Notes under the pieces: generated by a model | Database searches by the model: none | What the model was told of the DNA's origin: nothing | Seen by the model: the letters and a program-made list of their open reading frames with translations, nothing else | Source: Ignisphaera sp. | GTDB taxonomy: Archaea > Thermoproteota > Thermoprotei_A > Sulfolobales > Ignisphaeraceae | Assembly: GCA_028275825.1 (NCBI GenBank) | Contig: JAPWTX010000016.1 | Coordinates: forward strand, 1 to 35,730 | Length of the DNA: 35,730 nt | Reading direction: 5' to 3' | Part shown: piece after piece, positions 1 to 35,730 of the stretch | Layout of the letters: each line of letters opens with the position of its first letter | How positions within the stretch are numbered: position 1 is the first letter of the stretch | Position numbers and translations under genes: made by a program

Positions 1-99
1 ACAGCCTCAATCTTTGCTGTTGCCAAAACCCTCATAGAGAGGCTCATAGACTATCAGCAACAACCAATTTCTGTTAGCAGAACTTATAAACTTTTCTAG
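1..99 (+). CDS. Possible 3' end of a truncated gene
   Basis: The frame is open from the first base to a TAG at 97-99, giving a 32-residue tail ending in RTYKLF. There is no start inside the window, so the gene would begin upstream. No family is recognised. The promoter of the next small gene lies over its last codons. A chance open frame of this length is quite possible, so confidence is low. Confidence 0.25.
   Translation, partial: TASIFAVAKTLIERLIDYQQQPISVSRTYKLF
84..92 (+). promoter_or_regulatory. TATA box for the 48-residue AbrB-like gene
   Basis: The sequence TTATAAAC lies about 30-35 bases before the ATG at 122, so transcription would start near 112. A GGTGG ribosome binding site at 113-117 is four bases before the start codon, which leaves a very short leader. 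Confidence 0.45.
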
Positions 100-121
100 T
101 TTTTATATTTTTGGTGGTTTC

Positions 122-268
122 ATGAGCCTAGTTTACATGTTCGAGGCATCAGTATCGAAATACTCTGGAAACAGAATAGTCCTATACCCACCAAAGGATT
201 ATCAGGAGAGGCTCAGGAAGTTCCATGGGAAGAAGGTTAAGGTGTTAGTAGTCATAGAAAGCAACTAG
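122..268 (+). CDS. Small AbrB-like (SpoVT/AbrB-fold) protein
   Basis: This 48-residue protein starts MSLVYMFEASVSKYSGNR and ends KKVKVLVVIESN. The layout (N-terminal strand, a 'GNRIVLYPP' turn, a charged helix, a final valine-rich strand) resembles the single swapped-hairpin AbrB fold of archaeal antitoxin-like DNA-binding proteins. The assignment comes from pattern only. The ATG is supported by GGTGG four bases upstream and a TATA box further up. No toxin gene such as a PIN-domain vapC follows; instead a degraded repeat begins ten bases after the stop. It may be an orphan antitoxin or a regulator carried with the neighbouring mobile-element remnant. Confidence 0.6.
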   Translation: MSLVYMFEASVSKYSGNRIVLYPPKDYQERLRKFHGKKVKVLVVIESN

Positions 269-276
269 CTCAAGTA

Positions 277-612
277 TTTACAGCTATTCACAAGTGTTTG
301 CAGTTGATGCAGACCCAGCTAAGGCTGTTACAGGACTGATGACGAGTTTAGATAGTTGTGAATAGCTGTAGATGCCTGGCTCTATAGAATAATGTTTAAA
401 CAGTTCTACACACCACTATAAACTCTCGGATGACCCGCTCTACGGCGACACAGAGAGACTCAGATGGGAGCCTCGTGGCGTTTGGCTCTACTGGGACCTG
501 TTGAGTGTGGGTGAGGACTGTGAGCCCATGAGGACCAGCCCCGCTAACAGAAGTACAAGTATTCAAGATACCACCAAGCACTGTCAGCGGGGAAATGCTT
601 GGGGTAGACTTC
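277..612 (-). repeat. Family A dispersed repeat, copy 1 (tnpB 3'-end-like remnant)
   Basis: From 321 to about 612 this stretch aligns base for base, at roughly 70 percent by eye, with 17865-18150. Shared blocks include CTCGTGGCGTT and AATGTTTAAA. Its left part, 277-321, matches 33896-33940 in 40 of 45 positions. A perfect 15-bp inverted repeat has arms at 279-293 and 356-370. Read on the minus strand, the frame contains a tail with GPHGLTVL and VPVEPNATRLPSES, a style I associate with C-termini of crenarchaeal IS200/IS605 TnpB proteins, which overlap the omega-RNA. No catalytic TnpB motif or zinc finger is present, so it is a fragment, a MITE-like copy or a standalone RNA. Confidence 0.55.
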
Positions 613-760
613 TCACTATCTAAGCATGCTCTGAAGATATAAATGAAATGAGATCGGAGTTCATAAACCCAATTCCCAACCATCAATTTCGAAAGAGCCT
701 TAACAAAAAATAGATATAACACTAAGCAAACATAGAGAGGACCCTACTATAAGATAAAAG

Positions 761-2230
761 TTAGCCAGGCAATTTTTTCTTTGTGTAATATGATCCTATG
801 ACTAGGTATAGTGGGAGGAATTCTAGTCTTCCTAAATACATAGCGGTAATTAATATAAGTTTTGCTGTGGGTGGGAGAGAGATGGATGTTATACCAACAG
901 ATAGCCCCACACAGGATAGTGCTGATGTTACTTCGAATAGAGAGTCTAGAAAGCTATAATTTGTTAGGTTACTTGTTATCAATATGAAGTATAGCGTTAA
1001 TGATAGCAGTAATAAGGTTATTGTATAGAGCACGATATAAGTCACAGCCGAGGTAATGGTATCTTCACCAAGTATTTCCTGCCCCAACCTCTTAACTATT
1101 ATCATGCCTTTTGGTAACACTGTTCTCTGAATATCCCATGCAATGGATTTTACTGCTATTACAATTCTCCGGGTCTTGATTCCACCAGCTGTAGAAAATG
1201 TTGCTCCGCCTATAACCATAGCTAATATTAAAATGATCTTCAATGCGTCTGGATATACATATATGTTACCAACTTGAAAACCTGTCGTTGTATACCCAGA
1301 GACTATATGATAAGCTACTATAGCAATATTCAAGTTAAACGCCTTGCCAAAGATTATAGCAAATATGAGTAGCAATGCAAAAATAGCAAAAAAGCCTCTC
1401 ACTTCAGGCGAGTCTATGAACCCCTTGAAACGCCCTTTAGATAAGTTATAAAGATCCTTAAAATTCAGTGCACCTATAACCATCACTATTGATGAGGCTA
1501 ATAGTGTTGCAGTCAAGCCTCTGAAGTACCAGTACCCAATATTTTGATCTTTTGATGACATGCCACCCGTTGCTATAGCTGTCATTGAATGTATAACTGC
1601 ATCTAGAGGTCCCATACCACTTAAAAATAGAATTAAACAACCTAACAACGTATATGCAGCATACATTGCAAACAAGTCGATCATAGATCTTCTAATTGTT
1701 GATACAAGTCTAGGTCCTCTCTCTATGGAATATATCCTAATTAGAGAGATGTGAAGATAAGGCAGAACAACACCTGCTACAACTACTGTTCCAAGCTCGC
1801 CAAGCCACTGAGTCAAGGCTCTCCAAATCAGTAAAACATATGGTGTGGCATCTAAATTGCTTAGAATTGTTAGACCTGTTCCCGAGAATCCACTAAAGGA
1901 TTCAAAGAAGGCGTCTAATAAATCTAATTTAAGTGTCGATAAATATATTATCGTTGAGGACAAGGGGACAGAAAGCCACACAAGAGATGCAGCAATCATT
2001 AAGTCGATGTAGTTTTCAATTACATTCTTTCTATTTGTGTATGCTATAGATGCCCATAAGAATAGTAGTAGTGAAACTGAGAAAAGATATTTAACAGTTA
2101 TTGAATAACCTTTAACATCACCCACAGTGCAGTAATATACAAAGAAGAGAATACCGTTTATAAATGCGAGAACCAGTATAGCTAGATTTATCTGAGCTAT
2201 AGCATAGATTACTGCCCGCACCCTCTTCAA
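761..2230 (-). CDS. trkH: TrkH/KtrB-family potassium transporter membrane subunit
   Basis: At 489 residues this has the usual TrkH length and is almost entirely hydrophobic helices. Four P-loop filter segments are visible in order: SGFSGTGLTIL, TAIATGGMSS, SGYTTTGFQVG and SALSCVGLSVG. The central G of each is the potassium filter residue of the superfamily. Also present are GGIKTRR and the C-terminal YLGRLEFLPL signature. It moves potassium across the cytoplasmic membrane, normally gated by a cytoplasmic TrkA/KtrA ring. A TrkA-like gene sits far away at 16045-16680, not beside it. The start shown is a TTG; a GTG three codons later is possible. The gene stands alone, facing a degraded repeat. 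Confidence 0.93.
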   Translation of the reverse strand: MKRVRAVIYAIAQINLAILVLAFINGILFFVYYCTVGDVKGYSITVKYLFSVSLLLFLWASIAYTNRKNVIENYIDLMIAASLVWLSVPLSSTIIYLSTLKLDLLDAFFESFSGFSGTGLTILSNLDATPYVLLIWRALTQWLGELGTVVVAGVVLPYLHISLIRIYSIERGPRLVSTIRRSMIDLFAMYAAYTLLGCLILFLSGMGPLDAVIHSMTAIATGGMSSKDQNIGYWYFRGLTATLLASSIVMVIGALNFKDLYNLSKGRFKGFIDSPEVRGFFAIFALLLIFAIIFGKAFNLNIAIVAYHIVSGYTTTGFQVGNIYVYPDALKIILILAMVIGGATFSTAGGIKTRRIVIAVKSIAWDIQRTVLPKGMIIVKRLGQEILGEDTITSAVTYIVLYTITLLLLSLTLYFILITSNLTNYSFLDSLFEVTSALSCVGLSVGITSISLPPTAKLILITAMYLGRLEFLPLYLVIGSYYTKKKLPG

Positions 2231-2288
2231 AAAGAATGCCCCTATTTAACACTAGATGCACTATGATGTAAACATTAAAAGGTTGTTG

Positions 2289-2696
2289 CTACTCTGTTGG
2301 TATGAATTTAATTCCATAGATTATTATACCCTCATCTGACTCTTCCCATATCCTTCTAAGAGTGGCTTCCACAGACATACCTATATATACTTCTTCAGGA
2401 TTTACATCGGTTAAAGTTGATACTACCTTTACCCCATTTTCAAGTTCTATTAAGGCCACTATAATCGGTGCTTGGTGTCTAAAACCTTCTGGAACTCCAT
2501 GCTCTATAGCAAAACTGAGTACCTTGCCCCTCTTAGGCAATTCTGTTTTTTCGACTTCTAAGCAACCACAGTAAGGGCATGCCGTTTTTGGTGGGTAGAA
2601 TAATTTGCCACATCTTTTGCACCTCCCCCCCTCTAACCTATATCTAGCATTTTTTTCCCTCCAAACTCTAGCTGGAGATATCTTCATGCACATCAC
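2289..2696 (-). CDS. DUF35 OB-fold/zinc-ribbon acyl-CoA-associated protein
   Basis: This 135-residue protein has a rubredoxin-like zinc ribbon (RCKRCGKLFYPP then CPYCG) at residues 24-45, followed by an OB-fold half. This is the layout of the DUF35 family (ChsH2-like), which pairs with thiolases and forms a channel that passes CoA intermediates. The frame opens with GTG overlapping the thiolase stop, and ATG codons follow immediately; AGGTG in the thiolase end could serve as ribosome binding site for the inner ATG at 2687. The overlap implies translational coupling with the upstream thiolase, as in archaeal mevalonate-pathway operons. HMG-CoA synthase, the usual third partner, is not in this window. 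Confidence 0.88.
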   Translation of the reverse strand: MMCMKISPARVWREKNARYRLEGGRCKRCGKLFYPPKTACPYCGCLEVEKTELPKRGKVLSFAIEHGVPEGFRHQAPIIVALIELENGVKVVSTLTDVNPEEVYIGMSVEATLRRIWEESDEGIIIYGIKFIPTE

Positions 2697-3844
2697 CTCT
2701 TCAAGATGATTATTGAAGTCAAGGTGGCAACTCCACCAGTATTCATAGCTGCACCTATTTCAGCTTTACTTATCTTCACACCTGGAAAATCTCCCCTCAG
2801 CTGCATGACCACTTCTGCTACCTGATACACTCCTGTAGCACCTACAGGATGACCCCTAGCCTTTAGACCACCACTAAGATTTAATGAGGGTTTATCGCCA
2901 GCCACAAACCTCCCTTCCCTAATCAGTTTCCAAGCCTCTCCAAAACTAGCAAAACCCATACCTTCAATAGATAACAAAGCCGTTATGGTGAACGCATCAT
3001 GGATTTCTGCAACATCTATTTGCTTAGGCTCTATACCAGCCATTTTATACGCTTTCTCACTTGCAACAACTATGCTAATAGGCTTTAACAAGTCTTCTCT
3101 TGATGCAAGATCTAAACCATCGCTACCTAAGCCAACTCCAGCAACTTGTATTGGTGTATCAGTAAGCTTCCTAACAACATCCTCTGAAGTTAGTAAAACT
3201 GCAGCAGCACCATCACCTATCGGTGCAGAGTCCATGAGCCTGATAGGATCCGCTATCACAGCTGACTTCATCACATCCTCAACTGTTATTCTGTTTCTCA
3301 GCTGTGCATATGGATTTTGAGAGCCGTGTTCATGCATTCTCACAGGCCACAGAGCTAGATCTTCTCTTTTTGCTTCATACTTATGCATGTAAAGCCTCAT
3401 AGCAAGGGCATTAAGTGCTGCAAAACTAGCACCATATATCGCTTCGTGCTCAAAATCTGATGCCTGTGCTAAAGCTAAAGTTACTACGCTTGTTGGGTAG
3501 TCAGACATTTTTTCTACTCCCACGACCAGTACTTGGTCATAAAGACCAGAAGCTATAAGAGCATATCCTGCAGCGATGGCGTGACCTCCACTTCCACACG
3601 CAGCCTCTACTTTAAAACCTCCCTTACCTCTAAGCCCAACAGCATCTGTAACAACAGCAGCAAGAGAGTCTTGCTGATACAGCGAACTGCTCATCATGTT
3701 GCCTACAACTATTGCTTGAGGGCTATACTCCTTAACATCGTTCAACAGATTTTTAACAGCTAAGTATACAAGTTCTTGGAACCCTTTATCATAATGCCTA
3801 TCAACCTTAGTCATTCCAACTCCAGCTACATACACTCTTCTCAA
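2693..3844 (-). CDS. Thiolase, acetyl-CoA C-acyltransferase family
   Basis: At 383 residues it fits the archaeal/SCP2-type thiolase group. The nucleophilic cysteine is C83 in VEAACGSGGHA, and the conserved late block is GGLKARGHPVGATG. The segment where classical thiolases carry a second cysteine reads AAMNTGG, as is usual for this group. It probably condenses two acetyl-CoA into acetoacetyl-CoA for isoprenoid lipids; a role in fatty-acid breakdown cannot be excluded. The TTG start at 3842-3844 is supported by GGTGA at 3851-3856. The gene is followed by an overlapping DUF35 partner, so the two form one transcription unit. Confidence 0.92.
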   Translation of the reverse strand: MRRVYVAGVGMTKVDRHYDKGFQELVYLAVKNLLNDVKEYSPQAIVVGNMMSSSLYQQDSLAAVVTDAVGLRGKGGFKVEAACGSGGHAIAAGYALIASGLYDQVLVVGVEKMSDYPTSVVTLALAQASDFEHEAIYGASFAALNALAMRLYMHKYEAKREDLALWPVRMHEHGSQNPYAQLRNRITVEDVMKSAVIADPIRLMDSAPIGDGAAAVLLTSEDVVRKLTDTPIQVAGVGLGSDGLDLASREDLLKPISIVVASEKAYKMAGIEPKQIDVAEIHDAFTITALLSIEGMGFASFGEAWKLIREGRFVAGDKPSLNLSGGLKARGHPVGATGVYQVAEVVMQLRGDFPGVKISKAEIGAAMNTGGVATLTSIIILKR

Positions 3845-3880
3845 CTCTAATCACCCAATAGCGAAATTGCTTTGAAGGGG

Positions 3881-3890
3881 CTATATAAAG
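3881..3890 (-). promoter_or_regulatory. TATA box and short leader for the thiolase/DUF35 operon
   Basis: On the minus strand CTTTATATAG is centred about 40 bases before the TTG start, putting transcription start near 3858. This leaves a leader of roughly a dozen bases that carries the GGTGA ribosome binding site at 3851-3856. Confidence 0.5.
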
Positions 3891-3977
3891 CATATTTTCC
3901 TGTCTAGAAAATACAGTATATAGATGACTTCAGTCATGCCCACTGAGAGATGATGAGTATCGGGGTACAGGAACTCT

Positions 3978-5123
3978 ATGACGGAGTATAGAAAGTTCTT
4001 TTGGAGCTACATAAGACCAGATGCTGTTACTGCTTTGCATAAAGATATATTCAAAAAGACCCTTAGCTGGTATTATGCAGTTTTACTAGAGGATTACCCA
4101 GCAAAATTCCATATAGCTAAAGCTGTTGAGGTACCTAGGGATATAAAGTTTGAAGGCTGTGATATAGAGTGCTTGTGGGGGGTTCACAGAGAGCTTGAAA
4201 AAAGCTTTGTATCGCTGTGGAATGAAGTTAAAAAGAGCCAGCTAAAATTTAACGAATTTAAGAAGATGTATGGCGAATCATCAGAAAATTTTGTAGATGT
4301 TAAGATTAAGATAGCTTATAGTATGCTGAGGAATTGCAAGTTCTGTGAATGGAGATGTGGTGTTGATAGAATTAGTGGAAGAGCTGGTACTTGCAGACTG
4401 AGCCTGAAGAGCTATATTCACAGCTGGTTTCTCCACATAGGAGAAGAGGCCCCTTTGGTGCCAAGCGGCACAATATTTTATGGAAGTTGCAATTTTAGAT
4501 GTGTTTTTTGCCAAAATTGGGAGATTTCTCAGGAAAACCCAGTTGGAGGTATAGAGGTCGATTCCAAGCAATTAGCATTGATACAAAAAGAGCTAAAACA
4601 TGATGGTGCTAGAAATATAAATCATGTTGGTGGCGAGCCTACGCCTAATCTTCATAATATATTAGAAAGCTTAAGATATTTAAATATCAACATTGCACAG
4701 CTTTGGAATAGTAACTTCTACATGAGTTCAGAAGCTATGGAGCTGCTAAAACACGTCATAGACATATGGTTACCTGATTTCAAATATGGTAACAATAGCT
4801 GCGCCCTAAGGCTTTCAAAGATACCCAGATATGTTGATATTGTTGGGAGAAATCATAAAATTGCTGTTGAGTGGGGAGATATGATAATAAGACACCTCGT
4901 TTTACCAAATCATGTAGAGTGCTGCTCTAAAAAAGTATTGAAGTGGATTGCTGACAACCTACCGAAGGAAAGGGTTTTAGTCAATATAATGGATCAGTAT
5001 CGCCCAGAATACAAAGCCTATGAATATGAGGATATCGCAAGAAGACCTTATGCAGAGGAACTAGAGGAGGTATACAGCTATGCCGAAAGCCTAGGCCTGC
5101 TGTGGAAAGATATATCTCACTAA
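3978..5123 (+). CDS. PflX-type radical SAM protein (COG1313)
   Basis: This 381-residue protein has the radical SAM cluster C171-x3-C175-x2-C178 in SCNFRCVFCQNWEISQ, as in PflX/PflA-like activases. It is preceded by a cysteine set (C120, C123, C127, C139) in RNCKFCEWRCGVDR and GTC, usual in this group and probably binding a second cluster or zinc. A glycine-rich HVGGEPTPNL follows and matches the SAM-contacting GGEP motif. The N-terminal 110 residues are extra compared with short PflX proteins. No glycyl-radical enzyme lies nearby, so the substrate is unknown. The start is an ATG preceded by AGGA at about seven bases. It is divergent from the thiolase operon. Confidence 0.85.
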   Translation: MTEYRKFFWSYIRPDAVTALHKDIFKKTLSWYYAVLLEDYPAKFHIAKAVEVPRDIKFEGCDIECLWGVHRELEKSFVSLWNEVKKSQLKFNEFKKMYGESSENFVDVKIKIAYSMLRNCKFCEWRCGVDRISGRAGTCRLSLKSYIHSWFLHIGEEAPLVPSGTIFYGSCNFRCVFCQNWEISQENPVGGIEVDSKQLALIQKELKHDGARNINHVGGEPTPNLHNILESLRYLNINIAQLWNSNFYMSSEAMELLKHVIDIWLPDFKYGNNSCALRLSKIPRYVDIVGRNHKIAVEWGDMIIRHLVLPNHVECCSKKVLKWIADNLPKERVLVNIMDQYRPEYKAYEYEDIARRPYAEELEEVYSYAESLGLLWKDISH

Positions 5124-5500
5124 AAACTATTCCATACTAGTAATGAGGTTTTAAAAGAGTAAGAGCTAATCATTAAACATTATTAGCTATTGTTTAGAGA
5201 TAGACCTGCTACTTAAATACTAAGCAGCTTCACTACATATACCTTGGGTAAGTGCAAGTAAAGTTTAGCAACATTTTAAAGCATTACTCTAATCCCATAG
5301 TCCAAGATACGATATTCGAGTTCTGTAACAATGGATAGCTTCTTTGGAGGATTTTAAATAGCAAAGTTTTTGTAAGGTACTTTGAAAAGAGATCACCTAG
5401 GCTAGATTCGCCAAACGCATTAACAAATTTTACAGTAAGATTAAGATATAGAAATCTGAATGCAAGATCAGTCTATACCTCTATAGCGTTCTATAACAAG

Positions 5501-5704
5501 TTAGAGTATCTGACCTCCTCCCCACCCTAAAGGGCTATGGTTCCTGCTAGTGCGGGGAGGTGGGGCTACATTCCCCTGTTTCCGGTATTCAATCCCGGGC
5601 CTGGTCTCCAGCCCATCACCCCTATCCATTGGACTCGGAGCTATGGGTAAACTGTTGATCATTGCCAGCGACTCAGAGAATTTAATGCTCATCACCAAGA
5701 GCAA
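5501..5704 (-). mobile_element. tnpB 3'-end/omega-RNA-like remnant of an IS200/IS605 element
   Basis: Near the left edge the plus strand reads CTCCTCCCCACCCTAAAGGG, the reverse complement of the 'CCCTTTAGGGNGGGGAGGAG' type of right end common after archaeal tnpB genes. On the minus strand a 67-codon frame ends with APPPRTSRNHSPLGWGGGQ, which looks like the low-complexity C-terminal tail of TnpB translated through the omega-RNA scaffold. GC content is clearly higher than in the flanks. No RuvC motif or TnpA is present, so it is a remnant or a MITE-like unit. The assignment rests on remembered family patterns. Confidence 0.55.
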
Positions 5705-5734
5705 TCAAAATATAGAAAACTCATAATCTTTTCC

Positions 5735-5815
5735 TTCAACCCCACCCTGAAAAGCAAGGGCTTTTAACAACTAAAAGCCCTTGCATTCTAAAGTGCTCAA
5801 TATTTTGTAGTGTTT
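5735..5815. repeat. Hairpin repeat (family C), copy 1
   Basis: CCCCACCCTGAAAAG at 5740-5754 echoes the CCCCACCCTAAAGG of the element to its left. It runs into a perfect 13-bp inverted repeat, GCAAGGGCTTTTA at 5754-5766 and its complement at 5772-5784, with a five-base loop. The bases from 5772 to 5815 (TAAAAGCCC through TAGTGTTT) recur on the opposite strand at 9114-9161 with about five differences. The hairpin could be the subterminal palindrome read by a TnpA-type transposase, or a terminator-like structure. Confidence 0.55.
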
Positions 5816-5985
5816 AAAGTCTCTTCGTAGCCCTAAAAAGACTTAAGCAACCTTATCAATGGAAACAGCTCTGTTCTTAAGGATAGGGGTTTTCAAAGAA
5901 CTTGAATTATAACTCTTTAATAGTGTTATTCTGTTATGGTTTATAACTTATGGTGATATTCTTATAGTGGGAGGTATTGTGTTGA

Positions 5986-7263
5986 TCAAATAGAGACTTT
6001 GTAAATGTTTTCTGCGTTTTTATGTAGAGCTGCATGCGCTATTTCAATAGCTAGGCTTTTGTCTATGTAGCCTTCGAGAATCAGCTCTGTAAGTACGTGT
6101 GCTAGCTGTTTCTTAGCTAAGGTGGCTTTTCCATATACCCAGTCTGCAACATAGGCGTCGCTAAAGAATCCATTGAATTTGTTGTATGGAAGCATTTCTA
6201 GTCTGATTCTAATATAGTCTCTTATTATTGTCTGATACATTGAATACCACCAGTAGCCAGATACATATACATTGTGATAGTTTTTTGCTATTACTGTAGT
6301 TGGATGCAGTAGCCTTGCATCAGCTATGAATATATCAAATTTTACATCAGGATATATTGCAAATAGTTGGGCAAGATTTAGCAACTGATCGTCTTTTGAG
6401 TGTGTAATTGCGTAGTCTGGTGGTGCAGCACCAGATACAGGTCTTTCAACGCCTAGCATAAATTGGAAAACCTTCTTATGCTCATTACATAAGTCAAGGA
6501 ACTTCATTAAAATATATGATGAAAGTAAGCTCTTCGGATTTTCTGCAAGGAATCCTCTCTGCATCAAATCTTTTAAATATAGCGAGATCTCAGAGGGCTT
6601 CACTGATCTATAAACCTCCTCGGGCAATGGACTCAGGGCTATAGCTACAACATCCTCTGAAAATCTTTTAAATAACGACTCTATAGCTAGATCCAATTCC
6701 TCAACACTTGAAATTTCAAAGCCTGTTAATCTCCCTAAGCTCTGCAGACTATCCTTGCTCAAGTAGCTAACTAGGTTATCTATCCTAAGAACTCCTACAA
6801 AAACCTCCCTGTTATACCCCTTAACCTCAGAAAATGGAGAAAGAGTTAAAAACGATTTTCCAACCTTAGACTCCTTGATAAGCACCTCAAAAGCTCTTGA
6901 CTCATTATTTGCAGAAGATTCTAATACCTTAACAACATCACGCCAATTATTCTCATCAATAGCCCTTATATCCAATCCATGTAGACGACTCAGTATCTGC
7001 CTTAAGCACCAAAATGTAGCTGTATTCCTTATATATCTGAGGTAGGGCAGTGCATAGAGAAGTTTATCTAAACCCTTCCTCTTTTCAAACTCTTTTCTGC
7101 TCATACCTGCTGATACTAGTTCTGTAACGATATAATGATAGAAGATAATATCTTCAAACCCTGAATGAGATAGCTTTAGCGGATTTAAATGCTCATGAAC
7201 ATCAATTAAAGGAATATTTTCAATCTCTCCATACATCTCCAAAAACAGTTCTGAAAAATTCAT
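5986..7263 (-). CDS. Divergent uronate isomerase-like amidohydrolase
   Basis: This 425-residue protein begins near residue 19 with PLIDVHEHLNP, the D-x-H-x-H metal motif of uronate isomerase (UxaC) and related amidohydrolases. Later parts follow the UxaC order: HPTTVIAKNYHNVYVSGYWW, then FFSDAYVADW, whose aspartate is the metal ligand on the last strand. Two residues I expect in true UxaC differ: the mid-protein histidine of the QxHxG block reads QFMLG, and the arginine after the catalytic aspartate is a tyrosine. It is also shorter than the usual 460-470 residues. No other hexuronate genes are near, so the substrate is open. Confidence 0.72.
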   Translation of the reverse strand: MNFSELFLEMYGEIENIPLIDVHEHLNPLKLSHSGFEDIIFYHYIVTELVSAGMSRKEFEKRKGLDKLLYALPYLRYIRNTATFWCLRQILSRLHGLDIRAIDENNWRDVVKVLESSANNESRAFEVLIKESKVGKSFLTLSPFSEVKGYNREVFVGVLRIDNLVSYLSKDSLQSLGRLTGFEISSVEELDLAIESLFKRFSEDVVAIALSPLPEEVYRSVKPSEISLYLKDLMQRGFLAENPKSLLSSYILMKFLDLCNEHKKVFQFMLGVERPVSGAAPPDYAITHSKDDQLLNLAQLFAIYPDVKFDIFIADARLLHPTTVIAKNYHNVYVSGYWWYSMYQTIIRDYIRIRLEMLPYNKFNGFFSDAYVADWVYGKATLAKKQLAHVLTELILEGYIDKSLAIEIAHAALHKNAENIYKVSI

Positions 7264-7297
7264 ATAACAATTCCCTTATACCATAAAAAATGGCTAG

Positions 7298-7307
7298 GAT
7301 ATTTAAA
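7298..7307 (-). promoter_or_regulatory. TATA box for the uronate isomerase-like gene
   Basis: The minus strand reads GTTTAAATATCC about 40 bases before the ATG at 7263, which predicts transcription start near 7273-7278 and a leader of only about ten bases with no clear ribosome binding site. Confidence 0.45.
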
Positions 7308-7433
7308 CACTAATGAAACATATACAAAGATGTGGTGAAAGAGCCTTTAGCTGTTGTTTTTAGATTTCATATAGTTTTATACACCCTCCGGTGGCTGATG
7401 ATTAATTAAATTATTAATTCTATAAACTATAAA

Positions 7434-7443
7434 CTTTAAATAA
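7434..7443 (+). promoter_or_regulatory. TATA box for the metallopeptidase/coiled-coil/DUF429 operon
   Basis: CTTTAAATAA is followed after about 25 bases by the predicted transcription start near 7466 and by GTAGAGG just before the ATG at 7493. This is the only promoter-like site before the three overlapping genes. Confidence 0.4.
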
Positions 7444-7492
7444 ATACATATGTCTGCACAGACCTAGAAACAACGTGTAGAGGCCTTTGTTA

Positions 7493-7891
7493 ATGCATCG
7501 CAACAAGTTTTATTATGATGATACCTTATCCATGCTTGTTAAAGATATTGTCTTTACTTTGAGGGATTTCTTTCCAAATGTTGATGTAGATAAAGTGAAG
7601 GTTGTTGTGTGTAGAGATTGCAGGTCTAAGGCTGTTGCCAGAATATATATGCTTCCTTCTGTACTGAGGTTTGCCTTAGGCTTAGAGCCTATATATGTAA
7701 TAGAGGTTATAGAGGGAAACTTCTTTGCACTTTCTGAAAGTAATAGAGTTAAGGTTTTGCTACATGAACTTCTTCACATTCCCAAAAGCTTTTCTGGTGG
7801 GCTTAGACCACATGGGAGGTATGTTAATAACCTTACTGTTGAAAAGCTTTACCATGAATATATAAAGAGAAAAGGTGCTGAACTAACTTAG
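7493..7891 (+). CDS. Predicted small zinc metallopeptidase (HELLH)
   Basis: About 132 residues from ATG 7493; a TTG at 7487 is also in frame, but AGAGG lies nine bases before the ATG. The key motif is VLLHELLHIPKSF at residues 88-100, an HExxH zinc site, and SGGLRPHGR follows with a possible third histidine ligand. This matches the compact phage-type or DUF-type putative metallopeptidases common in archaea. A CRDC pair near residue 40 may bind another metal. There is no signal peptide, so it should act in the cytoplasm. The stop overlaps the start of the coiled-coil gene by one base. Substrate unknown. Confidence 0.72.
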   Translation: MHRNKFYYDDTLSMLVKDIVFTLRDFFPNVDVDKVKVVVCRDCRSKAVARIYMLPSVLRFALGLEPIYVIEVIEGNFFALSESNRVKVLLHELLHIPKSFSGGLRPHGRYVNNLTVEKLYHEYIKRKGAELT

Positions 7892-8103
7892 TGAGGTTTA
7901 TGAAGAGAAAATCGCTTGATTTCATAGAGGAGGTGTGCTTAGATAGAGATGTGTTAGAGCGTAAAGTTGAGCTTTTGGAGAAAGAGCTGAGGGAGTTAGA
8001 GAGGCAACTAGAGGAGCTTAAAATGAGAAGGAATTATATTAGAAGTGAACTGAGAAATACCAGGAAAAGGTTAGAAGAGTTGAGCAGGTTTTGCACACCA
8101 TGA
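7891..8103 (+). CDS. Small coiled-coil protein
   Basis: This protein is 70 residues from the GTG whose first base is the last base of the preceding stop; an ATG at 7900 is the alternative and would have GTGAGG as its ribosome binding site. From residue 20 to 65 it is one continuous charged heptad helix (KVELLEKELRELERQLEEL) ending in FCTP. It is likely a dimeric or bundled coiled coil. Its stop overlaps the next gene's ATG in an ATGA junction, so the three genes are probably translationally coupled. It may be an adaptor between the metallopeptidase and the DUF429 protein, which is inference only. Confidence 0.7.
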   Translation: MRFMKRKSLDFIEEVCLDRDVLERKVELLEKELRELERQLEELKMRRNYIRSELRNTRKRLEELSRFCTP

Positions 8104-8660
8104 ATAGGTATAGTGCATATATAGGTATAGACTTAGCTGCTAATCCACAGAGATGCTCGGGTTTTGTGGCCATAGAGTCAAAGGGATTAACTGTTGCTGA
8201 AGCTTTGTGCCTAGGTGATGATAGAGAGATAGTTGAAAAAATCCATTTCTATCAAAAACCTGTTGTAGCTATTGATGCTCCTTTCGGTTTTGGAGACGGC
8301 TTTATTAGGAAGGTAGATAGGAGGATGCTTTCATTAGGCTACAGAGTTTTTCCACCAGGCTTTTCACATATGAGGGATCTGACCTTGAGAGCCACAGATC
8401 TTGTTAAAAAACTTAAAGAGTTGAATATCATAGTTATTGAGACTCACCCTAAAAGTGTTTTGAAGAGTAGCAGTTGCAGATCGGTAGAGTTATTAGCTGA
8501 AAAACTCGCTATAAAAAACATTGAACAGGTCTCTAAAGGTGTTAAGCATATCGTAGATGCTTTACTAGCAGCTATTGCTTCGCTATGCTACGACCTAGGA
8601 TGCTCAGATGTAGTAGAGGATATTGATGGCGCTATATGGCTTGTGAAAAAGCTTTGCTAA
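8100..8660 (+). CDS. DUF429 (COG2410-like) predicted RNase H-fold protein
   Basis: About 186 residues from the ATG that overlaps the preceding TGA; a TTG three codons upstream is also possible. DUF429 landmarks occur in order: GIDLAANPQRCSG (first acidic strand), VVAIDAPFGF, RKVDRRMLSLGYRVFPPGF, HMRDLTLRA, VIETHPKS, and the final HIVDALLAAIAS with the conserved aspartate. The family is predicted from structure to be an RNase H-like nuclease or nucleotide-binding protein, with function unproven. It is the last gene of the three-gene unit, ahead of a long gap. Confidence 0.8.
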   Translation: MNRYSAYIGIDLAANPQRCSGFVAIESKGLTVAEALCLGDDREIVEKIHFYQKPVVAIDAPFGFGDGFIRKVDRRMLSLGYRVFPPGFSHMRDLTLRATDLVKKLKELNIIVIETHPKSVLKSSSCRSVELLAEKLAIKNIEQVSKGVKHIVDALLAAIASLCYDLGCSDVVEDIDGAIWLVKKLC

Positions 8661-9113
8661 AGCTATGCTTTTACAAGCACAAAATCTGATAATACCACCA
8701 CCTAAATTATTCTACTTATCTCAGAAGCTACAGTATCCATTACCTATTAATAATACTTCTAATTAGTTCTAAATAACTTTAACTAGTTAGTAGTAGCAAA
8801 TACTTATTATCAGTATATAAACCCATACCCTCCTTGCCATACTAGGCGTTAATAGCTATTATTAAGTTCCACGACCATTTACTCCTAGAGAAGGTGTTTT
8901 AATGTTTTGTGACATTAACTGAGTTTTCTCTTTACCAATATTCTCATCAGCAGTGCTGCTACTTCTAAAACGTAGTCATAGGCGTTGAAGTAAATAGAGC
9001 AAAATACTTGAGAACAAGCAGATTCTCATAGCTAAGCAATGCAATATACATATATATAAAGAGTTCATCAACGAGCAAAACATGTAAAAAGATTATAAGA
9101 CTACCTACACCAA

Positions 9114-9161
9114 AACATTACAAAATATTGAACACTTTAGAATACATGGGCTTTTTAACCA
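9114..9161 (-). repeat. Family C repeat, copy 2
   Basis: On the minus strand this reads TTAAAAAGCCCATGTATTC and continues to TTTTGTAATGTTT. It matches 5772-5815 with one inserted base and about four substitutions. The left arm that makes a perfect hairpin at 5754-5784 is decayed here. Confidence 0.55.
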
Positions 9162-9308
9162 TAATTGAAACCTTGTCAACATGGATGCAAATTCCTTTCA
9201 TTGAGTTCTATAGCTATACCTGAACTCATAGAGGGGCATAAAATTCTGTAAGCAAGATAGAGATCCTTAGATGAACTCTGAAATGCAGAGAATAGCTACC
9301 TAGGGACA

Positions 9309-9430
9309 GAAGGGTTCAGCTCCTGTATAGGTTCATATATTTTATGTTTTTCATAGCCTCATCTCCTTTCCTCTGCACCACTCCCTGAGTCTGCATATGC
9401 CTTGGGGCTTTCGGGGGCCACCCCTAGAAC
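9309..9430 (-). repeat. Family B dispersed repeat, copy 1 (tnpB-tail-like)
   Basis: Read on the minus strand, this stretch matches 18836-18962 in about three quarters of positions over some 120 bases. The best block is GAGATGARGCTATGAAAAAC. In one frame both copies encode a similar tail: KAPRHMQTQGVVQRKGDEAMKN here and KPPRQIQTREAMRGRGDEAMKN there. That shared frame suggests descent from a coding 3' end, most likely a transposon protein such as TnpB. Stop codons just upstream rule out a complete gene. Confidence 0.55.
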
Positions 9431-9589
9431 CCGATCTTGGTTATCTAGATGCAGAATTCCTGTAGCTCGCCAGCATGTGTATATGCTTTCAAAGTTTGTA
9501 AATGTTTTGCAAGTGCTTAGTACTAATATGTCAAGAGAGCAGTGTCAAACTATGATAAATCTCAAAAACACCAACCAGAGGCAATTATT

Positions 9590-9722
9590 GGTGCCCCGAT
9601 CCCAACTTGGATGGGCTGCGGCCCCTTTCGGAAGCCACAGCCTCATCCAACGCGGCCGGCTTAACTTCCGGGATCTGACGAGTCCGGGTGTTGCCCAGCC
9701 GCTATGGTCGGGTCGGGGCACC
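9590..9722 (-). rRNA. 5S ribosomal RNA
   Basis: The minus strand begins GGTGCCCCGA and ends TCGGGGCACC, a perfect ten-base terminal stem. Inside it carries the 5S landmarks in order: ACCATAGCGGCTGGGCAACA, CCCGGACTC, CCCGGAAGTTAAGCC, and a 3' half with GCAGCCCATCCAAGTTGGGA. At about 133 bases it is at the long end for archaeal 5S. 16S and 23S genes are absent, which is normal for crenarchaea, where 5S is transcribed alone. The GC-rich sequence contrasts sharply with its AT-rich surroundings. Confidence 0.96.
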
Positions 9723-9741
9723 ATTTTTATTATTGGTGTAG

Positions 9742-10065
9742 CTAGGGTTTAAAAGATTTTTGTGTCATTTCTATATTTATGCTGTAGATTTTTGTTATAA
9801 CCATTTGTGAATTGCATTTGGGACATGTTCCATCTATTTTTCCTATGAAGTCTCCTTCCTTGAATTCTCTTTCTATTGTATAATCATTTTGCTGGCATGT
9901 AACAATGCTTACAATTTTCATTGGTTTGTTTTCCTGCTCTATTGTTTCTTTCTTCTTTTTTGAGTAATCTAGAGCTGATTTTATTGCGTACACTATTAAT
10001 CCTAGCATTACTGCTATTAGTAACGCTGTTATGATGTCTATCTGCATATACATTTTAGTACACAC
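9742..10065 (-). CDS. Small single-pass membrane protein with a zinc-ribbon-like tail
   Basis: About 107 residues. A hydrophobic helix (IDIITALLIAVMLGLIVYAI) near the N-terminus is followed by a lysine-rich stretch and a cytoplasmic domain with VTCQQN, GDFIGKIDG and CPKC. This looks like a zinc ribbon that has lost one of its four cysteines (C-Q-Q-N where a CxxC knuckle is expected). The frame opens with GTG overlapping the DUF1512 stop; ATG codons follow after four and six codons. It is probably co-translated with the DUF1512 protein. Its own stop codon region doubles as the 5S promoter. Function unknown. Confidence 0.75.
   Translation of the reverse strand: MCTKMYMQIDIITALLIAVMLGLIVYAIKSALDYSKKKKETIEQENKPMKIVSIVTCQQNDYTIEREFKEGDFIGKIDGTCPKCNSQMVITKIYSINIEMTQKSFKP
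9746..9756 (-). promoter_or_regulatory. 5S rRNA TATA box inside the end of the upstream gene
   Basis: On the minus strand TCTTTTAAACC is centred about 29 bases before the 5S 5' end at 9722, the standard archaeal spacing. The same bases encode the last codons (S-F-K-P) and lead into the TAG stop of the small membrane protein. Confidence 0.65.
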
Positions 10066-11158
10066 CTACCGTATTGCCTATGCCCACTATTATTACGTTG
10101 TCCCCAGGCTTTGTTCTATTTCTTATTATTTCTAAAACCATTTGATAAGCTTTTTCAACACCTTCTGCAACATCTTTTGTCATGGGTTTTATAGCCTCTT
10201 CATTACTCATTTTCACTATTACCGCATCTAGGGGAGCATTACACCTTACTGCAACTCTCTCTATCTCTATTTTCTCTGGACCTATATCCCCAATTGCAGC
10301 TCCTGAACCCTCTGCTACAAGACCTGTTGGCTCGCCTTCTAGCTTAAGTGCTGCATCTATTGTTATTATTCGTGCCACTTTATAGCCAAGCATTTCAGCC
10401 ATCTTTGCTACTGCTTTTCCAGGTCTTCCAACAGTTGCTCCAGGACCCTTAGCCTTTATTACATAGATTTTTCTTCCTTCTATCTCAGTAACAGAGTATA
10501 CTGTATCTTCTTCAATATCTATCCTTGGAGAAAGCCCTGCAAGTCTATATGCAACTACAGGTCCTACAGAATCACCTACAGGTACACCCTTAGCAAAGGT
10601 TTCAACAGCTTTAACGTAGGGGATAAGCTCTCTGACTAACTGTGGCAACATGAGGTAGAGCTGCATTAACAGAATCCAGTTCTCATACTTCCTACCTATG
10701 AGGTAATAATGCCTCAATATCTTATATACTGTATAGAGGGCTGAGGTGACAGATAGTGAGACAGCTATGTTGTTAAGCATATGTCTTCCCATGTTGGGCA
10801 TAGCTTTCTGCAAATCGCTTTTGAATTTATCTTCATTTACTGTTATTATGTGATCCAATCTCTTTATAATATCTGTTGGCTCTATCGACACAGGCTCTAT
10901 TGCAAAGTAGCCCTCCAGCGTATTATTAACCAAGGCATCAACATTGCTTACACCAAGTTTTACTAAATATGTCTTCACCTTGGATATACTTTCCTTGACA
11001 AGCCCCTCTACCACACCAAGTCTTGCAGCGACACCCCTCTCATATCTCATAAACTGTGTTTTCTGAGGCAGATCTGTGAAAAAGTAGAGCATAAAGACAA
11101 CCCAGAATAATATTGATATTAAAGTGTTCCAATCCCCCCCTGTTTGCATATTTATCAT
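10055..11158 (-). CDS. DUF1512 family protein
   Basis: This 367-residue protein begins with a membrane helix (LISILFWVVFMLYFFTDLP), continues through a mostly helical middle, and ends in a conserved alpha/beta domain with GPGATVGRPGKAVAKMAE, GLVAEGSGAAIGDIGPEKIEIER and VIIVGIGNTVGVY. This is the archaeal DUF1512 family, almost restricted to crenarchaea, of unknown function. The glycine-rich C-terminal strands suggest ligand or nucleotide binding. It is followed by an overlapping membrane/zinc-ribbon gene, and preceded 74 bases upstream by methionine aminopeptidase on the same strand, but it has its own TATA-like site. Confidence 0.85.
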   Translation of the reverse strand: MINMQTGGDWNTLISILFWVVFMLYFFTDLPQKTQFMRYERGVAARLGVVEGLVKESISKVKTYLVKLGVSNVDALVNNTLEGYFAIEPVSIEPTDIIKRLDHIITVNEDKFKSDLQKAMPNMGRHMLNNIAVSLSVTSALYTVYKILRHYYLIGRKYENWILLMQLYLMLPQLVRELIPYVKAVETFAKGVPVGDSVGPVVAYRLAGLSPRIDIEEDTVYSVTEIEGRKIYVIKAKGPGATVGRPGKAVAKMAEMLGYKVARIITIDAALKLEGEPTGLVAEGSGAAIGDIGPEKIEIERVAVRCNAPLDAVIVKMSNEEAIKPMTKDVAEGVEKAYQMVLEIIRNRTKPGDNVIIVGIGNTVGVY

Positions 11159-11199
11159 ATTCAGCGTGTTTCAACACCTTTCGCATAACTTAGATGCAT

Positions 11200-11209
11200 T
11201 ATTTATACC
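11200..11209 (-). promoter_or_regulatory. TATA box for the DUF1512 operon
   Basis: The minus strand reads GGTATAAATAA in the gap after methionine aminopeptidase, predicting transcription start near 11178 and a leader of about 20 bases. Confidence 0.45.
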
Positions 11210-11232
11210 GTTACACGCTTAATAAGGTTTCT

Positions 11233-12159
11233 TTAATAGCATAAAGTTGTCACTATTTTCTCACCTCTACTAGTCAATATAATAGTGTGCTCATACTGTG
11301 CAACAATACCGCCATTAATCTCTATGAGAATGGGATATGCTATGGCCAGACCGTTATCTATAAGAACCCTCATAGCACTTCTGAGCTTTTCTATGCTGAA
11401 TTCCTTTACGTACCATCTAAGAGTAAATGGAAGTGTTTTTCTATCTTCATATATACGCTCAAATATCTCACGAACTTCATGGCTTAATTTAGAGAGTTTC
11501 TTGGGATTTGGCTTGAGAGCGAATATTGTTATGTCGTTTCCTTCCTTTACATAACCACGTCCATTTGTAGCAAACGGCTCTATTGCATATGCTTTGCCAC
11601 TCTTAAAAGAACCCAGAATCAATCTGTCTCTGTGGTTAGGTATAACCTCCCCTGCATGTATAATGTACCTATCTAGACTATGCCCACTCAAATTGTAGAT
11701 GGGGCTAAATCCATAGCTTTTTATAATCTGTTCAACAATGTTACCAATCTCAGAAAATCTAATTCCAGGACCTATAGCTTCTAGAGCTTTTTCCAAAGCT
11801 GATTTAGTTGCTTTACATAGCAATCTATAGCTATCGTCAAGCGATATAGTAGTGGCAGTATCAGCAATATAACCATCTACATGAACCCCAACATCGATTT
11901 TCACAACAGCTCCACTAGGAATAATACTTTCATCGCTTGGAATTGGCGTGTAATGAGCTGCAACACTATTTATGGAGATATTTACAGGAAAAGCGGGTTT
12001 ACCTCCTAAATCATGTATCCTACTTTCTATATACTTAGCGATTTCAAGAAGCTTTGCACCAGGCTTAACAAGGCTTTCCACCTCCTTCAGCACTGTACAT
12101 GCTATTCGCCCTGCTTTCACATAGTTCTCAATCTCATTATCACTAATCAAGTCTCTCAC
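11233..12159 (-). CDS. map: Methionine aminopeptidase, type II
   Basis: The 308-residue length and the insert before the last block are typical of archaeal type II enzymes. The metal ligands are all visible: D89 (KIDVG), D100 (ADTA), H160 (LSGH), E194 (IEPF) and E290 (QYEHT); H69 in AAHY is the extra substrate histidine. The enzyme removes the initiator methionine from new proteins in the cytoplasm. The start is GTG at 12159, with no good ribosome binding site. It is divergent from the UPF0173 hydrolase across a 74-base gap that must hold both promoters. Confidence 0.95.
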   Translation of the reverse strand: MRDLISDNEIENYVKAGRIACTVLKEVESLVKPGAKLLEIAKYIESRIHDLGGKPAFPVNISINSVAAHYTPIPSDESIIPSGAVVKIDVGVHVDGYIADTATTISLDDSYRLLCKATKSALEKALEAIGPGIRFSEIGNIVEQIIKSYGFSPIYNLSGHSLDRYIIHAGEVIPNHRDRLILGSFKSGKAYAIEPFATNGRGYVKEGNDITIFALKPNPKKLSKLSHEVREIFERIYEDRKTLPFTLRWYVKEFSIEKLRSAMRVLIDNGLAIAYPILIEINGGIVAQYEHTIILTSRGEKIVTTLCY

Positions 12160-12205
12160 ACAGTACAGAAAGAGCTTTTAGTGGTGTAAAGCAAGAAAAG
12201 TTATG

Positions 12206-12215
12206 TTGATAAATC
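12206..12215 (+). promoter_or_regulatory. TATA-like box for the UPF0173 gene (leaderless)
   Basis: TTGATAAATC is centred about 24 bases before the ATG at 12234, which places transcription start on the start codon itself. That fits the lack of any ribosome binding site upstream. Confidence 0.4.
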
Positions 12216-12233
12216 CTCTCATGGGTTTACGCC

Positions 12234-12929
12234 ATGGTTTTAATTAGATGGCTTGGACATGCAGCATTCATAATAGGTGTAGATGAGGCAACAATTTTGA
12301 TTGATCCCTGGATAACTAACCCCTTGTCTCCATATAGAAGTGTTGATTCTTTTGCTAAGGATTATAAATCTGTGGATTACATTATTGTAACGCATGATCA
12401 TGGAGATCACGTAGGTGAGGCTGCAGAGCTTTTATCTAAATTCAAGAGCTCTAGAATTGTGGCTGTATTTGAGCTTGCAGAAGAGCTTGCAAAAAAGGTG
12501 GGGGCTATTGAAAGATCTATCCCAGTCAATATAGGTGGACGTGTAAGGCTTGAAAAGAATTTAGAGGTTGTATTTACACCGGCTTTTCATAGCTCATCTA
12601 AAGGTGCTCCTACAGGTGTTGTTATCTTTAGTAAAAACAAGTCTCTGTACCATGCCGGTGATACTGGGGTTTTTGGCGATATGAAACTTATAGCAGAGCT
12701 CTATAGACCATATGTAGCTTTACTCCCAATAGGAGGGCACTTTACTATGGGTATAGAAGAGGCTGTGAAAGCTGTAGAACTAATAAGGCCAAGAATGGCT
12801 ATACCGATGCATTACAACACATTCAATGCAGTATTTACAGATCCTCAACTCTTTGCTAAGCTGGTTAAAGAAAGGGTTCCAGAGGTAGAGGTCAGGATCC
12901 TCAATCCAGGCCAATACCTAGAAATCTAA
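12234..12929 (+). CDS. UPF0173 metal-dependent hydrolase (metallo-beta-lactamase fold)
   Basis: This 231-residue protein starts with IRWLGHAAFIIG and carries the family's motifs in order: ILIDPWI, VTHDHGDHVGEA (the HxHxDH di-metal site), PAFHSS, YHAGDTGVF and the late AIPMHYNTF histidine. UPF0173 proteins are cytoplasmic hydrolases of unknown physiological substrate. The stop is separated by one base from the GTG of the radical SAM gene, so the two form an operon. Confidence 0.9.
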   Translation: MVLIRWLGHAAFIIGVDEATILIDPWITNPLSPYRSVDSFAKDYKSVDYIIVTHDHGDHVGEAAELLSKFKSSRIVAVFELAEELAKKVGAIERSIPVNIGGRVRLEKNLEVVFTPAFHSSSKGAPTGVVIFSKNKSLYHAGDTGVFGDMKLIAELYRPYVALLPIGGHFTMGIEEAVKAVELIRPRMAIPMHYNTFNAVFTDPQLFAKLVKERVPEVEVRILNPGQYLEI

Positions 12930-12930
12930 G

Positions 12931-13773
12931 GTGTATGATTCTACGCATCGAGGATTTAACCCCATAGAGGTCACAAAAATTGTTGAACACAACATTGCCT
13001 CAGTAACTGCAGATGATGAGATAATCAGAAAGTATTATAGGTTTAGACCAAGTAGGTTCTATAAAGGCTCTGCAACAGCAGATACAACAGGCTGTAACCT
13101 AAGATGTGTTTACTGCTGGAGCTGGAAGGCAAATACAAAGATGTTAGGAGACCCCTACACGCCAAGTGAGGTAGCTTCAAAGCTCATAAAAATAGCTAGC
13201 GACTATGGATACAGTGTTATTAGGATTAGTGGTGGTGAACCAACAATAGCATTTAACCATGTTATACAAGTTGTGAAGAGACTTAATGAATTCTTGCTTC
13301 AAAGGAATGCTATGTTCATCTTAGAAACAAATGGCATTTTAATAGGATACAGTAAAGAATTTGCAGAGATTTTGAGTAAGTATAGAAATGTTGCTGTTAG
13401 AATCTCGATTAAGGGATGCTCTGAGGAAATGTTCCAGAAAATTACAGGAGCTGATGCCACTTTCTTCAACCTTCAGTTAAACGCATTAAGAAATCTGTTA
13501 GATTATGGAATTAAGGTCTGGCCAGCTATAACAATAAGTTTTTGTGACAAGGAAGGTCTTGCAAGACTATTGACTAGGCTTGCTGAAATAGATAGGGACA
13601 TTATTGAGAAAATTGAGTTTGAGTATTTCAAAGCTTATCCCAGTGCAATGAAAAGACTTTGCAGAAATGGTTTAATTCCATGGATAAGTGTAGACGTTAA
13701 TGGAGGAAAGGTTATTAAGGGTGATGAATTTCGTGAGCTCTGTCGAAGAATTTTTGAAAAGGAAAATCATTGA
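12931..13773 (+). CDS. Radical SAM protein of unknown specificity
   Basis: This 280-residue protein has its iron-sulfur cluster in TTGCNLRCVYCWSWK (C55, C59, C62), followed by ISGGEPTIA, the SAM-binding GGEP motif, and FILETNGI. There is no extra cysteine-rich SPASM or twitch domain. It resembles archaeal COG2108/COG0535-like activase or maturase proteins, but the substrate cannot be read from sequence. The GTG start directly follows the UPF0173 stop. The gene's last 50-75 bases overlap a small winged-helix gene in another frame. Confidence 0.83.
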   Translation: MYDSTHRGFNPIEVTKIVEHNIASVTADDEIIRKYYRFRPSRFYKGSATADTTGCNLRCVYCWSWKANTKMLGDPYTPSEVASKLIKIASDYGYSVIRISGGEPTIAFNHVIQVVKRLNEFLLQRNAMFILETNGILIGYSKEFAEILSKYRNVAVRISIKGCSEEMFQKITGADATFFNLQLNALRNLLDYGIKVWPAITISFCDKEGLARLLTRLAEIDRDIIEKIEFEYFKAYPSAMKRLCRNGLIPWISVDVNGGKVIKGDEFRELCRRIFEKENH

Positions 13774-13963
13774 AATTCTGAAGCAGCGACACGAAGGTTT
13801 AGTATTTGATAATCTTAGAGAGGTTCTGGAAGAAAAAGAAGGTGTGTATGTCGAAGGTATGTTGATAAGAAGAATTGTGGCTGATATGGTTAGAGAGGGC
13901 CTTATATGTAGAGAGCCTTCTGCAACTCTGAGAAGAATGTTATTAAGGCTTTGCAAGAATTAA
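13721..13963 (+). CDS. Small winged-helix-like protein overlapping the radical SAM gene
   Basis: 80 residues if GTG 13721 is used; an ATG at 13700 adds seven residues, and an ATG at 13724 is also possible. GAGGAAAGG at 13702-13710 favours the later starts. The helical pattern (VEEFLKRKIIEILKQR, FDNLREVLEE, MLIRRIVADMVREGLI) ends in a recognition-helix and wing layout like a small winged-helix regulator or a nucleic-acid-binding subunit. The roughly 50-base overlap with the previous gene is long for this genome. Possible partner of the radical SAM protein. Confidence 0.55.
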   Translation: MMNFVSSVEEFLKRKIIEILKQRHEGLVFDNLREVLEEKEGVYVEGMLIRRIVADMVREGLICREPSATLRRMLLRLCKN

Positions 13964-14078
13964 TTTCTACTTCTGCAAATGGATCTAGTATGCATTGCTA
14001 AGTATAGAGTTAAGCTCTAGCACCAGGAGAGTCAAGTTAATATAGCTATGTAGCATAGTGTAGTTTAGGTGTGGAGAT

Positions 14079-15233
14079 GTGTCAACGGCTTTAGATCTAG
14101 CAGTAGAACCTCCTCTACTCCTCAGACCAGATATGAGAATAGGCGATGTTTTATCAAAAATGAGGAGCCTCAAGGTGATTAATGCTCCAGTAGTGGACGA
14201 CAACAATATTCTTTTAGGTATTTTGAGTTACAAAACTATTTTGTTAAAAGGTGCTGGAAGAGATACCAAAGTGCGTTCTGTCATGGACCCTCCATATTCT
14301 CTTAATAGGAATGTGGATTTTGATAATGTCATAGCAGCCTTTGTTAACTGGAGGCTCAGAGAAATTCCTGTTACTGATGAAAATGATGTTGTAGTTGGCT
14401 TCTTATCCAGATCACTAATCTTAGACTACATGGTAAAGAATAATCTGTTGCCCAAGATATTAGTAGAGGATGTCATGTCAAGACCTCCTATAACTATAGA
14501 AGAAGGTGAGAGTATTGCTAGGGCTAGATGGCTTATGCTGAGAAATGGTATTACAAGATTAGTTGTAGTAGATAAATATGGTAGGGTTTCAGGAGTTATA
14601 GCACTTAGCGACATTATTGAAAGGCTATATATGATAAGGCTTACCAGAAGAAGGGGGTTTAAATGGGTTGAGAGTGAAGAGTCTTTTCTAGCAGCACCAG
14701 TTTCAGAATATATGACAAGCCCTCCTATTGTGATAGTTACTGGCACTTCCCTTGAAAAAGCTGTGAAGATACTTCTAGATAATAAGATTTCTGGAGCCCC
14801 TATAGTAAATGGTAGTGAGAAACCTTTGGGTGTGTTAAGTGGTTTCGATGCTTTGAAGGCATATGTCAGTCAACTCAAACTCATTCAACCTGTTCAAGCA
14901 AAGGTTTCTGAGGTTTTGAGAGACGAAACCTCTAAACTACAGATTGAGAGACTTGTTAACAGCTATATATCAAAAATTTCAAGATATGTGAACATAATAG
15001 ACTTTAAGATGTCTGTAAAAGAGGAGACCAAGGCTGAGAAAGAGGGGAGAAAAAGATATAATGTAATGATTAAGATTGTGACTAATATGGGTGCTATAAA
15101 CTCTCAGAGTGTGTGCTGGGATTTGCCAACATGTGTCAGAGAGGCTTTAGAAACAGTTGAAAAGAGGCTTAGAAAAGAGATTGAAAAGAGAGTTTATGTA
15201 AGGAGAAGGGGAGAAAAAGCTGAAGAGAGTTAA
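14079..15233 (+). CDS. Four-CBS-domain protein with a C-terminal alpha/beta domain
   Basis: In this 384-residue protein four CBS repeats can be placed at about 12-60, 64-120, 127-185 and 206-265. Repeated markers include VMDPPYSL, DVMSRPPITI and YMTSPPIVIV. Two Bateman pairs would bind adenine nucleotides. Residues 300-384 form a basic beta/alpha domain (YVNIIDFKMSV, KRYNVMIKIVTN, then a long helix to EKRVYVRRR) whose order resembles HPF/RaiA-type ribosome-binding proteins, which is inference. The GTG start follows GGTGTGGAG. Its stop overlaps the convergent MscS gene by four bases. Confidence 0.82.
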   Translation: MSTALDLAVEPPLLLRPDMRIGDVLSKMRSLKVINAPVVDDNNILLGILSYKTILLKGAGRDTKVRSVMDPPYSLNRNVDFDNVIAAFVNWRLREIPVTDENDVVVGFLSRSLILDYMVKNNLLPKILVEDVMSRPPITIEEGESIARARWLMLRNGITRLVVVDKYGRVSGVIALSDIIERLYMIRLTRRRGFKWVESEESFLAAPVSEYMTSPPIVIVTGTSLEKAVKILLDNKISGAPIVNGSEKPLGVLSGFDALKAYVSQLKLIQPVQAKVSEVLRDETSKLQIERLVNSYISKISRYVNIIDFKMSVKEETKAEKEGRKRYNVMIKIVTNMGAINSQSVCWDLPTCVREALETVEKRLRKEIEKRVYVRRRGEKAEES

Positions 15234-16045
15234 AGCACTTCTATTTCAAACCTGTACTGTATCTCTGAAGACAGTTTTTCATACAGCTCTAACAGAAAGG
15301 ATGAGGGGTCTTTTTTCAAACCTACCTCAGTGTGTACTGTAACGTACTCTTCATGGAGTTCCAGAGGCTTAGCTTTATATACCTCTGCTACACTTGTAGA
15401 GCCCTCCAGAACCTCCTTAATTTTCTCAATGAGATTTGCAATATCAATTCTATGCCCATGAAATCTCATGTTTAAGCTCATCAAAGGATATTTATACTTC
15501 ACTATAGTGGCATTTAGAAGTTTTCTATATGGTATATATACGGTCGTATTATTTTCATCTCTTAGCTGCAGAAATCCACTATCTAATAACTCGACCTCAC
15601 CCTCATAGCTAATACCATCAATCACGATCTTAACCTTATCACCATCTTTTACAACACCTGAAGATGCGGCAATCACATAGCCGGCTGCATTTGCAACATA
15701 GTCTCTGAAGGCTATAGCTAGTACAAGTAGGACGATGCCTAGCAGTACTACTGAGAACAATACTGATTGTTGAACATATATTGATGCAATAAGTGGCACA
15801 GCTATTATAATGATGATGGATAGCACAATTATTTTTAACATTCCCTCAACCTTTCGGGAAATAACCCGCCTTAGCCTAAGCCTTTCTAAAATCTTCCCAC
15901 TAATCATATATATTGCAATTACTATGGTTATTGCTACAGCTAACTGAAGAATAGTATAGAGTATTCTTGTATCGAGCAGTGGGGGTGTGGTTAGAGGGTT
16001 AGAAATGCTAGTATTCGTTGTATCCAATTGAAACACCTTGAACAT
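15230..16045 (-). CDS. MscS-family mechanosensitive channel
   Basis: This 271-residue protein has three transmembrane helices at about 31-50, 68-90 and 95-115, followed by the MscS pore and beta-domain block: AIAFRDYVANAAGYVIAAS, then VKDGDKVKI, GEVELLD, NNTTVYIPYRKLLNATIVKY. The conserved F-x-N-x-x-G family segment is slightly altered, as often in archaea. It releases solutes when turgor rises. Its ATG shares a base with the stop of the TrkA-like gene (TAATG), so both are translated from one message. Confidence 0.88.
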   Translation of the reverse strand: MFKVFQLDTTNTSISNPLTTPPLLDTRILYTILQLAVAITIVIAIYMISGKILERLRLRRVISRKVEGMLKIIVLSIIIIIAVPLIASIYVQQSVLFSVVLLGIVLLVLAIAFRDYVANAAGYVIAASSGVVKDGDKVKIVIDGISYEGEVELLDSGFLQLRDENNTTVYIPYRKLLNATIVKYKYPLMSLNMRFHGHRIDIANLIEKIKEVLEGSTSVAEVYKAKPLELHEEYVTVHTEVGLKKDPSSFLLELYEKLSSEIQYRFEIEVL

Positions 16046-16680
16046 TACATTAAGAATTCGAGTACTTTTCCTTTGGAACCAAACAGCATCACAATATCAT
16101 TGTTCTTTACAACACTGTCTTCTTTCAGCTCTAGAAGAGTGTTATCTCTAATTATGGCCAGAACCTTAATGCCTTCACTTTCTAACTCCTTAACTGTTCT
16201 TTCAACTAGTTTAGGGATGTTTTCAGCACTACCCACAATTAAAACGTTATCTCCAAACTCATTCCAGGTAAATCCAAGTATGTAATTCTCAATCTTTTCA
16301 CAGATGCTATTAGACCTTTCAACCACCCACTCAGTAATACCTCGACCTTTCAACATTTTTGCAATAGTTTTATTACCAACAACAGATATTACCTTTGGCA
16401 CTTTGTATTCCTTTGCAAGCATTGATGCAAAGACATTCACCATATCATTTTCATGCATGGCTATAACAACATCAATCTCTCTTAAACCAGCTTCAAGATA
16501 AAGATTCTCATCAAACAAATCACCTGAGAAAACAGGTACATCAATTTCCCTAGTTATTGCTTCAACATCTTCTTGGCTATCTGTTAAAACAACAAACTCA
16601 TGTTTATCACGCGGTGCTTTCTTAAGCATATAGACTAGCTCTAACACATCCTTTGCATTTCCAACAATTAAAAACTTCAT
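16045..16680 (-). CDS. TrkA-like RCK domain protein with an altered nucleotide motif
   Basis: This 211-residue protein has a Rossmann-like half (MKFLIVGNAKDVLELVYMLKK, then GDLFDENLYLEAGLREIDVVIAM) and a C-terminal half resembling RCK_C (SEGIKVLAIIRDNTLLELKEDSVVKNNDIVMLFG). The first half normally has GxGxxG; here it reads GNAKDV, so NAD or ATP binding may be weak or changed. It is likely a cytoplasmic gating subunit, and its partner may be MscS, with which it is translationally fused by TAATG, or the distant TrkH. AGGTG lies seven bases before the ATG. Confidence 0.85.
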   Translation of the reverse strand: MKFLIVGNAKDVLELVYMLKKAPRDKHEFVVLTDSQEDVEAITREIDVPVFSGDLFDENLYLEAGLREIDVVIAMHENDMVNVFASMLAKEYKVPKVISVVGNKTIAKMLKGRGITEWVVERSNSICEKIENYILGFTWNEFGDNVLIVGSAENIPKLVERTVKELESEGIKVLAIIRDNTLLELKEDSVVKNNDIVMLFGSKGKVLEFLM

Positions 16681-16856
16681 TAATAAACACCTAGCAACAA
16701 TCTAATACATTAGCATGGATTCTACATCTAATTACTTTATTTCTAATACTGTAGATATGTTTTATTATTTGGAATCCTGTCTTATAAACATTTCTATAAA
16801 AGCATTGGAGAGGGTATATGATAAAATGTTGGTATTGTTGATGTTTTAGACAGCGA

Positions 16857-16866
16857 AATTTATAAG
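16857..16866 (+). promoter_or_regulatory. TATA box for the cinA-like gene
   Basis: ATTTATAAGC is centred 40 bases before ATG 16902, predicting transcription start near 16887 and a leader of about 15 bases containing TTGAG. Confidence 0.5.
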
Positions 16867-16901
16867 CTTCTAATCACTCTACAAAGTGAGCTATTGTTGA
16901 G

Positions 16902-17732
16902 ATGATGATTATGGGAGATGGTTTTGAAAAACATGCTTGGATTTTTACATTGGGTACAGAGCTCGCTCAAGGTAGAGTAATCAACACCAATGGTAGCTAT
17001 ATTGGTAGGAGGTTAACTCTACTTGGAGTTAAGGTTATTGGGATTGTGACTATAATTGATAATGTTGATCTGATTTCAAAGTACCTAATGCTTGTATTAA
17101 ATGAGGGGCCTCGGTTTATTGTTACAACAGGGGGTCTAGGTCCTACTTATGATGATAGAACTCTTGAAGCCATTGCAAAAGCTTTGAACAGAAAGCTAGT
17201 TTTAAATGTTGAGGCTCTTGAAATGGTCAGGAGAAAGTATGAGGAAAGGAAAATGCCTTTAACTCCGGAGAGAATGAAGATGGCTTATTTGCCAGAAGGT
17301 GGAGTACCAGTGCCAAACCCTGTTGGCACTGCTCCAGGATGCTGGATAGAATATGGAGAAACTGTAATAGTATCGCTTCCAGGGGTTCCAAGGGAGATGG
17401 AGGCTATGTGGGAGAACTGGGTTGAACCAAGATTAAGAAAACTGCTCCCACCTATACATATAGCAGAGGCGTTTGCTAAAATAATTGGAGTGCCAGAATC
17501 TTCTCTAGCAATTCAATTGAATAGAATTGCGCAAGAGTATGAGAAAGTATACGTCAAGTCCCATCCTTTAGGTGAGGAGCTGGGTAAACCAGTTATTAAT
17601 ATTTATGTCATGGCTTCTGGCGAAGAATCCTCCCTGGCTTCAAAGCTTGCACAAGAGGTGCTAGGTAAAATTATTGACTACGCTCAACATCTTGGTGGCT
17701 CTGTTACTGGAGTTGAGCTGAGGGTTTCTTAA
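16902..17732 (+). CDS. CinA N-terminal-type (MoCF-fold) protein, COG1058
   Basis: This 276-residue protein has the molybdopterin-binding-like fold: TLGTELAQGRVINTNGSYIGRR, VTTGGLGPTYDDRT, NPVGTAPGCW and SLPGVPREMEAMW. It is the CinA N-terminal domain without the C-terminal nicotinamide-nucleotide amidase domain, as usual in archaea. Relatives hydrolyse ADP-ribose or FAD-type pyrophosphates or handle molybdopterin; the exact reaction here is not decided by sequence. Several in-frame ATGs follow the first. A fragment on the opposite strand overlaps its last 30 bases. Confidence 0.88.
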   Translation: MMIMGDGFEKHAWIFTLGTELAQGRVINTNGSYIGRRLTLLGVKVIGIVTIIDNVDLISKYLMLVLNEGPRFIVTTGGLGPTYDDRTLEAIAKALNRKLVLNVEALEMVRRKYEERKMPLTPERMKMAYLPEGGVPVPNPVGTAPGCWIEYGETVIVSLPGVPREMEAMWENWVEPRLRKLLPPIHIAEAFAKIIGVPESSLAIQLNRIAQEYEKVYVKSHPLGEELGKPVINIYVMASGEESSLASKLAQEVLGKIIDYAQHLGGSVTGVELRVS

Positions 17733-17865
17733 CCCACTTCATTAATGAACCGTGCTCTACTATAGACTCAACATCTACCTCCTTCTTCCTAGTTCTCTAT
17801 CTTATTCTGCTGCACAAGCTCTATAACCTCTTCAACAACCTTTTTTTACAAAGCCGCCACGAACA
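17704..17865 (-). pseudogene. Possible frameshifted 3' fragment of an unidentified gene
   Basis: On the minus strand one frame reads VVEEVIELVQQNKIEN then stops; shifting frame gives RKKEVDVESIVEHGSLMKW and then KKPSAQLQ to a stop at 17704, inside the end of the cinA-like gene. Both pieces look protein-like and adjoin at the break, consistent with one frameshifted gene end. It lies immediately beside repeat family A copy 2. Family unknown. Confidence 0.3.
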
Positions 17866-18150
17866 GGCTGTTACAGAATTGATGGTAGTTTTAAATATCT
17901 GTGAATATCTGTAGATACTTGACTCTTAGAGCAATGTTTAAATAACTCTATAATTACCATAATTTCTTGGATGATCTGCACTGAGTTGATAGAGAGATTC
18001 AGATGGGGGCCTCGTGGCGTTGGGCTCTACAGGCATTCATGAAGTGCAGGCAAAGCAAATGAATCCACACCGAGGTGCAGCCCCACTAATGGAATTACAA
18101 CTACTCGCAAATACCGTCAAGTACCGTTAGCGGGAAAACGCTCATAGACA
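17865..18150 (-). repeat. Family A dispersed repeat, copy 2
   Basis: This aligns with 321-612 in the same orientation. Shared blocks include GGCTGTTACAG, AATGTTTAAA and AGATGGGNGCCTCGTGGCGTT. On the minus strand the TnpB-like tail frame of copy 1 is recognisable (SPTPRGPHLNLSIN here against EPNATRLPSESLCVA there) but a stop codon interrupts it just before. It is the more decayed copy; the 15-bp inverted repeat of copy 1 survives only partly. Confidence 0.55.
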
Positions 18151-18317
18151 TTTTTGTAGAATTTCTGCGGACCTGCAAGAATGTGCTTAGGAAACCTTGT
18201 AACATACTTTAGTGCAGCTTCCCATACGATATCGAATGATGGCGAGCCCTCAATCTTCCTAGCAATATTTCTATTAAAATCTTCTGGGCTCTGCTCCTTA
18301 TCGTTTGTCCTAGATGC
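18117..18317 (-). pseudogene. Open fragment of an unidentified protein next to repeat A
   Basis: A 66-codon minus-strand frame without an upstream start reads SPEDFNRNIARKIEGSPSF, DIVWEAALKYVTRFPKHI, LAGPQKFYKNVYERFPANG. The composition is protein-like with good helix patterning. It runs directly into the repeat and stops there. Together with the fragment at 17704-17865 it could be the two halves of a gene split by the element. No family is recognised. Confidence 0.3.
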
Positions 18318-18478
18318 TCATTCTCATTAATTTATTTTCATTTGTTGCACCTAAGGACTTGGGCGTCGAGAGCTAGCGGCACGAGCCTCTTGGGAGTTGT
18401 TATAGTGATTTATTAGAGCACTGCTCCCTCATCAACACAGATTTACAATAAATGCAAATAAAATGAAAATTTGTAGAT

Positions 18479-18661
18479 CTAACAACTCTTATCCATAAAC
18501 TTCGAAACAGTCCTAATCACAAAAAGTCCATTTAAAGAGATCTCTACATCATCTTCAACAGGTAGTGTTATGTTGATGCCTCGCCTTTGTGAATCCTCTG
18601 AAGAATTCTCACCTTGGTTTATCACCAACTCTCTTTGCCGCGATGCTTTTAAACCTGCCAT
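18479..18661 (-). CDS. Doubtful 60-residue protein
   Basis: An ATG-started frame of 60 residues begins MAGLKASRQRELVINQG and ends with VEISLNGLFVIRTVSKFMD, a strand-rich end. A GAGCTATATTC stretch lies upstream but there is no clear ribosome binding site. It resembles nothing I know and sits in degraded sequence, so it may be chance or a gene remnant. Confidence 0.22.
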   Translation of the reverse strand: MAGLKASRQRELVINQGENSSEDSQRRGINITLPVEDDVEISLNGLFVIRTVSKFMDKSC

Positions 18662-18835
18662 AGTACTTCAAATAGGCATAGAATATAGCTCTGTTTAAGC
18701 TGAAGCTTTTTGCCTTTGGCAACTGTTTTGAGTTTCATATGAGTTCATATAGCTTTATGTGGATTGATGTTGATAAAAATTTGTAAAACATAAAACATGT
18801 TCTTTAGAGTAAGTTAAGTCAAGTGTTCAGGATAT

Positions 18836-18962
18836 GGGGTCTCTGAGGCGACTCTGAAAGCCCCCAAGGCAGATACAGACTCGAGAAGCGATGAGGGGGA
18901 GAGGAGATGAAGCTATGAAAAACATATCAAATATGTGAACTTATACAAGAGCTGAACTCCCT
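18836..18962 (+). repeat. Family B dispersed repeat, copy 2
   Basis: This is the plus-strand counterpart of 9309-9430. It includes GAAAGCCCCCAAGGCAGATA and GAAGCTATGAAAAACAT, then GTGAAC and GAGCTGAAC in the same order and spacing as copy 1. The tail frame (KPPRQIQTREAMRGRGDEAM) is preceded by a TGA. The two copies are inverted relative to each other and 9.4 kb apart. Confidence 0.55.
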
Positions 18963-18984
18963 TAAAATGTCTCTAATAATTGAG

Positions 18985-19311
18985 TCAACCCCATTTACCT
19001 TTTTTCATATGTGTCTCTAGCTCTGCTTTAATTTTCTGCATAGTGGTTATTGCAAATTCTTTTTCTTCTGAGAATATCTTTACACATGGGGGATCCAGAT
19101 TATCTTGAATACCTTTTTCAGCTATTTCTAAAAGTCTTTGAAGTAAGGTAAAGGCCTCTATATGCAAACTGTTTGTTAATCTTGATCGAGTTATAAGCTT
19201 CTCTTCTTCGCCTAATTTGGTGAATTTCTCTTTTGGAGCACCGCATTTGGGGCATTTATCAGGTGCCTCAACTCCTTCAAATACATATCCACAAACGCTA
19301 CATTTCCACAT
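18985..19311 (-). CDS. Rubredoxin-domain protein with a short helical hairpin
   Basis: About 108 residues from ATG 19311; a TTG two codons upstream also fits. The N-terminus is a rubredoxin-like iron site (WKCSVCGYVFEG then CPKCGAPKEKF). It is followed by two long helices (TNSLHIEAFTLLQRLLEIAEKG and EKEFAITTMQKIKAELETHMKK) that resemble half of a ferritin-like bundle but lack obvious E-x-x-H di-iron motifs. It is related to rubrerythrin-type proteins with the domain order reversed, and probably carries electrons or senses oxidants. It stands alone. Confidence 0.75.
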   Translation of the reverse strand: MWKCSVCGYVFEGVEAPDKCPKCGAPKEKFTKLGEEEKLITRSRLTNSLHIEAFTLLQRLLEIAEKGIQDNLDPPCVKIFSEEKEFAITTMQKIKAELETHMKKGKWG

Positions 19312-19552
19312 TACCAAATCTATACACCAAAGTTGGAAATCCTTGATTTAAAATATAAAGTTTTTGTATTTGAAAGCTATATTTAATCTAAAGTGTTTGA
19401 AGCTCAATTAATAACTTCATTTATAAGCTGGTTCCTCAAAATTGTAATCATTAGATGCATAATCTCTTAATAGAGTAATATAAATCTCTTTATGAAGGTT
19501 TACATTTTATGCTAATTAATAAAATTAGCTTAAAGGAGTTATGTAAAAACTT

Positions 19553-20371
19553 GTGCTTAGGAACATGAGACATGGTTATGTTTTAATGCTCTGCAGAAAC
19601 TATGTATTTGAAGCTATTACTGATGAGCAGAGGCTCTGCAGGGTTTTATGCTTTCCAAGGCCCGAAAGAGGCTGTTGTAGCCAGAGATTGGAGGTTTTAA
19701 GAGAGCTGGGTATTGAGTATCTGTATAGTTTTGGTAATCTATTGATTGAGAGAGGTCTTAGAGTAGTTGGAAAAGGCCACTCAGCTATAGTCGTGCTGGC
19801 AAAGCATAACAGGGTTGGTGTTGTTGGACTCAAGGTTAGGAGGATAGATTCGACGAGGGATTCTCTAGAAAGTGAGGCACGCATGTTAATGTTAGCAGAG
19901 AACACAGATCTTGTCCCAAAGATCTTTGCATTTACCAGAGATTTCATAGTGAGGGAGTATATAGATGGTTCCACACTTAAGCATCTCATTGCATCAGCAG
20001 CAGAGATTCCTTTGAAGAAAATTTTTGTTAAATTGATTGAAGCTGCTTTTGAGTTGGATAGGATAGGCATTGACATTGCTGAGGTAAGCAGACCCGATGC
20101 ACAAGTTGTTTTCATGTGTAATGATCCTGAAAAACCTTATTTCATAGACCTGGGATCAGCGAGGTTATCACCTTGGCCTACAAATGTAACAAGGATAATT
20201 TCATCACTAGTAAGAGACTGCATTGGTTCGCAAGTCTTCTGTAAGAAATGGGGTGAAGGGAGAGTGCGTAACTTAATTTTGCTATCGAGACAGTATAAAA
20301 AGAGCCTTGCAGAAGAGGTAAGAAGATGCATTCTAATGCAAATAATTAATGAGATTTATGACATGAACTAG
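19553..20371 (+). CDS. COG2112-type predicted Ser/Thr protein kinase
   Basis: A 272-residue compact kinase-like fold: glycine-rich loop GKGHSAIVVLAKH, ATP-lysine in VVGLKVRR, hinge VREYIDGSTLKHL, a catalytic-loop segment reading SRPDAQVVF, and a metal-binding IDLGSAR in place of DFG. The expected HxD of the catalytic loop is replaced by RPD, as I recall for this archaeal family. The N-terminal 70 residues are a cysteine-containing extension (CRVLCFPRPERGCC). The start is GTG; an ATG four codons later is preceded by AGGAA. Substrate unknown. A short gap separates it from the M42 peptidase. Confidence 0.8.
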   Translation: MLRNMRHGYVLMLCRNYVFEAITDEQRLCRVLCFPRPERGCCSQRLEVLRELGIEYLYSFGNLLIERGLRVVGKGHSAIVVLAKHNRVGVVGLKVRRIDSTRDSLESEARMLMLAENTDLVPKIFAFTRDFIVREYIDGSTLKHLIASAAEIPLKKIFVKLIEAAFELDRIGIDIAEVSRPDAQVVFMCNDPEKPYFIDLGSARLSPWPTNVTRIISSLVRDCIGSQVFCKKWGEGRVRNLILLSRQYKKSLAEEVRRCILMQIINEIYDMN

Positions 20372-20428
20372 CATAGCATAAATTTTTAATGCACTAGCTG
20401 AAAGTGAGCTATGGAAATGTGATGGGAA

Positions 20429-21541
20429 ATGGATGTTGTGTTGAAGGAACTTGCCTTCAATTTGCTTAAGAAACTATCTGAAGCTGTAGCACCTTCAGGT
20501 TTTGAAGATGGTGTAAAAGTTATTGTAATGCAGGAAATGGAGAGAAGCGTGGATAAAATGTGGATTGATTCGATGGGAAACATAATAGCATTTAAAAAAG
20601 GAAATGGTAACGGCAGAGTTATGATTACTGCTCATATGGATGAAATAGGATTGATGATTAATGCAATTACTAATGATGGCTTCCTGAAATTCGTTCCAAT
20701 TGGTGGATGGAATGAGCGTATCTTGCCTAATCAAAGAGTACTGATTAAAACACTTGATGGAAAGATTATAAGAGGAGTTATAGGGGTAAAGCCTCCACAC
20801 ATAATGAGGCCTGAAGAAGCTAAGCAGGTTATACCAATGACAGAGCTCTTTATAGATGTTGGGGCATCTTCAAAAGAAGAGGTAGAGAAAATAGGAATAG
20901 GAATAGGTTCTATAGCAGTGCTTGAGAGAACTGTTGAGAGACTTGGAAATCCAAATGTTGTAACCGGGAAGGGTTTCGACAATAGAGCTGGAACAACAGT
21001 GCTAGTGCTTTTAGCTAAAATGCTAGAGAATGTTAACACAGAGGTAGACACATATTTTGTGGCTACGGTACAGGAAGAGGTAGGTCTTAAGGGTGCTAGA
21101 ACAGCGGCTTTTGCCATATCACCAGACCTTGGAATAGCTATAGATGTGACCATAGCTGCTGACGTACCTGGTGTTCCAGAACATGACCAAGTAACTAAGT
21201 TAGGTAAGGGACCAGCAATAAAGATTATGGATGGTAGAGCAGGCTCTGGAGTAATAGTTAATCCAGCTGTACTAAAACTGCTAATAGATGTTGCTAAGGA
21301 AGAGGGCATACCATATCAAATAGAGGTCTTGAGCGGAGGAACAACAGATGCTTCAGCAATACAACTAACTAGAGAAGGGGTGCCAGTAGGTGTTGTTTCC
21401 ATACCAACGAGATATATTCACAGCGCTGTAGAAGTACTTCACTTAGATGATTTGATAAATACAGCAAAACTCGTTATAGGGGCTATTAAAAGGATTAATA
21501 AGAAGTGGATTGAGGAAAACATAAGGAAGGTAATAAAGTAA
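20429..21541 (+). CDS. M42-family metallo-aminopeptidase
   Basis: This 370-residue protein has the five di-metal ligands in place: H69 (TAHMDE), D184 (GKGFDNRAG), E217 with catalytic E216 (VQEEVG), D239 (AIDVT) and H331 (RYIHS). M42 enzymes form dodecameric tetrahedral shells that clip residues off peptides released by the proteasome. The segment between 89 and 169 is the usual dimerisation insert. An ATG at 20429 follows GATGGGAA. No signal peptide. Confidence 0.93.
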   Translation: MDVVLKELAFNLLKKLSEAVAPSGFEDGVKVIVMQEMERSVDKMWIDSMGNIIAFKKGNGNGRVMITAHMDEIGLMINAITNDGFLKFVPIGGWNERILPNQRVLIKTLDGKIIRGVIGVKPPHIMRPEEAKQVIPMTELFIDVGASSKEEVEKIGIGIGSIAVLERTVERLGNPNVVTGKGFDNRAGTTVLVLLAKMLENVNTEVDTYFVATVQEEVGLKGARTAAFAISPDLGIAIDVTIAADVPGVPEHDQVTKLGKGPAIKIMDGRAGSGVIVNPAVLKLLIDVAKEEGIPYQIEVLSGGTTDASAIQLTREGVPVGVVSIPTRYIHSAVEVLHLDDLINTAKLVIGAIKRINKKWIEENIRKVIK

Positions 21542-21581
21542 ACTTAGAGCATTTGTAAATGGATATACTATACATCATTAT

Positions 21582-21595
21582 ATCGATATATCGAT
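21582..21595. promoter_or_regulatory. 14-bp perfect palindrome upstream of pdxST
   Basis: ATCGATATATCGAT reads identically on both strands and sits about 65 bases before the pdxS start. A TATA-like AAAGTTTATTAC (about 21610-21621) lies between it and the gene. It could be an operator for a dimeric regulator, which is inference. Confidence 0.4.
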
Positions 21596-21660
21596 TATTT
21601 ACTTAGAAGAAAGTTTATTACTAATGCCTTTGTATATACCACCGGACATGGCGATGGTAA

Positions 21661-22701
21661 TTGGAGCGATTATGGAACACACATATAATTGAAGTAGGAT
21701 TTGATAAGATTGTAGAGTTCTTTTACAGAATGTCCGAGGTAGCAGATAAGTTAAGGCAAGAAGGACTTTACTTCAGATATGGTCCTGAGAGATTGCCGGA
21801 AATAATAAGGATTCCTGAACGAGGAACACTGAGGGTCAAGTATGGGTTCCCTATATTTCAGAAATATGGTGTTTGCATGGATGTTACTAATGTTGAGCAA
21901 GCGCTCATAGCTGAGGAGGCAGGTGCAACATCTGTTATGGTTTTAGATAAGCTACCTTATGATGTGAGAAGTAGTGGAGGTATTGCTAGAATGGCTAGCA
22001 TTAATAGGATTCGTGAAGTTATGGATAACGTGACTATACCTGTAATGGCCAAGGTTAGAATAGGGCACTACATGGAGGCAAGAATCTTAGAAGCTCTGGG
22101 TATAGATATGATTGATGAATCAGAAGTACTTACGCCCGCTGATGAAGAGAGGCATATAAATAAATGGTTATTCAAAGTACCCTTTGTTAATGGTGCAAGA
22201 AACTTGGGTGAAGCTCTTAGGAGAATTTATGAAGGGGCTTCAATGATTAGGACAAAGGGTGAGGCTGGTACAGGTAATGTTGCGGAAGCAGTTAAACACA
22301 TGAGAACGTTAATGAATGAGGTTATGGTATTAACATTTATGTCTCCGGAAGACAGGATGAAGAAGGCTAGGGAGTATGGAGTTCCATATGAATTAGTTGA
22401 TTTAGTATCTCACCTTAGAAGACTGCCTGTGGTAAACTTTGCAGCAGGAGGCATAGCTACACCTGCTGATGCTGCTTTGATGATGTGGCTTGGAGCTGAT
22501 GGCGTCTTTGTAGGCTCTGGCATATTCAAGTCACAGGATCCTCACATCAGGGCTGAGGCAATAGTGCTTGCAACGTCTATGTGGTGGAGTCCTGACATTG
22601 TTTTAGAGGCGCAGTCAATGATTGATGAGGCTAAGAGTATGATGGGAATTGATATCAGAAAATTGAAGCCTGAAGAGCTTCTTCAAGTTAGAGGTGTGTA
22701 A
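21661..22701 (+). CDS. pdxS: Pyridoxal 5'-phosphate synthase, lyase subunit PdxS
   Basis: At 346 residues it is longer than the typical 290-330 because of an insert before residue 60, as in other crenarchaea. The two catalytic lysines are K131 (MAKVRIGH) and K199 ([10 protein letters not shown]). Other landmarks are [22 protein letters not shown] and [33 protein letters not shown]. It builds PLP from ribose 5-phosphate, glyceraldehyde 3-phosphate and ammonia. The frame has a stop immediately before TTG 21661, so the start is that TTG or later; GATGG lies just upstream. It overlaps pdxT. Confidence 0.96.
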
Positions 22702-23308
22702 GCAATTGAAAGTTGGCATTCTAGCATATCAAGGAGGTGTTGATGAACACAGATATATGGTTGTGGAGGCTTGCAAGGAGCTTTCTATTTCATGTGAAGT
22801 TGTAAATGTTGTGGAAAAACATAGTGCAAGTAATATAGATGCTTTAATTATTCCTGGAGGTGAGAGTACAACCATACTAAAACTCATGAAAAGATTTGGC
22901 GTAGATGAGGTAATTAGGAAAAGTATTGAAAATGGTTTACCTGTTATGGGGACGTGTGCTGGTGCAATTTTGCTTGCAAAGAGAGTTAAAGACTTAAAGA
23001 CAGGAAGGGTGTTGCAGGGCACATTAGAGACCTTGGATATGCTTGTTATAAGGAATTTTTACGGTAGACAGAGAGAAAGCTTTGAAATAGATCTAGACAT
23101 ACAGGTTCTGGGAGAAAAACCGTTTAGAGGAATATTCATTAGATCGCCAGCAATTGTTGAAGTAGGGCAAGGCGTTGAGGTTATGGCGAGGTATGGAGAG
23201 TCCTATGTACTCGTAAGGCAGGGTAAAGTATTTGCATCAACATTCCACCCTGAGCTCTCTGGAGATACAAGACTACATAAGTACTTTATAGAATTTGTAA
23301 AAAGATAG
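22694..23308 (+). CDS. pdxT: Pyridoxal 5'-phosphate synthase, glutaminase subunit PdxT
   Basis: This 204-residue class I glutaminase has its cysteine at C88 (MGTCAGA) and the H185/E187 pair in [16 protein letters not shown] at 55-60 is a PdxT signature. It frees ammonia from glutamine and channels it into PdxS. A GTG start lies inside the end of pdxS (eight-base overlap), so the two subunits are made from one message. Confidence 0.96.
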
Positions 23309-23437
23309 AAAACAATACTCTACGTATTCTTGTACTGGTTTTGTTAATGAGGCACAAAGCTTTTTACTGCAACTTTATCATTAATCTTAGATAGCAGAAT
23401 AAGTTATGGTGCATTCCTAATTGTTTCAAGGATAGAA

Positions 23438-24916
23438 TTGTCTAGTAGTGAAATAGTGGTATTGGAGAAATTGATAGAAATAAATAGAGTTGTTGAGATT
23501 GGAGAACTTGCTAAGATAGCAGGATTTACAGAGCAGGGTATTTCATCTATATTAGAGTTGCTTAAATCTAAGAATATTATTGAAGTTCAAGAACATGCAG
23601 TTACTATTGGAAAGACTACTGAAGAAGGTATAAGTTATCTTGATGGTCTGCCAGAAGAAAAGGTTGTAAAATTTATTCAGGAAAAAGGTGGAGAAGCATC
23701 AATAGATGAGGTCAAGGCTCAGCTAAGCGAGGCTATAGCATTAATTGGTGTTAATTGGGCTATCAAGAGAGGTTGGATAAAGGTTGATAAGGGGGTTGTG
23801 AGATTTGTTAGCTATAAGCCACTTGATGAGTATAGAAGCATGCTTAGAGCGTTCAGTTCGTGGAAAGAGGTAGATGAAGTTACTGAACATAATAACGTTT
23901 TTCAAGAACTAGTGAAGAGGAAATTAATAGAAATTCGAAGGATAAAGCATAGATATGTAAAACTCTCCATACCAATCGAAGAAGCAGTGAAGCTTGTCTC
24001 ACAAAGAAAGGTTGTATCAAGGCTTACACATGAGCACATTGTTACAGGTAATTGGAGAAACTATGTGTTAAAGCCATTCAACTTAGAGGCATCGCCACCC
24101 GTAATATACCCAGGTAAAAAGCACTTCTTTAAGGAATTCGTAGAGCTCATTAAGGATGTTATAGAAGATCTAGGATTTGAAGAGGTGCATGATGATTACG
24201 TAATTCCAGAGCTGTGGAATTTTGACATACTCTTTCAAGCTCAGAATCACCCCTCTAGAGATATTCATGATATTCTTGTTGTAGAAGGCTATGCAGATCT
24301 CACACCATTTAGCGATGTTGTTGAGAGAGTGAGGAATGTTCATGAATCAGGGGGTTCTTGTGGTAGTATTGGATGGAGGTATAAATGGTCTTATGAAAAA
24401 GCTTCAAAGCTTATGCTAAGGTCACATACAACAGCTGTTACAGCAAGGCACCTAATAGGGAGAGAACCTCCAGCAAGGCTTTACGCAATTGCTAGAGTGT
24501 TTAGAAGGGACAACCCAGATCCAAGGCATTCACCCGAATTCACAAATTTTGATGGTGTTATCATGGAGAAGGAATTCAATTTCAGAAAACTATTGGGTTT
24601 GTTGAGCCAAATACTTAGAGCTATAGGAATAGAGAAATTCAAGTTTAAGCCAGCATACTTTCCATTTACAGAACCTAGTGTAGAGGGTTATGGTTATGTG
24701 CCTGGATATGGATGGTTAGAAGTTTTTGGTGCAGGGATGTTTAGGCCAGAGGTTCTCGAAGTACTCAATGCAAAGGCTCCTGTTGGTGCATGGGGTATGG
24801 GTGTAGAAAGACTGGCAATGGTTGTTTACGGGATAAATGACATTAGACTACTTTTCTCAAAGGATGTGGAACTCATAAGAACATTTCCATACATTAAGAA
24901 GCACTATATTAGGTGA
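23438..24916 (+). CDS. pheS: Phenylalanyl-tRNA synthetase, alpha subunit
   Basis: This 492-residue archaeal/eukaryal-type alpha chain has N-terminal DNA-binding-like winged helices (residues 1-160, GELAKIAGFTEQGISSIL), then the class II core with motif 2 (ARVFRRDNPDPRHSPEF) and motif 3 (GAWGMGVERLAM). SCGSIGW and FTEPSVEGYGYV are also family markers. The TTG start gives the usual archaeal N-terminus. pheT follows after six bases, so the two subunits of the alpha2-beta2 enzyme are co-transcribed. Confidence 0.96.
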   Translation: MSSSEIVVLEKLIEINRVVEIGELAKIAGFTEQGISSILELLKSKNIIEVQEHAVTIGKTTEEGISYLDGLPEEKVVKFIQEKGGEASIDEVKAQLSEAIALIGVNWAIKRGWIKVDKGVVRFVSYKPLDEYRSMLRAFSSWKEVDEVTEHNNVFQELVKRKLIEIRRIKHRYVKLSIPIEEAVKLVSQRKVVSRLTHEHIVTGNWRNYVLKPFNLEASPPVIYPGKKHFFKEFVELIKDVIEDLGFEEVHDDYVIPELWNFDILFQAQNHPSRDIHDILVVEGYADLTPFSDVVERVRNVHESGGSCGSIGWRYKWSYEKASKLMLRSHTTAVTARHLIGREPPARLYAIARVFRRDNPDPRHSPEFTNFDGVIMEKEFNFRKLLGLLSQILRAIGIEKFKFKPAYFPFTEPSVEGYGYVPGYGWLEVFGAGMFRPEVLEVLNAKAPVGAWGMGVERLAMVVYGINDIRLLFSKDVELIRTFPYIKKHYIR

Positions 24917-24922
24917 ACATAT

Positions 24923-26584
24923 ATGCCCATAGTGAGGACAAAGCTAGACACTCTGATGAGACTTACAAATGTAAGTGATGTTGAGACACTGAAAAATGCA
25001 TTATTTAACCTCAAGTGCGAATCTGAAGTAGGAGAGGATGGCACCATAGCTGTAGAGGTTCAGAGCGATAGAATAGATATGTTCTCTGTAGAGGGTATAG
25101 CAAGTGCTATTAAGCTTTATCTAGGTTTAGAAAAACCAGTATTCATTCAGCTAAAGGACTTATATTTCAAGGTTTTTGTAAAGCCACCTACCAGGAGACC
25201 CTACATAGCAGTAGCAGCTGTAACAAATGTTAATTTAGATGATGAGAAGCTCAAGCTATTGATAGAATTCCAAGAAAGATTGCATGTAACATTTGGAAGG
25301 AATAGGAGAAAGGTTGCAATAGGGCTTCACGACTTAGATAAACTTCCCTCACCAACGCTAGAGTATAAGGATGTCAACATAGATGAGACCTATATGATCC
25401 CATTACATGACTTTAGAGAAATGAGTATTAGAAAAGTTATTGAGATGACAGAGCAGGGAATGCTTTACGGTTCTTTAGCACTAAATGAAAATATGCATCC
25501 TGCAATACTCTCTAAAGGCAAGGTTATCTCACTACCTCCTGTAATAAATAGTGATATAACAAGGCTTACTGAGAACACAAGGAATATTCTTATTGACGTT
25601 ACTGGAACAGACGTGAATGCAGTGCATGCAGTTTTAAACTCAATAGTACATGCACTAAGCTTCTATGGAGGAGATGTGCTTGGTGCTGAAATTATATATC
25701 CCAGCATCTCTGAGGTCACACCAGATCTTAGACCAAGAGTGGTTAGGGTGGATTTAAAGCTTATTTCTGAATGGCTTGGGATAGGGAGGGAGCAACTCCT
25801 GCAAATAGAGCCTGCTCTGAATAAGATGGGCTATAGAGTTGTTACAATGACTGAGAAGTATATGGAGGTAGAGGTACCATATTACAGAAACGATATTTTA
25901 CATCAGGTTGATGTAATTGAGGACATGGCCATTGGCATAGGATACGATAACATAGGTTTTGAAGAGGTTGAGCCAAGACTTAGAATTGCGAAGGGCTTGG
26001 ATTTAAAATCCGTGGTTAGCATAATTAGGGAGACTCTAGTAGGACTTGGATATACAGAGCTAAACACACTTACTCTGATACCTAGTCAAATCGTTGAAGA
26101 GCTTGGCTTCAGAGATACCGCAATAATAGTTAATGCCCCATCTAACGAAATAAATACTGTTAGATCAAATCTTTTCCAATCTGTTATAGCCACACTTAAG
26201 AGTTCACAATATATACCGCAGCCAGTAAAAGTCTTTGAAATAGGGGAAGTGGTCTTAAATTGCCCAAGCTGCTACAATAAATGGAAGAACGAATTAAGGG
26301 TTTGCTGGGCAATTATGGATAGTGAAACCAGGTTTGAAGATGTGCATGCAACACTTTACTCCGTCTTGAGGGAATTGGGGCTAGAAGGCGTATTTAAGTT
26401 GCGTCCATGCAAAGCCGAGATGTTTTCTAAAGAGAGGTGTGCTGATATTTACTTAGGTAATAGAGTGGCTGGTGTCATGGGTGAGGTGCATCCCGAGAAA
26501 CTAGTAAAATTGGGTATACTCTACCCAGTGACCTTAGCAGAGCTCTCAATAAACATATTATATTCTCTCTTGACTAATAAATAA
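24923..26584 (+). CDS. pheT: Phenylalanyl-tRNA synthetase, beta subunit
   Basis: At 553 residues it is the short archaeal beta chain. It shows an N-terminal VQSDRIDMFSVEGIASAI, a B3/4 region with GLHDLDKLPSPTLEYK, a B5 region with VEVPYYRNDILHQVDVIEDMAIGIGYDN, and a C-terminal pseudo-catalytic domain with NAPSNEINTVRSNL and GEVHPEKL. The bacterial anticodon-binding extensions are absent, as expected. ATG start six bases after pheS. Confidence 0.96.
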   Translation: MPIVRTKLDTLMRLTNVSDVETLKNALFNLKCESEVGEDGTIAVEVQSDRIDMFSVEGIASAIKLYLGLEKPVFIQLKDLYFKVFVKPPTRRPYIAVAAVTNVNLDDEKLKLLIEFQERLHVTFGRNRRKVAIGLHDLDKLPSPTLEYKDVNIDETYMIPLHDFREMSIRKVIEMTEQGMLYGSLALNENMHPAILSKGKVISLPPVINSDITRLTENTRNILIDVTGTDVNAVHAVLNSIVHALSFYGGDVLGAEIIYPSISEVTPDLRPRVVRVDLKLISEWLGIGREQLLQIEPALNKMGYRVVTMTEKYMEVEVPYYRNDILHQVDVIEDMAIGIGYDNIGFEEVEPRLRIAKGLDLKSVVSIIRETLVGLGYTELNTLTLIPSQIVEELGFRDTAIIVNAPSNEINTVRSNLFQSVIATLKSSQYIPQPVKVFEIGEVVLNCPSCYNKWKNELRVCWAIMDSETRFEDVHATLYSVLRELGLEGVFKLRPCKAEMFSKERCADIYLGNRVAGVMGEVHPEKLVKLGILYPVTLAELSINILYSLLTNK

Positions 26585-26618
26585 TGTGAGGTAAACAGCT
26601 TGTAAGGGTATTTATGCA

Positions 26619-27701
26619 ATGGATGTGGAAACCAGACTTACAATAGTTAAGAGAAACGCGATGGAGGTAATAACTGAGGAAGAGCTTAGGAGAGTATTTG
26701 AGGAGGACAGGAAGTTAAAGGGCTATATAGGATTTGAGCCAAGTGGGGTATTCCACATAGGGTGGCTTATATGGGCTTACAAGTTTAAAGATCTTGTAGA
26801 TGCAGGTGTTGAAATGATACTGTTTGCTGCTACATGGCATGCATGGATAAATGATAAGCTTGGCGGGAAAATGGATCTCATAAGGGCTGCAGCAAAGCAT
26901 GTTGTAAAGGTTCTAGAGGCTATAGGCATTAATATGAGTAAAGTGAGGGTTGTGTATGCAGAGGAACTTGTTAATGATATTGGATATTGGGAGAAGGTGC
27001 TTAAGATAGCTAAGCACACAAGCCTTAGTAGAGTTAAGAGAGCATTAACAATAATGGGTAGGAAGGCTAGTGAGGCGGAGCTCGACTTCTCTAAGCTTAT
27101 ATATCCACTAATGCAGGTTGCAGATATTTTCCACATGGATTTAGATATAGCATTGGGGGGAATGGACCAGAGAAAGGCCCACATGCTTGCAAGGGATGTA
27201 GCTGAGAAGCTAGGCTATAAAAAACCTATAGCAATACATACGCCGCTACTACCATCACTAAAAGGTGTGGCAAGAATGGAAACATCGCTAGAGGTAGATG
27301 AGTACTTTTCAGAGATAAAGATGAGTAAGTCCAAGCCGGAGGAGGCCATATTTATAACTGATAACGATGAAGAAATAGTGAAGAAGATTCGTGGAGCGTT
27401 TTGCCCTCCAAAAGAAGTTGATGCAAATCCTATCATGGCTTTAGCTAGATACATAATATTTGCTCAAGGTGATAGAAGATTTGTCATAGAGAGAAAGCCG
27501 GAGTATGGTGGTGCTATAGAGGTGCATAGCTATAGCGAATTAGAAAAACTGTATAGGGAAGGAGCTCTACACCCACTTGATCTCAAGAACGCTGTAGCAA
27601 ATGAACTTATAAAGATTGTTAAACCAATTAGATCTGTATTACAAACTGAAAGAGACTTGTGGTTGGAGCTTGAAAAAGTCATGCAAAGTGTTACAAGGTA
27701 G
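26619..27701 (+). CDS. tyrS: Tyrosyl-tRNA synthetase
   Basis: This 360-residue archaeal class I enzyme has the HIGH-like motif HIGW at 46-49 in EPSGVFHIGWLIW and the KMSKS loop SEIKMSKSKPEEAIF. GGMDQRKAHMLARDVAE and PLMQVADIFHMDLDIA bind tyrosine and tRNA. It is 34 bases after pheT and 17 bases before dnaG, all on one strand, forming a translation and replication gene string. Confidence 0.95.
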   Translation: MDVETRLTIVKRNAMEVITEEELRRVFEEDRKLKGYIGFEPSGVFHIGWLIWAYKFKDLVDAGVEMILFAATWHAWINDKLGGKMDLIRAAAKHVVKVLEAIGINMSKVRVVYAEELVNDIGYWEKVLKIAKHTSLSRVKRALTIMGRKASEAELDFSKLIYPLMQVADIFHMDLDIALGGMDQRKAHMLARDVAEKLGYKKPIAIHTPLLPSLKGVARMETSLEVDEYFSEIKMSKSKPEEAIFITDNDEEIVKKIRGAFCPPKEVDANPIMALARYIIFAQGDRRFVIERKPEYGGAIEVHSYSELEKLYREGALHPLDLKNAVANELIKIVKPIRSVLQTERDLWLELEKVMQSVTR

Positions 27702-27718
27702 AAACCTTGGTGTAATCT

Positions 27719-29017
27719 ATGGCAAAGTATGTGATTAGAGCGAAGATAGAAATTGATGGCGAAGTTGAGAAATCTGACATAATAGGTGCAATATTTGGTT
27801 TTACGGAAGGAATGTTTGGCGAAGAATTTGACTTAAGGGATTTGCAGGACAAGGGCAGGATAGGTAGGATAAGTGTTGATTTGAAGGCAGAGAAAGGAAA
27901 AACTGTTGGCGAGATACTAATACCGTCAAACCTAGATAGGATAGAAACAGCACTATTAGCTGCACTTGTAGAGAATGTAGAAAAGGTGGGTCCATATCAA
28001 GCAAAGATACAGTTAATTGACATAGTTGATGTAAGGGCTGAGAGACTTAAAAAGATAATGGATAGAGCTGCTGAAATAGCTAAGAAATTCTTTGTTGAGA
28101 AAGCACCGGATATAAAAGAGATAGTGAACAAGATTAGTGAAGTTATTAGAATAGCTGAAATAGTGTATTATGGCTCTGAAAAGCTTCCAGCAGGACCTGA
28201 TGTAGAGACATCAGATACTATAATCATTGTTGAAGGGAGAGCTGATGTCATTAATATGTTGAGGTATGGCTACAGAAATGTGATAGCTATAGAAGGGGCA
28301 CATGGATCTAAGATTCCTGAAAGTATTGTAAAGCTGGCTTCCAAAAAGACAGCAATACTTTTTGTTGACGGGGATAGAATGGGGGAGCTCATAGCTAAGG
28401 ATGTATGTAAAGTGGCTGACATAGATTATGTAGCAAGGGCTCCGCCTGGCAAGGAAGTTGAAGAACTTACTGGTAAGGAAATAGCAAAAGCTCTTAAAAA
28501 TGCTATTCCAACAAAGCAGTTTTTAGAGAGCATTGAAAAGAGGGTTGAGGTTGTAGAGACAAGAGCAATGCCTAAGGCTGCAGAGGCAGCAGAGGCCAAG
28601 CCTTTACAGACACAACAGCAATTAGAAGCTGTAGCCTCATCAACAGAAACACCTCCTACTCCTATACAACAACCGCAAGCCATAACTGTACAACCTCCTA
28701 GAGGTTTTGAAATGCCTGCTAAGGTTGTTGAAGAGGGTAAGAAGATCATTGGAACTCTTGAAGCAATACTTTACGACTCTAACTGGAACGCTATAGAAAG
28801 GATCCCTGTAAGGGATCTTGTTGAAAAGCTTCAGAGTGTGGAGCCCAGTAAAATCCAGGCAATAGTTTTTGATGGTGTTATAACCCAAAGGCTTTTGGAT
28901 GTAGCTTCTGAAAAAGGTGTAAAACTGGTTTTGGGCGTTAGGATAGGGAATGTCACTAAAAAACCTGAGGATCTCTATGTAATGACATTTCAGGACATCT
29001 TTGGAGCACTCTCATAA
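27719..29017 (+). CDS. dnaG: Archaeal DnaG-type primase (exosome-associated)
   Basis: This 432-residue protein has its TOPRIM domain at about 165-250: TIIIVEGRADVINMLRYGYRN carries E172 and LFVDGDRMGE holds the D217/D219 pair. The N-terminal domain matches the archaeal type that docks on the exosome cap, and a proline/glutamine-rich linker (about 288-325) leads to a C-terminal domain. In crenarchaea it both makes primers in vitro and joins the RNA-degrading exosome. ATG start with GGTG seven bases upstream. Its stop abuts that of the DNA polymerase gene with no spacer. Confidence 0.94.
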   Translation: MAKYVIRAKIEIDGEVEKSDIIGAIFGFTEGMFGEEFDLRDLQDKGRIGRISVDLKAEKGKTVGEILIPSNLDRIETALLAALVENVEKVGPYQAKIQLIDIVDVRAERLKKIMDRAAEIAKKFFVEKAPDIKEIVNKISEVIRIAEIVYYGSEKLPAGPDVETSDTIIIVEGRADVINMLRYGYRNVIAIEGAHGSKIPESIVKLASKKTAILFVDGDRMGELIAKDVCKVADIDYVARAPPGKEVEELTGKEIAKALKNAIPTKQFLESIEKRVEVVETRAMPKAAEAAEAKPLQTQQQLEAVASSTETPPTPIQQPQAITVQPPRGFEMPAKVVEEGKKIIGTLEAILYDSNWNAIERIPVRDLVEKLQSVEPSKIQAIVFDGVITQRLLDVASEKGVKLVLGVRIGNVTKKPEDLYVMTFQDIFGALS

Positions 29018-31420
29018 TCATTTCTTGGAGTACTCAAATAAAGTTTTTCCACCTCTTCCAACAGCCTTTAACTGTTTTTCGCTGATACCAAAGTATTCAA
29101 GTATCCTAAGCACAGCTGGTATAATTTGGTGTTCCACATAGTAATCGATATCCAGATCCCTAGGATCAGCAATTATATATGGTCTTGCACGATCCGATAT
29201 CTTTCCAACGCCCTTGACCACCACATAGCCTATCTTATCCCCTACTTCAACACTATACCCTAACTTGATTAAGTATTTGGCAGCAGTGACATGCGGTGCT
29301 TCGACTTCGTATTCGTTTAAAGGTTTTGTAATGGTCTTCCATATAATAAATTTGCTTATATCTACCGCATTGCTTGCTACGAGCTTTCTAATTTTTTCAA
29401 TTTCGTTTTTAACAAACTCAACAGCTTTTCGATGATCCATTGTCTTAAGCACTAATTCAGCGACCTGCTCTTGCATTTCTTTTGCTATCTCAGCCCAGTC
29501 CCCTCTAACAGCTTCAAATCCTACCACATCTATTCTTCCATCTACTGTAATCCCCATATACCTCTTCTTAGCCTCAGTAAAGAACACTCTCTGATAAACC
29601 TTGTCAACCTTTATCTCTAAGCCAAGCTCTTTTTCAACTACATCAACAAGCCTTTCTACAGCTTCTTTACTATACTTGACAAAGAGAGAATCTGTGTCGC
29701 CATATATTACCTCTAAACCTAGGCCTTTTGCTAGTGAAATAGCTCTTCTAATAGTTTCTCTACCAAAATCTGCTACAGCTTCAGCACATTCTTTACAGAA
29801 CCACCTAGCACCAGTCCAAGCCATGTAACCATAGCATGCATTTGCCAAAACCTTTAATGCTCTTTGTCTTGCGTCTAGTATTCTGTACTCAGCTGTATCT
29901 GGACTATATTTCTTTAAGAGATCTCTTACTTGCTTTCTAGCACTGACCAATGTAATGATAGCGATTTTGAGAAAGGAATCCTTATCTTTTCTAAACATGT
30001 AGCCTGTTTCTGGAGCTTCAAAACAGTCCAAACATTCCTCTCCTATCACAAGGGTATCTGGACCTATGTTATACTTCATCATTATGCTGGGATACATAGA
30101 TGAAAAGTCTAGTACGGCAACACCTTCATGCACACCCCTCTTTGGCTCTAGAACTATAGCCCCTCTATAGCTTTCATACTCTTTTTCAACTCTATTAGGA
30201 GCAAGCTCTCCCCTGGCTCTAGTCACTCTAAGTAAGAACCACTCAAGACGAAAGCCAACACTAGCGGAACCTACTTGATCTAGAGGAAGCCCTGTAATGC
30301 TTGAGAGTTGCATGGCAAATGGTAGAATCTTCTCAGCAATGCCATATGTTGAAACCACATCATCTTTAGCATACCTTAACAAAACATGTCTCAGCTTCTC
30401 ATTATCCCAGTACTTGTATATATCATACCAAGGCACATTTGTTCTCTCACTCTTTTTCATTATACCAAAATACTCTGCAACTTCATCAAGGCTCTTAACC
30501 TTGATCTCTGTAATCTCCTCAGCAAAATCATAGAGGTCTACATGTAGCCTACCAGGAATTGAAACATGGCCATAAACACTCTTCGAAGGCTCTACACCTC
30601 TTCTCCTAGATACATCAAGTTTTATCCCAAGCTTTCTAGATCTTTCTATCATATATGGCCAGTCAAAGTTATTTGAATTGTAACCCACAACTATATCAGG
30701 GTCGTACTTATTAATATAATCTACAAAATCTTTTATAAGCTTCTTATCATCCCTGTCTTGTGCTTGTAACTGTAGGATCTCGCCTTCAGAATTCATAACA
30801 GAGATTATTATGATGGGATCTCTATCGGGTTTTGGAGCACCATGAGGATTGTAGACCTCTATATCAAAAGCCAAGATTCTGAGCTTTGGTGGCAGTATTT
30901 TTGACTCATCTCTCTCTAAAACATCTACTACCTCTAGCTCTTCATCAACTCTATACTCGCCTAGCTTCTGCCTTCTAACAACTCTAAATTTATGCCATGT
31001 ACAAGGACTTATATCATGATCTATGAGATACCTCAGCGAGAACCTTATATCAGCTTCAACAACAGCCCTAATTCCTGGGATTCTTGCTATATCGTTTCTA
31101 TATTCTCTAACGAACTCAGGTATAGTTGTTTCAATTCTCAGAGCTTTAACAGGTTTTCCTAGGAACAGCTTGTCTACTTCTTCAACTAATAGAATGGGTG
31201 ATTTAGGTCTACTCAACTTCTTTATAGAGGATTTTACTATATCTAGCTTATCTAAATACTTAGGATCCACCACTGCATAGAAATATGGCCTAAACTTTCT
31301 ATCCCTGAGCAAAACTCTCTTACCACTTTCATTTACACCCCATATAATTACATGAGGCTCTGAACCTACAATCTCATAGCTAGCGTCTAAGACATACACA
31401 CTAACAACTTCTTCACTCAT
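29018..31420 (-). CDS. Family B DNA polymerase (crenarchaeal B3-like)
   Basis: This 800-residue protein has exonuclease motifs FDIEVYNP, NSNNFDWPY and YAKDDVVSTY, and polymerase motifs A (LDFSSMYPSI), B (KVLANACYGYMAWTGARW) and C (YGDTDSLFVK). All catalytic carboxylates are present, so both proofreading and synthesis should work. The size and the simple fold without the large B1 insertions fit the B3 class. The C-terminus ends GKTLFEYSKK, similar to a PCNA-binding box. No intein is seen. A TATA box (31452-31461) gives a leader of about 12 bases. Confidence 0.93.
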   Translation of the reverse strand: MSEEVVSVYVLDASYEIVGSEPHVIIWGVNESGKRVLLRDRKFRPYFYAVVDPKYLDKLDIVKSSIKKLSRPKSPILLVEEVDKLFLGKPVKALRIETTIPEFVREYRNDIARIPGIRAVVEADIRFSLRYLIDHDISPCTWHKFRVVRRQKLGEYRVDEELEVVDVLERDESKILPPKLRILAFDIEVYNPHGAPKPDRDPIIIISVMNSEGEILQLQAQDRDDKKLIKDFVDYINKYDPDIVVGYNSNNFDWPYMIERSRKLGIKLDVSRRRGVEPSKSVYGHVSIPGRLHVDLYDFAEEITEIKVKSLDEVAEYFGIMKKSERTNVPWYDIYKYWDNEKLRHVLLRYAKDDVVSTYGIAEKILPFAMQLSSITGLPLDQVGSASVGFRLEWFLLRVTRARGELAPNRVEKEYESYRGAIVLEPKRGVHEGVAVLDFSSMYPSIMMKYNIGPDTLVIGEECLDCFEAPETGYMFRKDKDSFLKIAIITLVSARKQVRDLLKKYSPDTAEYRILDARQRALKVLANACYGYMAWTGARWFCKECAEAVADFGRETIRRAISLAKGLGLEVIYGDTDSLFVKYSKEAVERLVDVVEKELGLEIKVDKVYQRVFFTEAKKRYMGITVDGRIDVVGFEAVRGDWAEIAKEMQEQVAELVLKTMDHRKAVEFVKNEIEKIRKLVASNAVDISKFIIWKTITKPLNEYEVEAPHVTAAKYLIKLGYSVEVGDKIGYVVVKGVGKISDRARPYIIADPRDLDIDYYVEHQIIPAVLRILEYFGISEKQLKAVGRGGKTLFEYSKK

Positions 31421-31451
31421 AAAAGATCCAGAAAGTATTTTACTCTAAAAA

Positions 31452-31461
31452 GTATAAATAT
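31452..31461 (-). promoter_or_regulatory. TATA box for the DNA polymerase gene
   Basis: ATATTTATAC on the minus strand is centred 37 bases before the ATG at 31420, placing transcription start near 31432. Confidence 0.5.
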
Positions 31462-31585
31462 ATTCAATCAGTTGACCTCTTCTACATTAAAGATGGGCCT
31501 CTCTTAGGATAGTTCATTGTTCTTCGCATTCGTTAATCCTTACTCTGACCTTTGCAGTCAATTGATAGAGTTAAAAACTCTTCTT

Positions 31586-31858
31586 TTACTTGCTTTTCTG
31601 TTCTTGTTCCAACTTCTTCAGTTCTTCCTCTATCTCTTTCTCTATTTCCTCTATAGGCTTTGGAGGAGGTGTTGTAGCTAATGTATATCCTATCCAACCA
31701 ACAATACCTGCAAGTACTAAAACGGCTAAACCTACTATAACCCTAAGTGTTAATAGTTGTATCCATTCAGGTGCTAGGAATAGCAGGTATAATATAATTA
31801 ATGCTAGTAGGGTAGCACCTATAACTAATCCTGCGCCAACAATCTTATCTCTATTCAA
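31586..31858 (-). CDS. Small two-helix membrane protein with a charged C-terminal helix
   Basis: About 90 residues from TTG 31858. The frame is open further up to a TTG at 31882, but AGGTGG at 31864-31869 lies five bases before the inner TTG, and the predicted transcription start is near 31878, so the inner start is preferred. Two hydrophobic helices (VIGATLLALIILYLLFL and IVGLAVLVLAGIVGWIGYTL) are joined by a short loop. The cytoplasmic tail is an acidic/basic helix (PIEEIEKEIEEELKKLEQEQ), perhaps a coiled coil. Its promoter lies in the end of the biotin carboxylase gene. Function unknown. Confidence 0.72.
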   Translation of the reverse strand: MNRDKIVGAGLVIGATLLALIILYLLFLAPEWIQLLTLRVIVGLAVLVLAGIVGWIGYTLATTPPPKPIEEIEKEIEEELKKLEQEQKSK

Positions 31859-31897
31859 GTTATCCACCTCTTTCGCAAACAAAACTTAATATAGTGT

Positions 31898-31909
31898 GTA
31901 TTTAAAAGT
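31898..31909 (-). promoter_or_regulatory. TATA box overlapping the biotin carboxylase stop
   Basis: ACTTTTAAATAC directly follows the TAA stop of the upstream gene on the minus strand and predicts transcription start near 31878, just upstream of the AGGTGG that serves TTG 31858. Confidence 0.5.
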
Positions 31910-33265
31910 TTAGCGAGGGGATTTTCTCTTATTTAGGAATTCAGTTAAGAACTGTGTATCAAATTTTCCTTCAATAAATTCGCGAGTAACCAATATATCT
32001 ATGAGTAGAGGTATAGAGGTCTTTATGCCATTGATTTTGAATTCTGAAAGTGCTTTTACTAGTCTTAACCTAGCTTCTTCTCTTGTACTGCCCCAAGCAA
32101 TAACCTTCGCTATCATGGGGTCATAGAAATGCGATATTTCTATACCTGGTGCAAGAGCATGATCTATTCTTACATACTCATTTCTAGGGAACTCTAGCCA
32201 AGTGATTATACCTGGTGATGGAAGCATTGTGTTAGGGTCTTCAGCATAAACCCTGGCCTCTATGGCATGTCCATTGAATTTATATATGCTTTCCTTTATT
32301 TCTAGTTCCCTACCTTCTGCAATTTTTATTTGCTGTTCTACAATATCCACACCAGTAATCATTTCTGTTACTGGGTGTTCTACCTGTATCCTCTTATTTA
32401 CTTCGATTAGGTAAAGGTTCCCATTTTCATCTCTAATAAACTCTATAGTTCCTGCATTGCTATACTTAATGTGCTTCATGAACCTTATAGAATAGTCATA
32501 TATCTTCATGCGCTCAGACTCTGTGATGATGGGTGATGGCGCCTCTTCTATAACCTTCTGGTAACGCCTCTGAATACTACACTCTCTTTCGCTGAGTGCA
32601 ATAACGTTCCCATGTTGGTCAGCCAGGATTTGCACTTCTATATGCCTAGCTCTAGGAATAAACTTCTCTACATAAACCTTATCAGAGCCGAAGGAGGTCT
32701 TAATCTCCTCAACAGCAACCTTAAAAAGCCTTTCCAACTCCTCTGGGCTTCTAACAATCCTTATTCCCCTACCGCCACCACCTCTGTCAGCTTTTAACAA
32801 AACAGGAAAACCTAATTCATCAGCAACCTTCCTAGTCTCAGCCAATGTAATAGGGCCGAGAGTGCCTGGCACTACTGGTATACCGAGGCTGTGAGCAATA
32901 GACCTTGTAATGGATTTAGACTCCAGCATTTCTATAACGCTCCACCTCGGCCCAATCCAAATAACTCCAGCATCTTCCACGGCCTTAGCAAATACCGCTT
33001 TTTCAGAAAGAAAACCATAACCTGGATGAACAGCATCAACACCACTCCTCTTTACAATTTCAATAATTTTATGAACATCGAGATATGAATATGGATCAGA
33101 GCCCAGAGAATAAGCCTCATCAGCAAGCCTGACATGCATAGCGCTAGCATCTACCTGCGTATATATAGCCACAGCCTTTATTCCAAGCTTTCTACAAGTC
33201 TTTATAATTCTAACTGCTATCTCTCCTCTATTTGCAATAAGTAGCTTAGATATTCTCTCAACCAC
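31910..33265 (-). CDS. accC: Biotin carboxylase subunit of an acyl-CoA or pyruvate carboxylase
   Basis: About 451 residues from GTG 33265; GGAGGG at 33273-33278 lies seven bases upstream and argues against the TTG at 33280. ATP-grasp features occur in order: LLIANRGEIAVRII, HPGYGFLSEK, KADRGGGGRGIRIV (glycine loop), VEKFIPRARHIEVQILAD, ERECSIQRRYQK, and LIEVNKRIQVEHPVTEM, which holds the catalytic E, N and R. It carboxylates biotin on a carrier protein. Neither the carrier nor a carboxyltransferase is encoded nearby, so partners must be elsewhere. In archaea this subunit serves acetyl/propionyl-CoA or pyruvate carboxylases. Confidence 0.93.
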   Translation of the reverse strand: MVERISKLLIANRGEIAVRIIKTCRKLGIKAVAIYTQVDASAMHVRLADEAYSLGSDPYSYLDVHKIIEIVKRSGVDAVHPGYGFLSEKAVFAKAVEDAGVIWIGPRWSVIEMLESKSITRSIAHSLGIPVVPGTLGPITLAETRKVADELGFPVLLKADRGGGGRGIRIVRSPEELERLFKVAVEEIKTSFGSDKVYVEKFIPRARHIEVQILADQHGNVIALSERECSIQRRYQKVIEEAPSPIITESERMKIYDYSIRFMKHIKYSNAGTIEFIRDENGNLYLIEVNKRIQVEHPVTEMITGVDIVEQQIKIAEGRELEIKESIYKFNGHAIEARVYAEDPNTMLPSPGIITWLEFPRNEYVRIDHALAPGIEISHFYDPMIAKVIAWGSTREEARLRLVKALSEFKINGIKTSIPLLIDILVTREFIEGKFDTQFLTEFLNKRKSPR

Positions 33266-33272
33266 TTGTAAA

Positions 33273-33278
33273 CCCTCC
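33273..33278 (-). promoter_or_regulatory. Ribosome binding site that sets the biotin carboxylase start
   Basis: GGAGGG on the minus strand is seven bases before GTG 33265. The alternative TTG start at 33280 would overlap it and has no ribosome binding site of its own. Confidence 0.6.
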
Positions 33279-33540
33279 AAAAATTTTATAAGAGGGCTCT
33301 ATAAAGGTTAAGTAAAACATGAGCATAATGAGAATGCATCTCAGCATGTGGAAGTACAATGGAGATTTATGAAAAACATTTTGCTAAACATCGACTGAGC
33401 TATTCTCTTAAATCATGAATTTTGCAACCATTCTTATACTATGTTTATGACCCTTTTCAAGACTACCTTCATGCTGTTTCGGTTTCCATAAACTTTATAT
33501 TTTGCTATTGTAGGCATTGATATAGACATTTAATCAGTGT

Positions 33541-33860
33541 GTTTGGTGGGGGTGGAAGGCCTTCTTGTATGCTTCCTAAGCACTCAAATGAGATCTCTGG
33601 AAGCGGGTTTCCCCGAGGCAATTACTTGTAATTAGCTGTAGTTAGTTGTGAATCTTGCCTCGGGGTTCCCTGCATTGGGTCGTGTTCTCACACCCTCATC
33701 TGCAGGGCTATCAGGGCTCAACATAACCCAAGAGCCCCTCATCTGCTTCAGCCCCTTGCCCACACCTTGGGGGCAGCCAGGGGGTTGCCAAACCCTCATC
33801 AATGCTGGTTCACAGGGGTTTTGAAAGCACTAGGTGTTTATCGTTGTTATAAGCTTTAGA
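33541..33860 (-). repeat. GC-rich structured block, probable tnpB-tail remnant or non-coding RNA (family D)
   Basis: A perfect 11-bp inverted repeat, CCCCGAGGCAA at 33612-33622 and TTGCCTCGGGG at 33655-33665, encloses a loop of about 32 bases. Minus-strand reading gives ATPWLPPRCGQGAEADEG, then LLGYVEP with two stops, then TTQCREPRGK, which resembles a decayed TnpB tail with the same VEP step seen in repeat A. GC content is far above the flanks. It may be an omega-RNA-type scaffold or another structured transcript. Confidence 0.45.
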
Positions 33861-33895
33861 GGTTTGTGAAAATGTTGCGCAGCTAGACCAATGCA

Positions 33896-33940
33896 TTTAC
33901 AGCTATTCACAAGTATTCACAGCTGATGCAGACCCAACTA
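33896..33940. repeat. Match to the left end of repeat A copy 1
   Basis: TTTACAGCTATTCACAAGT begins a 45-base match to 277-321 with five differences. It contains an internal direct repeat of TATTCACA. Only this terminal segment of repeat A is present here, next to block D, so the two elements may share an end sequence. Confidence 0.6.
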
Positions 33941-34091
33941 CGCTTCAAACACCTATAAACTGTTGCAAACTCGGAAAACATTGCAGGGAAAGGTAATGAA
34001 GCAATAAAATATGTAAAACTATATGAATATGCAATGGAAGCTGGATTCTAGAATTGAATGGGGCCTAGTTTAAAAGCTTATATGGCATCAT

Positions 34092-35504
34092 CTAAGTACC
34101 GAGCTCCTTATCAAGATACTCTTCACCGAGCTCTGAAATTGTGTAAAGTAGTCTTTTTCCATCGGAACCCAGTATTCTTACATAGCCTTTTTCTACAAGG
34201 TTTTTCAGGTGGTGGTGAACTGTTTGGAGAGTTATGTTATATCCTAGGTTCTTCAATTTTTTCCAAATTCTGTAAGCATAGCATTGTCCAGCCTCGTAGA
34301 GAATTTTTAGTATTTCTTTTTGTGTGTTTGAAATGTATGTGGCATCTCTACCTTCAGTAATCCTCTGTAGTAGTTTCTCTTTTCCACCATGTTCAATGAT
34401 TTTGTAGAGCACGTAGCTATCCTTAGATGGGCTACCGCTAATTATAACCAAAGTTTTCTCTCCTCTCCCTACAATTCCAAGTTCTGTAGCCATCTTAACG
34501 CCTGCGAGGCTTGCTACACCAACAGGATCCACAATAATGCCCTCTAGCTCTGCTAGTTGAGCTGCAATGGTAAATACCTCGCTTCTCTCTATACTAATAT
34601 GACTTGCACTATCTCTGAGAATTGTGGTGAGAATATTTCTGACAATCCCCCCACTCAACTCAGTTAAAGTGGGCTCAGCAGATTTTTGTAGCGTTTTTTC
34701 AGAGTTTTCACTAAGTTTTACAGTTAAGATTCTTGGCGTATCTATGTCCAAAACCTCTTTAACTTCGTTAAGCCCCTTAAAAATAGCTGTAGCTAGCACT
34801 CCATCTCCGACAGGTACTGCTATCCAATCGATTTTCTGCAAGGTTTGTATAAGTTCAAAAACGATTGTTCTATAACCATCTATTACAGTGGGGGAACAGG
34901 GTATAGATAGATAATGCTGATTCTTTGCAGACATTCTTGAGGCTTTTCTAACAGCACTAGGGTAGTCCTCTACCTCTACAATTGTATCTCCTAGAAGGGT
35001 GAGCATATATAGCTTCCACGGCTCTACAAACCTCGGTATGTAATGTGTTACAGACATTTCATAGCGTTTAGCATATACAGACAGAGAAATGGCGTAGTCC
35101 CCAAGAGAAGCAGAAACAATTTTGCTGAAACTATTCTCATAAGCTACTTGCACATCTATAGATGTACCCCTATCGATAAAAGTACCGCTAGGGTTCCTAG
35201 ACTCGTTTTTAATCAAAATATCTACACCAAGAACATTAGCAAATTTTTCAAGTCTAATAGTAGGTGTCCAACCCTCGCCAAGAGACTTGCCGATAAATTT
35301 CGTTGGCAGTAATTCACTAAAGCTCCACACACCTAAGCCTTGAATAGCCCTTTCCCTAGCATTTACAATAACTTTTTTCAAAACTTGCTCAAGATCCTCA
35401 TATATAGTGAAAAGTGGAGCACTACACCTCGGACAGCTCTTAATGCTAGCTACGAACTCATACAATGTTTTGCAAGATGGGCAAACAAGATATTTTGGAG
35501 TCAT
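34092..35504 (-). CDS. Threonine synthase-like pseudoenzyme fused to a winged helix
   Basis: A 470-residue protein of three parts. Residues 8-27 form a zinc ribbon (CPSC and CPRC). Residues 60-380 follow the threonine-synthase PLP fold: LGEGWTPTIRLEKFA, IKNESRNPSGTFIDRG, VPVGDGVLATAIFKGL. The PLP lysine of the family's SFKDRG block is isoleucine here (I110, codon ATC), and the phosphate loop reads SLGDY instead of SSGNA, so PLP catalysis is not expected. Residues 395-465 are a winged helix (TQKEILKILYEAGQCYAYRIW, TLQTVHHHLKNLVEKGYV). I infer an amino-acid- or metabolite-sensing transcription regulator derived from the enzyme. Confidence 0.85.
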   Translation of the reverse strand: MTPKYLVCPSCKTLYEFVASIKSCPRCSAPLFTIYEDLEQVLKKVIVNARERAIQGLGVWSFSELLPTKFIGKSLGEGWTPTIRLEKFANVLGVDILIKNESRNPSGTFIDRGTSIDVQVAYENSFSKIVSASLGDYAISLSVYAKRYEMSVTHYIPRFVEPWKLYMLTLLGDTIVEVEDYPSAVRKASRMSAKNQHYLSIPCSPTVIDGYRTIVFELIQTLQKIDWIAVPVGDGVLATAIFKGLNEVKEVLDIDTPRILTVKLSENSEKTLQKSAEPTLTELSGGIVRNILTTILRDSASHISIERSEVFTIAAQLAELEGIIVDPVGVASLAGVKMATELGIVGRGEKTLVIISGSPSKDSYVLYKIIEHGGKEKLLQRITEGRDATYISNTQKEILKILYEAGQCYAYRIWKKLKNLGYNITLQTVHHHLKNLVEKGYVRILGSDGKRLLYTISELGEEYLDKELGT

Positions 35505-35530
35505 AGAGGAGCACAGACTTTTAACCTAGA

Positions 35531-35568
35531 TCTAAATAAGGATAGGAGTAGAAAAAGAGTTTATAAGG
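35531..35568 (-). promoter_or_regulatory. Two candidate TATA boxes for the threonine synthase-like gene
   Basis: CCTTATAAAC at 35559-35568 would give a leader of about 33 bases, and CTTATTTAGA at 35531-35540 a nearly leaderless message. The sequence does not decide between them. The remaining bases to 35730 contain no supported gene. Confidence 0.3.
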
Positions 35569-35730
35569 ACATCTTGCTGCTGAAAGTCTTGCTTTCATGT
35601 TGTTGATGGGGGTTTACTGTCTTCTCTATTCTAAACATTGTTAATAATAAGTGTTGAGATTTACAAACTCTTATTAGCATTTTTAGTTATGAAACTCTAT
35701 AACACATGATTTAGAGGCAGCTGCGAGGAG

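Follow-up and report, generated by a model that had tools for sequence, protein, structure and literature searches.

The window analyzed here is a 35,730-nucleotide stretch of an Ignisphaera genome (G000), and on its minus strand lies a gene whose product joins three parts: a zinc ribbon, a threonine-synthase (ThrS) fold that lacks the catalytic lysine, and a C-terminal winged helix. The same window holds genes for PLP synthase, and directly 5′ of the pdxS promoter an operator-like element (Table 1). After the putative regulator gene comes a biotin-carboxylase-like gene (31910-33280), a place that is conserved in several Ignisphaera genomes and seems to reflect local synteny, not function. The intervening bases (33281-34091, about 800) hold no ORF of at least 60 aa, and scans of this interval against Rfam and for repeats gave no Rfam match and no notable repeat.

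Table 1. Features of the window, with residue numbers referring to the putative regulator.
Feature	Position	Strand	Basis
pdxS, PLP synthase subunit, inferred target	21661..22701	+	PF01680, E 1e-97
pdxT, PLP synthase glutaminase, inferred target	22694..23308	+	PF01174, E 1.5e-45
Operator-like element ATATCGATTATTTACTTAGAA	21588..21608	+	Directly 5′ of pdxS BRE/TATA; matches element of the ECF operon on contig C53
Putative regulator gene, 470 aa	34092..35504	-	ORF with ATG start, Pfam, AlphaFold2 model
Four-Cys zinc ribbon, residues 8-27	35424..35483	-	Alignment with orthologues
PALP / fold-type-II PLP-enzyme domain, residues 74-357	34434..35285	-	Pfam PF00291, E 1e-46
Codon 110, PLP-lysine column	35175..35177	-	ATC = Ile on minus strand
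Asn-loop equivalent SLGDYA, residues 133-138	35091..35108	-	Family alignment
Presumed PLP-phosphate-loop equivalent GDGVL, residues 233-237	34794..34808	-	Alignment and established ThrS structures
C-terminal winged helix-turn-helix, residues 391-464	34113..34334	-	Pfam, AlphaFold2 model

The fold-type-II PALP domain was confirmed by PF00291 and by Foldseek, in which the PDB structures nearest to the AlphaFold2 model were threonine synthases (E 2e-22). That model, made with a 60-member alignment, has a mean pLDDT of 90.3 and ends in helix-helix-helix-strand-strand-helix, while Penicillinase_R/HTH_12 winged-helix models match residues ~391-464 above their Pfam cut-offs, so that the ThrS fold followed by a complete winged helix, as read earlier from the sequence alone, is borne out. 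The zinc ribbon of that reading is also present, with Cys8, 11, 24, and 27 invariant across near orthologues, but it is inherited because a canonical archaeal ThrS (L024) carries an N-terminal ribbon too. Ile110 sits inside NPSGTFIDRG, at the place of the PLP-binding lysine of SFKDRG in ThrS (EC 4.2.3.1); all nine of nine orthologues in the taxonomic family of the window have Ile, Val, or Leu there, and the isoleucine reported earlier is thus not a sequencing error. In fold-type-II enzymes SxGN is the Asn/substrate loop, and the PLP-phosphate loop is a later GNAGN segment. The letters SLGDY given by the sequence-only reading for an altered phosphate-binding loop are therefore correct but belong to the Asn/substrate loop, and on the basis of established ThrS structures we take GDGVL to be the phosphate-loop equivalent. 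Across the 60-member alignment the Asn loop has the consensus SxGNLG (N in 49/60, D in 11/60), and most members retain this loop, the glycine-rich phosphate-loop segment, and a TGSGLKD segment; on the Ignisphaera branch the Asn loop has changed from N to D and the phosphate loop has changed too.

Loss of the lysine proved specific to fused proteins, which supports the earlier proposal that loss of catalysis with gain of a DNA-binding domain made a regulator. With homologues counted as fused if aligned through the winged helix (90 distinct) and as unfused if the alignment stopped before it (80), an archaeal search for the domain pair returned a conserved family in which 88/90 fused members lack the lysine and 78/80 unfused members keep it, where two of the 88 (L023 and L035) are of 373-374 aa and, even with an alignment that reaches the model end, of doubtful full winged helix. 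The replacing residues were R in 25, L in 24, I in 17, T in 8, V in 4, M, A, and Y in 3 each, and F in 1; patterns in the scan of named genomes favored I/V/L at this column, whereas the profile searches did not. L023 and L035 (reverse-strand ORF) are ThrS-like proteins of Ignisphaera, with PTGSYADR/PTGTYADR as a Lys-to-Ala change and no evident winged helix. In the tree, fused proteins form two well-supported groups of 39 (with one truncated unfused relative) and 12, both apart from Lys-bearing ThrS, one (A) with a hydrophobic residue at the lysine column and the other (B) with Arg, Tyr, or Lys. Because ThrS, A, and B meet at one unrooted fork, the tree permits but does not prove that the fusion arose once.

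Since the lysine that holds PLP covalently is lost, the protein cannot be a conventional PLP enzyme. It could nonetheless be argued that it is an active or moonlighting ThrS, its winged helix serving only localization or allostery, as the name of NCBIfam NF004170 / PRK05638 would have it: this entry has the same three-part architecture, and residues 7-465 of the regulator align to 3-439 of its 442. The protein scores 190 bits against this equivalog, below the curated cut-off of 421, and falls in a tree group separate from that of PRK05638-like members, which have Arg where the lysine was; every PRK05638-matching locus that was read (L145-L158) has Arg, Tyr, or Phe in that column, suggesting a misannotation across the family. 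The earlier statement that no regulator of this design is described holds in the literature searched, where none with a Lys-less ThrS and winged helix was found, although the domain pair itself is catalogued. Two fused homologues do keep the lysine (L079:5980-7386 and L209:7610-9019, NPTNSFKDRSA), both within the Arg-bearing group B. A lysine elsewhere, the other finding that would have told against the regulator, was sought in the family alignment and none was newly conserved; K99, K164, and K361, considered as compensating residues, occur in canonical ThrS too. Lys-bearing ThrS-like proteins also coexist with the fused ones, in the window's own genome as a canonical ThrS with SFKDRG (L002) and even in G360, the host of one Lys-bearing fusion, as an unfused SFKDRG protein. 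An active enzyme is accordingly a reading to which we give hardly any weight. The two Lys-bearing fusions may have kept the ancestral state or reverted to it, and are possibly bifunctional.

Genomic context supports a regulator and suggests what is regulated. When neighbors were clustered across 69 loci, one cluster (c0) dominated; it occurs in 30 loci, either at -1 in divergent orientation or at +1 in the same direction, and is an ECF S component of PF07155 (E about 1e-27 to 1e-30; 97-105 bits vs a Pfam cut-off of 26.7). Among 398 Thermoproteota genomes, in which regulator counts are lower bounds, the regulator was found in at least 110, c0 in 140, and both in at least 83, with the regulator within 1.3 kb of c0 in at least 55 compared with a chance expectation of 0.3. 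The 55 linked pairs had only two arrangements, c0 directly downstream on the same strand (36) or divergent (19). At L204 and L214 the regulator is followed by the S component, a double ATPase, and a membrane protein, which we take for the T component by its position. Beyond Thermoproteota, a divergent pair of c0 and regulator occurs in Thorarchaeota (L088) and Lokiarchaeota (L096). The regulator also stands divergent from pdxS-pdxT in two genomes (G048 and G087) and in the Asgard Borrarchaeum (L086; PF01680 E 2e-97, PF01174 E 3.5e-50), and from PdxS in another (G177). In Ignisphaera itself the regulator gene does not lie with the ECF operon, whose first gene, on contig C53 of the window's genome, is the S component in an S-A/A′-T order. 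Some loci had further peculiarities. At L196 the S component at +1 after the regulator is truncated (94 aa), possibly a frameshifted or decaying copy. In 10 loci, among them L189, L201, L203, and L211, an AIR-synthase/ThiL-HypE-like protein (c1, ~340 aa) adjoins the S component or the regulator, in several arrangements; it is a candidate for a B6-salvage enzyme such as a kinase.

Threonine sensing is not the probable function. The sequence-only reading had offered an amino acid or a phospho-ester such as O-phosphohomoserine as ligand and threonine or methionine promoters as targets, and a sensor of threonine or O-phosphohomoserine in the old active site, controlling amino-acid genes, would agree both with that ancestry and with seven loci of one taxonomic family (f22; c4, L175-L181) in which a canonical thrC and the regulator are transcribed divergently. 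Several of these loci, however, have the S component directly downstream of the regulator, the thrC cluster was not found by neighbor clustering in other families, and the S component and pdxST dominate among neighbors overall. We regard a threonine-pathway sensor as improbable, and as a general role it was set aside, thrC linkage being confined to f22. The thrC gene there may be co-regulated as a PLP enzyme or may be a relic of tandem duplication.

Which vitamin the transporter carries can be approached from its relatives. PF07155/COG4720 includes the characterized B6 S components PdxU and PdxU2/HmpT (PMC9997740), and the sole match of a c0 profile to PDB sequences was HmpT (4hzu_S, E 9e-17), from which pyridoxamine was extracted as substrate (PMC4860826). 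The archaeal c0 protein is longer than HmpT (~250 vs 166 aa); by alignment, pocket residues E41, Y120, N140, and Q143 of HmpT correspond to conserved c0 residues, and H84 and Q87 are replaced by K and E, both invariant, so the exact vitamer may differ from that of HmpT. Because those two residues are unlike HmpT, and HmpT was originally named after hydroxymethylpyrimidine, one could suppose that the transporter carries that compound or some other vitamin and that the regulator belongs to thiamine or another pathway. The distribution of genes argues against this. PdxS (PF01680) was present in 25/201 genomes with a c0-like S component vs 161/197 without (Fisher p 3e-47, phylogeny ignored); the exclusion persisted when stratified by taxonomic family (CMH p 2e-4) and held between families as well. 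These 398 genomes are rich in MAGs, and stratifying at family level removes only part of the effect of shared ancestry. PdxS and the S component thus nearly exclude each other. Among the matches listed, the S component was in 105/110 regulator genomes (stratified p 1e-5). With the four loci having pdxS or pdxST divergent from the regulator, and a promoter element common to the ECF operon and pdxST, another vitamin appears very improbable.

That element was seen as TTCGATTAKATAYTTCGAT, directly before the presumed BRE/TATA (AAAGCTTATT), in the S-component promoters of four genomes (G000, G003, G008, and G009), with a relative in that of G002. In genome-wide pattern scans allowing up to 3 mismatches, it was unique in these four genomes at 0-1 mismatch, where S-component promoters alone matched, over a background like that of the reversed control. 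The 21-bp pdxS element of the window stands at the same distance from its TATA box as that of the ECF operon, and a matrix from S-component promoters picked the pdxS promoters of G000, G002, and G010 at the same TATA spacing (per-promoter p 0.004, 0.007, and 0.0014; combined 6e-6). G006 and G014 lack the element at their S-component promoters, as does G011 at its pdxS promoter, and a search of these three genomes found no fused homologue. Copies of the element in relatives follow the regulator in this way, but not completely: the element was absent also from the S-component promoters of regulator-bearing G010 and G012 and, despite the presence of the regulator, from the pdxS promoters of G003, G008, G009, and G012. 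Autoregulation through the shared element was considered and rejected, none being near the regulator promoter in Ignisphaera. Only co-occurrence connects element and regulator there, because the gene lies apart from the ECF operon and its own promoter is without the element. Where group A members are divergent from their partners, the intergenic footprint shows an AT-rich core that is conserved, in which no operator could be identified.

Patterns detected are consistent with a Lys-less PLP pseudoenzyme that reads B6 status and controls B6 uptake and synthesis, which we consider likely. A regulon of B6 ECF transporter and pdxST is well supported by the tests of genomic context. That the protein represents an archaea-wide family of PLP-sensing factors (Thermoproteota, Asgard, and some others) controlling ECF B6 import and PLP synthesis is probable, if with somewhat less assurance. 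As a transcription factor it would match vitamin-B6 supply to need. PLP, or a close vitamer, probably binds in the vestigial cofactor site in a reversible, non-covalent way, with an affinity that may be low without the lysine. The winged helices at the C-terminus, presumably paired in a dimer, would bind DNA according to whether the site is occupied. Its targets would be the ECF operon that encodes the HmpT/PdxU-like S component and, in genomes that have them, the pdxS-pdxT genes. At both promoters in the window's genome, the proposed operator lies directly against the BRE/TATA. Ample PLP would be expected to turn both operons down, either with the apo form as an activator or with the holo form as a repressor. 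An alternative explanation keeps these B6 supply genes as targets but has the protein sense, instead of free PLP, a different vitamer or an adduct of PLP with an amino acid. Evidence for the regulon fits this equally well, loss of the lysine and the altered loops of Ignisphaera could mean a changed ligand, and the several different residues replacing the lysine suggest different pockets. On the other hand, the fold is that of a PLP enzyme and the targets are PLP supply, making PLP the simplest ligand, and the SxGN loop and TGSGLKD segment survive in most members, so that a ligand other than free PLP seems unlikely, though less so than the other alternatives considered.

The literature searched contained no vitamin-B6 regulator of Archaea, and the protein, next to and probably controlling genes of B6 import or synthesis, looks like the first vitamin-B6 sensor known there. 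B6 transporters are described as a gap in most prokaryotes (PMC9997740); one locus here proposes both an archaeal B6 regulator and an uncharacterized archaeal ECF B6 transporter. It also points to an annotation error, as PRK05638-type proteins are named threonine synthase and those read lack the catalytic lysine.

The closest functional parallel is bacterial. PdxR and other MocR regulators join a PLP-enzyme-like domain to a winged helix and control pdxST, pdxK, and pdxU, and MocR regulators are said not to occur in Archaea (PMC5320631). The present proteins share that joining of domains and the linkage to genes of PLP synthesis or uptake, but where MocR combines a GntR domain at the N-terminus with an aminotransferase domain of fold type I, the archaeal regulator has a C-terminal Penicillinase_R/HTH_12-like winged helix and a fold-type-II domain with its lysine lost. 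The archaeal protein would be the equivalent of PdxR, assembled from unrelated parts, and, if so, a second, independent invention of the same idea, hidden under the name of threonine synthase and a case of convergent evolution in which cofactor sensors arise from cofactor enzymes. Canonical ThrS (6nmx, 6cgq, 1v7c) shares with it the ancestry of fold and zinc ribbon but has the PLP lysine, unaltered Asn and phosphate loops, and no added winged helix. Within Archaea, ThiR and RbkR likewise combine a vitamin-pathway enzyme domain with a helix-turn-helix, differing from the present regulator in vitamin, fold, and domain order.
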